A stretch of 64,000 bases of DNA, from NCBI RefSeq assembly GCF_900564145.1, contig NZ_UOOB01000001.1:3598754-3662753 (forward strand), written 5' to 3'. Origin of the DNA: Comamonas sp. lk (GTDB lineage: Bacteria; Pseudomonadota; Gammaproteobacteria; Burkholderiales; Burkholderiaceae_C). Shown one piece after another: positions 1-64,000 of this stretch (the stretch's first letter is position 1; the number at the start of each line of letters is the position of its first letter). The position numbers were made by a program, and so were the translations under genes. The notes under the pieces were generated by a model. It was not told the DNA's origin. It saw only the letters and a list, made by a program, of their open reading frames with translations, and did no database searches.

Positions 1-812
1 TGCCCGCCCACGCGATAGAAATGCCCGTCGGAGAGCACACGCAGCAAGCGGGTTTGCAACTCGAACGGCATGTCGCCGATTTCATCAAGAAACAGCGTGC
101 CGCCTTCCGCTTGTTCGAAGCGGCCGCGGCGCTGGGTCTGCGCGCCGGTAAAAGCGCCACGCTCATGGCCGAAGAGCTCGGACTCCAGCAAATCCTTGGG
201 GATTGCAGCCGTATTGATAGCTACAAACGGGCCACCCGAGACGGGAGAATGCTTGTGCAGTGCTCGGGCCACCAGCTCCTTGCCTGAACCCGATTCACCG
301 GTGATCAGCACCGTGACCTGGCTTTGACTCAGGCGCCCGATAGCGCGAAACACATCCTGCATGGCCGGAGCCTGACCCAGCATCTCCGCCTGCAGCGGCG
401 CCTGGACTTCCGCTTCTTCCTCGCGCTGGCTTTCCTCCACCGCACGACGGATCAGCTCCACCGCCTTGGGCACATCAAAAGGCTTGGGCAGGTACTCAAA
501 CGCACCACGCTGAAAGGCCGAGACGGCGCTGTCCAGATCGGAGTAGGCCGTCATGATGATCATGGGCAATCCCGGCTGCTGCGCCCTCACCTGCTCCAAC
601 AACTCAAGACCAGAGCCGCCGGGCATGCGGATATCGCTGACCAGCACCTGGGGGGGCTGGCGTGCGGGGTCACTGCTGTCGGTATCGGCCAGGGCCTTGA
701 GCACATCCCGCGTCTGGGTGAAGCTGCGAATGGGCCAGCCTTCGCGGCCCAGCGCTTTTTCAAGCACAAAGCGGATGGAAGGGTCGTCGTCCACAATCCA
801 GATCGGCTTCAT
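1..812 (-). CDS. ntrC: Nitrogen regulation response regulator NtrC (partial, C-terminus beyond window)
   Basis: This is the response regulator of the NtrB/NtrC two-component system, which activates sigma-54 promoters such as that of glnA under nitrogen limitation. The translation from the ATG at 812 starts [12 protein letters not shown], a receiver domain with the acidic pocket at D8-D10 and the likely phosphorylated Asp at residue 60 in [12 protein letters not shown]. After a short acidic linker the AAA+ domain begins. The Walker A motif reads GESGSGKE and the sigma-54 contact loop GAFTGA is intact (in [12 protein letters not shown]). About 270 residues are visible; the rest of the AAA+ domain and the Fis-type HTH lie left of position 1. 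It sits 55 bases after ntrB, in the usual order. Identification is secure. Confidence 0.96.
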
Positions 813-867
813 TGCTGCTTATCCCTTCCCGTTTTTTGCTATGTTGGCAGATGCCTGAACCCGGAGC

Positions 868-1992
868 TCAGGGCAGCGGAATCAGTATTCTGAAATCCGT
901 GCGTCCAGGCTGGCTTTCGCATTCGATCAGACCATGGTGACGCTGAACAAAGGTTTGAGCCAGTGTCAAACCCAGGCCGGAGCCGCCATCGCGGCCCGAT
1001 ACCAAGGGGTAGAAAATCCGCTCCTTGATGGCATCGGGCACACCTGATCCGTTGTCGATCACATGCAATTCCAATGCCAGTCTGTAACGCTGACGCCCCA
1101 AGGTCACCTGCCTGGCCACCCGTGTTCTCAGAATAATCTCGCCATCGCCTTGTGCGATGCGCAAACTCAGCGCCTGGGCCGCATTCTGGACAATGTTGAG
1201 CACCGCCTGAATGAGCTGGGCGCTGTCGCCCCGGAATTCAGGAATGGAGATGTCGTAATCGCGGGTGATCTTGAGGCCTTGCGGAAACTCCACCAGCACC
1301 AGAGAGCGCACGCGCTCGCACACCTCGTGGATGTTGACATCACCCACATCGTGCGGATGGCGGTGCGGGGCCAAAAGCCTGTCCACCAAGGCCTGCAGGC
1401 GATCGGCTTCGTGCACGATGACCGTGGTGTATTCACGCAGCTCGGGCGAGGCCAGGTCCATCTGCAGCAGCTGGGCCGCGCCACGTATGCCGCCCAGCGG
1501 ATTCTTGATCTCATGGGCCAGATTGCGGATCAGCTCTTTGTTGGCCTGGGCCTGCTCACGCAGCCGCTCCTCGCGGTCCTGGCGGGCCTGTTGCTCCAGC
1601 GGCCACATCTCCACCATGACATGACCGGTTTGCTCCGCTATGGAGACCGTGGCGTGCACCGGCAAGGGCTCCTGGCCCAGGCGCTGCAGACTGGCTTCAA
1701 AGCGCAGCGCTGCGAAGTCGTTGCTGCGGGCTCCGCTCAGGGCTTTGTCCAGCAGGGCGGGCTCGGTAAAGCTCAGCGCAAACTCTCCGCCTTCCATGGT
1801 GCGGCGCGATTGCCCCAGGGCATTTTCCAGCGCTGCATTGGCAAAGCAGATGGCGCCATTCATGTCCAGCACGGCAATCAGCGTGCACAGCAAATCCAGG
1901 GCCTGGTAGTTTTTGACGCCAGCAGAGGACTGCTGCGCCAAGGAGGGAACAAAAGTGGTGCTCATGCGAAACCCTGACGGGGGTGGCTGCAT
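868..1992 (-). CDS. glnL: Nitrogen regulation sensor histidine kinase NtrB
   Basis: Sensor kinase partner of NtrC, expected to phosphorylate or dephosphorylate NtrC under control of PII. An N-terminal PAS-like region (roughly residues 30-135) is followed by the dimerisation/phosphotransfer helix with the H-box RNLAHEIKNPLGG, phospho-His at residue 160. The ATPase domain shows the N-box (IVQNAAQA), G1 (DNGSGVP) and G2 (GGSGLGLTLAQ). There is no membrane segment, as usual for this cytosolic kinase. The length of 374 residues is normal for the family. An internal ATG at 1965 (MSTTFVPS) is an equally possible start with an AGGG upstream. Its position between glnA and ntrC agrees with the assignment. 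Confidence 0.96.
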   Translation of the reverse strand: MQPPPSGFRMSTTFVPSLAQQSSAGVKNYQALDLLCTLIAVLDMNGAICFANAALENALGQSRRTMEGGEFALSFTEPALLDKALSGARSNDFAALRFEASLQRLGQEPLPVHATVSIAEQTGHVMVEMWPLEQQARQDREERLREQAQANKELIRNLAHEIKNPLGGIRGAAQLLQMDLASPELREYTTVIVHEADRLQALVDRLLAPHRHPHDVGDVNIHEVCERVRSLVLVEFPQGLKITRDYDISIPEFRGDSAQLIQAVLNIVQNAAQALSLRIAQGDGEIILRTRVARQVTLGRQRYRLALELHVIDNGSGVPDAIKERIFYPLVSGRDGGSGLGLTLAQTFVQRHHGLIECESQPGRTDFRILIPLP

Positions 1993-2073
1993 CTGCCGCC
2001 CCGCATAAATCGTTCACAGCTTGACCTGCCAAGCTGCGGTAGGAGCCATAACTTGCACGTGAACTGGCCAGCG

Positions 2074-2577
2074 CTAGTTAGCCGGAGGCAGACGCTCCAG
2101 CTCGCGCCGGATACCGGCAATATCGCTTTCCTGGCGGGCAATATCCGCCTTGAGTTTGGCCACGCGCTCTGGGTAGCCCTGAGGGTTGCGCAACTCCAGC
2201 GCCGTGCGCACGGGATTGCCGTCGTTGTATTCCGCCTTGAGTTCAGCCAAACGAGCCTGGGCCTTGCTCAGTTCGGACTGCAGGATGGCGCGGGCATCCG
2301 AATCCCGGGCTTTTTGCGCTGCGCTGTTCTCAGCCGGGCGGGCAGGGGCAGAGCTGCCAGATGATGCGTTGCCGCTCTGCACTTTTGGTGCCGCAGGCTG
2401 GGCTGCACGCGTGCCATGGATCACTGTGACGCCGCTGCCATCCACCGGCTTGCAGCCTTTGGCTTTGGCCTGGGAAACGTTGTTCGTATATTCGTTCCCA
2501 CAGCGGTAGATCACATCCTGCGCCCAGCTCCCAGCGCATATAGCCAGCAACAGCGACGACACAAACAGTTTTTTCAT
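2074..2577 (-). CDS. Small secreted protein of unknown function, DUF4124-like, with C-terminal coiled coil
   Basis: The product has 167 residues. A Sec signal peptide (MKKLFVSSLLLAICAGSWAQ) ends at about residue 20. The mature protein opens with DVIYRCGNEYTNN and has a second Cys in AKGCKPV, so the pair could form a disulfide in the periplasm. A low-complexity Ala/Pro/Ser stretch follows (about 55-85). The last 80 residues are charged heptad-like helix (ELSKAQARLAELKAEY and onwards), consistent with a coiled coil. The N-terminal module resembles the DUF4124 type seen in many betaproteobacterial secreted proteins; that label is from recognition, not a search. It lies between glnA and ntrB, so it may be co-regulated with nitrogen status, but no role is known to me. 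Confidence 0.7.
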   Translation of the reverse strand: MKKLFVSSLLLAICAGSWAQDVIYRCGNEYTNNVSQAKAKGCKPVDGSGVTVIHGTRAAQPAAPKVQSGNASSGSSAPARPAENSAAQKARDSDARAILQSELSKAQARLAELKAEYNDGNPVRTALELRNPQGYPERVAKLKADIARQESDIAGIRRELERLPPAN

Positions 2578-2715
2578 TCAGCTCCCTCGGGCTATCCACT
2601 TGGGACAGCACAGCCATTTCAATATTGCAAGTATCGCTCCAAGCTTGCGTCTTGATGCGATTGATTGACTTGCTTACCGCTGTTTGGTTCCTGCTGAATA
2701 CAGAGCCGCAGCAAT

Positions 2716-2741
2716 GAAAAAGGCGACTTGCGTCGCCTTTT
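2716..2741 (-). terminator. Rho-independent terminator downstream of glnA
   Basis: Perfect 10-base arms, AAAAGGCGAC at 2718-2727 and GTCGCCTTTT at 2732-2741, enclose a 4-base loop. Read on the minus strand the stem is followed by a run of five T. It lies 19 bases after the glnA stop codon and separates glnA from the downstream small gene and ntrBC, so the latter need read-through or their own promoter. Confidence 0.88.
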
Positions 2742-2759
2742 CTGAACTGCCTGCTGCGA

Positions 2760-4175
2760 TTACAGCGAGAAGTACATATCGTATTCGACAGGGTGCACGG
2801 CCTGGCGGAAGCGGGTCACTTCACCCATCTTCAGTTCAATGTAGGCATCCAGCATGCTGTCTGTGAACACACCACCCTTGGTCAGGAAGGCGCGGTCGGC
2901 GTCCAGTGCTTCCAGAGCCTGATCCAGGCTGTGGCAGACGGTGGGCACCAGCTTGTCTTCCTCGGGAGGCAGATGGTACAGATCCTTGGTCGCAGCTTCG
3001 CCGGGATGGATCTTGTTTTCCACGCCGTCCAGACCCGCCATCAGCAGAGCCGAGAAGCCCAGGTAGGGGTTCATCAATGGATCGGGGAAGCGAGCTTCCA
3101 CGCGGCGGCCCTTGGGGTTGCTCACGTAAGGAATACGGATGGAAGCGGAGCGGTTCTTGGCCGAGTAAGCCAGCTTCACAGGCGCTTCAAAACCGGGAAC
3201 CAGACGCTTGTAGCTGTTGGTACCTGGGTTGGTGATGGCGTTCAGGGCACGGGCGTGCTTGATGATGCCGCCAATGTAGTACAGGGCGAAGTCGGACAGA
3301 CCGGCATAGCCGTCACCGGCGAACAGGTTCTTGCCATCCTTCCACACGGACTGGTGCACGTGCATGCCGGAACCGTTGTCGCCAGCATAGGGCTTGGGCA
3401 TGAAGGTTGCCGTCTTGCCGTAGGTGTTGGCCACGTTCCAGATCACGTACTTTTGCAGCTGTGTCCAGTCGGCGCGCTCAACCAGAGTGGAGAAGCGGGT
3501 GCCAATTTCGTTTTGGCCAGCGCCTGCCACTTCGTGGTGGAACACTTCGACGGGAATGCCCACGGATTCCAGAATCAGGGACATCTCGGCGCGCATGTCT
3601 TGCGTGCTGTCGACGGGAGGCACGGGGAAGTAGCCACCTTTGGTGCGAGGACGGTGACCGCGGTTGCCGCCTTCGAACTTGGTGCCGGTATTCCAGGGAG
3701 CTTCGTATTCTTCAATTTCGAAGAAGGGGTTGTGAGGTTCGGTACCCCAGCGCACGCCGTCGAAGATGAAGAATTCGGGTTCCGGTCCGAAGTAGGCGGT
3801 ATCGCCCAGGCCGGAAGACTTCAGATAGGCTTCAGCGCGCTTGGCGATGGAGCGGGGATCGCGGTCATAGGCCTTGCCATCACCGGGTTCGATCACATCA
3901 CACTGCAAGATCAGTGTGGTTTCTTCAAAGAAAGGATCGATGTTGGCGGTGTTGGGGTCGGGCATGAGCTGCATGTCCGAAGCTTCGATACCCTTCCAGC
4001 CAGCAACGGACGAACCGTCAAAAGCATGGCCCGAGGTGAACTTGTCATCATCGAAGTGCGACACAGGCACGGTCACGTGCTGTTCCTTGCCGCGGGTATC
4101 TGTAAAGCGCAGGTCGACGAATTTGACTTCGTTCTCCTCCACCATCTTCATCACGTCTGCAACGGTCTTTGCCAT
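2760..4175 (-). CDS. glnA: Glutamine synthetase type I
   Basis: Makes glutamine from glutamate, ammonia and ATP; the central enzyme of ammonium assimilation. The 471-residue product from the ATG at 4175 ([19 protein letters not shown]) has the size and motifs of class I-beta enzymes: the Asp-50 loop region ([13 protein letters not shown]), ATP-binding [10 protein letters not shown], the glutamate flap [13 protein letters not shown], and the adenylylation-site segment [10 protein letters not shown] containing the regulatory Tyr. An upstream TTG/GTG-type extension to 4253 is open but would overlap the promoter, and an AGGAG precedes 4175. Expression is probably driven by sigma-54 and NtrC (see the sites at 4226-4242 and 4367-4406). 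Confidence 0.98.
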
Positions 4176-4225
4176 CAGATCACTCCTGCCAACTTGGCTG
4201 ATCAAATTAACGATAAAAGAAATAA

Positions 4226-4242
4226 AGCAGCTTCCGTGCCAA
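4226..4242 (-). promoter_or_regulatory. Sigma-54 promoter of glnA
   Basis: On the minus strand the sequence reads TTGGCACGGAAGCTGCT. It matches the -24/-12 consensus TTGGCACG-N4-TTGCA with the obligatory GG and GC dinucleotides ten bases apart. Transcription would start near 4215, giving a leader of about 40 bases before the glnA ATG at 4175. The NtrC-type boxes upstream fit activation by the NtrB/NtrC pair encoded downstream. Confidence 0.85.
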
Positions 4243-4366
4243 CTTCTTGTCATGCTGCAAAGTCAGCATTTGGCAAGTAAGTCCTGCACTTGCCTTGAAT
4301 AAGCATATTCCACTGCCATCACCAACTCGGTGCAAATTGTCTCACCTTAGTGCGATGTTCAAAATT

Positions 4367-4406
4367 TGCACCAAATCAGTGAATTTAATTGCACCAAGAA
4401 GGTGCA
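4367..4406. promoter_or_regulatory. Tandem NtrC-binding boxes upstream of glnA
   Basis: A perfect 6-5-6 inverted repeat TGCACCAAGAAGGTGCA lies at 4390-4406 and matches the NtrC consensus (TGCACC-N5-GGTGCA). A weaker copy, TGCACCAAATCAGTGAA, lies at 4367-4383. Their centres are 23 bases apart, about two helical turns, which suits cooperative binding of NtrC dimers. They lie about 150-190 bases upstream of the inferred glnA start site, the usual enhancer position. Confidence 0.8.
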
Positions 4407-4456
4407 TTCAAGAGAGTGTGGCGATCTCATGCCCAAAAGAATGCACCGCAATTTGA

Positions 4457-5317
4457 CTAGGGTGCCGAGGAGGCCTGCGTCCCTGGCGCAAACGGCACCT
4501 GGGGCTCCTGAGCACCACGGCTGGGCTCCTTGCGCATCTGCTCCAGGGCGGCCAGACAGAAATGCGCAAACCACAGGGATGAGAAAGCGAACACCATGGC
4601 GTAAATCCAGATGGCGATGGGAATCAGCACCCAGAAGGCCGCAATAAAGACCAGGCCGGAGATCCAGATCACGCCCGGTGCCGCACCCAGATAGCCGCAG
4701 ACCAGGCCCATGAAGATCAACGCAGCCCGATAGCGCACAAACAGGCTGCGACGCTCAGGCTTGCTGGCATGCTCGGCCAGTGCATCAAAAGCCATGACGC
4801 GGTAAGTGAGCCAGCCCCAGATCATGGGCGTCACCAGCAGCATCAGCGGGGGCATGACCCACAGCGGCAAGGTGACCACCAGGGCAATCAGTGCAATGCC
4901 GGTGGAGCCTGCAGACCAGCTGAGGCTGGCCAGGGTGGAGCCGCCCTGCTTTTTCTCCAGGACCGGAAAGCGCTTTTGTGCCACCAGCTCGGTAAGAGCC
5001 GGCGTCATGAACATGGCCACCAGCAGCAAGGAGACGACCACGATGATGGGGCCGGTGCCCAGCACCACCAGCATGGAGGCCACCACTTCCGAGGCGTAGC
5101 CCACACCGTGCTCCTGCATCCAGACCCACAGCCTGTGCAACCAGCCTACGCCGTCAAGCAAAGCCTGTACCTTCTGCACGGCATCGGCCCAGAAGAAATA
5201 CCCCAGGCCCCAGACCATCAGCGTCATGAGCAGCAGAGGAAACAGTGACCAGGCAATCACCCGCTTGTGTACGCAATACGCCAGGGCACGCCAGAAGGAG
5301 TCCAGTAGCAAGTTCAT
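4457..5317 (-). CDS. EI24/CysZ-type integral membrane protein
   Basis: About 286 residues with five to six hydrophobic segments (for example IAWSLFPLLLMTLMVWGLGYFF, GTGPIIVVVSLLLVAMFM, WISGLVFIAAFWVLIPIAIWIY). The pattern matches the EI24/CysZ family, some of whose members take up sulfate; the substrate of this one cannot be told from sequence. The C-terminal 25 residues are polar and Pro/Ala-rich, hence cytosolic or disordered. The ATG at 5317 (MNLLLDSFWRAL) is chosen because it begins the conserved part; ATG at 5329 is an alternative and neither has a strong ribosome site. The gene starts 26 bases after the hydroxylase-family gene and is probably co-transcribed with it. Confidence 0.72.
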   Translation of the reverse strand: MNLLLDSFWRALAYCVHKRVIAWSLFPLLLMTLMVWGLGYFFWADAVQKVQALLDGVGWLHRLWVWMQEHGVGYASEVVASMLVVLGTGPIIVVVSLLLVAMFMTPALTELVAQKRFPVLEKKQGGSTLASLSWSAGSTGIALIALVVTLPLWVMPPLMLLVTPMIWGWLTYRVMAFDALAEHASKPERRSLFVRYRAALIFMGLVCGYLGAAPGVIWISGLVFIAAFWVLIPIAIWIYAMVFAFSSLWFAHFCLAALEQMRKEPSRGAQEPQVPFAPGTQASSAP

Positions 5318-5343
5318 GCCAGCAAGCATACCCAAGCCCGGCC

Positions 5344-6324
5344 TTAAGCGCGACCCATCAACCGTAAGATTGCACGCCATTGTTGCGACCAGAAGCCTTG
5401 GCCGTAGTCGCGCAACTGGCCCGCCGCATCGGGGCGCACCTGATCGCGTATGCCTGTGGGGTCATAACGCAGCTCGAAATTGGCCGTGCCAAACAACATA
5501 TCCCACCAGGGCAGGAGCACGCCAAAATTATTGCCATGGGCTTTTTTGTTACGCACCGGTGCCATGGGTTCATGACCTATGCCAACCGCATGGTGACGAC
5601 GGTGAAAGCGCGGGCTGATCCACAGCCGCTCACCGATCCAGCCAAACCACATGCGCACATTGGCGTGCTGCAGGCTCTGGCTGAGCTGGGTAAGCGCCAC
5701 AATCGCCACAAACTGGCCCGGCGCCACTCCAATCAGCTGAGCCACCAAGACGATGATGGTGTCGTGAATCACATCGTCCAGCAGGTGGTTGCGATCATCG
5801 CTCCAGACCGTCATCTGGCGCTGCGAATGGTGCACGGCATGCAGCTTCCACCACCAGGTGTAGCCATGCTGACCACGGTGTATCCAGTACTCCACCAGAT
5901 CGAAGACCAGCAGATACATGAGCAGGCTGATCCAGGCGTTGTCCGTGATGCCGGGCCAGATATCGTCCAGGTGAAAAGCCGGCATACCCCAGACATGGAG
6001 TCGGCCCATGATGGCATCCCACAAGGGGTCCAGCGTGAAAAACAGCGCCAGGCGAAACAGGCCCAGGCGGTGAATCAGGGTGTAGATGATGTCCACGCGA
6101 ATCGCTTTTCTATCGGTCACCGCCTCCACTGGCCGCCAAAGCTGCAGCGGAGCGATAACGCAGACCATGATGACGATCTGCAGCAGGCCCACCAGCAACC
6201 AGCCTGTTGCTGCATAGCCGTCCTCCAGCAAATTGGCCATGCCGGCGTAGAACAGCAAAGGCTGGACCGCGCTTTCAAAAAGCCACTGCTGGGCATCACC
6301 AAACCAACCGACCAACCAATTCAC
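5344..6324 (-). CDS. Fatty acid hydroxylase / sterol desaturase family membrane protein
   Basis: A di-iron membrane oxygenase-type protein of 326 residues. The three histidine clusters of the superfamily are present: HRGQH and HAVHHS close together (around residues 145-165), and HRRHH near 245. Hydrophobic segments surround them. Family members hydroxylate or desaturate lipids; the substrate here is unknown. The start is GTG at 6324, with GGAG six bases upstream. It follows the deacetylase-like gene by 18 bases and precedes the EI24-type gene, so the three form a likely envelope or lipid-related transcription unit. Confidence 0.85.
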   Translation of the reverse strand: MNWLVGWFGDAQQWLFESAVQPLLFYAGMANLLEDGYAATGWLLVGLLQIVIMVCVIAPLQLWRPVEAVTDRKAIRVDIIYTLIHRLGLFRLALFFTLDPLWDAIMGRLHVWGMPAFHLDDIWPGITDNAWISLLMYLLVFDLVEYWIHRGQHGYTWWWKLHAVHHSQRQMTVWSDDRNHLLDDVIHDTIIVLVAQLIGVAPGQFVAIVALTQLSQSLQHANVRMWFGWIGERLWISPRFHRRHHAVGIGHEPMAPVRNKKAHGNNFGVLLPWWDMLFGTANFELRYDPTGIRDQVRPDAAGQLRDYGQGFWSQQWRAILRLMGRA

Positions 6325-6342
6325 AATGCACTCCTCAGCTGC

Positions 6343-7218
6343 TTACTTCTTGACCGAGGCATGGTCTCGGGCCTGGGCAATCCACGGCATATAGGCGGGA
6401 TGCTCTGCCAGCGTCCGAAAACAAAAACCCCGCTCCAGCAATCCCGTGATCAGCGGCTCCAACACCGCCGGTGCCCAGGGGTCCTGGCGCGACCAGATGC
6501 CCAGATGGGCCAGCAAAATATCGCCGCTGCGAATATTCTGGAGCGCCTGGGCCAGCAGGCGGTCATTGGGGTATTTTTCGCTGGGCAGCTCATCGCCCAG
6601 AAAGCCGGCGCTGGCCCAGCCCACCTGCTTGTAGCCGCCTTGCTCTGCCGCAGCAATCAGGGCGGGAGAGGTTTTTCCGCCTGGCGCGCGATACAGAGGA
6701 AGCGTCTTGTGCCCGGTCATGGCTTCCAGACGGCTGGCCGCCCGGCCGATTTCCTCACAGTACTCGGCCGCAGACACCACAAAGCTTTTATTGGCCTTGT
6801 CGCCCGCCGAGGGCCTGACCTTGAAGTGCGTAACCTGCCCGCTTGCCTTATCGCGAATATCCGCCACCCAGTACATGTGGTCATAGGTATGCGATGCCAG
6901 CATGTGGCCCTCATCGGCCCTGGCCTTCCACCAAGGTGCCCAGAAATCGCTGAGGCTGGAGCCCCCCTCTTTGGTGCGCTCATTGGCGGCAAAGAAGGTG
7001 ACGGCCACCTTGTGCTTTCGCAGCACCTGGGCCACCAAGTGTGCAATCCCCATATGACCGGTATCAAAAGTCAGGTAAACGGGCTTGCTGCATGCGCTGG
7101 CAGCTATGTTTTTTGCTGCAGCAGCCGCAGGCAATCCCGTCTGGGCACCCGCCAACAGCGGCCATTGAGCAGCCCATGCACCGACACCGGCGGCAACCAT
7201 GAAATTTCGTCTTTGCAT
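6343..7218 (-). CDS. Polysaccharide deacetylase family protein with twin-arginine signal
   Basis: A 291-residue NodB-fold (carbohydrate esterase 4-like) protein. The N-terminus MQRRNFMVAAG has an RR-x-F/M twin-arginine motif before a hydrophobic stretch, so export by Tat as a folded protein is likely. Motif 1 reads YLTFDTGHMG (Asp52-Thr53): the second Asp of the usual TFDD, a metal ligand, is Thr. Motif 2, SHTYDH, keeps both histidines. RAPGGKTSP fits motif 3. Some peptidoglycan deacetylases also depart from TFDD, so the protein may still be active on a cell-wall or exopolysaccharide substrate. A GGAGG ribosome site lies eight bases before the ATG. Confidence 0.83.
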   Translation of the reverse strand: MQRRNFMVAAGVGAWAAQWPLLAGAQTGLPAAAAAKNIAASACSKPVYLTFDTGHMGIAHLVAQVLRKHKVAVTFFAANERTKEGGSSLSDFWAPWWKARADEGHMLASHTYDHMYWVADIRDKASGQVTHFKVRPSAGDKANKSFVVSAAEYCEEIGRAASRLEAMTGHKTLPLYRAPGGKTSPALIAAAEQGGYKQVGWASAGFLGDELPSEKYPNDRLLAQALQNIRSGDILLAHLGIWSRQDPWAPAVLEPLITGLLERGFCFRTLAEHPAYMPWIAQARDHASVKK

Positions 7219-7241
7219 CCACCCTCCTAGGGGAGGCCGGA

Positions 7242-7286
7242 CTCAGGCCAGCATCAGTACGCTGGTGGCCCCGTCTACGGCCTGAG
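7242..7286. other. Inverted repeat between the beta-propeller and deacetylase genes
   Basis: CTCAGGCC at 7242-7249 pairs with GGCCTGAG at 7279-7286, and a second pair, CCAGC/GCTGG, nests inside. No T run follows on either strand, so it is a possible RNA processing or stabilising structure rather than a clear terminator. Confidence 0.35.
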
Positions 7287-7303
7287 ATTCATGATGAAGA
7301 AGA

Positions 7304-8461
7304 TCAGCGCGCGGCGTGGGACAGTGTCCAGACACCGTGGGGCGACTTGCCCACATTGACCTGATTGACCACTTTCTTCTCCACCGTGTCGATCACGGAG
7401 AGTTTGCGCGCCCAACGCGAGGCCACAAAGATGTAGCGGCCATCGGCAGACACATCCATGCAGTCAGGGCCGCCGGGAGCCGGGTAATTGGCCACAACCT
7501 GATCGGTCACCATATCGATCTTGCTGATGGTATTGGCCACACGATTGCTTACGTAGAGATGGCGGTTGTCTCCGGCAGCGCGGAAGGCATGCGCACCGGC
7601 AGCCGTCTTGATCAGGCCCACACTGCGCGGCTCGGCACCGGTGATGTCAAACACTTCAACGGCATCGCTGCCGGTCAGGCCGATGAACAGCTTCTTGCCG
7701 TCGGGGCTGCCGTACAAATCTGCCGGCATGGCGCCTGTGGGCACGCGGGACTTGATGGTCTGGGTCGCGATGTCGATGGCCACCAGCGCATCGCTATCTT
7801 GCATGGTGGAGTACAGCGTCTTGCTTTGCGCATCGATGAACAGATGGCTGGGCGTCTTGCCCGTAGACACGCGCTTGACCAGGGTCGGCGTCTGCGTGGC
7901 CGCATCCCAGCGGTAGAAGTCGATATGGTTCAAGCGGTTAGCTGCGGTGATGAACCACTTCATGTCTGGCGAAAAGCGCAGGTGATAGGGGTCGACGATG
8001 TCGCGGATCACGCGCTGCACGGCGCCTGTACGCGGATCCACCAAGGTCAGCGTATCGCCCAGCGCATTGGCCACGACCAGCGATTTTTCGTCAGGCGTCA
8101 GATACAGATGGTGCGGCTCCTTGCCGGTGGGAATGCGCGATTGCTCCTTCCACGTCACCGGGTCGATCACGCTGATGGTGGCATCCAGCGAATTGAGCAC
8201 GAAGATGGGCGTTGGTCCTTGAACCGACTGGGCCGCTGCTGCGGCCACCACGCCAGTGGTTGGCTGCGGGGCAGAAGTCGCAGGCAAGGATGCCCGCGCA
8301 TTGCCCGCTGCAGCCGACGGTGTCTGGCTTGCAGCCTGGGGTGCAGCGACCTCCACCGATTTGAGTCCTGACCCGGAAGATGCGCTCCACCACATGGCGG
8401 CACCACCGATGACAACCAGCGCCAAAGCGGCGCCAGTGCGCCCAAAAGAGAGACGTCCCAC
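7304..8461 (-). CDS. YncE-like seven-bladed beta-propeller protein (YVTN repeats), membrane-anchored
   Basis: About 385 residues. The N-terminal hydrophobic segment (AALALVVIGGAAMW) should anchor or export the protein, followed by an Ala/Thr-rich linker to about residue 75. The rest is a series of propeller repeats of the YVTN/cytochrome-d1 type: FVLNSLDATISVIDP, LVVANALGDTLTLVDP, LYVSNRVANTISKIDM, IFVASRWARKLSVIDT. Such proteins sit in the periplasm and have varied or unknown roles. The GTG at 8461 has AAGGTGG upstream; a TTG at 8479 is an alternative start in frame. It is probably the first gene of the group that continues with the deacetylase-like protein. Confidence 0.78.
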   Translation of the reverse strand: MGRLSFGRTGAALALVVIGGAAMWWSASSGSGLKSVEVAAPQAASQTPSAAAGNARASLPATSAPQPTTGVVAAAAAQSVQGPTPIFVLNSLDATISVIDPVTWKEQSRIPTGKEPHHLYLTPDEKSLVVANALGDTLTLVDPRTGAVQRVIRDIVDPYHLRFSPDMKWFITAANRLNHIDFYRWDAATQTPTLVKRVSTGKTPSHLFIDAQSKTLYSTMQDSDALVAIDIATQTIKSRVPTGAMPADLYGSPDGKKLFIGLTGSDAVEVFDITGAEPRSVGLIKTAAGAHAFRAAGDNRHLYVSNRVANTISKIDMVTDQVVANYPAPGGPDCMDVSADGRYIFVASRWARKLSVIDTVEKKVVNQVNVGKSPHGVWTLSHAAR

Positions 8462-8479
8462 AAACCACCACCTTCTCAA

Positions 8480-8752
8480 AGTCCACGCAGTGTAGCCTCA
8501 GCCCGCAGCAGCCGAGGCCAGCGATTCAAGGCGCAACACAAAATAAAAGTCACTCCGACCGATCTCGATCGGCTGCACGACCGTCACCCCTTGGGATCAA
8601 CGGCTGCGTGCTATTAATAGTGTGAGCACACAGCCCCTGATTTTCCTAGCTTCCAGGCAGAAATCGGCAGCAACTTCATGAAAATAACGCATAAGTTCCT
8701 CCTGGATTGAAGAAGACCGGATGCTCGGCCCCACTTGTTGTGAGTCCTCAAT
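8480..8752. other. Non-coding interval upstream of the beta-propeller gene
   Basis: No credible ORF is seen. It contains a small dyad CCGATCTCGATCGG near 8569-8583 and an A/T-rich patch (TGCTATTAATAGTG near 8610). These could belong to the promoter of the minus-strand beta-propeller gene, but no clear -35/-10 pair stands out. Confidence 0.4.
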
Positions 8753-8781
8753 AAAAAAGGAGCCTTGACGGCTCCTTTTTT
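8753..8781 (-). terminator. Rho-independent terminator after the purA-phosphoribosyltransferase unit
   Basis: Perfect 12-base arms, AAAAAAGGAGCC at 8753-8764 and GGCTCCTTTTTT at 8770-8781, with a 5-base loop. There is a T run on either strand, so it can act in both directions. It ends the unit yjeT-hisZ-purA-phosphoribosyltransferase. Confidence 0.92.
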
Positions 8782-8800
8782 ATAATCCGAAGGCCTGGCT

Positions 8801-9325
8801 TCAGACCTTCCACTTTTCCATCAGCTTTTCAGGACGCAGAGAGTCGTAACCTTCGAAAGGCTGGTGAATCCAGGGGTTGGTACCCAGATAGTCCACCGAG
8901 TAGTCGGGCTCGAAAGTCGACACGCCCTTGGTCCAGATCACTGCGCTACGCAGCTCGGTGATAGGCGCGTAGTTGGTCTTGAGCATGGCGATCACGGCCT
9001 TGAGCGTGGCGCCCGAATCCGCCAGATCATCGACCAGCAGCACGCGGCCAGCGATCTCGCCCTTGGGCGTGGCGATGAAACGACCGATGTCCAGGTGACC
9101 CTGCACCGTACCGGCTTCGGCGCGGTAGGAGCTGGTCGACATGATGGCCAAAGGCTTGTCGAAAATGCGGCTCAGGATGTCGCCGGGGCGCAGACCACCA
9201 CGTGCCAGGCACAAGATGGTATCGAATTCCCAACCGGACTGGTGAATCTTGATAGCGAGCTTTTCGATGAGACCGTGGTACTCGTCGTAGCTCACATACA
9301 GGTGCTTACCGTCTTCCGTCAGCAT
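8801..9325 (-). CDS. Purine phosphoribosyltransferase (hypoxanthine/xanthine type)
   Basis: A 174-residue type I phosphoribosyltransferase that would salvage a purine base with PRPP. The PRPP loop is clear: VLLVDDLADSGATLKAV (around residue 100). The hood region follows, ending ...NPWIHQPFEGYDSLRP. The ATG at 9325 (MLTEDGKHLYVSYDE) is preceded by GGAA at good spacing and begins the conserved part; the open frame extends further to 9376 but would overlap purA. It lies 40 bases after purA, fitting a purine role. Exact base preference (hypoxanthine, xanthine or guanine) cannot be read from the sequence. Confidence 0.85.
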   Translation of the reverse strand: MLTEDGKHLYVSYDEYHGLIEKLAIKIHQSGWEFDTILCLARGGLRPGDILSRIFDKPLAIMSTSSYRAEAGTVQGHLDIGRFIATPKGEIAGRVLLVDDLADSGATLKAVIAMLKTNYAPITELRSAVIWTKGVSTFEPDYSVDYLGTNPWIHQPFEGYDSLRPEKLMEKWKV

Positions 9326-9365
9326 GGGCAAAGTTCCTTTGAATAACGTTGAAACCCAAGCCCGA

Positions 9366-10766
<1,401 letters not shown>

Positions 10767-10779
10767 TTAGTCAAAAGCC

Positions 10780-11928
10780 TTAAATGGCTTGCACGACCCA
10801 TTGCCCACCGATGTTGGCGAGCTCACGGTCGCAGTGGAACTCGTCCACTTCGCTTTCATGCCCAGGCAGTACGCAGACTACCGTCTCGCCATGCTGGCGC
10901 AACGCGGCAATGGCCGCAGCCACTTGCACGTCATCACCCCAGGGGGCGCGGATGGCAGCCTTGAGCGGACGCTCGGGCACGACAGCCACCAGTTGTTTGA
11001 TATCCAGGCTGAAGCCTGCAGCGGGACGGGTGCGACCATAGACGGCGCCCACCTCGTCATAGCGGCCACCGCGCACCAGCGCATCGCTGCCGCCGGGCAC
11101 ATAGATCGCAAAGCGCGTGCCGCTGTAATAGGAGTAGCCGCGCAGATCAGCCAGATCGAAGCTGATCTTCACGCCCTGCAGACGCTGCGTCAGCCAACGC
11201 AAATGCGATAGCACCTCACGTACACCAGCAATGGACTGCAGCTGTTTTTCAGCCTTGTCCAGCACATCCATGCCGCCGTACAGCTGCAGCAAGGCCATCA
11301 AGCCTTCGCGCGAGGCCTGCGGGAAATCCGCAGTCAGGCGTGCCAGCTCGGTGGCATCCTTGGAGGCTAGGGCTCCGTGCACGGCACGCAGCTGCTGCTC
11401 ATCGGCCATCACGCCAGCCAGCAGGCTGCGCACAATGCGCACATCGGCCAAGTCGACAATGATGTCTTTGACGCCAGCGCCCTTCAGACAATCGAGTGCC
11501 AGGTGCAGCGCTTCCAGATCGGCCTCCAGGCCTGCATGACCGTAGATTTCAGCGCCAAACTGGAAAGGCTCACGCGTGGCCCGCGGCCTATCGGGGCGCG
11601 CATGCACCACAGGGCCGCAATAGCACAGGCGTGTCACGCCCTGGCGGTTGAGCAGATGAGCGTCGATACGAGCAACCTGCTGCGTCATATCGGCGCGCAA
11701 GCCCATGGTGCGACCAGAGAGCTGATCGACCAGTTTGCTGGTTTGGATTGCAAGCGCTTCGCCAGTACCCGTGAGCAAGGAGTCCAGGTACTCCAGCATG
11801 GGCGGCATGACAAGCTCATAGCCGTAGCTGCGCGCAGTATCGAGCAGTCCTCGACGCAATTCTTCGATGTGCCGGGCCTCAGAGGGCAGTACATCGGCAA
11901 TGTGATCCGGCAGGACCCAAGCGGACAT
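10780..11928 (-). CDS. hisZ: ATP phosphoribosyltransferase regulatory subunit HisZ
   Basis: A 382-residue paralogue of histidyl-tRNA synthetase that forms the regulatory subunit of short-form HisG (first step of histidine synthesis). It shows the class II synthetase-like motifs 1 and 2 ([13 protein letters not shown]; ...[17 protein letters not shown]) and the C-terminal [20 protein letters not shown]. It lacks an anticodon-binding domain, which separates it from the true hisS at 19521. Upstream of the ATG at 11928 no good ribosome site is visible (CCTTTCTCC), which is odd for an essential biosynthetic subunit. yjeT precedes it and purA follows. Confidence 0.95.
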
Positions 11929-12021
11929 GGAGAAAGGGGGAGGCTGTTAAAAATGTGATTCTACCGACTTTGGCTAGCCCTCCAAATTAAGCCGACATCG
12001 CCGGGCCGCTATCGACGGTAT

Positions 12022-12210
12022 TTACAGCAGGACAAGCGCAACAATGCCCGCTGCGATACACAGCAGTCCGCAAAAGCGCAGCTGCCCGTCGCGCAGCTGC
12101 ATCAGCTGGGTGAACATCTGCCGCCACTGGCGCGGCGCCAGCAAAGGCAGCAGCCCTTCCAAAATCAGCACCAGCGCCAAGGCCAGCCACAAGGTTTCAG
12201 CCCACTCCAT
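12022..12210 (-). CDS. yjeT: YjeT/DUF2065 small inner-membrane protein
   Basis: A 62-residue protein with two hydrophobic helices (LWLALALVLILEGLLPLLAP and FCGLLCIAAGIVALVLL) joined by a basic loop with RQWRQM. This is the typical DUF2065 form found between hflC and hisZ/purA in many proteobacteria. The function is unknown. A GGAGG lies nine bases before the ATG at 12210. It comes after the hflC terminator, so it probably begins the hisZ-purA unit. Confidence 0.85.
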   Translation of the reverse strand: MEWAETLWLALALVLILEGLLPLLAPRQWRQMFTQLMQLRDGQLRFCGLLCIAAGIVALVLL

Positions 12211-12236
12211 TTGCTACGCCTCCATCATCCATTAAC

Positions 12237-12261
12237 GAAAAATGGCCCACGAGGGGCCATT
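12237..12261 (-). terminator. Rho-independent terminator after hflC
   Basis: AATGGCCC at 12241-12248 pairs with GGGCCATT at 12254-12261 around a 5-base loop. On the minus strand the stem is followed by five T. It ends the hfq-hflX-hflK-hflC unit. Confidence 0.8.
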
Positions 12262-12295
12262 GTTCTTTGCTTCAAGCAGCTTGCTCAAGTGGTGT

Positions 12296-13186
12296 TTACT
12301 TGGCAGCAGCGCCACCGCTGCGATAAGCCTTGAAGAAGTCGGTTTGCGAGGGGTCCAGCACCAGCACATCGCTCTTCTTGGAGAAGCTCTCCTTGTAGGC
12401 TTCCAGGCTGCGATAGAACTGAGCGAATTGCGGATCCTTGCCAAAGGATTCGGCATACACGCGCGCCGCTTCGGCATCGCCCTCACCCTTGATCTTTTGG
12501 GCATCACGGTAGGCATTGGCGATCGTGATGTCACGCTGGCGATCGGCTTCGGCACGAATCTTTTCACCTTCGGCAGCGCCGGTGGAGCGCAGCTCATTGG
12601 CAACGCGCTTGCGCTCGGCTTCCATGCGTCGGTAAACAGACTCGGTAATGGTCTCGGCGTAATCGACGCGGGTGATGCGCACATCGACCACGTCCACACC
12701 CCAGGGCTTGGCACCGCGAACGGTTTCCAGCACTTCGCGCTTGACGTCAGCCATCAACGCTTCACGCTTGGAGGAAAGCAGCTCGCGCACAGTGCGACGG
12801 TTGATTTCTTCCTGGAAGGCATTGCGCACCACGCGGTTGAGCTGCATGGCACCGGCCGACTCATCCAGGCCCACGTTACGGATGTATTCCGAAGGCTCGG
12901 AGATGCGCCAGCGCACATACCAGTCGATGACCACGCGCTGCTTTTCAGCCGTCAGCATGGGCTCGGTATCGGTGCTGTCCAGCGTCAGCAGGCGCTTGTC
13001 GATGTAACGCACATTCTGAAACGGAGGAGGCATCTTCCAGTTCAGGCCCGGCTCGGTGATCACTTCCTTGATCTGACCCAGGGCATAGACCACGCCAAAC
13101 TGGCGCTGATCCACCACAAACAGGGTGGAGCTCAACAAAGCCAGCAAAACCAGAATGCTGGTGACAAAAAATCCAATTCGATTCAC
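12296..13186 (-). CDS. hflC: HflC, FtsH protease modulator
   Basis: An SPFH/band-7 protein of 296 residues. Residues 5-27 form a membrane anchor (GFFVTSILVLLALLSSTLFVV), followed by the band-7 domain (DQRQFGVVYALGQIKEV) and a long helical stretch rich in Ala/Glu/Arg typical of prohibitin-like oligomers. With HflK it forms a periplasmic-facing cage around the FtsH protease. The start is GTG at 13186 with AGGAG upstream. It follows hflK by nine bases. Confidence 0.95.
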   Translation of the reverse strand: MNRIGFFVTSILVLLALLSSTLFVVDQRQFGVVYALGQIKEVITEPGLNWKMPPPFQNVRYIDKRLLTLDSTDTEPMLTAEKQRVVIDWYVRWRISEPSEYIRNVGLDESAGAMQLNRVVRNAFQEEINRRTVRELLSSKREALMADVKREVLETVRGAKPWGVDVVDVRITRVDYAETITESVYRRMEAERKRVANELRSTGAAEGEKIRAEADRQRDITIANAYRDAQKIKGEGDAEAARVYAESFGKDPQFAQFYRSLEAYKESFSKKSDVLVLDPSQTDFFKAYRSGGAAAK

Positions 13187-13195
13187 TGCATTCTC

Positions 13196-14515
13196 CTAGC
13201 GCGATTCGCGTTCACGGCTGCGGGCATCACGGGCCCGGCTGTCTGCAGCCGGGCTGGGTGTTGTACGCGTTGCCGCAGGGGCTGCCGTACCGCCGGCAGC
13301 GGCCGGAGCCTCAGCCGCAGCGGCTGCATTGCCGCCAACGCCTTGCATGATTTTGTCCAGCGGCAAATACAGCAGGTTGGAGCCCTGACGGGATTCCACC
13401 AAGACCTTGGTCACATTGCTGTAGATCTGCTGCATGGATTCCAGATACAGGCGATCGCGTGTGACCTGGGGCGCCTTCTGATACTCGGCAACCAGCGAGC
13501 TGAAACGCGAGGCATCACCTTGCGCCTGAGCCACAATGCGGCCCTTGTAAGCAGCAGCTTCCTCCGTCAGACGCGAAGCAGAGCCCGTGGCACGAGGAAC
13601 AACGTCGTTGGCATAGGCCTGGGCTTCGTTCTTGGCGCGCTCGCGCTCTTGTCCAGCCTTGAGCACATCATCGAACGAGGCTTGCACCTGCTCAGGCGGA
13701 CGCACGCCGCCTTGCTGCATGTTGATGCCCACGATTTCCACACCCACCTTGTAGCGGTCCAGAATGGTTTGCATCAGCTCGCGCACACGCGGCGCAATCT
13801 GGTCGCGCTCATCGGCCAGCGCGGTATCCATTCGCATCTTGCCCACGACTTCGCGCACGGCAGACTCCGCCACCTGAATCACAGCCTCGGAGGGACTGCG
13901 ACTTTCAAACAACCAGGCACGCGCATCGCTCAGACGGTACTGCACGGCAAACTTGATCTCGACGATGTTCTCGTCTTCGGTCAGCATGGCCGATTCACGC
14001 AAGCCGGTGCTGCGCACGATGTTGTCGCTACCCACATCCGCCGAGCGAATCTGGGACACGTACACCAACTCCTGCTTTTGCACGGGGTAAGGCAGACGCC
14101 AGTTGAAGCCCGCACCCACCGTGCTCTTGTACTTGCCGAACTGGGTAATGACGGCCTGCTGGCCTTCCTGCACGATGAAAAAGCCGGTTCCCAGCCAGAT
14201 CAGCACGGCAACGCCGGCGATCAGGAAGACACCTTTTCCGGCATTGAAAGGCTCGGCAGGCTGGCCGCCATTGCGACTGGGTGGCAGACCAGGACCACCC
14301 GGCTTGCCGCCGAACAGACCTGAGAGCTTGCGATTGAGATCACGCCACACTTCTTCCAGATCCGGCGGCTGGCCTTGCTGGGACGAAGGAGGACGGGGAC
14401 GTTGCTGATCGGGAGCAGCGGGTGGCGGCTCCGGACGTTCATTGTCCGCAGGACGGGGACTCTCTTCGTTGTTGTTATCGCCACGACCCCAGCGTGGATC
14501 GTTCAGATTGAACAT
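13196..14515 (-). CDS. hflK: HflK, FtsH protease modulator
   Basis: Partner of HflC in the membrane complex that restrains FtsH. Gly/Pro/Asn-rich N-terminus (MFNLNDPRWGRGDNNNEE), then a transmembrane segment (GVFLIAGVAVLIWLGTGFFIV), then the SPFH domain (QEGQQAVITQFGKYKSTVGAGFNWRLPYP) and coiled-coil helix. The C-terminal 45 residues are Ala/Thr/Arg-rich and disordered. I chose the ATG at 14515 because family proteins begin with this FNLND segment; an in-frame ATG at 14572 adds 19 residues. About 440 residues, usual for the family. Confidence 0.93.
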   Translation of the reverse strand: MFNLNDPRWGRGDNNNEESPRPADNERPEPPPAAPDQQRPRPPSSQQGQPPDLEEVWRDLNRKLSGLFGGKPGGPGLPPSRNGGQPAEPFNAGKGVFLIAGVAVLIWLGTGFFIVQEGQQAVITQFGKYKSTVGAGFNWRLPYPVQKQELVYVSQIRSADVGSDNIVRSTGLRESAMLTEDENIVEIKFAVQYRLSDARAWLFESRSPSEAVIQVAESAVREVVGKMRMDTALADERDQIAPRVRELMQTILDRYKVGVEIVGINMQQGGVRPPEQVQASFDDVLKAGQERERAKNEAQAYANDVVPRATGSASRLTEEAAAYKGRIVAQAQGDASRFSSLVAEYQKAPQVTRDRLYLESMQQIYSNVTKVLVESRQGSNLLYLPLDKIMQGVGGNAAAAAEAPAAAGGTAAPAATRTTPSPAADSRARDARSRERESR

Positions 14516-14643
14516 CCCGCGAATACGTTGTGGCAGCACCGCCCAGCGATGGACGCGTTGTGAAAAATTCATGCGAGAAGTCTCTGTATTTTCAAAAAGA
14601 CATGGACCATGGCTGGCATTGTGCCCACAAGAGGCACAAGTCC

Positions 14644-15846
14644 CTAGTATGGTTCGTCGGACTCAGGGGGCATCCAGGACTCATCGCCCCGCGCCTCCTG
14701 CTCTGCACGACCAGCCTCCTCTCGTGCCTGCAAAACCCGCTCTGCCAGCAACTGGCGCAGCTGCGCAAGCCCCTGCCCCGAGCGAGCACTGACAAACACA
14801 CGCGGCACCTGTACACCATCGAGCTCGTAGACATCCTGCAGCGCGGCAGGCTGACGCTCGGGATCGATGGCATCCAATTTGTTGAAGACCAGGATTTGCG
14901 GCACATCGTCCGCTCCGATTTCACCCAGAACTTTTTGAACTTGTTGGATTTGTTCTGGGAATCCGGGATTGGACGCATCGATGACATGCAGCAGCAAGTC
15001 AGCATCAATCGCTTCCTGCAAGGTGGCCTGGAATGCATCCACCAGTCCGTGAGGCAGGTCGCGAATAAAACCCACCGTATCGGACAGGGACACTGATACT
15101 TCAGCCTCCGTCAGATACATCTGGCGTGTTGTCGTATCCAGCGTGGCAAACAGCTGATCTGCCGCATAGGCACGCGCCTTGACCATGGCATTGAACAGCG
15201 TGGACTTGCCCGCATTGGTGTAGCCCACCAGCGAGATGTTGAACACATCGCGGCGTGCACGCTGGCGGCGCTGGGTGGAGCGCTGCTTTTTGACTTTCTT
15301 CAAACGCTCCTTGGTGCGCTTGATGGACTCGTCAATCATGCGGCGGTCCAGCTCCATCTGCTTTTCACCGGGGCCGCCACGGCCACCGATACCGCCAGCC
15401 TGGCGCTCCAAGTGGCTCCAGCGGCGCACCAGGCGCGTGCTGATGTACTGCAGACGGGCAAGCTCCACCTGCAGCTTGCCTTCGTGGCTGCGCGCACGCT
15501 GGGCAAAGATCTCCAGAATCAGCATGGTGCGGTCGTTGACCGGCATCTGGATATGACGCTCCAGATTGCGCTGCTGTGCCGGACTCAGGGACTGGTCGAA
15601 CCAGACCTCCTTGGCGCCGTGCATATCAGCCAGCATGCGGATTTCATCGGCCTTGCCACTGCCTACGAACAGCGCCGCATCCGGCGCCTTTCGCTTGCAG
15701 GTCAGACGGGCGACGGGCAACAGGCCGGCGGTCTGGGCCAACAGGCCCAGCTCCTCCAGCTCGTCATCGAAATGGGGAACGCCAAAATCCACGCCGACCA
15801 GCAGTACTGGCGCAGACGCGGCTCGTTCAAAAGATTCAGAACTCAA
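14644..15846 (-). CDS. hflX: GTPase HflX (ribosome-associated)
   Basis: A ribosome-splitting/rescue GTPase of 400 residues. The N-terminal HflX domain contains the glycine-rich RQAGGIGGRGGPGEKQMELDRR. The G domain has G1 GYTNAGKSTLFN, G3 DTVGFIRDLPHGLV and G4 NKLDAID. The C-terminus is a short acidic tail. The start appears to be TTG at 15846 with GGGAGAGG upstream; no ATG exists near the N-terminus. It lies between hfq and hflK, the standard order. Confidence 0.95.
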   Translation of the reverse strand: MSSESFERAASAPVLLVGVDFGVPHFDDELEELGLLAQTAGLLPVARLTCKRKAPDAALFVGSGKADEIRMLADMHGAKEVWFDQSLSPAQQRNLERHIQMPVNDRTMLILEIFAQRARSHEGKLQVELARLQYISTRLVRRWSHLERQAGGIGGRGGPGEKQMELDRRMIDESIKRTKERLKKVKKQRSTQRRQRARRDVFNISLVGYTNAGKSTLFNAMVKARAYAADQLFATLDTTTRQMYLTEAEVSVSLSDTVGFIRDLPHGLVDAFQATLQEAIDADLLLHVIDASNPGFPEQIQQVQKVLGEIGADDVPQILVFNKLDAIDPERQPAALQDVYELDGVQVPRVFVSARSGQGLAQLRQLLAERVLQAREEAGRAEQEARGDESWMPPESDEPY

Positions 15847-15909
15847 ATACCTCTCCCGTGGGGTGAGGAGCCTCGCCGGCGGCGCCGGGAGGCATCAGCG
15901 CAGCGCAGC

Positions 15910-16164
15910 TCAAGCAGCAGGCGCTTCGTTTTCAGCTGTAGCTGCAGCAGAGAAATTCACGGCGCGGCCGGGAACGATGGTGGAGATGGCGTGCTTGTAG
16001 ACCATCTGGGTCACGGTGTTGCGCAGCAGCACCACATATTGGTCAAAGGATTCGATTTGGCCTTGCAGCTTGATGCCGTTCACCAGATAGATGGAAACCG
16101 GCACGTGTTCACGACGCAGTGCGTTCAGGAACGGGTCTTGGAGGAGTTGGCCTTTGTTGCTCAC
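15910..16164 (-). CDS. hfq: RNA chaperone Hfq
   Basis: An 84-residue Sm-like protein which as a hexamer pairs small RNAs with mRNAs. Sm1 motif [28 protein letters not shown] and Sm2 motif [12 protein letters not shown] are both complete, including the YKH signature. The C-terminal tail is short and Ala-rich, as in betaproteobacteria. The initiation codon is GTG at 16164 with GGAG seven bases upstream. First gene of the hfq-hflX-hflK-hflC group, 101 bases after der. Confidence 0.98.
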
Positions 16165-16265
16165 GATATTCTCCGTGTTCGAAGAGTGTTGTTGTAAACC
16201 GACACGTTACCACAGCCCCGGTGACTCCCTGCACACAGGGTTTTCACCGAATCCGTGGTATCTGT

Positions 16266-17606
16266 TTAATCCTTGTCGGCGTAAGGATTATGAGAGGTTT
16301 TCATCTCGATGCGCAACGGCGTGCCCACGAGATTGAATTCCTTGCGGAAGCGCCCTTCCAGGAACCGCTTGTAGGCTTCGGTCACATGTTCCAGCGAGTT
16401 GCCGTGAACCACGATGACGGGCGGATTCATGCCGCCCTGGTGGGCATAACGCATCTTGGGACGGTAAGCCCCCACCTTCTTGGGCGTCTGGAACTGCACG
16501 GCTTCCATGAGCAAGCGGGTGAGCACGGGCGTAGGCATCTTGCAGGTCGCCGCACGGTGCGCCTGAATAATGGACTTCCACAGCGGCTCGATCCCCTGGC
16601 GCTTCTGGGCAGAGATGAAGTGCAGCGGCGCAAATTTCAAAAAGGACAGGCGGGACTCGATGGAGCGCTCCAGCAACTGGCGCTGGTAGTCATCCACGGC
16701 ATCCCATTTGTTGATACCCAGCACCACGGCCCGGCCGCTTTCCAGAATGTAGCCGGCAATGTGCGCATCCTGATCCGTCACGCCTTGCGTGGCATCGATC
16801 AGCAGCAGCACCACATTGGCTTCTTCAATCGCTTGCAGAGTCTTGACCACCGAGAACTTCTCGATGGCTTCAAACACCTTGCCCTTGCGGCGCAATCCGG
16901 CCGTATCGATCAGCTCGAACTTCTGGCCGTTGCGCTCGAACGGCACGGAAATCGCATCACGCGTGGTGCCCGGCATGTCGAACGCCACCAGACGCTCTTC
17001 ACCCAGCCAGGTGTTGATCAGCGTGGACTTGCCGGCATTGGGGCGACCAGCCACCGCCAGACGCACAGGCTTTTGGTCTTCCTCGCCCAGCTCATCTTCC
17101 TCGGGCTCGGGAAGATTGAGCAGACCCAGGGCCAGATCCACCAGGTCGCGTGTGCCCTGGCCGTGGGCCGCAGAAACGGCCATCACCTCACCCAGACCCA
17201 GTTCATAGAACTCGCTGAGCTTGACGCCGTCCTTCATGCCTTCGGCCTTGTTGGCCACCAGCACCGTGGGCTTACCCAGGCGGCGCAGGTATTTGCCAAT
17301 CTCGTGATCCTGGCCGGACAGGCCGGCACGCGCATCCAGCACAAACACCACGACATCGGCTTCAGCCACAGCCTGCTGCGTCTGCTTGGCCATCTCCTTG
17401 AAGATGCCCTTGGACGCATCGGGCTCGAAACCGCCGGTATCGATGACGATGTACTCGTGCGAGCCCTGACGGCCTTGACCATAGTGGCGATCGCGTGTCA
17501 GCCCTGCAAAGTCAGCGACGATGGCATCCCTCGACTTCGTGAGCCGATTGAACAATGTCGACTTGCCCACATTGGGGCGCCCTACCAGGGCAATAACTGG
17601 CTTCAT
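16266..17606 (-). CDS. der: GTPase Der (EngA), ribosome assembly
   Basis: A double-GTPase needed for 50S maturation. Two G domains are seen: the first starts at residue 5 ([15 protein letters not shown]), the second near residue 182 ([15 protein letters not shown]); both have DTAG/DTGG and NK-D type motifs. The C-terminal KH-like domain ends with the basic tail [15 protein letters not shown] segment ([16 protein letters not shown]). At 446 residues it has the normal length. bamB precedes it by 15 bases. Confidence 0.98.
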
Positions 17607-17621
17607 TCCGAAAAATACCTA

Positions 17622-18785
17622 TCAATCCGGCTTAAAGCCGTAAACAGTACCGCTGCGGCTTACCACCACCAGCGTGTTGCCAGCCACCACGGGAGCGGTG
17701 GCAACGCCTGCCTTATCTGTTTCCAAACGAGTCAGGGCCGAGCCGTCTTCACGCGACAGCAAGTGCACCGTACCCAAATCATCTGCCAGCACCACCGAGC
17801 GGCCCAGCACCAGCGGTGCGGTCAGCTTGCGGTACTGCAGCTTGTCAATCGACCACAAGCGCGAGCCGTCTTCACGGCGCCACGCTTGCACAGTCCCGTT
17901 GCTTTCAGCGCCAAAAACGCTTTGCTCATCGCCACCGATGCCGTCGCTGCCCTTGGACGTCTGGGTCCAGCGAACCGTACCGTTGCTGGTGTCCACACAA
18001 CCCACCGCAGCCTGGAAGGCACGCGCACACACGCTGGCGCCCACACGGCTGACCGAGCCCACCAGATCCACCAGTCGCTCCACATCATTGGTGCCACGCG
18101 GGCTGGCCAGCGGGGCTTGCCAACGCACGGAACCCGTATCGGGGTCCACACCGGCCAAGCGACCCGACACACCCGCCACCAGCGTATTGCCCACGGCCAT
18201 CAGCACGCCGGGCTGGCGCAGGATCAGCGGCTCGTTGCTCGGGCCTTCTGCAGACCACAGCTCACGACCGGTACGAGCATCGAATGCTGACAGAGAACGG
18301 TCGGCAGCCATCAGGAACACGCGACCACCCGCTACCAACGGAGGGGTATAGGTCGCAGCCGAGAGCTCGCGCTTCCAAATCTGCTTGTCACCTTCAAAAG
18401 CCACCAACTGGTTGCTGCGCGTCACCACCACGGCACGCTGACCATCACTGCCCACGCCCGTAGTCAGGGGCTCGCCGGCACTGAACTTGGCCGTCTGTGC
18501 GCCGGTCACGGCGTCGAGCACGGTGACCGTGCCGTCCTTTGCCACCACGGCCACGGTATTGCCTTGCACGGCGACAGGCATGGCCAGAGGCACTTCGCCG
18601 CCGACCTTGGCCGTCCAGGCCTGATGCACGGCAATCTTGCCGGGGTTGGGGCCCAGGTCTGCAGGCTTGGGCTTATCCTTGCCAAACATGGAGCAGGCGC
18701 TCAAAGCCGTCGCCAACACCGTCAGCGCCAGAACACGCGGAGCCGCGGGCAGGACAGATTTCACTTGATGGGCAAAGGTCTTCAA
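17622..18785 (-). CDS. bamB: Outer-membrane assembly lipoprotein BamB
   Basis: An eight-bladed beta-propeller lipoprotein of the BAM complex, which folds outer-membrane proteins. The signal peptide ends at a lipobox LSAC, so lipidation at the following Cys of ACSMFG is expected. PQQ-like repeats are clear (TVTVLDAVTGAQTAKF, SLSAFDARTGRELWS, RLAGVDPDTGSVRWQ). The start seems to be TTG at 18785, served by GGAG within the end of the preceding yfgM gene, two bases away. The length of 387 residues is normal. Confidence 0.95.
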   Translation of the reverse strand: MKTFAHQVKSVLPAAPRVLALTVLATALSACSMFGKDKPKPADLGPNPGKIAVHQAWTAKVGGEVPLAMPVAVQGNTVAVVAKDGTVTVLDAVTGAQTAKFSAGEPLTTGVGSDGQRAVVVTRSNQLVAFEGDKQIWKRELSAATYTPPLVAGGRVFLMAADRSLSAFDARTGRELWSAEGPSNEPLILRQPGVLMAVGNTLVAGVSGRLAGVDPDTGSVRWQAPLASPRGTNDVERLVDLVGSVSRVGASVCARAFQAAVGCVDTSNGTVRWTQTSKGSDGIGGDEQSVFGAESNGTVQAWRREDGSRLWSIDKLQYRKLTAPLVLGRSVVLADDLGTVHLLSREDGSALTRLETDKAGVATAPVVAGNTLVVVSRSGTVYGFKPD

Positions 18786-18787
18786 GA

Positions 18788-19468
18788 TTATTTCTCCGAG
18801 GGCGTTGTCTTGACCAGGGCTACGACTTCAGGAGCGGCACCCAGCGCATTGAGCTTGAATTCCACCAGGTGGCGGTAGTCCAGATTCTTGTCCAGCGCCT
18901 TGTAGGCGTTCTGGTACTGGGCCACCGCTTCCTGCGCCTTGCCCTGGGCGGCCAGCAGATCACCACGGCGATCGGCTTGCAGACCGGCAAAAGACTCGGG
19001 CATGCCGGCTTCCAGCGCCTTCAGGCCTTCGTCGTATTTCTTTTGCTGCTCAAGCACTGCCGACAGGCGCAGCTTGGCCAGAGCCTTATAGCCCTCGTCA
19101 GCACCCTTCTCAGCCACCCACAGCAGAGCGACTTGCGCATCATCGAGCTTGCCGGCATCCACAGCGGTCTTGGCCACCAGCAAGGCCGACTGGGCTGCCT
19201 GCGTGGTGCCCGCATACTTGTCCTTGAGCTCGCCGAAAGCCAGATCCAGACGCGTCTGATCCTTGGCGGTCAAGGCGGCCGTCACGGCAAATTCCAGCGC
19301 AGAAGCCTGCACAGCCTGGCGCTTTTGCCAGAACTGGTAGCCATTCCAACCGGCCAGCGCAGCAAACACCACCAGCAGCACACTGGTGATCAGCGTGCCC
19401 CAGGTGTTCCAGAAATGCTTGAGCTGATCAATCTGCTCTTGTTCTTCAAGGTCTAAATGAGTTGCCAT
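18788..19468 (-). CDS. yfgM: YfgM-type TPR protein of the Sec translocon/periplasmic chaperone network
   Basis: A 226-residue protein with a cytosolic N-terminus (MATHLDLEEQEQIDQLKHFW), one transmembrane segment (GTLITSVLLVVFAALAGW), and a periplasmic domain of TPR-like helical repeats. This matches the YfgM/tetratricopeptide-like family, which in E. coli associates with SecYEG and PpiD. It lies between hisS and bamB, the order seen in gamma- and betaproteobacteria. Confidence 0.9.
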   Translation of the reverse strand: MATHLDLEEQEQIDQLKHFWNTWGTLITSVLLVVFAALAGWNGYQFWQKRQAVQASALEFAVTAALTAKDQTRLDLAFGELKDKYAGTTQAAQSALLVAKTAVDAGKLDDAQVALLWVAEKGADEGYKALAKLRLSAVLEQQKKYDEGLKALEAGMPESFAGLQADRRGDLLAAQGKAQEAVAQYQNAYKALDKNLDYRHLVEFKLNALGAAPEVVALVKTTPSEK

Positions 19469-19520
19469 GACTTCGTTTTAATGGTTGGAACACGTGTGGA
19501 GGCTGCAAGCAGCCCTGCCC

Positions 19521-20825
19521 TCAGAGCGCCGATTTTAGGCTGTGGGCCCATTGGGCGACTTCGGCCAGGGATTGCTGCACTTGCTGGCCTTCGCCATCGC
19601 GCAGCGATTTGACGGTCACCTTGCCCTCGGCCAGCTCGTCGGCGCCAAAGATCAGCGCAAAGCGTGCACCCGATCCATCGGCTTTCTTGAACTGGGATTT
19701 CATCGAACCCATGCCCTCGGCCGAGCCGCCGGCAGCCGCATGCATTTGCACGGCCACACCACGGCTGCGCAGCTGGTGCGCGGTCTTGAAGACCTGGGGC
19801 AGGGCCGATGCGTCGGGGATGATGGCGTAGACATCGGCCGCAGGCTGCGGGATCTCGGCGCCGATTTCCTTGAGCACTTCCAGCACGCGCTCCACGCCCA
19901 TGCCCCAGCCCACGGCGGAAGCCGGCTTGCCGCCGATTTGCTCGATCAGATAGTCGTAACGGCCGCCGCCGCAGATGGTGCCTTGCGAGCCCAGCTTGTC
20001 GGTAATGAACTCGAACACCGTGAGGTTGTAGTAATCCATGCCGCGCACCAGACGCGGATTCAGAGTCCATGCCACGTCGTTGGCATCCAGAATGTCCTGC
20101 ACGGCCTTCAGGTGGGCCTTGGAGGCATCGCCCAGATAGTCCATCAGCTTGGGCGCGGCGTTGACCATTTCCTGCATGGCAGGGTTTTTGGTGTCCAGCA
20201 CGCGCAGCGGGTTGGAATACATGCGGCGCTTGGCCTCTTCGTCCATCACGGCGGTGTGCTGTTCGAAGTAGGCAATCAGGGCCTCGCGGTGGGCCTTGCG
20301 CTCATCGGGCTGGCCCAGGCTGTTGAGTTCCAGGCGCACGTCGGTGATGCCCAGTTCCGCCCACAGCTGCGCGGCCAGCAAAATCACTTCGGCATCCAGC
20401 TCGGGACCGGCAAAGCCCATGGCCTCCACGCCGACCTGATGGAACTGGCGATAGCGACCGCGCTGCGGGCGCTCGTGGCGGAACATCTGGCCGATGTAGA
20501 ACAGGCGCTTGCCGCCTTCATACAGCAGATTGTTTTCGACGATGGCACGCACCACGCCGGCCGTGCCTTCGGGGCGCAGGGTCAGATGTTCGCCATTGAG
20601 TTTGTCTTCAAAGGAGTACATCTCCTTTTCGACAATATCGGTCACCTCACCCAGGCCACGCACAAACAAAGCGGTGGGCTCGACGATGGGGGTGCGGATA
20701 TTGCGGTAGGCAAAGCGGCTCATCAGATCGCGCACCTTGCCCTCAAACCACTCCCAGCGCGCGGAATCGGGCGGGAGGATGTCGTTCATGCCTTTGACGG
20801 CGGTCAGTTTTTCGTTTTTAGCCAC
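19521..20825 (-). CDS. hisS: Histidyl-tRNA synthetase
   Basis: Class II aminoacyl-tRNA synthetase charging tRNA-His. Motif 2 region [18 protein letters not shown] and [15 protein letters not shown], His-specific motifs [15 protein letters not shown] and [13 protein letters not shown], then motif 3 ([12 protein letters not shown]), and a C-terminal anticodon-binding domain. There is no ATG at the start: the GTG at 20825 (reading [20 protein letters not shown]) agrees with the family N-terminus, while a TTG at 20837 adds four residues. About 434 residues. Confidence 0.97.
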
Positions 20826-20918
20826 GGAAACTCTCAAACTCGGGTACTAGCAAAACAAGAGCTGGCAGCGCCTGCTACTCTTGGTTTTAAAAGCAAAACA
20901 ATACTCAAAACCAAATGA

Positions 20919-20937
20919 ATAGCGCGCTAGGCGCTAT
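20919..20937. repeat. Short palindrome related to the window's interspersed TAGCGC-type repeat
   Basis: ATAGCGC at 20919-20925 and GCGCTAT at 20931-20937 form a perfect 7-5-7 inverted repeat between hisS and ispG, followed by CAATT. It resembles the GATAGC/AGCGCT elements found elsewhere in the window and is a divergent member at best. Confidence 0.5.
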
Positions 20938-21016
20938 CAATTCTTTTGCGAAATCTGCATTCATTGTGCCAGCAGCACAAAAAGCCAGGGCGGGCACAGC
21001 TTTCGCACCGAAACAG

Positions 21017-22300
21017 CTATGCCGGATGCCCGCCGTACTTGCGCTGCACATAGTCCAGCACCAGGGCCTGGAACTCTTCGGCAATACGCTCGCCACGCAG
21101 GGTCACGGTTTTTTCGCCATCCACGTACACCGGAGCAGCCGGCGCTTCGCCATTGCCGGGCAGGCTGATGCCTATGCTGGCATGCTTGCTCTCGCCGGGG
21201 CCGTTGACGATACAGCCCATTACCGCCACTTTCATGGCTTCCACGCCCGGGTACTGGGCACGCCACACCGGCATTTCGCCGCGCAGATAGTCATCGATGC
21301 GCTTGGCCAGTTCCTGGAAGGTGGTGCTGGTGGTGCGACCGCAACCCGGGCAGGCCGTGACGCTGGGCACAAAAATGCGCAAACCCAGGGACTGCAGAAT
21401 CTCGGAAGCCACCACCACCTCTTGCGTACGCGCTTCGCCCGGCAGGGGCGTGAGCGAGACGCGAACGGTATCGCCAATGCCTTCCTGCAGCAGCACGGAC
21501 AGCGCTGCGGTGGAGGCCACCGTGCCCTTGGTAGCCATGCCGGCCTCGGTCAAACCCAGGTGCAAAGCGTAATCGGTGCGGCGCGACAGTTCGCGGTACA
21601 CCGAAATCAGATCCTGCACGCCGCTGACCTTGCACGACAGGATGATGTTGTCGCCGTTCATGCCTATCTCTTCGGCACGCTGGGCCGAGGAAATGGCCGA
21701 AGTGATCAGCGCCTCGTACATGACCTGGCGCGTATCCCAGGGCCTGGAGCGCTTGGAGTTCTGGTCCATCAGCTCGGCCATGATTTCCTGATCGAGCGAG
21801 CCCCAGTTGACGCCGATGCGCACCGCCTTGTCGTACTTGGCGGCAATCTCGATCATCTGGCTGAACTGCTTGTCCTTTTTGTCGCCCTTGCCCACGTTGC
21901 CGGGGTTGATGCGGTATTTGGACAAGGCTTCGGCGCAGGCCGGATAGTCCGTCAGCAGACGGTGGCCGTTGTAGTGAAAGTCGCCCACCAGCGGCACGTA
22001 CTCGCCCATGCGGTCGAGCTGCTCGCGGATATAGGGTACGGCGGCAGCGGCTTCCGGCGTGTTGACGGTGATACGCACCATCTCGGAGCCGGCCTGTGCC
22101 AGCTGACGCACCTGAATGGCGGTCTCCACCGCATCCACGGTGTCGGTATTGGTCATGGACTGCACGCGCACCGGCGCGTCGCCACCCACAGTTACCACAT
22201 TGTTGCGCCACACCACACGGGCCTGACGCGACTTGCGCGGCAGCGGGCTGGCGATGGCAATCGCTTGGCTGGGCTGCTGCAAATTGGGGGAATCTTGCAC
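21017..22300 (-). CDS. ispG: 4-hydroxy-3-methylbut-2-en-1-yl diphosphate synthase (IspG/GcpE)
   Basis: A [4Fe-4S] enzyme of the MEP pathway to isoprenoids. The 427-residue protein has the N-terminal TIM-barrel signature ([17 protein letters not shown]) and the cluster cysteines in TACPGCGRT and [11 protein letters not shown]. It is the longer betaproteobacterial form with an insertion between barrel and cluster domain. The start is GTG at 22300. rodZ precedes it by 19 bases and hisS follows. Confidence 0.97.
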
Positions 22301-22319
22301 TTTTGCTTACCTCGAACGC

Positions 22320-23228
22320 TTACTTGACCACGAAGCGAGCCACGTTGTCACGTGTGTTCGCAATATCGAGAGGCTCGCCACGCACGGTCACCTTGGTGCC
22401 CTTGGCATTGCCCACGATCACGGACAGGGGCAGCGTGCCGTCGGCCGTCACGGACTCATCCTTGGCCAAAGTTTTCTCGAGCACCACCTTGCCGTTGGCA
22501 TCCTTGACCTTGACCCAGGACTGGACTGTGGCCGTCAACTTCAACACGGCTGCCGATGCATCGGCCGCGGGGGCTTCCGCCGCTGTCGTTGCCGGTGCAG
22601 CTGGCGCAGCCACCGGTGCCACCGCCGCAGATGCTCCCGCATCGCCAGCCGGCGCCTCGCCGCTGATGGAAGCAGCGCCCAGCACCACGCCGGAACCGGC
22701 GTCGGCAGCACCTGCAGCAGCCGCCGAGTCCGTGCCCTGTGTCACGGTAGACGCTTCATCGGCACTCTGGCGCATGGGCACAAAATACACGGCAGCCGCT
22801 GCTACCAGCAGCACTACCACACCGACCACCACCTTGCGCGTGCCATTTTCACCGCCGCCCAATGGCGTGCCAGCGCCCTTGAAGCTGCGACGCTCTCTCA
22901 CGGTCTCATTGATGCCCGGGCCGCCATTGGACAGGCTTTTGAGCTGGGTGCGTGGTAACAAGGCCAGCACAGGAGCCGGATCCAGCTGCAAGCTGCGGCA
23001 CATGCCCATGGCCAGTGCGCGCATGAAGACATGATCGGAAAACGCCGCGTAATCGTCATCTTCCAGGGCCTGCAGCTTTTGCTGGGGCACTTTCAGCGTG
23101 GCAGCCATACTGGGCAGCTGCATACGGGCGGCTTCACGCGCCTGGCGCAACATGGCACCGGCGGTCACCGGAGCGGACTCTTTTTCTTCGCTTTGCATAT
23201 TCACCTCATCCACCACACCGTCACTCAT
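22320..23228 (-). CDS. rodZ: RodZ-like cell-shape protein (HTH, transmembrane segment, DUF4115)
   Basis: A 302-residue membrane protein. The N-terminal helix-turn-helix of the RodZ type (AGAMLRQAREAARMQLPSMAATLKV) is followed by one transmembrane helix (KVVVGVVVLLVAAAAVYFVP near residue 150), a long Ala-rich linker, and a C-terminal DUF4115 beta domain (TATVQSWVKVKDANGKVVLEKTL). RodZ links MreB to the elongation machinery. The ATG at 23228 overlaps the end of pilF by eight bases (ATGAGTGA), implying translational coupling; an upstream in-frame start at 23312 would lie deep in pilF. Confidence 0.9.
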   Translation of the reverse strand: MSDGVVDEVNMQSEEKESAPVTAGAMLRQAREAARMQLPSMAATLKVPQQKLQALEDDDYAAFSDHVFMRALAMGMCRSLQLDPAPVLALLPRTQLKSLSNGGPGINETVRERRSFKGAGTPLGGGENGTRKVVVGVVVLLVAAAAVYFVPMRQSADEASTVTQGTDSAAAAGAADAGSGVVLGAASISGEAPAGDAGASAAVAPVAAPAAPATTAAEAPAADASAAVLKLTATVQSWVKVKDANGKVVLEKTLAKDESVTADGTLPLSVIVGNAKGTKVTVRGEPLDIANTRDNVARFVVK

Positions 23229-24066
23229 TGAAGGCTCCCCGCTCATACGCCAGCCACTGGCGCGACTGAGGGAAACGGCGCTGCAATTGCTCAGCACCCA
23301 GACGCACTCCAATGTCGTCGTGCAATGCCCTGTCGATCTTGATTCCCAGCCACAGACTGTCTGCGCTTGCCTGATTGTTATTGGTATTTGCGCGGCGCAG
23401 ATAAAACTGTGCTTTCTGAGGCTCGCCTTTTTGCCACAGCACCTGGGCTAGGTTGTAAGCCGTGACCGGATTGCCCGCATCCATCTCATAGGACTGAAAC
23501 ATGGATTGGTATGCGGCATCGAGCTGGCCGGCCTGCTGATAGCAAATGCCTTTGGCCAGCAAGGTCTTGGAGCGCTCCTGATAGCGAGGCTGCTGCAAGG
23601 CCTTGTCAAACCATTGCTGAGCGCTATCGAATTTCTTTTGCTGACACAGCAGCCAGCCGTAGTTGTGGATCTGGTTGCCATCGTCGGGATGGAATTCCAA
23701 GGCTTTCTTCATGGCCACATCGGCCTTGGACCAGTCTTGCTGCTGCATGAAGATCAGGCCCAGCAAAGCGTAGGCGTCTGCGTAATTGGGGTTGGCCGAC
23801 AGCGCCTGGCCTACCTCTTCCAGAGCCACATCCAGGCGACCGGCCTGAAAATAGCTGGCTGCCAGCTCAAGGCGAATCTGGGCGCGCTTGTGCGCATCTG
23901 CAGCCACCGGGAAAGCCGAGGAGTTGCTGGCCGCCGCAGGCTGCGGCGCAACCGGCGACTGAGGCTGATTGGAGCAACCCATCAAGGCAGCGGTCACAAC
24001 CGGAATTCCCCACCGGGCCCAAAAGTCCCAATGTTGCCAACGCGGTTGCCGCTCCACTGCCTTCAT
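23221..24066 (-). CDS. pilF: Type IV pilus biogenesis lipoprotein PilF/PilW (TPR)
   Basis: An outer-membrane pilotin that helps assemble the PilQ secretin. The N-terminus has a lipobox (ALMGCSNQ) around residue 31. The mature protein consists of TPR repeats, for example NYADAYALLGLIFMQQQDWSKAD and NQIHNYGWLLCQQKKFDSAQQWFDKAL. It is 281 residues, slightly longer than usual. Between rlmN and rodZ, as in most gamma- and betaproteobacteria. Confidence 0.92.
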   Translation of the reverse strand: MKAVERQPRWQHWDFWARWGIPVVTAALMGCSNQPQSPVAPQPAAASNSSAFPVAADAHKRAQIRLELAASYFQAGRLDVALEEVGQALSANPNYADAYALLGLIFMQQQDWSKADVAMKKALEFHPDDGNQIHNYGWLLCQQKKFDSAQQWFDKALQQPRYQERSKTLLAKGICYQQAGQLDAAYQSMFQSYEMDAGNPVTAYNLAQVLWQKGEPQKAQFYLRRANTNNNQASADSLWLGIKIDRALHDDIGVRLGAEQLQRRFPQSRQWLAYERGAFNE

Positions 24067-24088
24067 TTACTTCCCTTTGTTTTAGCCC

Positions 24089-25210
24089 TCAAGACACCTG
24101 CTTGAGGGTGATGATGCGCTGCTTGGCCATGCGCTCTGCAGCGCGTGTCCTGTCCTTCACATCCCCGGCCAGCTGACCGCAGGCGGCATCGATATCGTCA
24201 CCGCGCGTCTTGCGCACCGTGGTCACAATGCCGGCATTGCTCAGCAGGCTGGCGAACTCGGTCACCCGAGCATTGGGCGAACGCAGCAGCCCCGAAGCCG
24301 GGAACGGATTGAACGGAATCAGATTGAACTTGCACCAGTTCTTGCCATCGCCGCGCGCGCGCACCAACTCTATCAGCTGACGCGCATGCTCAGGCTGATC
24401 ATTGACGCCATCGAGCATGCAATATTCAAAGGTGATGAAGTCACGCGGCGCAAAGTCCAGATAGCGCACGCAGGCATCGAGCAGCTCGACAATCGGGTAC
24501 TTCTTGTTCAGCGGCACCAGGTTGTCGCGCAATGGATCGTTGGGCGCATGCAGGGACACGGCCAGAGCCACAGGAGCATCCTGTGCCAGACGGTCCATCA
24601 TGGGCACCACGCCCGAGGTGGAGACCGTGACGCGGCGGCGCGACAGGCCATAGCCGTGGTCGTCGAGCATGGCACGCAAGGCGGGCACCAGAGCCGTGTA
24701 GTTCTGCATGGGCTCGCCCATGCCCATCATCACCACGTTGGAGATGATGCGTTCGTCGGTGCCAAAGCGCTTGCGCAGCGAGTGCTCTGCAAACCACAGC
24801 TGGGCCAAAATCTCGCCGGTGGTCAGATTGCGGCTGAAGCCCTGATGCCCCGTGGAGCAAAAGCGGCAGCCCACGGCGCAGCCAGCCTGGGACGAGATGC
24901 ACAGCGTGCCGCGATCGTCCTCAGGAATAAATACGGATTCAACGGCATTGCCGTCGCCCACATCGAACAACCACTTGACGGTGCCGTCAGTGGAGACATG
25001 TTCCGTCACCACGGGCAAAGCGGTAACGTGGGCCCGGCTTTTGAGCTTTTCGCGCAGGGACTTGGCCAGATCGGTCATCTGGTCGAAATCGCTGGCGCCA
25101 CGCTGGTGAATCCAGCGAAACAGCTGCGTTGCACGGAAACGCTTCTCCCCGAGCTGCTCGCAGTATGCGGTCAGGCCTTCGAGGTCAAAATCAAGCAAAT
25201 TGGTAGTCAT
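24089..25210 (-). CDS. rlmN: Dual-specificity RNA methyltransferase RlmN
   Basis: A radical-SAM enzyme that methylates A2503 of 23S rRNA and A37 of some tRNAs. The CxxxCxxC cluster motif is present in [13 protein letters not shown], followed by [24 protein letters not shown] is the SAM-binding GEP motif, and the catalytic C-terminal Cys is in the [23 protein letters not shown] segment. The ATG at 25210 ([13 protein letters not shown]) begins the conserved part; the open frame continues upstream only to a TTG at 25237. 373 residues. Confidence 0.97.
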
Positions 25211-25272
25211 ATCGGCAGGTGGCGAGGCATCAAACAACCTTGTAGAACCACGCCGTGGTGAGCATTTTCGGC

Positions 25273-25312
25273 GCTGACACCGGTTTCGCCCAGGCGAAAC
25301 CCTGGCGTCAGC
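25273..25312. other. Long stem-loop between ndk and rlmN
   Basis: GCTGAC at 25273-25278 pairs with GTCAGC at 25307-25312, and GGTTTCGCC (25282-25290) with GGCGAAACC (25293-25301), leaving a 2-base loop and a small bulge. No T run follows on the minus strand, so it may act as attenuator, processing site or stabiliser between the two genes. Confidence 0.55.
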
Positions 25313-25339
25313 GAGAGCATGCTGTGAAGCTTGCGTGGA

Positions 25340-25765
25340 TTAACGCGAGTAAACGTTCATGCCGGGGAAGAAGAAGGCAACTTCCACAGCAGCGGTTTCA
25401 GCAGCGTCAGAGCCGTGCACGGCGTTGGCGTCGATGCTGTCGGCGAAGTCGGCGCGGATCGTGCCCTTTTCAGCCTTCTTGGGATCGGTAGCGCCCATCA
25501 GTTCACGGTTCTTCAGGATGGCGTTTTCGCCTTCCAGAGCCTGGATCATCACGGGGCCGGAGATCATGAAGTCCACCAGGTCCTTGAAGAAAGGACGGGC
25601 AGCGTGCACAGCGTAGAACTGTTCGGCTTCCACGCGCGACAGGTGCACCAGCTTGGCAGCCACAACCTTCAGGCCAGCAGCTTCAAAGCGTGCGTAGATT
25701 TGACCGATCACGTTCTTGGCAACTGCGTCGGGCTTGATGATGGAGAGAGTGCGTTCGATAGCCAT
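25340..25765 (-). CDS. ndk: Nucleoside diphosphate kinase
   Basis: Transfers phosphate between nucleoside tri- and diphosphates via a phospho-His intermediate. The 141-residue sequence begins [14 protein letters not shown], with the substrate-binding YxxH-type region, and contains the active-site His in [20 protein letters not shown] (family NxxHGSD motif). Complete and of normal length. It is the first gene of the large minus-strand housekeeping block. Confidence 0.98.
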
Positions 25766-25876
25766 GGTGTTAATTCCTAATCAGGGTTACTGTGGATTTT
25801 TGCCGGAAAAGCAAAACCGTCGATTTTAGCGGTGCCGTTATAGACCTTGGCAATACGGCACCACTCAAAATTTCAC

Positions 25877-25896
25877 TCCCCAGAAGAATCTGGGGA
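25877..25896. terminator. Perfect stem-loop after rluB, weak terminator
   Basis: TCCCCAGA (25877-25884) and TCTGGGGA (25889-25896) form an 8-4-8 hairpin nine bases beyond the rluB stop. On the minus strand it is followed by GTGAAATTTT, so the T run is displaced and termination may be partial, possibly allowing read-through towards ndk. Confidence 0.5.
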
Positions 25897-25904
25897 ATAA
25901 CGCA

Positions 25905-27401
25905 TCAGCGGCGGCGCTTGGCGGTCTGACGGGCTCGCGAGAGGCTGTCGCCACCGATATAGCCCACTGAGGTGCGCATGGGATCGGGCTGGCTGCTCTG
26001 ACCTTGCTGGCGGCCACCGCCGCCGCCCTTGCCCGAGCGGTTGTTGGCATTGGCCGAGGGCTTGGCGGGCTGGCGCTCGTCGAACAGACCCACGGGGGCC
26101 GGACGGTTGCCATCCCACTCGCTGCGGCGCTGACCACCACCTTCACGGCGACCTGTCTGGGGACGGTCGGCATTGAAGCCACGCCCCGAATTGCCGCGAC
26201 CATTACCCCGGCCGTTGCGATCACCACCGCGGCCATTGCCAACCGCGCGATCAACCGGAGCACGCTCCTTGACACCGGCCACAGCCATCAGCGCCTTGAT
26301 ATCGGCCTGATCCAGCTCCACCCAGGCACCGCGCTTCAAGCCGCGGGGCAGCATCATGGCGCCGTAACGGATACGGATCAGGCGGCTCACGGCGTGGCCT
26401 ACAGACTCGAACATGCGGCGCACTTCGCGGTTGCGACCTTCGGAGATGGTCACGCGGTACCAGTGATTGGCACCTTCACCGCCGCCGTCTTCGATGGAGC
26501 CGAAGCTGGCGATGCCATCTTCCAGCTGCACGCCGTCCGTCAGCAGCTTTTTCTCGTCCTTGCTCAGTGCACCCAGCACGCGGGCCGCGTATTCACGCTC
26601 CAGGCCAAATCGGGGGTGCATCAGGCTGTTGGCCAGCTCGCCGGAGCTGGTGAACAGCAGCAGACCTTCGGTATTCAAATCCAGACGGCCAACAGACTGC
26701 CACTTGCCGTGCTGCAGCCTGGGCAGCTTGCGAAACACGGTGGGGCGGTTTTGTGGATCGTCATGCGTCACCACTTCACCCACGGGCTTGTGATAGGCAA
26801 TCACACGGGCTGGCGGTGGATCGATACGGAAACGGATAGGTTCACCATTGACCTTAACCACGTCGCCGAACTGCACGCGCTGGCCCACGTGGGCTGGCTC
26901 GTTGTTGACGGAGATACGGCCCTCCAGAATCAGCTGCTCCATCTCCAGGCGCGAGCCCATGCCGGCCTGAGCCAGCACCTTGTGCAGCTTGGGCGAATCG
27001 ACCTGGGGCGCCAGCACGCGCTTGGCGGGCATGGCGTTGTCGTTTTCCTCGTCGGCATCGAACTCGCCGGAGATCACATCGTCAAAGTCATAGCCTTGCG
27101 ATGCGTTCTTGGCGGATTTGTTGGAATTTTGGCCTTCAGCCTGCTCCACATCAGCGCCATCAGCTTCTGTTTCGATAGCATCATCCAACACTTCAGGCAA
27201 CTCTTGCTCCGTGGCGGCCACTGGGGCGCTGGTACGGGGCTTGGCAGACTCACGCTTGCGCGCTGGCTTTGCCGCAGCAGCCTTGGCTTTGGCCTTGGGC
27301 TTGGGCTTGGGCTTGACCACGCGAGGCTTGCGGGGCTTTTTTTCGACGGCAGGAGTTGCTTGCGGCTCGTCTTGCATCTGGGTCGATGTCTCGTTGTTCA
27401 T
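25905..27401 (-). CDS. rluB: 23S rRNA pseudouridine synthase RluB with long disordered extensions
   Basis: An RsuA-family pseudouridine synthase that modifies 23S rRNA at U2605. The core shows an S4 domain ([21 protein letters not shown], around 138-190) and the catalytic Asp in [15 protein letters not shown]. The protein has 498 residues against about 290 in E. coli. The N-terminal ~135 residues include a Lys/Pro/Ala-rich, histone-H1-like block followed by an acidic stretch. The C-terminal ~110 residues are Gly/Arg/Asn-rich ([16 protein letters not shown]). It starts within the scpB stop (ATGA overlap, 27398-27401), so the two are translationally coupled. Confidence 0.95.
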
Positions 27402-28498
27402 TGAGGGTTCCCCTCGGCGGCGCTTTTCTCGCCGTCATCCAAATTCTGTTCATCGTCAGCACCGCCTTCAGCGTCGGTGCCGTAGTCATCTTCCAAAAAG
27501 GCGCGCAAGCCCAGCCATTCCCGGCGTGCCGGCTTTTCACCGGCGCCTGCACCCGCCATCGCCTCCGGCTGCGCCTTTTGCGGCTTCGCCTGCTTTTGCG
27601 CTACTTTTGACGCCACCGGCCCGGGCACTGCTGCCTGGGGCGCGATCGGCACAAATTCCTGAATCTCCGGCTCAGGTTCTGGCGCAATCCCTGTCTCGGA
27701 TTGCGGCGCTGCCTGCAACTGCAACTCAGGCACTGCATATGCAGGCTCGGGCTTCGCCACAGACTCCAATTCATCGTCCAGCGCCACGGTCGCCATCTGC
27801 GCCGCAGCCGCCTCCTCACTGTCGCCATCCGGGGCCGATTCGGCCTCATCCACTGCAGCAGCCAGATTCACGGCCTCCACAGCGTTCAAAGCCTCCGGCA
27901 ACTCCAGCACCGGCCCGTCGTCGGCCTGCTCGACCTCGGCGTCCTGCTGACCTTCTTCCAGCGCCTTGAAAAGGCTTTGCTGGCTTTGGGTTTCCTCCAG
28001 CATGGGCAACTGGTCCAGCGATTGCAGGCCCAGATCGTCCAGAAACTGGCGGGTGGTGGCAAACAGCGAAGGACGGCCCACGGTTTCCCGGTGACCGATC
28101 ACCTCGATCCAGCCGCGATCTTCCAGCTGCTTGATCAGCAGACTGTTGACCGTCACACCCCGAATATCTTCAATGTCTCCGCGCGTGACCGGCTGACGGT
28201 AGGCAATGATGGCCAGCGTCTCCAGCGTGGCGCGCGTGTACTTGGGCGGTTTTTCGGGATGCAGCCGATCCAGGTAAATACGCATCTCGGGACGGCTTTG
28301 AAACCGCCAGCCCGATGCCACCTGCACCAGCTCCACCCCTTTTTGTGACCAATCTTTTTGCAGATCGAGCAACAAATCCTTGAGGGTATCCGAACCCAGC
28401 ACGTCATCAAAAAGTGAGCGCATCTCGCGCAGTGTCACTGGCTGTAGAGCACAAATCAATGCTGTTTCAAGAACCCGCTTGGCATCTACCGTATTCAT
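27398..28498 (-). CDS. scpB: Segregation and condensation protein B with acidic extension
   Basis: ScpB, the winged-helix subunit of the SMC-ScpAB condensin. The canonical part lies in about residues 5-190 ([19 protein letters not shown]..., [43 protein letters not shown]). The remaining ~175 residues are Glu/Ala/Pro-rich and probably disordered; typical ScpB proteins end near residue 200. It overlaps rluB by four bases. The partner scpA is not in this window. Confidence 0.95.
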
Positions 28499-28600
28499 AG
28501 GCGCAGCGTTTCGGGAGAGGCTGTCGCAACCGCAAGCCGGTGGGACGCCAATTTCAATGTAGAGAGGAAGCGCCCCATCAATGCCATCATGTGTCGATGG

Positions 28601-29707
28601 TCAGAGGCTTTCCGGGGGATTGTAACGCAGGCCCCAATTATCCAGTGCCGCCGTCATGTCTTGCGGCAGCGGAGCATGCAGAACCAGGGGTTTGTGCGAG
28701 ACCGGATGCTCGAAGGCCAGCCTGAAGGCATGCAGCGCCTGGCGCGTCAGACCGCCTTGGGGCTGTCCGCCATACACGCTGTCGGCCACCAGCGGATGAC
28801 CCAGTGAAGCCATGTGCACCCGGATCTGGTGGGTGCGTCCGGTATGCAAGGTGCAGCGCACCAGGCAGCGCTGATCATCACCCGCCAGCCAGTCAAAGTC
28901 GGTGCGTGCGGTTTTGCCGGCATTCACCGCCAGATCGACCACGGCCATGCGCAGACGGTTGCGCGGATCGCGGCCAATAGGCGCGTTCACCTCGCGGTGC
29001 TTGCGCGGCCCCCAGTCCTTGTGAGCAATGGCCAGATACTGGCGGCTGACATCGCGCGCCGCAATCATCTTGACCAGCGCATCCATGGTGGCGCGGTTGC
29101 GTGCCACCACCATCAGGCCGCTGGTGTCCTTGTCCAGACGGTGAACAATGCCGGCTCGCGGCACCTGACGGGCTTTCTCGTCACGGGCCAGCAGGCCGTT
29201 GAGCAGCGTACCCGTCCAGTTACCGGGAGCCGGATGCACCACCAGGCCCGCAGGCTTGTTGACCACCAGCAGATCGTCGTCCTCATAGACCACGTTCAGC
29301 TCCATCGCCTCGGGCTGGAAAGCCATGGATTGCTGGGTAGGCCGCATTTCCACGCGCAGCCGGTCGCCCACATTGACCTTGGCCGAAGGCTTGGCCAGCG
29401 GCTTGCCGTTGAGCGTGACTGCGCCATCGGCCAGCAGCTGCTGCAGATAGTTGCGCGAGAACTCGGAAACCCCTTGAGCCAGCACCTTGTCCGCACGCTG
29501 GCCGTGATACTCGGCCGTGACCAGCAGGTCGCGGATTTCTGTTTCGCCGTCCGATGCTGCCTCATCGGCGCCTTCATCCCACAGTGCCTGAGCCAGCGCC
29601 TGGGCGTGGGCCGCCACCTCGTCAAAGGTCGAATCCCCGCCAGAAGACACAAGCCCCTGCGAGGCAGGGGCTTGTGATGCGGGCTTGCTTTTCTTTGCTT
29701 GAGCCAT
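28601..29707 (-). CDS. rluD: 23S rRNA pseudouridine(1911/1915/1917) synthase RluD
   Basis: RluA-family pseudouridine synthase with an S4 domain (RADKVLAQGVSEFSRNYLQQLLADGAV) and the catalytic motif GIVHRLDKDTSGLMVVARN; the Asp of HRLDKDTSG is catalytic. The N-terminal ~60 residues are Lys/Ala/Ser-rich. The ATG at 29707 (MAQAKKSKPASQ) is preferred over the open frame to 29779, which would enter nlpD. Last gene of the surE-pcm-nlpD unit, only 13 bases after nlpD. Confidence 0.95.
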   Translation of the reverse strand: MAQAKKSKPASQAPASQGLVSSGGDSTFDEVAAHAQALAQALWDEGADEAASDGETEIRDLLVTAEYHGQRADKVLAQGVSEFSRNYLQQLLADGAVTLNGKPLAKPSAKVNVGDRLRVEMRPTQQSMAFQPEAMELNVVYEDDDLLVVNKPAGLVVHPAPGNWTGTLLNGLLARDEKARQVPRAGIVHRLDKDTSGLMVVARNRATMDALVKMIAARDVSRQYLAIAHKDWGPRKHREVNAPIGRDPRNRLRMAVVDLAVNAGKTARTDFDWLAGDDQRCLVRCTLHTGRTHQIRVHMASLGHPLVADSVYGGQPQGGLTRQALHAFRLAFEHPVSHKPLVLHAPLPQDMTAALDNWGLRYNPPESL

Positions 29708-29720
29708 GCTTGAAGCAGAT

Positions 29721-30569
29721 TTAGCGCGCAGGCAGATAGCGCGAAGGATCGACCGGCTTGCCCTGGCGGCGCACTTCAAAGTGCAGCTTCACGCGGTCGG
29801 CATCGGTGCTGCCCATCTCGGCAATCTTCTGGCCTTTTCTGACCGACTGGTCTTCCTTGACCAGCAGGGACTGATTGTGGGCGTAGGCCGTCAGATAGGT
29901 GTTGTTGTGCTTGAGGATGATCAGGTTGCCGTAGCCGCGCAGACCGGCACCGGCATAGACCACACGACCGTCAGCAGCAGCCACCACCGAGTCGCCGGCC
30001 TTGCCGCCGATGTCGTAACCCTTGTTGCGGGCTTCGTCAAAACCGGACAGCAGGCTGCCGCTGGCAGGCCAGATGAAGTTCACATCATCCGCACCCTTGG
30101 CTGCAGGCACGGTGGCTGCAGGCGTGGGCGCAGGTGTTGCGGCGGGGGTTGCCGCCGGCGTGGCGGAGGACGCAGCACCGTTGCTGCCGACCACCACGGG
30201 AGCAACACCGCGACCGGATGAAGCCGACGATGCAGCCGTGGCCACAGGTGCGGGCGGAACCACGCGCACCACTTGACCGACTTCAATCACATTGGGATTG
30301 TCCAGATTGCTCCAGCGAGCGATGTCTTTCCAGCTCTGACCGTGCTCCAGGCCGACCTTGATCAGCGTGTCACCCGGTTTGATGGTGTAGTAACCAGGTT
30401 TGCCAGCGTTTTCGGCGCCCGGCAAAGGCTTTTCCGACGCTGCAGATGAGGAGGCCGACTGTCCGCGATCCTCCACAGGAGCCCTGTTTGCCTGAGTCGA
30501 GCAACCGGCAAGAATCACACCTGCCAGCACAACCGTACCCCATGCACCAAGACTGCGCGATACCAACAT
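29721..30569 (-). CDS. nlpD: NlpD-like LysM/M23 lipoprotein (amidase activator type)
   Basis: An envelope lipoprotein of 282 residues with lipobox LAGCSTQ near residue 22. A LysM domain (GYYTIKPGDTLIKVGLEHGQSWKDIARWSN) is followed by an Ala/Thr/Pro-rich linker. The C-terminal M23/LytM domain (VVAAADGRVVYAGAGLRGYGNLIILKHNNTYLTAYAHN) lacks the first zinc ligand pair (NKGYDIGG instead of HxGxD), as in NlpD and EnvC, which activate amidases rather than cut peptidoglycan. Downstream of pcm in the standard order. Confidence 0.93.
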   Translation of the reverse strand: MLVSRSLGAWGTVVLAGVILAGCSTQANRAPVEDRGQSASSSAASEKPLPGAENAGKPGYYTIKPGDTLIKVGLEHGQSWKDIARWSNLDNPNVIEVGQVVRVVPPAPVATAASSASSGRGVAPVVVGSNGAASSATPAATPAATPAPTPAATVPAAKGADDVNFIWPASGSLLSGFDEARNKGYDIGGKAGDSVVAAADGRVVYAGAGLRGYGNLIILKHNNTYLTAYAHNQSLLVKEDQSVRKGQKIAEMGSTDADRVKLHFEVRRQGKPVDPSRYLPAR

Positions 30570-30582
30570 AAGCTATTTCCTT

Positions 30583-31371
30583 CTAGGCGATTCCCGATTT
30601 TAGAGGGACAAAGTTCACCGCTTCCAAAACCGACTGTTTAAACCCGTGTGAACTCTTGTCAATCACCAGCAGCGCCTGCTTGCCAGCAGACACGACCACC
30701 GGAGCCACAAGACGTCCGCCCACGGCCAGCTGATCACACCATGCATCGGGGACAGCAGCGCCGCCGGCGGCGCAAATAATGCCCGCATAGGGCGCGCCGC
30801 TGGCAAAGCCCTGCATGCCGTCGCCCAGGATCAGATGCGCATTGGCCAGGCGCCACGGTCGCAAATTGTTACGCGCTTTTTCGTGCAAACCACGCAAGCG
30901 CTCTATCGAATACACCTCTTTGGCCACCATGGCCAGCACGGCAGCCTGATAGCCGCAGCCCGTACCGATCTCCAGCACCCTCCCCAGCCCGGCCTTGCCG
31001 GCTTCGGAATTGAGCAGCAACTCGATCATGCGGGCCACCACACTGGGCTTAGAAATGGTCTGTCCCAGACCTATGGGCAGGCTGGTGTCCTCATAGGCCT
31101 GATTGACCAGAGCGCTATCGACGAAACGATGACGTTCCACCGTCGCCATGGCATGCAGCACGCTTGGATGAGCAATGCCTGCAGCCTCCAGGCGCTGGGC
31201 CATGCGGGTACGCACGGCCGCCGAGTCCAGACCCAGGCCTACTGCAGGTGCGGGCGCGCGCATAGCCGCTGCCATGGCGGGAGCACGGCTCACCGTCGCA
31301 CGGCCGGCCGGCGCCGGCTGGGCCGAGCGCGCAATCCATCCCGGCACCGGCCTGGGAGGACGCTCGCTCAC
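30583..31371 (-). CDS. pcm: Protein-L-isoaspartate O-methyltransferase
   Basis: Repairs isoaspartyl residues in aged proteins with SAM. The 262-residue protein has the family start of the catalytic domain ([35 protein letters not shown]) and the SAM-binding motif [16 protein letters not shown]. An N-terminal extension of about 45 residues is Arg/Ala/Pro-rich. It starts at GTG 31371 overlapping the surE stop (GTGA). Confidence 0.95.
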
Positions 31372-32150
31372 AGCGGCTCCTTGGTCTGGACGGCAGACTG
31401 CAACTTGGCTGCGGTTTGCGCCCAGTAGCCAAGATTGTCGTGGTCCGTCAGATCGACCTTGAGCGGCGTCATGGACACATGACCGTGCGCCGTGGCGTGG
31501 AAATCCGTGCCTTCGGAATCATCCTTGGCCGCACCGGCGCTGCCGATCCAGTACATGGTCTCGCCGCGCGGGCTTTGCTGCTGAATCGCCTGCTCTGCCG
31601 CATGGCGGCGGCCCAGACGGCACAGCTTGGCGGGCTTCAAGGCCGACAGCGGCATATTCGGGATGTTGACGTTGAGCAGCCAGGGCATGTCGCCAATCAG
31701 CTGCTGGGCCTGCATGTCCTGCACCATCTGGCGGGCGGTGGCCGCGGCGGCCTCCAGCTCGGCCCAGCCCTTGTCCACCTGCGAGAAGGCGATGGCGGGA
31801 ATGCCGAACAGAAAACCCTCCATGGCCGCGCCCACCGTGCCCGAGTAAATCGTGTCGTCGCCCATGTTGGCGCCGTTGTTGATGCCCGAGACCACCAGGT
31901 CCGGTCGGTAGCCCAGCAGCCCCGTCAGCGCGATGTGCACGCAGTCGGCCGGCGTGCCGTTCACATAGCGAAAGCCGTTATAGGCCTTGTGCACATACAG
32001 CGGCGCATTCAGCGTCAGAGCGTTGGATTTGGCGCTGTTGTTGTGCTCAGGCGCCACCACTTCCACGTCGGCCACAGTGCGTAAAGCATCGTGCAAAGCC
32101 ACGATGCCAGGAGCCTGAAAGCCGTCGTCATTACAAATAAGAATCTTCAT
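31368..32150 (-). CDS. surE: 5'/3'-nucleotidase SurE
   Basis: A metal-dependent survival nucleotidase of 260 residues. The N-terminal [16 protein letters not shown] has the metal-binding DD pair, [25 protein letters not shown] carries the substrate loop, and [16 protein letters not shown] is the C-terminal signature. It is the first gene of surE-pcm-nlpD-rluD. Divergent from the quinone oxidoreductase gene at 32315, with a 164-base shared control region. Confidence 0.97.
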
Positions 32151-32314
32151 GGATACAGCAAGGATTGCCGGGGCATTGTAGGCGGGGGATTCGTCACGGG
32201 AGAGACACGCGGCATTCGCACCACACTTCTATCATCTGCGGCGACATCCTGGCATCCGCTTTACATCGAATTGCCGCCTCACTGCGCCCTCCCCTCACAC
32301 TTTCTGGAGACATC

Positions 32315-33292
32315 ATGCACGCTTGGCTTTGCACCACCCCCACTGGCGTCGAAACCCTGCGCTGGACGGAGCTGCCCGTACCCACGCCCGGTCCCGGTCA
32401 GGTCTTGCTGGAGCTCAAGGCCGCCAGCCTGAATTTTCCCGATCTGCTGATCGTGCAAAACAAATACCAGATCAAGCCGCCCCTGCCTTTCGTGCCAGGC
32501 TCCGAGTACGCAGGCGTGGTGCAGGCCGTGGGCGAAGGAGTCAAACACCTCAAGATCGGCCAGCGCGTGGCCTGCCTGTCAGGCACGGGAGGTTTTGGCA
32601 CGCATACGCTGGCGCCTGCCGCCATGTGCATGCCACTGCCCGATGCGTTCAGCTTTGTGGATGCCGCCGCCTTCATCATGACCTATGCCACCTCGCACCA
32701 CGCACTGATAGACCGCGGCCAGCTCAAGGCCGGCGAAACGGTGCTGGTGCTGGGCGCGGCCGGCGGCGTGGGCACGGCCGCCATCCAGATTGCCAAGGCC
32801 GCCGGAGCCCGCGTGATTGCCGCCGCCTCGACCGATGAAAAATGCGCACTGTGCAAGGCCCAGGGAGCGGACGCCACCATCAACTACAGCCAGGGCGATC
32901 TGCGCCAAGCCATCAAGGCCGCCACCGACGGCAAGGGCCCGGATGTGATTTACGACCCCGTGGGCGGCGACTTTGCCGAACCGGCTTTCCGCTCCATCGC
33001 CTGGCGCGGCCGTTATCTGATCGTGGGTTTTGCCTCCGGCCCCATTCCCTCCCTGCCGCTGAACCTGGCCCTGCTCAAAGGCGCCTCGCTGGTAGGCGTG
33101 TTCTGGGGCGATTTTGCCAAGCGCGAGCCGCAGAACAACGCGGCCATGATGCAGGAGCTGGCCCTGTGGTACGGCCAGGGCAAGATCAAGCCCGTGATCG
33201 ACCGCACCATGGCCATGAGCGAGCTGTTTGCCGCCTATGAGCGCATGGGCTCGCGCCAGGTGCAGGGCAAGCTGGTGCTGGTCAACGAGTAG
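32315..33292 (+). CDS. NADPH:quinone oxidoreductase (zinc-free MDR family)
   Basis: A 325-residue medium-chain dehydrogenase/reductase of the QOR type. The GroES-like domain (PGSEYAGVVQAVGEGVKHLKIGQRVA) is followed by the NADPH-binding motif VLVLGAAGGVGTAAIQIAKAAGARVIAAAS. No structural or catalytic zinc Cys cluster is evident. It would reduce quinones or related enones; the physiological substrate is unknown. The ATG at 32315 has TGGAGA eight bases upstream; an open frame from 32165 lacks a ribosome site. Confidence 0.88.
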   Translation: MHAWLCTTPTGVETLRWTELPVPTPGPGQVLLELKAASLNFPDLLIVQNKYQIKPPLPFVPGSEYAGVVQAVGEGVKHLKIGQRVACLSGTGGFGTHTLAPAAMCMPLPDAFSFVDAAAFIMTYATSHHALIDRGQLKAGETVLVLGAAGGVGTAAIQIAKAAGARVIAAASTDEKCALCKAQGADATINYSQGDLRQAIKAATDGKGPDVIYDPVGGDFAEPAFRSIAWRGRYLIVGFASGPIPSLPLNLALLKGASLVGVFWGDFAKREPQNNAAMMQELALWYGQGKIKPVIDRTMAMSELFAAYERMGSRQVQGKLVLVNE

Positions 33293-33355
33293 CGTCAGCC
33301 GGCTTCGGCTCTGCCACACTAAGGCCCTTGCCCCACCACAAGGACTTGTCTGTTC

Positions 33356-34924
33356 ATGGCCGAGCGCACTCCTGCTGACCTTGCCCGCGAAACCCTGAAA
33401 CTGCTGGCCTTGCGGCGCCTGGCGCCCACGCCGCAAAACTACACGGCGGTGTATGAGGAAGTCTGCGGCCAACCCACGGCCGCCAGCTTTCCCCAGGGGC
33501 CGCTGAGGCATATCCTGGCCCTGCTGCCGGCGCAGACGCCGCGCCAGAAGCGGCTCAATCAGCAACTGGCCCAGAGCATAGAAGAGCGCAGCTGGCCTGC
33601 GCTGCAGCAGGTGCTGGCGGCTTTTGCCAATACCGAGCTGGAGCTGCATGCGCACAGCCATCCCACGCTCCAAACGCCGGAGCTTGCTCCGCCCGAGCCC
33701 GACGCGCTGCTGCCGGTGCCGCTGGGCCAGGAAATCCTGCGCTATCTGCAGGCCCTGCTCGGCCTCTTGCCTATCGCACAAGCGCAGCCTCTGGAGCAGG
33801 CACTGGCCGAGCTGCTGCATGCGCCTGAGATATCCAGCAAAAAACTGCTGCAGACGTTTAAACAACAGCGCAACAAGCTACTTTTTTTGATAGCTGATCA
33901 ACAGCAGCTGCAGCAGCAGATGGATGGCTTTGTACAGCTCAGCGGCCGGCACTGGCAGCAAGAGGCCGTCTCCAGCCCCTGGCTGGCGCCCGCCGCCCAG
34001 GCCTTGCAACAGGCACTGACCCCCCCTTGCTCGCCCAGCCAGCTGAGCACCGCCTTGCAGCAGCTGCGCGAGCTGATGCTGCTGCGCCTGCAGACCCAGG
34101 ACCACTGGGAGCAGGCCGAGCACCACTTCAGGCAATTGCTGACGGCCTTGAGCGAGCAGCTGGCGGGCACGCAGCAAAAGCAAGGCGCCGCAGGCCAGCA
34201 ACTGGAGCAGGCTGCAGCGCAGCTGGCCGACTCCAGCCGCCCCGAACAGGCCAGCGCCGCCTTGCAGCAGGCGCTTGCCGCCACGCAGTTGCTGGCCCGC
34301 AGCCAGCAGGTGGCGCAAACCCAGTTACAGGATTTGCAGCAGCGCGCCGATCAGAGCGAGGCCCAGATCGAACAACTGCGCCAGCAACTGCAAACCGCGG
34401 CCCAAAGCAGCCGCATCGACGAGTTGACCGGTCTGCCCAACCGCCTGGGCATCGCCGAGATGCTGGAGCGCGAAGTGGCCCGCGCGCGCCGCCATGGCAA
34501 GCCGCTGTCCGTGGCGCTGCTGGACATGGACGGCATGCGCGCCCTCAACCAGGAACATGGCCAGGCCACGGGAGATGCAGCGCTGCAGCATCTCGCCTAT
34601 ATCGCCCGCAGCCAGTTGCGCCCCGAAGATGTGCTGGGCCGCCACGACGGTCAGCGTTTTTTGCTGCTGCTGCCGGAAGCCGCCGAAGCCCATGCCGTGC
34701 CCGCCGTGCAACGACTGCAGCAACAGCTGCAAACCCATGCCTTGCTGCAAGCGGACTCGCGGCTTTTGCTGAGCTTTGGGGCCGGAGTTGCCCAGTTGCA
34801 GCCGCATGAGCAGTCCATGGACCTGCTGCGCCGCGCCGATGCCGCCATGCTGGCCGCCAAACAGCGCGGCCCGCGCAGCATTGCCGGAGCACAGGAACTG
34901 CAGACGCCCACGGCCGCTGAATAA
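33356..34924 (+). CDS. GGDEF-family protein with degenerate active site
   Basis: A 522-residue cytosolic protein. The N-terminal ~80 residues (LARETLKLLALRRLAPTPQNYTAVYEEV) are an N-terminal region seen in several betaproteobacterial diguanylate cyclases; a Gln-rich helical, probably coiled-coil, stretch runs to about 355. The GGDEF domain begins at IDELTGLPNRLG. Its substrate Asp is kept in LLDMDGMRALN, but the signature loop (residues 431-435) reads D-G-Q-R-F instead of GGDEF/GGEEF. Cyclase activity is therefore unlikely; a binding or regulatory role is inferred. The segment at 33880-33905 contains a TTTTTTTGATAGCTG match to the window's interspersed repeat. Confidence 0.85.
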   Translation: MAERTPADLARETLKLLALRRLAPTPQNYTAVYEEVCGQPTAASFPQGPLRHILALLPAQTPRQKRLNQQLAQSIEERSWPALQQVLAAFANTELELHAHSHPTLQTPELAPPEPDALLPVPLGQEILRYLQALLGLLPIAQAQPLEQALAELLHAPEISSKKLLQTFKQQRNKLLFLIADQQQLQQQMDGFVQLSGRHWQQEAVSSPWLAPAAQALQQALTPPCSPSQLSTALQQLRELMLLRLQTQDHWEQAEHHFRQLLTALSEQLAGTQQKQGAAGQQLEQAAAQLADSSRPEQASAALQQALAATQLLARSQQVAQTQLQDLQQRADQSEAQIEQLRQQLQTAAQSSRIDELTGLPNRLGIAEMLEREVARARRHGKPLSVALLDMDGMRALNQEHGQATGDAALQHLAYIARSQLRPEDVLGRHDGQRFLLLLPEAAEAHAVPAVQRLQQQLQTHALLQADSRLLLSFGAGVAQLQPHEQSMDLLRRADAAMLAAKQRGPRSIAGAQELQTPTAAE

Positions 34925-34933
34925 TTTCATAGC

Positions 34934-36529
34934 ATGTACCGCACACCCACATTGGATAGACGCCGATTTTTGATCACATCCAGCCTGACCAGCGCCCTGG
35001 GCAGCCTGCCGGCCTGGGCGCGCCAGGGCGAAGCTCTGCGCCACAACCCTTTCACGCTGGGTGTGGCCAGCGGCGATGCCCAGGCCGACAACGTGCTGAT
35101 CTGGACCCGGTTGACGGCAGCGCTGGACTATCTGGGCACGGACGCCGTGCCCGATCTGCCGCCCATGGAGGTGCACTGGGAGCTGGCGCATGACGCCCAG
35201 TTTCGCCAGCCTGTGCGCCGAGGCAGCAGCGTGGCCAGACCGGAGTCCGGCCATGCGCTCCATGTGCAGATCGACGGCCTGGACGCCGACCGCTGGTACT
35301 TTTACCGCTTCCGCTGCGGCGAGGCTTTGAGCAGCACGGGCCGCTGCCGCACGGCTCCGGCAGCGGGTGCGGCCGTGAAAAAGCTGCGCCTGGCCTTTGC
35401 GTCCTGCCAGCGCTGGGAGCATGGCTTCTACAGCGCCTGGGCCGATGCCGCCAGGCAGTCGCCGGACATGGTGCTGTTCCTGGGCGACTACATCTATGAA
35501 TACGCCAAGCCCGCCAAGCCCGACGGCCTGGCCCGCCCCCAGCCGCTGCGCACGGCCCAGACCTTGCAGGACTACCGCGACCGCTATGCCTTGCACAAAA
35601 GCGACACCCATCTGCAAGCCGCCCATGCCGCGTGCAACTGGTCGGTGATCTGGGACGACCACGAAGTGGAGAACGACTATGTCTCCGAATATGGGCGCGG
35701 GAACAGCGCTCAGTTTCTGGCCAGGCGCATGGCCGCCTGGCAGGCGTTTTATGAAAACATGCCGCTGCGCGCAAAGTCCTTGCAGCCCGGCTTTCAAGGC
35801 CTGAGCCTGTACCGCACGCTGAACTGGGGGCAACTGGCCCGCATCCATCTGCTGGATGGGCGTCAATACCGCGATCTCCAGGCCTGCCGTCCGCCCTGGC
35901 AGGCCAGCACCGGCACCGTCAACCCCGAGCAATGCAGCGCCCTGCATGAGCCGGCCCGCAGCTTTCTGGGCTGGGATCAGGAGCAATGGCTGTACCGGCA
36001 GCTGCAGACCGACTCACGCCAGCACGCCGCCGCAGCGCGCTGGAGCCTGCTGGCGCAGACCACGCTGTTCTCGGCCCGCCACCTGCCCAGCGGCAGGCAA
36101 TCGACCGACACCTGGGATGGCTACCCCGCCGCACGCCAGCGCTTGGTGCAGCAGATCAGCCAGAGCGCGCCGCACAACAGCGTGCTTCTGGGCGGCGACA
36201 TTCACCAGAACTATGTCTGCGCCCTGCCCGCCCAGGCCGAGCGGGCTCCGGACAAGACCAACCCCATTTTGGCTAGCGAGTTCTGCGCCACCTCCATCAG
36301 CTCGCACAGCGGCACTACCCAGGCGCGGGTCGATGCCATCGTGGACCACAACCCGCAAGTGCTGTATGCCCGCTGCGACGAGCGCGGCTACAGTCTGGTG
36401 GAGATCACCCCTCGCGGCATGACTACCGAGCTGCGCGCCGTAAGCAATCCTCTGCAGGCCGACAGCAACGTCTACACCCTGGCCCGCTTTGCGGTGGAAG
36501 ACGGCAGGCCCGGGCCGCTCAAGATCTGA
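34934..36529 (+). CDS. phoD: PhoD-type alkaline phosphatase/phosphodiesterase, Tat-exported
   Basis: A 531-residue secreted metallophosphoesterase. The N-terminus MYRTPTLDRRRFLITSS has the twin-arginine motif R-R-R-F-L and a hydrophobic stretch ending SLPAWA. The PhoD N-terminal beta domain (TLGVASGDAQADNVLIWTRL) is followed by the catalytic core: LAFASCQRWEHGFY, VLFLGDYIYEY, VIWDDHEVENDY, LLGGDIHQNYV. All the metal-ligand motifs of the family are present. It would release phosphate from diesters and monoesters, for example teichoic-acid- or phospholipid-type substrates. It lies just upstream of a cardiolipin-synthase-like lipoprotein gene. Confidence 0.92.
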   Translation: MYRTPTLDRRRFLITSSLTSALGSLPAWARQGEALRHNPFTLGVASGDAQADNVLIWTRLTAALDYLGTDAVPDLPPMEVHWELAHDAQFRQPVRRGSSVARPESGHALHVQIDGLDADRWYFYRFRCGEALSSTGRCRTAPAAGAAVKKLRLAFASCQRWEHGFYSAWADAARQSPDMVLFLGDYIYEYAKPAKPDGLARPQPLRTAQTLQDYRDRYALHKSDTHLQAAHAACNWSVIWDDHEVENDYVSEYGRGNSAQFLARRMAAWQAFYENMPLRAKSLQPGFQGLSLYRTLNWGQLARIHLLDGRQYRDLQACRPPWQASTGTVNPEQCSALHEPARSFLGWDQEQWLYRQLQTDSRQHAAAARWSLLAQTTLFSARHLPSGRQSTDTWDGYPAARQRLVQQISQSAPHNSVLLGGDIHQNYVCALPAQAERAPDKTNPILASEFCATSISSHSGTTQARVDAIVDHNPQVLYARCDERGYSLVEITPRGMTTELRAVSNPLQADSNVYTLARFAVEDGRPGPLKI

Positions 36530-36585
36530 AGCCACCCGGGCGCACCTGAAGCCAGATCAATGAGCGCTGCGGCATACTGCCGGAC

Positions 36586-38238
36586 ATGCCCAGCCTCAGC
36601 CCTCGCCCCGCTTCTGCCGCCGCCCTTGTTGCGGCCTTGCTGCTCAGCGCCAGCCTGGCGGGCTGCGGCCTGCCGCCCATGCCGCCACGTGCAGCAAGCC
36701 AGGCCCTGGATACGCAGCAGGCCCTGCAAACCCGGCTGGGCCAGGCCTTGCAGCCGCTGCAGCAGGCCCACCCCGATCTCTCGGGCATTCATGCGCTCAG
36801 CGATGCCTATGCAGCCTACGCGGCGCGCGCCCTGCTGGCCCGCGCGGCAGAGCGCACGCTGGATGTGCAGTACTACATCTGGCGCAACGACATCACCGGC
36901 CATCTGCTGCTCGACGAGTTGCTGCGCGCCGCAGACCGTGGCGTGCGCGTGCGCCTGCTGCTCGATGATGGCGGCACCTCGGGCATGGACGCCACGCTGG
37001 CTGCCCTCGACCAGCATCCGGCCATCGAGGTGCGGCTCTTCAACCCGTTTGCCCTGCGCACACCCAAATACCTGGGCTATCTGACCGAGTTCTCGCGCAC
37101 CCAGCGGCGCATGCACAACAAGAGCTTTACGGCCGACAGCCAGGCCTCCATCGTGGGCGGGCGCAATATTGGCGACGAGTACTTTGCCGCCACCGACGGC
37201 GTGCTGTTTGCCGACCTGGATGTGATGGCCATAGGCGCCGTGGTGCCGTCCATCAGCCGCGAGTTTGATCGCTACTGGGCCAGTGCCTCGGCCTATCCGG
37301 TGGCCAGTCTGCTGCCCGTCATGCCCGACTATGCCGTGCAGCATGCTTATGAAGGCCTGCACGCAGATGCCAGCCGCCCCGAAGCCCAGGCCTATGTGCA
37401 CGCCGTGGCACAAAGCCGCTTCAGCCAGGATTTGGTGGCCGGCAGCCTGCCCCTGCAATGGGCGCCCGCCACTCTGGTCAGCGACGATCCGGCCAAGGTG
37501 CTGAGCCAGGCCCAGCCCCAGCATCTGCTGCTGCCCCAGCTGCTGCCGGTGATTGGCGAGCCGCAAAAGCAGCTGGATCTGATCTCGCCCTACTTTGTGC
37601 CCACCGAGGCCGGCGTCAACGCCTTTGCCCAGTTGCAACGCCAAGGCGTGCGCGTGCGCATTCTGACCAACAGCCTGGAGGCCACGGACGTGGCCGCCGT
37701 ACACGCTGGCTACGAGAAATACCGCAAGCCGCTGCTGCAAAGCGGGGTGCAGCTGTATGAGATGCGCCGTCAGCTGGATCTGCGCCCGCAGACTGCGGCC
37801 GCGCAAGCAGCGGCGGCAGCCGCAGCCAAGGGCGAGAAGCGCGCCGCGCCTTCTCCTGCCGCTGTCGGCAGCGGTGCCGGCAGCTCCACCGGCAGCTCGG
37901 GTGCCAGCCTACATGCCAAGACCTTTGCCATTGACGGACAGCGCCTGTTTGTGGGCTCGTTCAACTTCGATCCGCGCTCGGCCCTGCTCAACACCGAGCT
38001 GGGCCTGGTCATAGAAGACGCCGCCATGGCGGGCGAGATCACGCAGTCCCTGGATCAATACCTGCCGCGCATGGCCTACCAGGTGCAGCTCAACGAGAAG
38101 CAGCAGCTGAGCTGGACCAGCCAGAACCCGCAGCCTCCGCATGAAAACCAGACCACCACCACCGAGCCCGGCACCAGCTGGTGGCAACGGGTCATGGTAC
38201 GCATACTGAGCTGGCTGCCTATAGAGGGCTTTCTTTAA
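36586..38238 (+). CDS. Phospholipase D-family lipoprotein, cardiolipin synthase ClsC-like
   Basis: A 550-residue PLD-superfamily protein, probably transferring phosphatidyl groups. The signal peptide ends in a lipobox SLAGC with lipidated Cys27, so it should be membrane-tethered outside the cytoplasm. Two HKD motifs are present: MHNKSFTADSQASIVGGRNIGDEY and LHAKTFAIDGQRLFVGSFNFDPRS. Between them, just before the second HKD, lies an unusual Ala/Gly/Ser-rich insert of about 45 residues (LRPQTAAAQAAAAAAAKGEK onwards). Ends only 16 bases from the convergent NDH-2 gene. Substrate assignment rests on family likeness. Confidence 0.87.
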   Translation: MPSLSPRPASAAALVAALLLSASLAGCGLPPMPPRAASQALDTQQALQTRLGQALQPLQQAHPDLSGIHALSDAYAAYAARALLARAAERTLDVQYYIWRNDITGHLLLDELLRAADRGVRVRLLLDDGGTSGMDATLAALDQHPAIEVRLFNPFALRTPKYLGYLTEFSRTQRRMHNKSFTADSQASIVGGRNIGDEYFAATDGVLFADLDVMAIGAVVPSISREFDRYWASASAYPVASLLPVMPDYAVQHAYEGLHADASRPEAQAYVHAVAQSRFSQDLVAGSLPLQWAPATLVSDDPAKVLSQAQPQHLLLPQLLPVIGEPQKQLDLISPYFVPTEAGVNAFAQLQRQGVRVRILTNSLEATDVAAVHAGYEKYRKPLLQSGVQLYEMRRQLDLRPQTAAAQAAAAAAAKGEKRAAPSPAAVGSGAGSSTGSSGASLHAKTFAIDGQRLFVGSFNFDPRSALLNTELGLVIEDAAMAGEITQSLDQYLPRMAYQVQLNEKQQLSWTSQNPQPPHENQTTTTEPGTSWWQRVMVRILSWLPIEGFL

Positions 38239-38254
38239 AGCTGTCTTCTAAACG

Positions 38255-39598
38255 TTAGTCCAGCCGGATCGAGGGACGCAGGCGCGAATTCATCAGGTCG
38301 ATCAGCCACAGCAGGCCGCCGCGCCAGAAGCCGTACAGCCGCGCCTGGTGCGAGCGGTACAACATGATGTGGCTGAGCATGGCCAGCCGCCCGCGAATCA
38401 CGCCGCCGTTGAACAGGCCGAACTTGCCCAGCGAGCCATAAGCGTCGTACTGCGCCAGCGAGACCAGCGCACCGAAATCGCGGTAGGCAAAGCCCACGGG
38501 CTTGGCGCCGGGACGCTCCAGCAGATGCGGCAAGGTCTCAATCAGATAGCGCGCCTGCTGGTGGGCCACCTGGGCCGTGGGCGGCAGCGGCGACTCCTGG
38601 CCCGGCAAGGTGTAGCTGGCGCAGTCGCCCAGCGCGTAAATAGCGGGATCGCTGGTCTGCATCTCGTCGTTGACCAGCAGTTGATTGCTGCGCGTGGTCT
38701 CCAGGCCCAACTGGGTCAGGAACTCCGGCGCCTTCACGCCCGCCGCCCACACGCGCAGGCTGGCGGCAATCAGCTCGCCATTGGCCAGCTCGAAACCCTG
38801 GGCCGTGGCGCTTTTCACCCGGCCGCTCACGATGACGGAAACCCCTAGCGCCTCCAACCGCTGGCGGGTGGCTTCGGAGATTTCCTCGGGAAAGCTGGGC
38901 AGCACGCGCGGGCCGGCCTCGATCAGCACGATGCGGAATTTGGCGGCCACGCCAAGCGCTCCGTAAGCGGTAGCACTCTCCGCAAGCTGTACCAGCTCTG
39001 CAGCCAGTTCCACCCCGGTGGCACCGGCACCCACGATAGCCACTTGCAACTGCTCGCCACTGGTCATGCATTGCACCATGCGCAGGCGAATCTCCTGATT
39101 GAAGGCATCGGCCTTGCGGCGCGAGTCGATCATGAAGCAATGCTCGGTCACACCGGGCGTACCGAAGTCATTGGCACCGCTGCCCACGGCAATCACCAGT
39201 TTGTCATAGGGCAGACGGCGGCTGGGCACGATCTCGCGGCCGTCGGGAGCCTGTATGGGCGCCAGCAAAACCTCCCGGGTACTGCGATCCAGCCCGCACA
39301 TCTCGCCGGGCTGGTAGGCAAAGTGGGCATCCGTGGCCTGGGCCAGATAGGTGGTCTGCTGCTGGGCCAGATCCCGGGTTCCGGCGGCAATCGTGTGCAG
39401 CATGGGCTTCCAGACATGGGCAGAGTCGCTGTCCACCAGCGTCACCGTGTCGATGCAATCGCTTTTGAGCTTGCCCAGGGCCGTGGCCACTTCCAGCCCG
39501 GCCACGCCGCCGCCCACCACCACAATGCGCGCGCCCCCCGCCGGTTGCGCTTGCGGCTCTTGAATGGCTTGCGCCGCCTGCTCTTGTGCCTTGATCAT
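38255..39598 (-). CDS. ndh: Type II NADH:quinone oxidoreductase
   Basis: A 447-residue single-subunit, non-proton-pumping NADH dehydrogenase at the inner face of the membrane. FAD motif RIVVVGGGVAGLEVATALG near residue 25, NADH motif VAIVGAGATGVELAAELVQLAE near 188, and a second FAD contact IYALGDCASYTLPG. The C-terminal part (RLAMLSHIMLYRSHQARLYGFWRGGLLWLIDL) is amphipathic, the usual membrane anchor. The extension of about 20 Gln/Ala residues at the N-terminus is unremarkable. Confidence 0.93.
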   Translation of the reverse strand: MIKAQEQAAQAIQEPQAQPAGGARIVVVGGGVAGLEVATALGKLKSDCIDTVTLVDSDSAHVWKPMLHTIAAGTRDLAQQQTTYLAQATDAHFAYQPGEMCGLDRSTREVLLAPIQAPDGREIVPSRRLPYDKLVIAVGSGANDFGTPGVTEHCFMIDSRRKADAFNQEIRLRMVQCMTSGEQLQVAIVGAGATGVELAAELVQLAESATAYGALGVAAKFRIVLIEAGPRVLPSFPEEISEATRQRLEALGVSVIVSGRVKSATAQGFELANGELIAASLRVWAAGVKAPEFLTQLGLETTRSNQLLVNDEMQTSDPAIYALGDCASYTLPGQESPLPPTAQVAHQQARYLIETLPHLLERPGAKPVGFAYRDFGALVSLAQYDAYGSLGKFGLFNGGVIRGRLAMLSHIMLYRSHQARLYGFWRGGLLWLIDLMNSRLRPSIRLD

Positions 39599-40014
39599 GA
39601 AGAGTCCCTAGCTTGTGTCAGCGCCTCTTGGCCGGTCGCCGATCACCGATTGCAAAAATGGAAGCTGCAAACCTTGATCGGGTTTGCTCTGCGTCAATTC
39701 TTCTTCAGTTTTGATAGCAAGAAAATCAATGTGGATATGAGCAATTCGAATGATATATATCTAATAGAAGACTTGATTCCCAGCAGGCGGCACTTGCGAA
39801 AAACTTGGCCACCCATGCAGATTACGCATCGACAGAACCCATATTCAGCTTGCGCCGGCCGCTATCAAATTAATTAGCGCACTGCAGGCCCAAGGCCCTC
39901 TTTTAGCCTTGTATTTTTGTTTGCCATGTCAAGCACAGACAAACCCGGCCACCAAACAATGCGATTTGCATTTGTCAATATACGAAACGTATATCAACCG
40001 TATGATGCCCGGCC
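39599..40014. promoter_or_regulatory. A/T-richer 416-base control region between ndh and the ParD-like/map pair
   Basis: No convincing gene. The region is richer in A/T than its surroundings and contains TTTTGATAGC (39709-39718) and GCTATCAAA (39861-39869), inverted fragments of the interspersed repeat. A 17-base palindrome (39978-39994) lies next to the downstream ParD-like gene. A possible -35 (TTTGCA/TTGCAT at 39965-39971) with a -10 (TATATC at 39990-39995) overlaps that palindrome. Confidence 0.6.
39978..39994. promoter_or_regulatory. Palindromic operator candidate before the ParD-like/map operon
   Basis: ATATACGAAACGTATAT is a perfect 7-3-7 inverted repeat. A further half-site, CGTAT, follows at 39999-40003. 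It overlaps the presumed -10 element and ends 20 bases before the ATG at 40015. Ribbon-helix-helix antitoxins commonly repress their own promoters through such dyads, so autoregulation is a reasonable inference. Confidence 0.6.
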
Positions 40015-40278
40015 ATGGGAATCGTCAAAATTTCAGATCAGTTGCACGACCAGATCCGTGTCTCCAGTGCGGCCCTCGGCCGCTCCATCAATGCACAGGC
40101 AGAGCACTGGCTGCGTGTAGGCCAGCTGGCCGAGCACCACCCCCAGCTCAATTACGAGGGCATCTGCGCCTTGCTGTTGCAGCAGGCCGAGCGCGAGCTG
40201 CTGCCTTCGCAAAGCTATGCAGCCGACGCTGCTGCGCGCCGCCCGCGCCCGGTTCGTCTGGTGGGAGGCATGCAATGA
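40015..40278 (+). CDS. ParD-like antitoxin-family protein (ribbon-helix-helix)
   Basis: An 87-residue protein beginning MGIVKISDQLHDQIRVSSAALGRSINAQAEHW, which reads like the strand and two helices of a ribbon-helix-helix DNA-binding domain of the ParD-like family. The C-terminal part (NYEGICALLLQQAERELLP...) is helical then basic. The stop codon overlaps the start of map by four bases (ATGA, 40275-40278), so the two are translationally coupled. There is no ParE- or other known toxin gene beside it; map stands in the toxin position. A palindrome lies over its presumed promoter. Confidence 0.78.
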   Translation: MGIVKISDQLHDQIRVSSAALGRSINAQAEHWLRVGQLAEHHPQLNYEGICALLLQQAERELLPSQSYAADAAARRPRPVRLVGGMQ

Positions 40279-41081
40279 AGCGCGGCAAGCACAAAGTCGT
40301 GCCCATCAACGACGCCAGCGACATTTTTCTCTCGCGCAAGGCCGGCGGTCTGGCGGCCAAGGTGCTGGCCATGCTCACGCCCCATGTACAGCCCGGCGTG
40401 AGCACGCAAGACCTGGACCAGCTTTGCCATGACTACATAGTCAACGAGCTCCAATGCGTGCCCACCAATGTGGGCTATCACGGCTTTCCCAAGACGGTGT
40501 GCACTTCGGTGAATCACGTGGTCTGCCACGGCATCCCCGATGCCAAGCAAATCCTCAAGGAAGGCGACATCATCAATGTGGACGTGGCCGTGACCACGCC
40601 CGAGGGCTGGATTGGCGACACCAGCCGCATGTATTACGTGGGCCAGCCCAGCAATCTGGCCAAGCGCCTGGTCAACACCACCTACGAAGCCTTGCTAGCC
40701 GGCATTCATGCCGTCAGGCCCGGCGCCACGCTGGGCGATGTGGGCCATGCCATCCAGACCGTGGCCCACCGCGAGCGCTTTTCCGTGGTGCGCGAGTATT
40801 GCGGTCACGGCATCGGCAAGGTCTACCACGATGAGCCCCAGGTGCTGCACTACGGCACGCCGGGCCAGGGCCTGGTGCTGCAGCCGGGCATGATCTTCAC
40901 CATCGAGCCCATGCTCAACGCCGGCAAAGCCGCCACGCGCGAGCTGGCTGACGGCTGGACGGTGATCACCAACGACAAAACGCTCTCGGCCCAATGGGAG
41001 CATATGGTGGTGGTCACGGAAACCGGCTTTGATGTGCTGACTGCCTGGCCCGAGGGTACGGGCGACTATCCGGCCATCTGA
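40275..41081 (+). CDS. map: Type I methionine aminopeptidase (probable second copy)
   Basis: Removes N-terminal Met from new proteins. The 268-residue enzyme has all five metal ligands: Asp pair in INVDVAVTTPEGWIGDTSRM, His in EYCGHGIGKVYHDEP, Glu in MIFTIEPML, Glu in WEHMVVVTE; also the conserved GFPKTVCTSVNHVVCHGIPD. The ATG at 40275 is set by the overlap with the ParD-like gene and by the family start; the open frame extends upstream but in the leader. The main map in betaproteobacteria usually lies beside rpsB-tsf, so this copy, coupled to an antitoxin-like gene, is probably an accessory one (inference). Confidence 0.92.
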   Translation: MKRGKHKVVPINDASDIFLSRKAGGLAAKVLAMLTPHVQPGVSTQDLDQLCHDYIVNELQCVPTNVGYHGFPKTVCTSVNHVVCHGIPDAKQILKEGDIINVDVAVTTPEGWIGDTSRMYYVGQPSNLAKRLVNTTYEALLAGIHAVRPGATLGDVGHAIQTVAHRERFSVVREYCGHGIGKVYHDEPQVLHYGTPGQGLVLQPGMIFTIEPMLNAGKAATRELADGWTVITNDKTLSAQWEHMVVVTETGFDVLTAWPEGTGDYPAI

Positions 41082-41208
41082 AGCCCCGGCCCGTGTGCGC
41101 ACAAGCCAGCGCGGCCTGCAAGCGCGGGACGCCAGCACCGGGGAAATGCGCAGGGATTTGCAGGCCGCCTCTCGCGCGGCCGGCACTGTGCCACTACATT
41201 CGGCAACC

Positions 41209-41541
41209 ATGAGCAATTATGTGTATCTGGGCCTGGCCATCATGACCGAGGTAGTCGCCACCTCGTTTCTTGCCAAATCGGACGGCTTTACCAAGCTGGT
41301 CCCCACCAGCATTGCCCTGGTGGGCTATGCCATCTCGTTTTACCTGCTGGCCCTCACGCTGCGCGTGGTGCCCACGGGCGTGGCCTACGCCATCTGGTCG
41401 GGCGTAGGCATTGTTCTCGTCTCGGCCGTGGCTTACTTCTGGCAAGGCCAGAAGCTGGATGGCCCGGCGCTGATAGGCATGGCCATGATTGTCTGCGGCG
41501 TGCTGGTGATCAATCTGTTTTCCAAGACCGCAGGTCACTGA
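41209..41541 (+). CDS. Small multidrug resistance (SMR) family transporter, EmrE-like
   Basis: A 110-residue membrane protein with four hydrophobic helices, the dual-topology SMR form. The essential Glu14 is in LAIMTEVVATSFLAKSDGF, and the second-helix and third-helix motifs (FYLLALTLRVVPTGVAYAIWSGVGIV) match EmrE/QacE. It would exchange protons for cationic drugs or quaternary ammonium compounds. The ATG at 41209 begins the conserved part. Its last seven bases overlap the end of the convergent hydrolase gene (41535-41541). Confidence 0.9.
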   Translation: MSNYVYLGLAIMTEVVATSFLAKSDGFTKLVPTSIALVGYAISFYLLALTLRVVPTGVAYAIWSGVGIVLVSAVAYFWQGQKLDGPALIGMAMIVCGVLVINLFSKTAGH

Positions 41542-42230
41542 GCCGCATCGTCCTCCAGCTCGGTCAGATCCTGCAGCCAGTGCATGCTGGCGCGCAGCTC
41601 TTCCGGGCGGATTTCATGGGCGCCGGCATATTCGTGATAGCTCAGCTCCAGCGGCAGCGCGCCCAGCTTGTCGCGAATGGCGTGGGCGCTGGTCAGCGGA
41701 ATCACATTGTCATAGCTGCCGTGGCTGACCCAGATGGATTTGCCTTCGAACGCCAGCGCCGGCGCATGCAGATGGGCGATCTCGGGCAGCAGGCGGCTAT
41801 GCCAGATGACGGCGGCACGCAGCGTCTGCGGCTGGGTCAGCAACTGGCTCAGCGCCATGATGCCGCCCTGGCTGAAGCCGCCCAGCACCACGCGCTCCGG
41901 CGCAACACCCAGCTGCTGTGCGGCCTGTTCCACGGTTTGCTGCACCAGTGCGCGCGCCTCTTGCTCCTGCGGCGCATGGATATGGCGCACGCCATCGGCG
42001 CTGACCGTGAACTGAAACCAGGCAAAAGCGCCCTGACCCAGAGCAAACGGTGCACGCAAGCTGAGCACATGGAACTGCGGCGGCACATAGGCAGCCAGAC
42101 CGAACAAGTCCTGCTCATTGCTGCCCACGCCATGCATGAGCACCAGCAGCCAGGCGGGCTGGCCTGGCGCCGGCTGGGCGGGACGCTGCAAAAAGCCCAG
42201 GGGCAAAGAGGTCAGAGGCAGAGAAGTCAT
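41535..42230 (-). CDS. Carboxylesterase/phospholipase family alpha/beta hydrolase
   Basis: A 231-residue hydrolase of the YpfH/carboxylesterase 2 type. Start of the fold: LLVLMHGVGSNEQDLFGLA. Nucleophile elbow: VVLGGFSQGGIMALS (Ser). Acid: VSHGSYDNVIPL (Asp). Base: YHEYAGAHEI (His). The triad is complete. Likely a soluble esterase; substrate unknown. The ATG at 42230 has GGAG eight bases upstream and is preferred to the in-frame ATG at 42242. Convergent with the SMR gene. Confidence 0.85.
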   Translation of the reverse strand: MTSLPLTSLPLGFLQRPAQPAPGQPAWLLVLMHGVGSNEQDLFGLAAYVPPQFHVLSLRAPFALGQGAFAWFQFTVSADGVRHIHAPQEQEARALVQQTVEQAAQQLGVAPERVVLGGFSQGGIMALSQLLTQPQTLRAAVIWHSRLLPEIAHLHAPALAFEGKSIWVSHGSYDNVIPLTSAHAIRDKLGALPLELSYHEYAGAHEIRPEELRASMHWLQDLTELEDDAAQ

Positions 42231-42242
42231 GGCCGGCTCCAT

Positions 42243-42466
42243 AAGGTCGTGAAATGGGCTAGGGCCGGAATTTTAGATAAAAACCGGCTCATGCCCTTGT
42301 TGATCATGCGCAACCAGCTATCAAATTCATAGAAAGCCAATCAAATGCGTTGGCGCAGTGATTGTGGCCCTCAATGCCTAGCCCTGCTGGTTCAAGCAGG
42401 TTTTGATAGCAGCTGACGCAAATCGGCGTTCGTTTGCCGCCACAAATCTTCTATAGACCCGGCGGC
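42243..42466. repeat. Intergenic interval with repeat fragments
   Basis: No gene is seen here. AGCTATCAAA at 42316-42325 and TTTTGATAGC at 42401-42410 are inverted copies of the same arm, about 75 bases apart, and belong to the interspersed GATAGC-type family. Confidence 0.45.
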
Positions 42467-42889
42467 TCAGCCCAGGTCCACGGGGCGCTTGCGCGTTGCC
42501 TTGATGCCGGAGCGCAGATTCTTGCCCTGTAGCCGCCGCTGCTGTGAAGCGCGGGTGGGCCGCGTGGCCTTGCGCCGGCGCGGCTCGGTAGCCACCGAGG
42601 CCACCAGAGCATTGAGGCGCTGCAGCGCATCCCAGAGGTTGTGCTCCTGGGTGCGGTATTTCTGTGCCTTGATGACCACCACGCCCTGGTCGGTGATGCG
42701 CGAGTCGCCCAGAGCCAGCAGCCGCTGCTGCACATCCTGCGGCAGGCGCGAGGCCGGCACATCAAAGCGCAGATGCACGGCACTGGCCACCTTGTTCACG
42801 TTCTGGCCGCCCGGGCCCTGCGAACGTATGGCCGTCCAGGCAATATCGGCCTCGAACAGCTCCAGATGAGCGGGCAAGGGCGCCGTCAT
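42467..42889 (-). CDS. arfB: Alternative ribosome-rescue factor ArfB (YaeJ)
   Basis: A 140-residue class I release-factor-like peptidyl-tRNA hydrolase that frees ribosomes stalled without a stop codon. It has the catalytic GGQ motif in AIRSQGPGGQNVNKVASAVHLRFD and a highly basic C-terminal tail (RRRKATRPTRASQQRRLQGK onwards) that would enter the empty mRNA channel. No codon-recognition domain is present, as expected. Complete. Confidence 0.94.
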   Translation of the reverse strand: MTAPLPAHLELFEADIAWTAIRSQGPGGQNVNKVASAVHLRFDVPASRLPQDVQQRLLALGDSRITDQGVVVIKAQKYRTQEHNLWDALQRLNALVASVATEPRRRKATRPTRASQQRRLQGKNLRSGIKATRKRPVDLG

Positions 42890-42899
42890 GACAACACCT

Positions 42900-43853
42900 T
42901 CATGCCAGCGCCTTTTTCAGCGCCGCGCAGAAAGCGGCCGGAGCCTCATGCTGCGCCCAGTGACCCACGCCTTCCAGCGACTGCCAGTGCAGATCGGCAG
43001 CGTACTGGCGCTGCATGGCGGCACGCAGCTCCTCCAGGCGCCCGGTATAAAGCGGGTCTTGCTCGCCATAGATGACGGCCAGCGGCATCTTCAGCTTGCC
43101 CAGAGCCTGGGCCAGGATATCGGTCTGCGACAGGCGGCGGCGCGGCAAGCGGTCGCGCCCCACGTTCAGTGCATGCAGGGCCAGAGTCTCCTCATCGATC
43201 AGACTGGCATCATGCAGCATCAGTGCCGCCAGGTTGTAGCGGTGCGCTTCCATCTGCGCCTGCAGCCCTGGCAGATGGCGCCAGCCCTTGAGCCGCACGG
43301 CCTTGCCCTCGGTCAGCCCCATGCCGGGCGCACCCACCAGCACCAGGCGGTGGAACAGCAGCGGAAATTCCGCCGCCATCAGGCCCGCCGCCATGCCACC
43401 AAAGGAAAAGCCCAGCAGATCGCATACGGGCTCCGGCTGCGCCGGACCCAGCAATTGCTCTATGCCATAGGCCAGGGGAGCCAGCATGGTGTCCACATCC
43501 ACGCCGCCAGGCACCGCGTCGGATTCACCAAAGCCCGGCAGATCGGCAAGCCACAGTGTGTAGCCGCTCAAAAGCAAGGGCTCGATCACGCGCGCCCAGT
43601 GCGTCCAGCTGCCGCTGCCGCCATGCAGCATGACCAGAGGCCGCGCCTGTCTGGCCACGCCGGCCGGCGGCTGCCAGCCGTGCCAGACCATGCGGGCAAG
43701 CTTGTCGCCACCGCCAGTCTGCGGACTCAAGGCCGTGGTGACGCGGCGGCTTTGCGCCTGCAGTCTGAGCAGCGACTCCGGAACCGCCAAGCCCAGTTGC
43801 TGCGCTGTACAAGCCAGGGAACGCTCTTCAAGACTGTCTTCGGCAGCCGCCAT
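42900..43853 (-). CDS. Alpha/beta hydrolase of unknown substrate
   Basis: About 317 residues of the alpha/beta hydrolase fold. Oxyanion HGGSGSWTHWARV; nucleophile elbow LLGFSFGGMAAGLMAAE (Ser); acid probably in AVIYGEQDPLYTG; base His in LEGVGHWAQHEAP. The class resembles meta-cleavage product hydrolases and similar enzymes, but no aromatic-pathway neighbours are present. The ATG at 43853 is chosen; a GTG at 43871 is in frame. It follows aroQ by 11 bases and may be co-transcribed with it. Confidence 0.82.
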   Translation of the reverse strand: MAAAEDSLEERSLACTAQQLGLAVPESLLRLQAQSRRVTTALSPQTGGGDKLARMVWHGWQPPAGVARQARPLVMLHGGSGSWTHWARVIEPLLLSGYTLWLADLPGFGESDAVPGGVDVDTMLAPLAYGIEQLLGPAQPEPVCDLLGFSFGGMAAGLMAAEFPLLFHRLVLVGAPGMGLTEGKAVRLKGWRHLPGLQAQMEAHRYNLAALMLHDASLIDEETLALHALNVGRDRLPRRRLSQTDILAQALGKLKMPLAVIYGEQDPLYTGRLEELRAAMQRQYAADLHWQSLEGVGHWAQHEAPAAFCAALKKALA

Positions 43854-43864
43854 GGAACCAGCAG

Positions 43865-44308
43865 TTACCACTGGGCCACCGCATCAATCGCCAGACCGTA
43901 GCCGGCCACGCCAAAGCCGCACATCACGGCACGGGCGGCAGCCGCCAGATAGGAGTGGTGGCGAAAGCTCTCGCGCGCATGGACATTGCTGATGTGCAAC
44001 TCCACCAGCGGCACGCCCGTGCCCTTGACGGCATCGAGCAGCGCCACGCTGGTGTGGGTGTAGGCACCGGCATTCATGATCACAGCGGCCAGCTCGCCCT
44101 GGGCGTGCAGACGGCCGGCCTCATGCACCCAGTCCACCAGCTCGCCTTCGTGATTGCTTTGGCGAAATTCCAGCTTCAGTCCGTGGCGCTCGCAAGCAGC
44201 GCTGCACAGCGTGTTGACGTCCGCCAGCGTGGCCGAGCCATAGATGGCGGGTTCGCGCATGCCCAGCAGATTGAGGTTGGGGCCATTGAGGACAAAAACG
44301 GTTTTCAC
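43865..44308 (-). CDS. aroQ: 3-dehydroquinate dehydratase, type II
   Basis: Converts 3-dehydroquinate to 3-dehydroshikimate in the shikimate pathway. The 147-residue dodecameric enzyme type is clear: [22 protein letters not shown] (catalytic Tyr), [17 protein letters not shown], and [19 protein letters not shown] containing the catalytic His. The start is GTG at 44308 with GGAGC upstream; the open frame to 44347 lacks a ribosome site. Confidence 0.95.
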
Positions 44309-44483
44309 GGCGACTGCTCCATTGCTTGTATTGCTTCTGATCGGCATGCATTATGCGAGCGCCGCTCCGCTCTCGCTGCGAGCCGCACCCGGTGGCCAGG
44401 CGATGCCGCATACAAAAAGCGGCTGCACAGGCAGCCGCTTTGGATGGTGGGAGCGAAGCCGCTACGCCGCCTTGACGGCCAGC

Positions 44484-44832
44484 TTAACGACCGTAATGGT
44501 GGTGATGACCCCGGTGTCCATTCCAGTAACGGGGGCCGCCGCGGTAGTAACCATAGCCGGGCGCCACGTAGACCGGTGCAGGGGCGTAGACCGGGCGTGG
44601 TTCGTAATACACGGGTGGGGGCGGTGCGTAGTACACGGGGCGGGGAGGCGCCATATAAACCGGTGGGGGAGGCGTACACAGGTGCGCCCACGACCACGCC
44701 GGGCACACCGATACCAACCGACAGGCTGACACCACCATGGGCCTGGGCAACGCCCGCAGCCATCAGACCGGCGACAGCGACGGTGCCTGCGGCCACCAAC
44801 TTTGCAATCCATCCGGCAGTTGCTTTGAACAT
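44484..44832 (-). pseudogene. Secreted Pro/Tyr/His-rich protein gene interrupted by a frameshift
   Basis: From the ATG at 44832 (good GGAG ribosome site) a signal peptide reads MFKATAGWIAKLVAAGTVAV, ending GVAQA, then HGGVSLSVGIGVPGVVVGAPVY. The following frame becomes nonsense-like, while the next frame reads a regular repeat of PPPPVYMAPPRPVYYAPPPP, then VYYEPRPVYAPAPVYVAPGYG, ending with a His-rich tail HRGHHHHYGR and a stop at 44484. The span has one base more than a multiple of three. The break lies near 44670-44676, next to a G run. It may be a real mutation, a sequencing error or programmed slippage. Function unknown; similar short proteins are common in Burkholderiales envelopes. Confidence 0.7.
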
Positions 44833-45041
44833 CACAATCTCCTCTGTTTATCCGTTGATATCAGATCGCTGGCAGCCGAAAAGCGCAACAAGCGGCAGGC
44901 TGGACCTTCATCGACCATGACAATACAACGCATGAGACACCCATCCGGATGGCAGGGTTCCCCACAAGATTGTGTCCAAATGCACTTCCGTGCTGTCCAG
45001 AGGTCAATGCGAGGGCATGGCCGCGCGCCTAGAATGGCGTG

Positions 45042-46859
45042 ATGAGCTCTGCAGACGCCTCCAAACCTACCAATACCGCCCCCGAGGCGGTCAAGCCGAC
45101 CAATTTCCTGCGCCAGATTATCGAATCCGATCTGGGCAAGGGCACTTATGCCCAACGCCGCTGGGGTGGCGCGCCAGGCGATGCCCAGCACCACCAGCAA
45201 GGCCAGGTGGACGCAGCCAAGATCCGCACCCGCTTTCCGCCCGAACCCAACGGCTATCTGCACGTGGGCCACGCCAAGTCCATCTGCCTGAACTTCGGTC
45301 TGGCGCGCGATTTTGGCGGCGTCTGCCACCTGCGCTTTGACGATACCAACCCGGAAAAAGAAGACCAGGAATACGTGGACAGCATCAAGGATGCCGTTCA
45401 GTGGCTGGGCTTCGACTGGAAGGACGCCCAGGGCAACAGCAATCTGTACTTTGCCAGCAATTACTTCGACTTCATGTACCGCTGTGCGGTGTATCTGATC
45501 GAACAAGGTCTGGCCTATGTGGACGAGCAATCCGCCGAAGACATGCGCGCCAACCGTGGCGACTTCACCCGTCCCGGCGTGAACAGCCCCTTCCGCGACC
45601 GCTCGGTGGCTGAGAACCTGCAGCGCTTTGCCGACATGAAGGCCGGCCTGCTGGCCGACGGCGCTGCCGTGCTGCGCGCCAAGATCGACATGGCCGCGCC
45701 CAATATCAATCTGCGCGACCCGGCCATCTACCGCGTGCGCCACGTCGAACACCACAACACCGGCAAGCAGTGGTGCATCTACCCGATGTACACCTTTGCG
45801 CACCCCATCGAGGATGCGTACGAGCACATCACCCACAGCATCTGCACGCTGGAGTTCGAAGACCAGCGCCCGTTCTACGACTGGCTGCTCGACCATTTGC
45901 GCGCCGGCGGCCTGATCGACGCGCCCCAGCCGCGCCAGTACGAGTTCTCGCGCCTGAACCTGACCTATGTGATCACCAGCAAGCGCAAGCTCAAGCACCT
46001 GGTGGACAACGGCTTCGTCACCGGCTGGGACGACCCGCGCATGCCCACCGTGGTCGGCCTGCGCCGTCGCGGCTACACGCCCGCCTCCATTCGCAATTTC
46101 TGCGAACGCATAGGCGTGACCAAGGACTACAGCTGGATCGACTACTCCACACTGGACGGTTGCCTGCGTGAAGACCTGGAAAACCAGGCCCATCGTGCCA
46201 TGGTGGTACTGGACCCCGTGAAGCTGGAGCTGAGCAACTGGGCCGAAGTGTTTGGCTCTGCCGAGCACCTGGAAGCCTGCACTCTGCCCGCCCTGCCCCA
46301 CCACGGTGAAGGTGAGGCAGTTGCCGAGCGCCATTTCACCCTGGGCCGCGAAGTGTGGATCGAGCGCGAAGACTTCGCCGAAGTTCCGCCCAAGGGCTAC
46401 AAGCGCCTGTTCCCCGGCAACAAGGTACGCCTCAAGGGCGGCTATGTGATCGAATGCACGGGCTGCGAAAAAGACGCCGACGGCAATGTGACCAAGGTGC
46501 TGGCCACCGTGGTACCCGACACCAAGAGCGGTACGCCAGGTGCGGATGCCGTCAAGGTCAAGGCTGCCATCACCTGGGTGGGCGTGGCCGACGGCCTGCA
46601 AGCCGAAGTGCGCCTGTATGACCGCCTGTTCACCGACCCGCAGCCCGATGCCGGCGGCAAGGATTTCCTGGCGCTGCTGAACCCGGACAGCCTCAAGGTC
46701 GTGACCGCTTATGTGGAACCTTCGCTCAAGGCCGCTCAGCCTGACGACAAGTTCCAGTTCGAGCGCTTTGGCTACTTTGTGGCCGACCGCAAGGAGCACA
46801 GCACTGAAAAGCTGGTATTCAACAAAATCACCGGACTCAAGGACAGCTGGAATAAATAA
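45042..46859 (+). CDS. glnS: Glutaminyl-tRNA synthetase
   Basis: A 605-residue class I synthetase charging tRNA-Gln. The HIGH-type motif lies in RFPPEPNGYLHVGHAKSICLNFGLA, the KMSKS-type motif in VITSKRKLKHLVDNG, and RFDDTNPEKEDQEYVDSI is a family signature. The C-terminal beta-barrel anticodon domain is complete. The N-terminal part carries a linker rich in Gly/Gln/His (RWGGAPGDAQHHQQGQVDAAK) before the catalytic core, common in betaproteobacterial GlnRS. ATG at 45042. Confidence 0.97.
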   Translation: MSSADASKPTNTAPEAVKPTNFLRQIIESDLGKGTYAQRRWGGAPGDAQHHQQGQVDAAKIRTRFPPEPNGYLHVGHAKSICLNFGLARDFGGVCHLRFDDTNPEKEDQEYVDSIKDAVQWLGFDWKDAQGNSNLYFASNYFDFMYRCAVYLIEQGLAYVDEQSAEDMRANRGDFTRPGVNSPFRDRSVAENLQRFADMKAGLLADGAAVLRAKIDMAAPNINLRDPAIYRVRHVEHHNTGKQWCIYPMYTFAHPIEDAYEHITHSICTLEFEDQRPFYDWLLDHLRAGGLIDAPQPRQYEFSRLNLTYVITSKRKLKHLVDNGFVTGWDDPRMPTVVGLRRRGYTPASIRNFCERIGVTKDYSWIDYSTLDGCLREDLENQAHRAMVVLDPVKLELSNWAEVFGSAEHLEACTLPALPHHGEGEAVAERHFTLGREVWIEREDFAEVPPKGYKRLFPGNKVRLKGGYVIECTGCEKDADGNVTKVLATVVPDTKSGTPGADAVKVKAAITWVGVADGLQAEVRLYDRLFTDPQPDAGGKDFLALLNPDSLKVVTAYVEPSLKAAQPDDKFQFERFGYFVADRKEHSTEKLVFNKITGLKDSWNK

Positions 46860-46878
46860 GCGCTAAGCCCAACCTTAG

Positions 46879-46915
46879 AAAAGGCTGCCAATGGATTCAT
46901 TGGCAGCCTTTTTTA
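46879..46915 (+). terminator. Rho-independent terminator after glnS
   Basis: Perfect 13-base arms AAGGCTGCCAATG (46881-46893) and CATTGGCAGCCTT (46898-46910) with a 4-base loop and a T run to 46914. It begins 19 bases after the glnS stop. Confidence 0.95.
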
Positions 46916-47179
46916 TTTTCTTTTTTACTCATTCGCGGCTAAAAATCCATATCCAACCACGCTTGGCGGCAAAAACAATGGCTGCAGAAAAGTTGCACAA
47001 ATTGAAACTTGGTACCTCCACAAAGTGCCAGGAGTTGAAAAAAGCAATACTTTTCAATCGCAATGTCAAAAAACCATTGGCCACGAGAATTTCAACCATT
47101 TGTTTCTACAATTGAATCCATACAGTCGCTATCGGGCTGAGTGTTTCAGTTGTTTTCATCCATGCTCAAAAGGGGAAAA
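46916..47179. other. A/T-rich interval before the DUF945 gene
   Basis: No gene is seen. The base composition is clearly richer in A/T than the surrounding genes. TACAAT at 47107-47112 is a possible -10 element for the downstream gene, but no good -35 lies at the right distance. Confidence 0.4.
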
Positions 47180-48598
47180 ATGAAAAAGAAAATCGGTGCA
47201 GGTATTGCCGCCGTCGTCGTCCTGGCCACAGGAGTTTTGGGCACCAGCTATTACATGGGTGGCAAGTTACAGCAGGATTTCACCAATGCCGCAGCACAGT
47301 GGAGCCGCGACGATCTGAAGATTCAGATCACCAGCTATGAGCGCGGAGCCTTCTCCTCGGCCGCCAAGACCGTGTGGACGCTGGATCAGGATGGCGACCC
47401 GGTGCAGTTCACCGCCGAACACAAGATCAGCCACGGCCCGCTGCCCATGGGCCATGCCGCCCAGATCAACACCTTGTTCCATCTTCCGGACGATGCCGAC
47501 CCCGGCCTCAAAGCCGCACTCATCGGCCGCGCCCCGGTGCAATTGCTCACCAAGGTGGGCTGGGGTCACAGCACTTCCAATCTGATGACCTCCCCACCCG
47601 TCAAGGCCAGGGTCAACGACTCGGACATGGACTGGGGCGGCATGACCATCCAATGGGACATGCCCTCCGACATGAAGGCCATCAAGGGCACGGCCAGCAT
47701 TCCGGCGCTGCAATTCAAGGATGAGGAAGGCAGCATGAGCCTGGAGAAGGCCAGCATGCGCTTTGACGTGCTGCAGCCCAAGGGCCAGCAGTTCTGGATC
47801 GGCCCCATGAACATGGCCATAGACAAGGTCACCACCACCCATGCCGAGCCAGACTCGCCACCCTCGTCGATTCAGGGGCTGAGCCTGGATTCGGACACGG
47901 TGCTCAAGACCGACACGCTGGAGATGACGCTCAAGGGCGGCATCAAGAGCGCTCAGATGCAAGGCAAAACCGCCGATGATCTGGTCTGGGATCTGAGCCT
48001 TCGCAACATCGATGCCGCCTGGCTCAACCACGTCATGGAGCTGAGCCAGAAAAAGAGCCCGGATCAGGAGCAGACCGACAGCGAAGATGATGGCAGCGAT
48101 GACACCGACGCCCCCGGCGGAATCGATCTGCGCCAAGCCATGCTGAAGACGATCTCGCAGGCCCTGGCCCGCAAGCCTGAGATCGAGATCAAGCGCCTGG
48201 CCATGCGCACACCCGAAGGCGTCAGCGAATTCGCGGCAACGCTGCAGTATCTGGGCGATGGCGAGAACTTGAACAAACTGCCCACGGATCTGAAACTCAC
48301 GCTCAAGACCAGCCTGCCCAAACCGGTGATGGAGAGCATGATCACCGCGCGCAAACGCAACCAGCTGATCGAAGCGCTTGATGAGGAAGACAACGACTAC
48401 TCGATGGAAGATTTTGAGCGCACCGCCAAAATTCAGGCGGCGGCCGATATTCAAATGCTTCAGAAAAGCGGCATCTTTGAAGACAAGAGCGGTCTGATGA
48501 GCACGCAAATCGTCTATGAGGCCGGAATGTTCCAGGTCAATGGCAAACCGCTCGATGGCGAGGGTACGGCCATGCTGTTTGGCACGCTCACCGATTAA
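47180..48598 (+). CDS. DUF945 (YdgA) family envelope protein
   Basis: A 472-residue protein. An N-terminal transmembrane anchor (KIGAGIAAVVVLATGVLGTSYYMGG) is followed by a large predicted periplasmic domain with the features of the YdgA/DUF945 family (LQQDFTNAAAQWSRDDLKIQITSYERGAFSS). An acidic, Asp/Ser-rich loop (DQEQTDSEDDGSDDTDAPGG) lies near residue 305. The function is unknown; in enterobacteria YdgA has been linked to motility. The ATG at 47180 has AGGGG upstream. Followed by a terminator. Confidence 0.82.
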   Translation: MKKKIGAGIAAVVVLATGVLGTSYYMGGKLQQDFTNAAAQWSRDDLKIQITSYERGAFSSAAKTVWTLDQDGDPVQFTAEHKISHGPLPMGHAAQINTLFHLPDDADPGLKAALIGRAPVQLLTKVGWGHSTSNLMTSPPVKARVNDSDMDWGGMTIQWDMPSDMKAIKGTASIPALQFKDEEGSMSLEKASMRFDVLQPKGQQFWIGPMNMAIDKVTTTHAEPDSPPSSIQGLSLDSDTVLKTDTLEMTLKGGIKSAQMQGKTADDLVWDLSLRNIDAAWLNHVMELSQKKSPDQEQTDSEDDGSDDTDAPGGIDLRQAMLKTISQALARKPEIEIKRLAMRTPEGVSEFAATLQYLGDGENLNKLPTDLKLTLKTSLPKPVMESMITARKRNQLIEALDEEDNDYSMEDFERTAKIQAAADIQMLQKSGIFEDKSGLMSTQIVYEAGMFQVNGKPLDGEGTAMLFGTLTD

Positions 48599-48618
48599 GA
48601 GCCGCTGACGTCGCTATC

Positions 48619-48643
48619 AAGGCCTGCTCACGCAGGCCTTTTT
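48619..48643 (+). terminator. Rho-independent terminator after the DUF945 gene
   Basis: AAGGCCTGC (48619-48627) and GCAGGCCTT (48632-48640) with loop TCAC, then TTT. It lies 20 bases after the stop codon. Confidence 0.88.
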
Positions 48644-48727
48644 CATGCGCCCCGCTTGTCGGCCCGTCGCCGCCGTAGCACCGCAGCAGCTCGCGATAAA
48701 CTGGTTTGCACCCACCGGAGGATTGAA

Positions 48728-48790
48728 ATGATCACCATTTTGACCGTGGTGCTGCTGGCGGCGGTGCTGACCCGGCTGATGATGCGCTAG
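48728..48790 (+). CDS. Probable 20-residue hydrophobic membrane peptide
   Basis: The ORF reads MITILTVVLLAAVLTRLMMR, a single hydrophobic helix ending with a positive charge. A strong GGAGG ribosome site (48717-48721) lies six bases before the ATG. Nineteen of its twenty sense codons end in G or C, as in the host's real genes. It stands between the DUF945 terminator and the PaiB-like gene, so it must use its own promoter or read-through. The function is unknown; membrane-inserting small proteins of this size include regulators of transporters and type I toxins. No conservation check was possible. Confidence 0.6.
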   Translation: MITILTVVLLAAVLTRLMMR

Positions 48791-48820
48791 GCAAAAAATT
48801 CGCCAAAGTCCCATAAAACA

Positions 48821-48845
48821 AAGCGCTTCAAGCTATCAATTAAAG
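48821..48845. repeat. Interspersed-repeat half element
   Basis: AAGCGCTTCAAGCTATCAAT, followed by TAAA. It is the reverse-strand form of GATAGCTTGAAGCGCTT and matches one arm of the GATAGC...AGCGCTT element. It lies just before the PaiB-like gene. Confidence 0.5.
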
Positions 48846-48858
48846 AGTAATCCGCGCC

Positions 48859-49515
48859 ATGTATAACTCGCCACATTTCGCTGTTGATGATCGTGCCCAG
48901 TTGCTGGAGCTGATGCGCAGCCACCCGCTGGGCTGTCTGATCGCACAGGGGCCACAGGGTCTGGACGCCAATCATCTGCCGTTTGAAGTGCGCGAGAGCG
49001 AGGACGGCCAGCTACAGCTGTGGGCCCATGTGGCCCGCGCCAATCCGCTGTGGCAGCAGCTAGGCGATGGCATGCCGGTGCTGATCGTGTTTCGCGCCGA
49101 GGAAAGCTATATCTCCCCCAACTGGTATCCCAGCAAGCAGGCCACCCACGAACAGGTACCTACCTGGAACTACCGCGTGGTGCATGCCCATGGAACGCTG
49201 CGCATACGCGATGACGAAAAATTCGTGCGCGGCGTGGTCGGGCTGCTCACCCGCAGACACGAACTGCGGCTTGGCCAGAGCGGCGAACACCAGCCCTGGA
49301 AGATGAGCGATGCGCCGCAGGACTATCTGCAAAAGATGCTGGGCGCCATCGTGGGGCTGGAAGTGGATGTGAGCCGGCTGGAAGGCAAATTCAAACTCAG
49401 CCAAAACAAAAGTGCTGCCGACCAAAAAGCCGTGGCCGACAGCCTGCTGGCCGCAGGCTTTACCGACATGGGCCGCCGCATGCAGGAGCAGCAAGCCCCT
49501 GAATCCAGGGATTGA
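48859..49515 (+). CDS. PaiB-family FMN-binding negative regulator
   Basis: A 218-residue PaiB-type protein with a split-barrel FMN-binding fold. It begins MYNSPHFAVDDRAQLLELMRSHPLGCLIA and contains the family signature YISPNWYPSKQATHEQVPTWNYRVVHAHG. PaiB in Bacillus affects sporulation and protease genes, but in proteobacteria the family is not well characterised. No DNA-binding domain is evident, so a direct repressor role is uncertain. Confidence 0.88.
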   Translation: MYNSPHFAVDDRAQLLELMRSHPLGCLIAQGPQGLDANHLPFEVRESEDGQLQLWAHVARANPLWQQLGDGMPVLIVFRAEESYISPNWYPSKQATHEQVPTWNYRVVHAHGTLRIRDDEKFVRGVVGLLTRRHELRLGQSGEHQPWKMSDAPQDYLQKMLGAIVGLEVDVSRLEGKFKLSQNKSAADQKAVADSLLAAGFTDMGRRMQEQQAPESRD

Positions 49516-49604
49516 GCCAGCCAGGCCTGCAGACATTGATTCGGGCCCTTATCTGCCGCCAATCCATATCGAAATTACGCTGCATGCTATATAAAACGTA
49601 GCAA

Positions 49605-50369
49605 TTAGTGCAACAAACCCGCCAGAAAATCATTGGCCCGGTTGAAACGATAGCGAGCATAGGCGCGCAGCCTATAGGTCAGCACCGTGGCGGGCTGAAT
49701 GGACAGGGCCCGGGCAATTTCTGCGGCACTGTCGCCCAGCAGGCTCATGGCCACGATCTGGCGCTCGCGCCCCGTCAGCTGCGGGTAGGAGCGCTGCAGA
49801 CGCAGCAACAGCACTTGCAGCGCGTCATCGGGCAGCACCTCATCCACCGCAGGGCTGCGCGCATGAAAACTCAGCGCGGCCATGGCCACCTGGCCCAGCG
49901 ACCATAGCGGGGGCGCGGCCTCGGGCGCGGCCTGCAGGCCGCGGTAAAAGCTCAGCACCATGAGTTTGCCGGGCTCGTGCCAGCCAAAACTGATCTTGTC
50001 CAGAAAACCCGGTTGGTCAAAGCACAGCTCGCGGTACTCGCCTCGGGGAATGTCGGCGGCACGCACCCGGCGGCTGAAGCCGCTGGCCTGATCCCGCAGC
50101 GGGCTGGCCAGCAGCGGATCCTTGGCATGAAAGCGGCGGGCGTAGGCGGCCGTGCGCTCGGCAATACCTTTGCGCTCGCCCGAGGCCAGCAGCATGCGCA
50201 CATCGCCGCGCTCCAGATCCACCTGATAGGCGAACACTTCGTCAATGCAATCGAACTGGCGCGCCGTGCCCAGCAAGGTGGCCGCAAACTGCGGCGTGGA
50301 TGCGGCCTCTATCAGTGCCTGGCCCTGGCGGGGGCTGAACAAAGGCTGGGGAAATGGGTTGCGGCTCAT
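49605..50369 (-). CDS. LuxR-family transcriptional regulator
   Basis: About 254 residues. The N-terminal ~190 residues are a sensor-like region with no domain I can name. The C-terminal LuxR-type helix-turn-helix is clear: LTGRERQIVAMSLLGDSAAEIARALSIQPATVLTYRLRAYARY. The ATG at 50369 (MSRNPFPQPLFSPRQ) has GAGG upstream and is preferred to the ATG at 50387. It lies 91 bases downstream of the MBL/monooxygenase/DUF2783 operon on the same strand, and probably regulates it. Confidence 0.83.
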   Translation of the reverse strand: MSRNPFPQPLFSPRQGQALIEAASTPQFAATLLGTARQFDCIDEVFAYQVDLERGDVRMLLASGERKGIAERTAAYARRFHAKDPLLASPLRDQASGFSRRVRAADIPRGEYRELCFDQPGFLDKISFGWHEPGKLMVLSFYRGLQAAPEAAPPLWSLGQVAMAALSFHARSPAVDEVLPDDALQVLLLRLQRSYPQLTGRERQIVAMSLLGDSAAEIARALSIQPATVLTYRLRAYARYRFNRANDFLAGLLH

Positions 50370-50460
50370 GCGCTGCCTCGCTTTCATGGGCAAAGCTGCA
50401 GAGTCTCAATCTGCAGCCGGGAAATGCGGGCACCAGAATAGCGCAAACCGCTTCTCCCTC

Positions 50461-50679
50461 TCAGCCCCGCCCGGCCGCTGACAAGGATGGTGTGCGCCGG
50501 GCCAGCTCGATGGCCTCCATGACCACGGCACTGTCGCCAATATGGTTGGCCAGGGTCAGGATCAGCTTGGCGCAGACCTTGAGGCTTTGGGCCTCGTCCA
50601 GCCCCTCGTGCATTTGCAACAGCTGCTGGTAGACATCGTCCACATGGTCCAGATGGGCTTGGCGAATCAGCTCGCTCAT
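50461..50679 (-). CDS. DUF2783 family small protein
   Basis: A 72-residue, mostly helical protein (MSELIRQAHLDHVDDVYQQL..., LDEAQSLKVCAKLILTLANHIGDSAVVMEAIELA). It matches the DUF2783 pattern of small proteins encoded next to FAD monooxygenases. The start overlaps the monooxygenase stop by four bases (ATGA), so it is translationally coupled. It may be an accessory or stabilising subunit; no role is established. Confidence 0.78.
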   Translation of the reverse strand: MSELIRQAHLDHVDDVYQQLLQMHEGLDEAQSLKVCAKLILTLANHIGDSAVVMEAIELARRTPSLSAAGRG

Positions 50680-52337
50680 TGGCTTTCTCCTTGTGCGCGC
50701 TGCAGGCTGGCCTGCACGGTGGTGGCCGGCACCGGGTTTTGCCAGCGGGCGGCCACATATTGATCCGGGCGTATCAGATAGCCGCAGCCGGGCGCCAGCG
50801 CATAGCGGCTGCACAGCAAATCCTGGTTGCCGGGCAGGCTGGCGATATCGAGCAGTTCCACACCTTCAGGCAGGCTCTGCGTCCATTGCCGGGCCAGCAG
50901 CACAAAGCGCCCGCCCAGCCTGGGCAGCAGCCAGCGATCTTCGACTCCTGAAAGAGGAGCATCCAGTGCAGGTGATCCGGGGGCTATGCCGCTGTTCCAT
51001 TCGCAATCGTCCGGTGTGTTCAGCCGACTTTGCGGATAGTGGATGGCCGTGGACAAACGCCCGGAATTGACGAAGGGACGGGCAAAGGCCTCTGTGGCAG
51101 CCAGCTCCAGCACCGCATCGCGAAAAGCCTTGCTGGCCGTGCACTTGGGGGTCAGAAAGTCGGTGGAGCGGGTGGAGTTGAGAATGTTCTCGTCGGCCGT
51201 GGCAATGGCTTCCTCGTTATAGCTCTCCAGCAGGCTCTGGCCGGCCTTGCCGCGCAGCAGCAGATCCAGCTTCCAGCCCAGATTGTCGATATCGGCCAGA
51301 CCGCCGTTGCAGCCGCGCGCGCCAAAAGGCGAGACCAGATGGGCGCTGTCGCCCGCAAACAGCACGCGGCCGTGGACAAAGCGCTGCATGCGACGGCACT
51401 GGAAGGTGTAGATGCTGTACCACTCCTCTTTGAACTGCACATCGGGCCCCAGCATGGCGCGCACATAGCGCTCCACGTTCTCGGGCTGCACGCAGGCCTG
51501 GCGGTCGATATTCCAGCCCAGCTGAAAATCCAGCCGCCACACGCCATCGGGCTGGCGGTGCATCAGCGCCGACTGGCCGGGATTGAAGGGCGGATCAAAC
51601 CAGAACCAGCGCTCGGCAGGCCGCTCCTGCTGCATGCGGATATCGGCAATCAGGAAATTTTCCTCGAACACTCTGCCGTCAAAGTCCAGACCCAGCTGGT
51701 TGCGCACGGCGGATTTGCTGCCGTCGCAGGCAATCAACCAGTCGGCACGCAAGCGGTAGTCCCGCCCGGCGGCCTGCACCTGCAGTTCCACATGATCGGC
51801 ATGCGGCTGCACGGCAGTTATCTGCTGGCCCAGACGCAGCTCCACATTGGGCAGTTGCTGCAAGGCCTGCAGCAGCGCCTCTTCCACGTAGTACTGCTGC
51901 AGATTGATAAAGCCCGGGTACTGCTGGTCCTTCACGGGCAGCATGTCGAACTGGTAGACGGGCTCCGGCCTGTCGCCCCAGAAGACCTTGCCCACATTCC
52001 AGGTCACGCCCTTGTCCAGCAATTGCCGGCCTACGCCCAGGCGCTCGAAAATGTCCAGGGAGCGCTTGGAAAAGCAGATGGCCTTGGAGCCGCCGGCAAT
52101 AAAGTCCAGCTTGCTGATGACCAGCACCGGGTGGCCGCGTCGCCCCAGATCCAGGGCCATCGCCAGGCCCACCGGGCCCGCTCCTGCAACTACCACCGGC
52201 ACATGCTCTAGCCCCGCCTGCGCGGGTGCGGCCGTGGCCCCGATGTGGCGCCAGACCGGCACGCCGCGGTGATGGGTGGTGGGCTGGGGTGCCTGGCCCG
52301 CCTCCTGACCCGCCTGAGTATTTGCGCTATGGACCAT
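50676..52337 (-). CDS. FAD-dependent aromatic monooxygenase (MhpA-like)
   Basis: A 553-residue group A flavoprotein hydroxylase. FAD motif VVVAGAGPVGLAMALDLGRRGHPVLVI (around residue 48), NAD(P)H-discriminating region near DGSKSAVRNQLG, and FAD ribityl-binding VLFAGDSAHLVSPFGARGCNGG. The C-terminal thioredoxin-like domain follows. Close families hydroxylate 3-(3-hydroxyphenyl)propionate, phenols and related aromatics; the substrate is unknown. The ATG at 52337 begins five bases after the MBL gene; an in-frame TTG at 52346 overlaps it. Confidence 0.88.
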   Translation of the reverse strand: MVHSANTQAGQEAGQAPQPTTHHRGVPVWRHIGATAAPAQAGLEHVPVVVAGAGPVGLAMALDLGRRGHPVLVISKLDFIAGGSKAICFSKRSLDIFERLGVGRQLLDKGVTWNVGKVFWGDRPEPVYQFDMLPVKDQQYPGFINLQQYYVEEALLQALQQLPNVELRLGQQITAVQPHADHVELQVQAAGRDYRLRADWLIACDGSKSAVRNQLGLDFDGRVFEENFLIADIRMQQERPAERWFWFDPPFNPGQSALMHRQPDGVWRLDFQLGWNIDRQACVQPENVERYVRAMLGPDVQFKEEWYSIYTFQCRRMQRFVHGRVLFAGDSAHLVSPFGARGCNGGLADIDNLGWKLDLLLRGKAGQSLLESYNEEAIATADENILNSTRSTDFLTPKCTASKAFRDAVLELAATEAFARPFVNSGRLSTAIHYPQSRLNTPDDCEWNSGIAPGSPALDAPLSGVEDRWLLPRLGGRFVLLARQWTQSLPEGVELLDIASLPGNQDLLCSRYALAPGCGYLIRPDQYVAARWQNPVPATTVQASLQRAQGESQ

Positions 52338-52342
52338 GGCGA

Positions 52343-53302
52343 TCAACCCTGCAGCTGGGCCCAGACTTCGCGATCGCGCTCCTCGGTCCAGATGCGCGGC
52401 CAGTCTATGCCGTCCAGCTCGTCCCAGAGGCGCTGCACGTCAAACGGCAGGCAGTGCTCAAAGATCGGCCAGCGACCAAACTTGGGGCCCAGGGCCTGGT
52501 GGGTGGCTTCAAACGCTTCTTTGAGCGTGCCGCCGCGCCGGTGCACGGCACCCACGTTGTCGATCATGCCTTTGAGAAACTCGCGGGTCTGCTCGATGGC
52601 TGCATCCGTGGCCGCCACGCCCTTGGCCACGGCACCGCGCCCGCCCACCAGAAACTCGGCCCGATAGGTCTTGAGCCTGTCCAGCGTGGTGCTGGCCCAT
52701 TCCATGTGAAACGCATCGCCGGTGTAGAGCGCGGCCTCGGCCTCCACCAGATCGCCGGCAAACATGGTCTTGGTCTTCTCATGCCAGACGATGATGTCGC
52801 CCGCCGTATGACCGCGGCCGTTGAACTGCAGCTCGAGCTTGCCGCGATTGCCGCCCAGCTCGATCTCGAAATGGTCTTCGAAGGTCTGCGTAGGCCAGGT
52901 CAGGCCGGGAATGCCTTCGGGCTCCTTGAACAGACGCGGCATGCGGCCGTACTCGCTGTCCCAGTCCTGCAGGCCGCGCTCTTCAATGAGCTTGCGTGTG
53001 GCTTCGCTGGCAATGATGTGCTGGGCTTCGAACGCCGAAGCGCCCAGCACGCGCACGGCGTGGTAGTGGGTCAGGATCAGGTATTTGACGGGCTTTTGCG
53101 TGTGCTCGCGCAGTTTTTTCAGCCAGTCGCGGGCCGCCGCCGGCGTGGCCCGGGCCTCGATGGCGACGATGAAATCCTCGCCTTCAAAAGCGCCCACATT
53201 GGGATCGCCTTCGGCCGTCAGGGCATACACGCCATCGGCCAGAATTTCCAGGGTTTCGGTCTTGACGCCGAGGTCTGCCGAGGATGCAAACGGTTTGGAC
53301 AT
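52343..53302 (-). CDS. MBL-fold hydrolase-like protein with altered metal-binding motif
   Basis: A 319-residue protein of the metallo-beta-lactamase superfamily. The family motif THxHxDH reads THYHAVRV (His79, His81, then Val83-Arg84 instead of Asp-His). The later ligands are kept: GRGHTAGD (His165) and MFAGDLVEAE (Asp184). So the first metal site may be preserved but the second, which needs the Asp-His pair, is probably lost. It is the first gene of the operon with the FAD monooxygenase and DUF2783 protein. GGAG lies seven bases before the ATG. Substrate unknown. Confidence 0.83.
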   Translation of the reverse strand: MSKPFASSADLGVKTETLEILADGVYALTAEGDPNVGAFEGEDFIVAIEARATPAAARDWLKKLREHTQKPVKYLILTHYHAVRVLGASAFEAQHIIASEATRKLIEERGLQDWDSEYGRMPRLFKEPEGIPGLTWPTQTFEDHFEIELGGNRGKLELQFNGRGHTAGDIIVWHEKTKTMFAGDLVEAEAALYTGDAFHMEWASTTLDRLKTYRAEFLVGGRGAVAKGVAATDAAIEQTREFLKGMIDNVGAVHRRGGTLKEAFEATHQALGPKFGRWPIFEHCLPFDVQRLWDELDGIDWPRIWTEERDREVWAQLQG

Positions 53303-53630
53303 ATGAGGTCTCCTTGAGTCTTGTGATGGGCACGCTGCGACGGTATGCGGCAGTGCACCCATGGCAGGGCTTGCAAATCGCAACCCACCCAGTGTCTGCA
53401 GCGCTCCCGATACTGTCTGTCCATAGGTCTACAGACAAACCGAGGGCAAACCGTTGATTGCGGGTAAGTACCAGGAGAGCGCCGAAAGCCGGCTCGCAGA
53501 GGCCGCAAAGAGTGTGCCTCTTGAAAGCCAATAGGCCGCAAGCACGCTGAGCATCTACGCAGCGTGCTATGGTTATTCCATGGGTTCGCCCGGCACGGAC
53601 GAACCGGCTCCCTCTTGCGCACACAACCGT
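53303..53630. promoter_or_regulatory. Divergent control region between the MBL/FAD operon and the M23 peptidase gene
   Basis: 328 bases without a gene. It contains the dyad TGTCTGT-N10-ACAGACA (53414-53420 and 53431-53437), a candidate operator about 112 bases upstream of the MBL start codon. No strong sigma-70 promoter was recognised. Confidence 0.5.
53414..53437. promoter_or_regulatory. Inverted-repeat operator candidate
   Basis: TGTCTGT at 53414-53420 and ACAGACA at 53431-53437 form a perfect 7-base dyad separated by ten bases. The 24-base footprint fits a dimeric regulator; the LuxR-type protein at 49605 is a candidate ligand. Confidence 0.5.
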
Positions 53631-54497
53631 ATGACCTCTTTTTCTGCCCTGGAACGCCGCCGCTTTGTGCAGTGGATTTCGCAATCCGCCCTGCTGGCCG
53701 GCGTCCCGGCGGCCTGGGCCGCCAAGCCTGCAGCGGACAACCGGCTCTGGCCGCAAGACAGCCGCGTACCCGGCGGCGTGGCCCGTCTGTCGCTGGGGCC
53801 GGCCGCCACGCGCCCGCAGTTCAGCACCAACGATGCGCCTGGCCTGGTGCTGGGCGACATGATCGAGTGGACGGCTCTGATCGGCATTCCTTTGTCCACC
53901 GCCCCTGGCGAGTACAGCCTGCAGGTGAATCTGGACGGGCAGATGCGCGACAAGCGCTACACCGTGCGGGACAAGCAATATGTGGAGCAGCGGCTCAAGG
54001 TCTCGCCCAAGACGGTCGATCTCTCACCCGAGGACAATGCCCGCTATGAACGCGAGTCGACCCACCTCAAGAACGTGATGGCCAGCCTGGTCCAACCCCT
54101 GCCCAAGGCCCAGGAGTTGCACATGCAGGTGCCGGTGCCCGGCCGACGTTCCAGCTCTTTTGGCCTGCGCCGCGTGTTCAACGGCCAGTCCCGCAATCCC
54201 CATAGCGGCATGGACATCGCCGCCCCTACCGGCACCCCCGTCAAGGCGCCGCTGGCGGGCCGGGTGATCGACGTGGGCGATTATTTCTTCAACGGCGGCA
54301 CCGTCTGGCTCGATCATGGCGGCGGCCTGCTGACCATGTACTGCCACCTGAGCCAGGTGAACTGCAAGCTAGGCGATGAACTCCAGAGCGGCGACGCTTT
54401 TTGCAAAGTGGGTGCTACCGGCCGCGTGACCGGCCCGCATCTGCACTGGAGCGTGATGCTCAACCGCGCCATGGTGGACCCGGCGCTGTTTATCTAA
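53631..54497 (+). CDS. M23-family metallopeptidase, exported
   Basis: A 288-residue LytM-type peptidase acting on peptidoglycan cross-links. The N-terminus MTSFSALERRRFVQWISQSA has an RRRF twin-arginine-like motif and a hydrophobic stretch ending PAAWA. An N-terminal beta domain is followed by the catalytic domain: HSGMDIAAPTGTPVKAP (first zinc pair) and GRVTGPHLHWSVML (HLH). All zinc ligands are present, so it should be active, unlike the NlpD-like protein at 29721. The ATG at 53631 is used; an upstream ATG at 53580 is possible. Confidence 0.88.
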   Translation: MTSFSALERRRFVQWISQSALLAGVPAAWAAKPAADNRLWPQDSRVPGGVARLSLGPAATRPQFSTNDAPGLVLGDMIEWTALIGIPLSTAPGEYSLQVNLDGQMRDKRYTVRDKQYVEQRLKVSPKTVDLSPEDNARYERESTHLKNVMASLVQPLPKAQELHMQVPVPGRRSSSFGLRRVFNGQSRNPHSGMDIAAPTGTPVKAPLAGRVIDVGDYFFNGGTVWLDHGGGLLTMYCHLSQVNCKLGDELQSGDAFCKVGATGRVTGPHLHWSVMLNRAMVDPALFI

Positions 54498-54556
54498 GCT
54501 AAGCCGCACCCGCGGCAGGGCAGAAACAAGGCTGCCTTTTTATGGAATCTCAACTT

Positions 54557-54600
54557 GATAGCAATCAGCGCTTTATCCATATAGGCTAGAGCCCATATTT
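54557..54600. repeat. Interspersed-repeat element
   Basis: GATAGCAATCAGCGCTTTATCCATATAGGCTAG and following bases, between two convergent genes. It shares GATAGCnnnnAGCGCTT-ATCCAT with the copies at 58992 and 62062; the second arm is degraded. Confidence 0.6.
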
Positions 54601-54608
54601 AGCTGAAA

Positions 54609-55211
54609 TCAGGGCGTATCCCGGTCCTGCTGCAGATAAGTCTCCAGCAGATCAAAGAAGCTGTCGTAGAAGCCGCGTCTGGCAATGGTTTCGCTGCCCA
54701 CTTTCACCAGCGAATCGCTGCTCGATGAAAACGGCAGCGACAGCGAACCCAACGCGCCCACGCCCACGCTGGCCGAGCTGGCACTCTTTTTCAAGGTATA
54801 GCGATCCTGCAACGCCGTCACAAAGCCGATGCTGATCTGACCATCCGTGGTCTGGGGCACGCACACCACGCGGATATTGATCTCCAGATTCAGATCCGAT
54901 TCCGGCTGAAAGCTCTTGCGCCCCTCTATCAGCTCCTGCGTGCGCGCATTGGCGATATAGCCCTGGCTGAGCAGGGCACGCCGCGCCGCCTCACAGGTCT
55001 GGGTGGGCGTGGCATCGAAGCTGCGCGAGAAGGTGGAAGTGGAATCAAAGTTCTCCTGTACCGGTATCTGGCGATTGGCCGTGGCCGAGCAGGCCGACAG
55101 CGCAGCCACGCATACCACCGGCAACAGCCAGCGCCCCATTGCCGCCGACACGGTCCACTTTGCACCAGAAACCACGAACACTCTCCTCGCTACAAACAAG
55201 CTGCATGCCAT
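54609..55211 (-). CDS. DUF2242 family lipoprotein
   Basis: About 200 residues from the ATG at 55211, or 176 from the ATG at 55139. A lipoprotein signal MGRWLLPVVCVAALSACSAT (lipobox LSAC) begins at 55139, which makes the shorter form attractive. The mature protein shows the DUF2242 pattern (FDSTSTFSRSFDATPTQTCEAARRALLSQGYI, LQDRYTLKKSASSASVGVGALGSLSLPF). It would be anchored in an envelope membrane. The function is unknown. Convergent with the M23 gene. Confidence 0.78.
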   Translation of the reverse strand: MACSLFVARRVFVVSGAKWTVSAAMGRWLLPVVCVAALSACSATANRQIPVQENFDSTSTFSRSFDATPTQTCEAARRALLSQGYIANARTQELIEGRKSFQPESDLNLEINIRVVCVPQTTDGQISIGFVTALQDRYTLKKSASSASVGVGALGSLSLPFSSSSDSLVKVGSETIARRGFYDSFFDLLETYLQQDRDTP

Positions 55212-55552
55212 GCCAATCCGGCACCTCAGGCTATAGATAGCGTAGCAGCTCAAAAATTCCCTTGACCCCGCGTTTTCTGACGGCGGCAGGCAATTGTCTC
55301 CCGTCAGCCGCCCGCTTGAAAAAAGGCTGCAGTCTCTTACATTCTGGGCATCCCATAGGGCAGAGCCCGGGGTTGACATCGGTTATGGTGCTGCTGATAG
55401 CGCTGCAAGCGCTTGGGCCCATGGAGCATGTCCGTTCTTGCAGATCTGCGCGTGCTGCTTTATTTTTATGGAACTGCAGCCGCCACAACGACTCTAGTTG
55501 CATCAACCCAGGCGCTTGCCTTCCCGGTTCATCCCACTTTTAAGGACTGTTT
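55212..55552. promoter_or_regulatory. Divergent intergenic region before the META/DUF4377 gene
   Basis: No gene is seen. TTGACA (55373-55378) with GATAGC seventeen bases downstream (55396-55401) is a possible sigma-70 promoter for the plus-strand gene, with a leader of about 145 bases. GATAGCGCTGCAAGCGCTTG (55396-55415) also resembles the interspersed repeat. Confidence 0.4.
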
Positions 55553-56377
55553 ATGAAATTTCGCTGGACCTGGTGCCTTCCCCTGATTGCCTCCTTGACG
55601 CTGGCCGCCTGCGGCACCACCGACGGCGGTGGTGCCCGCCCCACAGGCCCTAGCGGCCCCGCAGGCGATGCGCAATCGCTGACGGCCTATCACTGGCAAC
55701 TCAAGCAGGCCTACACCCCTGCCGGTACAGAAGATCAAAGCTGGTTCATCAGCTCCAGCTCGGGCAAAGGCCTGCTGCAGCTGGACTTTGTCGACCAGCG
55801 CGTGGTGGTCAAAAATCTGTGCAACGTCATGTCTGCGGGCTACAGCATCGAAGGCCAACGCATCAATCTGACCCGCACCATGAGCACGCTGATGGCATGC
55901 AACGACAACCAGCTGATGATGCTGGAGCAAAAAGTCGGCCGCATTCTGCCCACCGCCAAGCAATGGGCCGTGCAACTGGGCCAGGGTCAGGAAGCACCGC
56001 GTCTGACGCTGCAGTTCATCGACGGCACCAAGTGGCAGCTGGACGGCAAGCCCACGGCCCAGACCCAGCATGGCAGTGCGCCGGAGCGCATCTTTCTGGA
56101 AGTCGCCTCGCAGCGCACATCCTGCAACCATCCGCTGATCAAGGATTTCCAGTGCCTGAAGGTGCGTGAGATCCGCTACGGCGACAACGGCGTCAAGACC
56201 CATACCGGTCCCTGGGAGAACTTCTACAGCGAAATCGAAGGCTACAGGCACGAGCCCGGTGTGAGCAATGTGCTGCGCATCAACCGATTCAAGCGCCAGA
56301 ACGTGCCTGCCGATGCATCGAGCTATGTCTATGTGCTGGACATGGTGGTCAGCTCGGCCATTGAAAAGCGCAACTAA
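55553..56377 (+). CDS. META/DUF4377 domain lipoprotein
   Basis: A 274-residue lipoprotein with lipobox LAAC (MKFRWTWCLPLIASLTLAAC, lipidated Cys20). The first domain (YHWQLKQAYTPAGTEDQSW... through LQFIDGTKWQLDG) is of the META/HslJ type. The second, from about residue 180 (RIFLEVASQRTSCNHPLI...FYSEIEGYRHEPGVSNVLRINRF), fits DUF4377. HslJ-like domains are linked to heat and antibiotic stress; the role here is unknown. AAGGA ribosome site. A terminator follows. Confidence 0.85.
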   Translation: MKFRWTWCLPLIASLTLAACGTTDGGGARPTGPSGPAGDAQSLTAYHWQLKQAYTPAGTEDQSWFISSSSGKGLLQLDFVDQRVVVKNLCNVMSAGYSIEGQRINLTRTMSTLMACNDNQLMMLEQKVGRILPTAKQWAVQLGQGQEAPRLTLQFIDGTKWQLDGKPTAQTQHGSAPERIFLEVASQRTSCNHPLIKDFQCLKVREIRYGDNGVKTHTGPWENFYSEIEGYRHEPGVSNVLRINRFKRQNVPADASSYVYVLDMVVSSAIEKRN

Positions 56378-56429
56378 AGACCTTCCCGCAGCCAGAAGCC
56401 GTTCACGCGGCCTCTGGTGCCCGGAATGC

Positions 56430-56457
56430 AAAGCCAGCCACAGCGCTGGCTTTTTTT
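56430..56457 (+). terminator. Rho-independent terminator after the META/DUF4377 gene
   Basis: AGCCAGC (56432-56438) and GCTGGCT (56445-56451) with a 6-base loop, followed by seven T. Confidence 0.9.
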
Positions 56458-56790
56458 GCGTCAGCTCGCCAATGTTTCACGCGGCGCAGCTATGTTTCAA
56501 CTTGTTAAAAATATCGCAATCAAATAAATTGTTTTTCTTTTAACAACAATTACTTAGCGCATTTTCAAGACAGCCACATGACAGAGGGCGGCAGCGCAAG
56601 GTTATACCCATTCGCTGTGGGCGCGCCTGTGGACAAGCCTTGGGACAAACCGGTCCAAGCCGCGCCAGCCTTGGATTCCCCATCATTGATTAAAAAATAG
56701 GCAACTCAGCGAGCTCCCAGGCCTTGCCAGACACATGGCCTACATGTTTCACGCGCCACCCCGGGCACTCCCCCAATCTATTGCAGACAT

Positions 56791-56820
56791 AAAAAAAACC
56801 GGTACCTATCACAGTACCGG
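56791..56820 (-). terminator. Rho-independent terminator after the MoaF-like gene
   Basis: CCGGTAC (56799-56805) and GTACCGG (56814-56820) with an 8-base loop; on the minus strand eight T follow. It lies about 90 bases beyond the stop codon of the MoaF-like gene. Confidence 0.85.
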
Positions 56821-56911
56821 GGGGAGAAAAGGAGACTCTGACCTCAACCCAAGGTGCCTGGCCAAACACCCTCACCAACAAACACTATGGCATCCAATCC
56901 GGCGCCGACCT

Positions 56912-57259
56912 TCAGCAAAGGCGAAAGCGCCCTTCCACAAACATGGAGGAGCGGTGACCGGAGTCGCACTGGGCATCGGCATAGGACCAGAAGGCCTGTA
57001 CCGTGCCGCTGGTCGAATCAATGACCTGACTGACCGTGAAGCCGGTCTTTTCAATCCAGTTGAGAAAATGCAGGTTGTCGCTGAGCTGCAGATAACTGAG
57101 TGTTTCGCAGCCTTCGGCCACATGCCCCATGGAGTCCACCACACGCCAGATCATTTTTCCTTCGCGTGAATAGCGCACTTCGGCACGGCTGTCCGGAAAC
57201 TCAATGACTGCATCGCGCCCGAGCAAGGTGCCTGCATATTGCATGGAGAGCATGGACAT
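56912..57259 (-). CDS. MoaF-like small calycin-type protein
   Basis: A 115-residue protein from the ATG at 57259 (MSMLSMQYAGTLLGRDAVIEF), with GGAG seven bases upstream. It is beta-rich, with the pattern RYSREGKMIWRVVDSMGHVAEG...FLNWIEKTGFTVSQVIDSTSGTVQAFWSYAD, typical of MoaF-like domains. Members are often annotated as molybdenum-cofactor proteins but their ligands are largely unknown. No signal peptide. The open frame continues upstream without a ribosome site. Confidence 0.68.
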   Translation of the reverse strand: MSMLSMQYAGTLLGRDAVIEFPDSRAEVRYSREGKMIWRVVDSMGHVAEGCETLSYLQLSDNLHFLNWIEKTGFTVSQVIDSTSGTVQAFWSYADAQCDSGHRSSMFVEGRFRLC

Positions 57260-57597
57260 GATGGAACTCCTTGGATGAAAGCCCGCAACGCGCTGGACTT
57301 GGCTTTTGCTATGTCGTGCAGTGATGGTCGCGCGCAGCCAAAATCTTGTGTGTGGGAAGGCGCCGCATGGAATCGTCGGCCCGCATTTGTTTGCAATTGG
57401 AGGCCTGTTTCCTACCCGGGAGCAGGCGGCATGGACGGCAGCGGCCGCCGCCTGCAAAACTTGCGCCGATGGCCGATACTCGAGCCCAGCCTGCCGCAAG
57501 CTGCGGCGCAGAAATTGAGCCAGGGTAAACGCCAGGGCCACTTTCTCGCCCAGCCAGAAAAAACACTACACCGCTGCCCTGGCCAAGACCGCAAACC
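57260..57597. other. 338-base divergent region between the MoaF-like and MFS genes
   Basis: No gene with a convincing ribosome site is seen. Presumably contains both promoters; none is clear by eye. Confidence 0.4.
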
Positions 57598-58977
57598 ATG
57601 CGCCGCCGCGAGTCGGTTGCGTGCGTGCCTGGCTCGCCCCTTTTCTTGCGCAATGGCGCCGGGGCTGCGGTTTCGGATCTGAACTTGTCTACTTCTGCAC
57701 CTTCGCTGCGCTCCGACACGAACGCCCCCGCCTCGCCACCGCCTCCTTTGCGCGACCGCGCTTTTGTTTCCTTTGTGCTGTCGCGCATGCTGGCCATGTT
57801 TGCCCAGCAGATGCAGGCCGTGGTGGTGGCCTGGCAGGTGTATGACATCACGCGCGAGCCGCTGTCGCTGGCCTATGTGGGTCTGGCGCAGTTTCTGCCC
57901 ATGATGGGCCTGCTGATCCCAGCAGGCGATCTCAGTGATCGCATGAGCCGAAAGCGCCTGCTCAGCATGAGCTGGCTGCTGGCAGCCGTGTGCTCGCTGC
58001 TGCTGTGGCTGCTGTCACGCAACGGTGTCCACAACGTGCACTGGATTTATGCCGTGCTGGTGCTGTTTGGCTGCAGCCGTGCTTTCAGCGGCCCGGCGCT
58101 GCAAAGCCTGCTGCCGCAAATCGTGGCCCGCGCGCAGCTGGCCAAGGCTCTGGCCACCAACAGCATGCTGATGCGTATCTCGGCCATTGCCGCACCGGTG
58201 CTGGGCGGCGCCTTGTATGCGCTGGGCGGCGGCGTGCTCACCTATGCGGTCTGCGGCATCAGCCTGCTGCTGGGCAGCGCCCTGCTGAGCCGCGTGCCCG
58301 TGCGCTATGCCGAGACCTGGACGGTCACGACCGGCTCCATGTGGCAGCGCTTTACCGAAGGCGTGAATTTCATGCGCACCCGCCCCATCATTCTGGGCAC
58401 GATTTCGCTGGATCTGTTTGCTGTGCTGCTGGGCGGCGTGATTGCCCTGCTGCCGGTGTACGCACACGAAGTACTCAAGGTGGGCCCCCAGGGCCTGGGC
58501 CTGCTGCGCTCGTCCATGGCTGTGGGGGAAGTCTGCATGGGCTTGTGGCTGTCGGCGCGGCCCATCAACCGCCATGTGGGCAAGGTGATGTTTGGCGCCG
58601 TGGCGGTGTTCGGCCTGGCCAATCTGGTGTTTGCGCTCTCGCACTGGTTCTGGCTGTCCATGCTGGCGCTGGCGCTGGCCGGCGCTGCAGATATGGTGAG
58701 CGTCTATATCCGTGGCGCTCTGGTGCAGTTCTCTACGCCCGACACCATGCGCGGCCGCGTCAATGCGGTGAACATGCTGTTCATAGGCTCGTCCAACGAG
58801 CTGGGCGAATTTCGCGCCGGCACCAGTGCCTCGGCGCTGGGCGCCATTCCTGCGGCCGTGCTGGGCAGCCTGGGCACCCTGGGCGTGGTGGCCGCCTGGA
58901 TGGCCTTATTCAAGCCCTTGCGCGATGTGGACAGACTCGAGGACGCCACGCACCTGAGCAGCACAGACGCTAAATAA
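57598..58977 (+). CDS. MFS transporter (EntS/enterobactin-exporter-like family)
   Basis: A 459-residue permease with about 12 hydrophobic helices. The first loop (VWQVYD...PLSLAYVGLAQFLPMMGLLIPAGDLSDRMSRKRLL) has the MFS G-D-x-x-D-R-x-(S/G)-R-(K/R) signature. The C-terminal part (ADMVSVYIRGALVQFSTPDTMRGRVNAVNMLFIGSSNELGEFRAG) is typical of the MFS_3/EntS group, which exports siderophores and drugs. The N-terminal ~45 residues are polar and less like the family, so the true start could be further downstream. Confidence 0.85.
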   Translation: MRRRESVACVPGSPLFLRNGAGAAVSDLNLSTSAPSLRSDTNAPASPPPPLRDRAFVSFVLSRMLAMFAQQMQAVVVAWQVYDITREPLSLAYVGLAQFLPMMGLLIPAGDLSDRMSRKRLLSMSWLLAAVCSLLLWLLSRNGVHNVHWIYAVLVLFGCSRAFSGPALQSLLPQIVARAQLAKALATNSMLMRISAIAAPVLGGALYALGGGVLTYAVCGISLLLGSALLSRVPVRYAETWTVTTGSMWQRFTEGVNFMRTRPIILGTISLDLFAVLLGGVIALLPVYAHEVLKVGPQGLGLLRSSMAVGEVCMGLWLSARPINRHVGKVMFGAVAVFGLANLVFALSHWFWLSMLALALAGAADMVSVYIRGALVQFSTPDTMRGRVNAVNMLFIGSSNELGEFRAGTSASALGAIPAAVLGSLGTLGVVAAWMALFKPLRDVDRLEDATHLSSTDAK

Positions 58978-58991
58978 TTGGATAACTGCTT

Positions 58992-59011
58992 GCGCTTGAT
59001 GGATAAGCGCT
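58992..59011. repeat. Interspersed-repeat element (core copy)
   Basis: GCGCTTGATGGATAAGCGCT, exactly the reverse complement of the core AGCGCTTATCCATCAAGCGC found at 62071-62090. A partial GATAAC-type arm flanks it. Located between the MFS stop codon and its terminator. Confidence 0.75.
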
Positions 59012-59029
59012 ACCGCCAGTTTTGATATG

Positions 59030-59060
59030 AAAAAGCCTCGCATGGCGGCGAGGCTTTTTT
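59030..59060 (+). terminator. Bidirectional terminator between the MFS and ddh genes
   Basis: GCCTCGC (59035-59041) and GCGAGGC (59048-59054) with a 6-base loop, flanked by an A run and a T run, so it can serve the converging MFS and ddh genes. Confidence 0.9.
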
Positions 59061-59080
59061 CATTGGGCGGCGCGGCTCAA

Positions 59081-60076
59081 TTACAGCAGTTCGGCCCGCA
59101 GCTGGGCAGCGCTCTTGGACGAAAGCAGGCCGGGAGCCACGTCCAGCACCGTCTTGCAGCCATATTGACCCGCTTGCGCCATGCGATGCACGGCACGTGC
59201 ATAGGCCACCAGCACGCTGGAGGTGAACTCCGGATTGCTGTCCAGCTGCAGGCGGTACTCTATGACCTGCTTGCTTTGGGCCGAGGTATTGCCGCTGCGG
59301 ATCACAAAGCCGCCATGGGGCATGGCGCCATGGTCGCGCGCCAGCTCCTCGGCGCTGATGAAGTGCACCGCCGTGTCGTACTCGTCAAAGTAGTGGGGCA
59401 TTTCCACAATGGTCTGCCGCACGGCGTCGGCATCAGCGCCGTCCTGCAGCACGACAAAGCACTGGCGTCGGTGTTTTTCGCGGGTGCTCAGCTCGGGGCG
59501 CACGCCGGAACGCACCTTCTCCACAGCGGTCTCCACGGGAATGGTGTATTGCACGCCGCCGGCCACGCCGGGCACACGGCGAATCGCATCGGAATGCCCC
59601 TGGCTCAGACCCTTGCCCCAGAAGGTATAGGTGGCGCCATCGGGCAGCAGGGCTTCGCCCATCAAGCGGTTGATGGAGAACATGCCCGGGTCCCAGCCGG
59701 CCGAGATCAGCGCCGTGGTCTGACCGCCCTGGGCCGCTTGATCGACCTTGGCAAAGTGCTCGGGAATGCGGGCATGGGTGTCAAAGCTGTCGATCAGATT
59801 GAAGTGGGCCGCCAGCTCGGGCGTCTGGCTGGGCAGATCGTCCTTGGAGCCGCCGCAGAGAATCAGCACATCGAGCTGACCCTTGTGCGAGAGCAGGCTG
59901 TCCATGGCGTACACCGGCGTGTCGGCGTTGCCGGGCTTGAGCTGCGCCGGAGGACGGCGGGTGTAGATTCCCGCCAGCCGCATATCGGGATTGAGGGCAA
60001 TGGCCGCTTCCACGCCGCGGCCCAGATTGCCATATCCGACGACGCCGATGCGGATGGGGGATGTTGTCGATGCCAT
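59081..60076 (-). CDS. ddh: meso-Diaminopimelate D-dehydrogenase
   Basis: Interconverts meso-diaminopimelate and tetrahydrodipicolinate with NADP(H), a one-step branch of lysine and peptidoglycan precursor synthesis. The 331-residue protein begins MASTTSPIRIGVVGYGNLGRGVEAAI (Rossmann GxGxxG). It carries ILCGGSKDDLPSQTPELAAHFNLIDSFDTHARIPEHF, ISAGWDPGMFSINRL and FWGKGLSQGHSDAIRRVPGV, all typical of Ddh. The ATG at 60076 has AAGGT upstream; a TTG at 60118 is in frame but less likely. Confidence 0.93.
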   Translation of the reverse strand: MASTTSPIRIGVVGYGNLGRGVEAAIALNPDMRLAGIYTRRPPAQLKPGNADTPVYAMDSLLSHKGQLDVLILCGGSKDDLPSQTPELAAHFNLIDSFDTHARIPEHFAKVDQAAQGGQTTALISAGWDPGMFSINRLMGEALLPDGATYTFWGKGLSQGHSDAIRRVPGVAGGVQYTIPVETAVEKVRSGVRPELSTREKHRRQCFVVLQDGADADAVRQTIVEMPHYFDEYDTAVHFISAEELARDHGAMPHGGFVIRSGNTSAQSKQVIEYRLQLDSNPEFTSSVLVAYARAVHRMAQAGQYGCKTVLDVAPGLLSSKSAAQLRAELL

Positions 60077-60164
60077 GCAGTGCACTACCTTTCCAGTATC
60101 AAAAAACTCGGTTGCCAATCGTTGCGATGTTATGCACTATTTTGGGGCTTTCAATGAACAAGCC

Positions 60165-61055
60165 TCAGTAAGCACTGTGTGAACGCCCACGCCACCAATG
60201 CCAGGCGCCGTCCAGCACCAGCAAGCCCACGGCAGCAAAAATCAGGGCGTAGGTCGGCAGCTGCGCGGGCTCGATGCTCTCGCCCAGCAGCCAGGCCACC
60301 AGCACCAGCAGCACGGGCTCCGCATAGGACAGCAGACCGAACAAGCCCATGGGCAGCCAGCGGCTGGCCAACATGTACAGCGCCAACGCCACGGCACTGA
60401 CCAGGCCCAGCAGGGGCAGAAGCAGCCACAAGACATCGTGACCGGCCACCAGCGGCCAGCTATTGGGCGTCCGAAAGCTAAAAGCCAGCGCCGCCGGCAG
60501 CAGCAGACCCATGTCTATCCAGTGGCCAGCCAGCGTATCGGTGCGCAGAACGCGGCGCAGCGCGAAATACAGCGTATAGCCCAGTGCCACCACCCAGGTC
60601 TCCCAGGACATGCCACCGGCCTGCCAGAACTCGTAGGCCACACCCAGAGCCGCCACGCCGGCGGCCAAGCTCTGCCCGGGGCTGAGCCGCTCGGCAAACA
60701 GCAGGCGCCCGGCCACCACCATGACCAGCGGCAGCAGAAAATAGCCCAGCGATACCGGCAGCGCCCGCCCGTTCATGGGCGCCCACATGAAAATCCACAG
60801 CTGCACGCCCAGCAAGGCCGCACTCAGCACCAGCTGAGCGGCAAACACCGGTTCGCGCCGGGCCCGGGCCAGCAGCGCCAGCGCCGCCGTCAGCTCCTTG
60901 CGCCAGAGCAGCAGCAGCGTGGTGAAGGGCAGCGTCATCAGCACCCGCCAGCCGAAAATCTGTTCGCTGTCCAGCGGTGCCAGAAACGGCGACAGATAGT
61001 AAATGGCACCAAACAGCAGGGATGCCAGAACCGAGACCACAACACCTTTGAACAT
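60165..61055 (-). CDS. rarD: RarD-type EamA/DMT superfamily transporter
   Basis: A 296-residue membrane protein with about ten hydrophobic segments and two EamA repeats. The first begins VVVSVLASLLFGAIYYLSPFLAPLDSEQIFGWRVLMTLPFTTLLL, the RarD signature; GRALPVSLGYFLLPLVMVVAGRLLFAERLSPGQ follows. The second includes LLSYAEPVLLVLVAWLLGESI. The family is annotated as chloramphenicol-sensitive or amino-acid exporter, without a firm substrate here. ATG at 61055; the frame runs up to a TTG at 61088. Confidence 0.87.
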   Translation of the reverse strand: MFKGVVVSVLASLLFGAIYYLSPFLAPLDSEQIFGWRVLMTLPFTTLLLLWRKELTAALALLARARREPVFAAQLVLSAALLGVQLWIFMWAPMNGRALPVSLGYFLLPLVMVVAGRLLFAERLSPGQSLAAGVAALGVAYEFWQAGGMSWETWVVALGYTLYFALRRVLRTDTLAGHWIDMGLLLPAALAFSFRTPNSWPLVAGHDVLWLLLPLLGLVSAVALALYMLASRWLPMGLFGLLSYAEPVLLVLVAWLLGESIEPAQLPTYALIFAAVGLLVLDGAWHWWRGRSHSAY

Positions 61056-61291
61056 CAGAAACACGCAATCCAAACAAACACTAATCAAGAACTCTTTCAG
61101 CCCTTATCCTTCAAGCACAGTACGCTATCGAATAATGAGCATTCAACACACATGGCCGGCGCCGGCCATTGTCGGCCACGCCATGGCCGCCAGCTTCGCC
61201 TACAAGTCAAGACAGTCAGGCCCGGCGCCCCTTAGGCTTTGCCTGTACAGTGCGGCACCCTTGCCTGCTCTTTGCCTCGCCCTGCCTGCCC

Positions 61292-62056
61292 ATGACTGAA
61301 GCCGCCCCCTGCCCCGAAACGCCAGCGCCTTTGCACATACTCTGGCAGGACGAGCACATGGTGGTGGTCTACAAACCGGCAGGCTGGCTGGTGCACCGCA
61401 CAGGGCTGGATGCGCATGAAACCCGGTTTGTGATGCAAACCCTGCGCGATCAGCTGGGCCGGCATGTCTATCCCGTGCACCGTCTGGACAAGGGCACTTG
61501 CGGCGTTCTCGTCATGGGCTTGCACAAACAGGCCACACAAGCCCTGGCCGCAAGTTTTGCCGCCCACGCCACGCGCAAGGAATATCTAGCCCTGGTGCGC
61601 GGCTGGTTACCCGAGGTTCTGGAGGTGGACCATGCGCTCAAGCCCGATGACGCCCCCGAGGACGCACCGGTACAGGAAGCCCACACCCAGCTGCGCTGCC
61701 TGGCACGCCTGTCATGGCCCGAAAGCTACGACGGCCGCCACCCCGAGACCCGCATCAGCCTGGTACAGGCCCTGCCCACCACGGGACGCCGCCACCAGAT
61801 CCGCCGGCATTTGAAGCATGTGGCCCATCCCATCATTGGCGATGCCACCCATGGCAAAGGGCCGCTGAACCGCTGGTGGGCCGAGCGTCTGGGCCAGCAG
61901 CGGCTTTGGCTACACGCCAAGGCGTTGGAAATTCCACACCCCGTCACCTCAGTGCCCATGCGCTTTGAAGCCGACTGGTCAACGCTTTCGCATGTGCAGG
62001 AGGCGCTGGACTGGCAAAAGCTGCTGGCCTTGCCCGGCTGGCAGCCCATTCCATAA
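61292..62056 (+). CDS. truC: tRNA pseudouridine(65) synthase TruC-like (RluA family)
   Basis: A 254-residue pseudouridine synthase of the RluA family without an S4 domain, the TruC form that modifies U65 of tRNA. The catalytic motif is VHRLDKGTCGVLVMGLHKQA with the Asp of HRLD. LDEHMVVVYKPAGWLVHRTG-like start (WQDEHMVVVYKPAGWLVHR) and the C-terminal TTGRRHQIRRHLKHVAHPIIGDATHGKG match TruC. The ATG at 61292 begins the conserved part; the open frame from 61169 lacks a ribosome site. Confidence 0.88.
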   Translation: MTEAAPCPETPAPLHILWQDEHMVVVYKPAGWLVHRTGLDAHETRFVMQTLRDQLGRHVYPVHRLDKGTCGVLVMGLHKQATQALAASFAAHATRKEYLALVRGWLPEVLEVDHALKPDDAPEDAPVQEAHTQLRCLARLSWPESYDGRHPETRISLVQALPTTGRRHQIRRHLKHVAHPIIGDATHGKGPLNRWWAERLGQQRLWLHAKALEIPHPVTSVPMRFEADWSTLSHVQEALDWQKLLALPGWQPIP

Positions 62057-62061
62057 AAAAA

Positions 62062-62100
62062 ATAGCTGACAGCGCTTATCCATCAAGCGCTGACAGCTAT
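62062..62100. repeat. Interspersed-repeat element (complete palindrome)
   Basis: ATAGCTGACAGCGCTT (62062-62077) and AAGCGCTGACAGCTAT (62085-62100) form a 16-base inverted repeat with one mismatch and a 7-base loop ATCCATC. It is the best-preserved copy of the family and may also terminate the convergent truC and DHH genes (eight A precede it, giving T on the minus strand). Confidence 0.8.
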
Positions 62101-62111
62101 GGTTTTCTGAA

Positions 62112-63134
62112 TTAAAGCGCCGCCTTAGGCGTGTCACGCACCCACTTACCCTCTTCATCGAACTGCAGGCTGGGCGCCGCCACAAACCCGTAAGTGGCTT
62201 CGGGGTCGGCCTTGAGCTCGCCCTGTAACAACTCGACCAGACGCTCGTTGGGCATCTTGAAACCGCAGGCCTGGGCATGACCGCCGCCGCCAAAGCTTTC
62301 TGCCAAGGGAATGCAGTTGAACTCCGAGCGCGAGCGCAGGCCGACCTTGGTGCCCTTGTGATTGGCATGCCACATCAGGGCAAAGCTGCCGCTCTGGCGC
62401 GCCAGCAAGTCGCCGACCTGGCTGTGGAACATGCCGGGGCAGTTGACCATCAGGCCCTGCATGCCGTTGAAGACCAGCACTTGGGCGCCGTCGGCGATGT
62501 CGGCGCACAGCTTCTGGAACTTCTCGTCCATGGCACCGCCACGGGCCATGTAAACGGCCTCCTGCTCGGGCGTGAAAGCCGCAATCTCGGCCCAGCGCTC
62601 AAAGCTGCGCACGGGTTCCATGTCCAGCGCCGCCAGAAAAGGCGCGCTTTCCTTGAATTCCCACTTCCAGATATCGCGGTCTTCGATGTAGCGAATCAGA
62701 CCGGGCACAGGCTTGTCGGACTGGAAGAACTCCCAGCCCAGACGCGCACCCGACTTGTTCATGTCGAAATGCACCACACCGCAGCGGCACTGGTAACCCG
62801 TCAGCTTCTCGGCTGCGCTCTTGTGGTGATCCAGCACCACCAGCTTGGAGACGCGCGACTCGATTTCGGCCAGCAGCACGGGCTCGAAAGCAAAGTCCAG
62901 CACGTAAACGGCACGACCCGCCAAGTCACCCAGATCGTCTGCATTCAGGATTTCACCATGGTCGAGACCGCGAAACTCGGCCTGGCCTTCATAGAACAAC
63001 CAAGCGGCCAGGGCCGCGCCAAAGCCGTCGGGGCAGCGGCGGCCATGGTAGAGGATCAGAGGCTTGGGGTCGTTGCGATCGGGGCGAACCAGCAATTGCT
63101 GAAACAGCGGCAGTTTGGAATTCTGTGGGGTCAT
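62112..63134 (-). CDS. DHH-family phosphoesterase
   Basis: A 340-residue protein. The DHH signature VVLDHHKSAAEKL is clear. The upstream metal motifs are HGRRCPDGFGAALAAWLFYEG and VYVLDFAF (Asp). The C-terminal DHHA1-like nucleotide/RNA-binding part contains LAESFGGGGHAQACGFKMP, the GGGH loop. Related proteins degrade oligonucleotides or cyclic dinucleotides, but this subgroup has no settled function. The ATG at 63134 begins the conserved part; the frame extends to 63200. Convergent with truC. Confidence 0.85.
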   Translation of the reverse strand: MTPQNSKLPLFQQLLVRPDRNDPKPLILYHGRRCPDGFGAALAAWLFYEGQAEFRGLDHGEILNADDLGDLAGRAVYVLDFAFEPVLLAEIESRVSKLVVLDHHKSAAEKLTGYQCRCGVVHFDMNKSGARLGWEFFQSDKPVPGLIRYIEDRDIWKWEFKESAPFLAALDMEPVRSFERWAEIAAFTPEQEAVYMARGGAMDEKFQKLCADIADGAQVLVFNGMQGLMVNCPGMFHSQVGDLLARQSGSFALMWHANHKGTKVGLRSRSEFNCIPLAESFGGGGHAQACGFKMPNERLVELLQGELKADPEATYGFVAAPSLQFDEEGKWVRDTPKAAL

Positions 63135-63408
63135 ATGGCCGATATTGTCGCTGTTTGCATCTGCAGCCGTGTGAAGCCCAGCCCCACCCCGGAGACACAC
63201 TGCGGCATTGCCCCTGAATGGCGTAAGTAATTGTCAGCTCACGGCTTGGACTAGCACAGGCGGCCAATCACCGGGCCTTCGGTATCTACCTAAGGCCCTG
63301 GGCTGCGCATGCGCCTATGATGGGGGTCTTGCCATTGAAATGCTGCGGCCACCGGCAGGTCCGCCTGCCGCAAAAGTGGGATTCCCACGGGTGCTCCGCG
63401 GCCCCTGT

Positions 63409-64000
63409 ATGCGATCTACTCCCGATATCACACCTCATCTCGGTACGCTGCTCAATTTCCGCCGCGACCTGCACGCCAACCCCGAGCTCAAGTACGAAGA
63501 GCACCGTACAGGCGACAAAATTGCAGCCTACCTCTCGGCGCTCGGCCTGACCGCGCACCGCGGCCTGGGCCAGACCGGCATCATCGCCAGCATCTACGGC
63601 AAGGGCCGTAGCAAGGACAACCCCGGCCGCAGCATAGGCATACGCGCCGACATGGATGCCCTGCCCGTCACGGAAATCAACACCTTCGGCCACATCAGCC
63701 AGAACAAGGGCCGCATGCATGCCTGCGGTCACGACGGCCACACCACCATGCTGCTGGGCGCTGCCACCACGCTGGCCCAGCACCCCGACTTTGACGGCAC
63801 GGTTCACCTGATCTTCCAGCCCGCTGAAGAAGGCGGCGCCGGCGCCAAGGCCATGATGGACGACGGCCTGTTCGAAAAATTCCCCTGCGAAGCCGTGTTT
63901 GCACTGCACAACTGGCCTTCGCTGCCCGCCGGTCAGATGGCGGTGCGTGTGGGGCCCATCATGGCCTCCACCCTGCGCTTTCAGATCAAGGTCCACGGCA
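63409..64000 (+). CDS. M20-family amidohydrolase/peptidase (hippurate-hydrolase-like), partial
   Basis: The 5' portion of an M20D amidohydrolase; the gene runs beyond the window. From the ATG at 63409 the product begins MRSTPDITPHLGTLLNFRRDLHANPEL, with the H-x-x-P-E-L signature, then IGIRADMDALPVTE (metal-site Asp), MHACGHDGHTTMLLGAA (metal-binding Cys/His motif) and LIFQPAEEGGAGAKAMMDDGLF (catalytic EE). This set defines hippurate hydrolase / N-acyl-amino acid amidohydrolase. About 197 residues are visible. Confidence 0.93.
   Translation, partial: MRSTPDITPHLGTLLNFRRDLHANPELKYEEHRTGDKIAAYLSALGLTAHRGLGQTGIIASIYGKGRSKDNPGRSIGIRADMDALPVTEINTFGHISQNKGRMHACGHDGHTTMLLGAATTLAQHPDFDGTVHLIFQPAEEGGAGAKAMMDDGLFEKFPCEAVFALHNWPSLPAGQMAVRVGPIMASTLRFQIKVHG

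Follow-up and report, generated by a model that had tools for sequence, protein, structure and literature searches.

Three described systems come closest to the locus reported here. With the PF11903 ParD_like/PF15781 ParE-like pairs it shares the family of the ribbon-helix-helix (RHH) protein and an operon of two genes led by the small RHH gene, but the partner is a methionine aminopeptidase (MAP) instead of a ParE-like toxin, the C-terminal tail motif of the toxin-linked proteins is absent, and the MAP-linked RHH proteins have a frozen Met-Gly start and a putative TATACG/CGTATA operator, which the others lack. The RHH repressors CopG, Arc, PutA and AmrZ resemble it in the fold model and in an operator made of several half-sites, whereas the RHH protein described here seems to be reserved for an enzyme of N-terminal processing. 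Finally, E. coli Map (TIGR00500) and the linked MAP have the metal ligands and His79 in common, but the latter is an accessory enzyme that differs in Phe177 (Tyr or Met), in position 59 (Asn, Ser or Thr) and, in type B, in Cys70 (mostly Asn). Among the titles and abstract beginnings of the literature matches listed, neither an RHH-map pair nor a dedicated sensor of N-terminal Met excision is described, and the pair is also absent from the retrieved passages of PMC3948609, PMC11481867, PMC11651100, PMC13129497 and PMC6796979. Passages from these and one further source mention an antisense RNA for map2 of C. difficile (PMC11651100), list, for Acinetobacter plasmids, map and, separate from it, toxin-antitoxin genes (PMC6796979) and describe NO sensing through the N-end rule in plants (PMC3969242). 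Among the matches listed, databases name RHH genes of this type for example ParD-like family protein or antitoxin; despite this naming, the MAP-linked subfamily of PF11903 looks like a regulator. It would clearly exemplify an RHH protein from an antitoxin family that has apparently been put to use in regulating an enzyme, and it has a defined candidate operator.

The window, i.e. the whole stretch of 64,000 nucleotides from Comamonas sp. lk that was analysed, contains the following features:

39978..39994, no strand assigned: palindromic candidate operator ATATACG-AAA-CGTATAT, a perfect 7-3-7 palindrome ending 20 bases before the RHH ATG
39999..40003, + strand: extra half-site CGTAT, in keeping with the 11-bp half-site period in relatives
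40015..40278, + strand: PF11903 ribbon-helix-helix protein of 87 aa with the N-terminus MGIVKISD, presumed autorepressor (PF11903 E 9.9e-31; fold model; invariant residues)
40275..41081, + strand: type I MAP (TIGR00500), accessory isozyme of the Tyr177 type (E. coli numbering)

The RHH protein matches PF11903 ParD_like with 106 bits (gathering cut-off 23) and the MAP matches TIGR00500 with 300 bits (cut-off 171), its sole Pfam match being Peptidase_M24. Both genes overlap by the four bases ATGA, with the map start ATG at 40275 set by homology, as the open frame extends further upstream. The initial annotation of this DNA had proposed a ParD-like gene overlapping a complete type I map gene by ATGA, preceded by a perfect 7-3-7 palindrome 20 bases before the first ATG with an extra half-site after it, and all of this could be confirmed; its wording that the genes are fused in translation has to be dropped, since there is a four-base overlap only and no fusion. 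Directly 3' of map lies an SMR-family efflux gene (window positions 41209-41541), which most genus loci of the window type have retained, whether or not the RHH gene is there.

In order to follow the pair through other genomes we used three sets of loci. The 42 named loci stem from a scan of one genome per species with MGIVKISD among its search patterns and are therefore biased towards this N-terminus, while 36 genus loci and 45 loci from a phylum sample were collected with the PF11903 model and are free of this bias; two copies of the window (L001, L003) were dropped. A map gene follows directly 3' of the RHH gene in 42/42 named loci, one of them (L028) with the last part of map only. Within the genus the PF11903 model found a match in 37 of 53 genomes, and map adjoins the RHH gene in all 36 that carry the RHH type with the Met-Gly start (MG-type); in L087 and L088, also from the genus, a PF11903 gene of the other type is followed by a small toxin-like gene. 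The model matched nothing in 14 control genomes. The phylum sample gave matches in 109 of 398 genomes at 117 places, of which 110 were read and seven weak ones left out. Without three loci that repeat genus loci, 45 are MAP-linked (map match at most 150 bp from the RHH stop), 55 neither MAP- nor zeta-linked and seven linked to a zeta-like kinase; L118, a duplicate of L090, and two loci already in the genus set are not counted among the 45. Again map lies just downstream wherever the RHH gene is of the MG-type (45/45), so that the pair is conserved in other genomes in all three sets, as the initial annotation had required. Matches were also found in 159 plasmid records, 95 of them from Pantoea, and in the one record inspected map adjoins the RHH gene; phage records gave no match. 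In L028 (Paracidovorax, 5001-5320) only the last 109 map residues match after the RHH gene, which may reflect a deletion or an assembly fault.

No neighbour beyond the pair itself appeared convincingly conserved among the 42 named loci when these were compared by eye. One neighbour cluster present in 12 loci and two larger ones coincide in part with the RHH-map pair itself and look like shadow frames, and the remaining clusters comprise at most seven loci each. Recurrence of SMR, NDH, PLD and PhoD genes next to the pair is confined to the genus set.

The palindrome is conserved as well. A search for TATACG-N3-CGTATA with at most two of 12 mismatches within 110 bases upstream was positive at 110 of the 123 MAP-linked loci (36/42 named, 34/36 genus and 40/45 phylum loci), with half-sites recurring at 11-bp spacing in relatives, as against 6 of 2460 shuffled upstream regions, in which base composition alone was kept. 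The same pattern occurs upstream of none of the 57 other non-zeta PF11903 members (L177 being without upstream sequence) and none of the seven zeta-linked ones. In the 4.9 Mb genome of the strain itself the 7-3-7 pattern has a single exact match, and allowing two mismatches adds one site; the reversed pattern used as control gave six sites per strand. Exact matches were also counted in 43 genomes, 38 with the pair and five with a solo second map only: from 21 sites, 16 are located at RHH-map promoters, one at a solo map and four elsewhere, and as the pattern read backwards gave eight exact sites, we regard these four as chance. The 13 MAP-linked loci without an operator match include L015, L042, L043 and L129. 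The last three are related to each other and have a different upstream region with CTACATA-like repeats (by eye); there the strand of the RHH protein is unchanged and the helix reads RKNS.

Thus a conserved palindromic operator in front of its own gene, as expected for an RHH autorepressor, is present at 110/123 loci, although the promoter itself was not located by a sigma-70 scan of 39850-41250. The sequence TATGAT at 40001-40006, which overlaps the extra half-site, may be the −10 element. From the earlier proposal of a palindrome covering the presumed −10 the palindrome holds, and the placement over a −10 stays presumptive since the scan found no promoter.

An AlphaFold model of the RHH protein calculated from 58 rows including other PF11903 members shows the RHH arrangement (strand-helix-helix). 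The start Met aligns with residue 9 of Arc and residue 4 of CopG in the fold model comparison, both of which we take to be DNA-contact positions. With 32 MAP-linked rows the prediction had been one long helix, which gave way to the RHH arrangement once the other PF11903 members were added. A PDB sequence search with the RHH protein returned only engineered proteins (E 0.2-0.5), a profile search no match, and the top four rows from Foldseek were RPA proteins (E 0.42-0.85), which were not used.

Several points argue for a repressor: the operator is conserved and lies in front of the RHH gene, exact sites cluster at map promoters, and the model shows an RHH fold. We therefore propose, with a probability of roughly 0.8, that the RHH protein is a dedicated autorepressor of an accessory MAP; excision of its own Met1 is offered as a candidate signal. 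It would bind the TATACG/CGTATA half-site array at its own promoter, perhaps also in trans, and would thereby hold down the operon, whose only other conserved gene encodes an accessory MAP with intact catalytic residues. A conserved two-gene module with a conserved operator and repressor-style control, as envisaged by the initial annotation, is supported by these comparisons of sequences.

The relatives of the RHH protein suggest another function at first sight, namely a type II toxin-antitoxin system with MAP as toxin and the RHH protein as antitoxin. The gene order and the overlap are typical of such systems and PF11903 does pair with ParE-like genes: among the 57 loci neither MAP- nor zeta-linked (our class TOX, 55 phylum loci plus L087 and L088), 50 have a ParE-like ORF downstream, as judged by a profile built from five ParE-like proteins which are themselves counted among the 50 and were confirmed by Pfam as PF15781. 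The loci without a profile match are L173, L178, L193, L194, L208, L214 and L216, some of them at contig ends. However, the partner here is not a known toxin but a TIGR00500 MAP, which in 76/76 linked representatives is full-length and has an intact set of catalytic residues. Moreover, a C-terminal tail motif, YxF or TFxP, is present in 44 of the 57 other non-zeta members but in 0/123 MAP-linked RHH proteins (and in 0/7 zeta-linked ones), although this motif was chosen after viewing the alignment and its toxin binding is assumed. Neither this tail nor a loss of the partner along with the RHH gene is observed, as the second map occurs without a full RHH gene in 10 genus genomes. MAP is hence unlikely to be a toxin, and we regard a toxin-antitoxin system as highly improbable; the antitoxin-style control suggested at the outset fails in the sense of neutralisation for the same two reasons, the missing tail and the map genes kept without an RHH gene. 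One TOX locus (L200) has a map gene of an unrelated type 769 bp away.

Map genes without the RHH gene were followed up in the genus and beyond. The MG-type RHH is missing in 17 genus genomes, 10 of which have kept the second map, followed by the SMR gene as in the window in eight cases and preceded by NDH as in the window in three. The operator is absent upstream of these 10 genes, the best sites having 4-5 mismatches in 300 bp; map thus persists without the RHH gene, and the operator is missing along with the latter. In L085 a 34-codon ORF (MAIVN...) takes the RHH position and overlaps map by ATGA, again without operator. A different situation was found in the Oxalobacteraceae Massilia sp. 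Root351 (L113) and Pseudoduganella lurida (L240), which have the RHH-map pair elsewhere in the same genome and in addition a third map that stands alone and whose start is directly preceded by an operator array (0 and 1 mismatch, respectively). The two solo MAPs are 74% alike and each has its nearest relative in a different linked MAP, which suggests that the RHH gene was lost twice independently. That the operator was kept would be expected for control in trans, which these cases, being two and thus few, suggest.

The enzyme itself is accessory, as had been presumed, and not the sole MAP: the same genome encodes one other MAP (G000:C1:3457858), 56% identical and 181 kb from the window map. 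The assumption that the main map lies beside rpsB does not apply here, since rpsB is located ~102 kb from this other gene, which leaves both map genes without linkage to rpsB. Of the 41 pair-bearing genomes searched, 40 gave two or more MAP matches, of which three rows scored under the family cut-off; the exception is a fragmented metagenome bin (G069). Two MAP are present in 34 of the 36 RHH-bearing genus genomes, one of them partial, and the linked MAP only in G001 and in the 59%-complete G033. G001 is given as 100% complete, and two MAP occur in G051, whose RHH protein is nearly identical; possibly the second MAP of G001 is missing in a contig gap.

All 76 linked representatives have kept D97, D108, H171, E204 and E235, presumably the metal ligands, as well as H79 (E. 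coli numbering, transferred through L108; the MAP alignments exclude L028, L035 and L065, where map matches in part only, and the residue counts exclude the divergent L110 and L114). Changes are found at positions 59, 70 and 177, which we take to be pocket positions in E. coli Map. Position 177 is Tyr (33) or Met (43) in the linked MAPs, which form two supported clades, and Phe in 15/15 non-linked representatives, counted without L113 and the two divergent ones. At position 59 the linked MAPs have Asn, Ser or Thr, and in those of type B Asn replaces the pocket Cys70 in 98%. Residue 63 had been tried for grouping the linked MAPs and was a poor choice, so residue 177 was used instead. With regard to a possible one-clade origin of the linked MAPs, a tree of 37 rows places the linked rows to one side of a branch (support 82/89), and a tree of 100 rows has them on either side of the free MAPs.

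The two clades also bear on the idea that the repressor is tuned by direct binding of MAP as co-repressor or anti-repressor, comparable to the conditional cooperativity of toxin-antitoxin operons. Constant adjacency, the frequent gene overlap and the common ancestry of the RHH protein with antitoxins would fit, but the same RHH type pairs with two distinct MAP clades. Moreover, no segment of the RHH protein past roughly residue 50 is well conserved, so that there is no sign of a shared surface for MAP binding outside the RHH domain. We consider such tuning rather unlikely.

All 123 MAP-linked members start with Met-Gly-[Ile/Leu]-[Val/Ile]-[Lys/Asn] and have His11, while 0/64 other PF11903 members start with Met-Gly (start codons assigned mechanically). 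In 240 database relatives listed from searches with 368 and 2197 matches, the residue equivalent to position 2 is Gly in 239 and Cys in one, the residue before it Met in 235 and Val in five (taken as GTG start), and His11 is present in 240/240. Codons 2-6 use two or more synonyms each, and selection therefore acts on the protein. The invariant His11 could indicate a response of the RHH protein to a small ligand or metal, with metal or oxidative stress inducing map, to which the exchange of the pocket cysteine 70 in type-B linked MAPs would fit; yet His11 may merely contact DNA or hold the fold, and neither a conserved cysteine nor a second invariant histidine was seen in the RHH alignment, so that we regard this response, too, as rather unlikely. 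Plain autoregulation, in which the RHH protein sets a low and steady level of the second MAP with no sensed signal, is simpler and no datum demands an inducer, but it leaves the full invariance of M1, G2 and H11 to be accounted for by DNA binding alone, which is perhaps sufficient; we judge it to be unlikely.

For the dedicated autorepressor the Met1-Gly2 terminus suggests MAP activity as a candidate signal, Met1 occupying the place of the first strand residue that touches DNA in Arc and CopG. Gly at position 2 allows efficient Met removal and makes an excellent MAP substrate, and the RHH N-terminus would be such a substrate. If Met excision runs short through metal shortage, an inhibitor or overload, unprocessed RHH protein would accumulate, repression would fail and the second MAP would be made. 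The Met-free repressor would shut the operon and the Met-retaining one could not, so that the cell would count uncut N-termini; the Met-retaining form would arise once the overall capacity of MAP or deformylase no longer suffices, and the second MAP called up would be one with an altered pocket. The initial annotation had considered that the pair senses free enzyme, and the data allow Met excision sensing as a more specific form of this. If true, it would reveal a means by which bacteria could keep track of N-terminal Met excision. We nevertheless consider this sensor unlikely: position 2 is Gly, and neither Ala nor Ser occurs there in any set examined, which suggests a structural need too, and the toxin-linked PF11903 members, which often have a small second residue as well, also count against it.

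A third type of PF11903 operon was seen in L166 and L217-L222, where the RHH gene is followed by a gene for a zeta-toxin-like P-loop kinase; one of these partners matches Zeta_toxin in Pfam.
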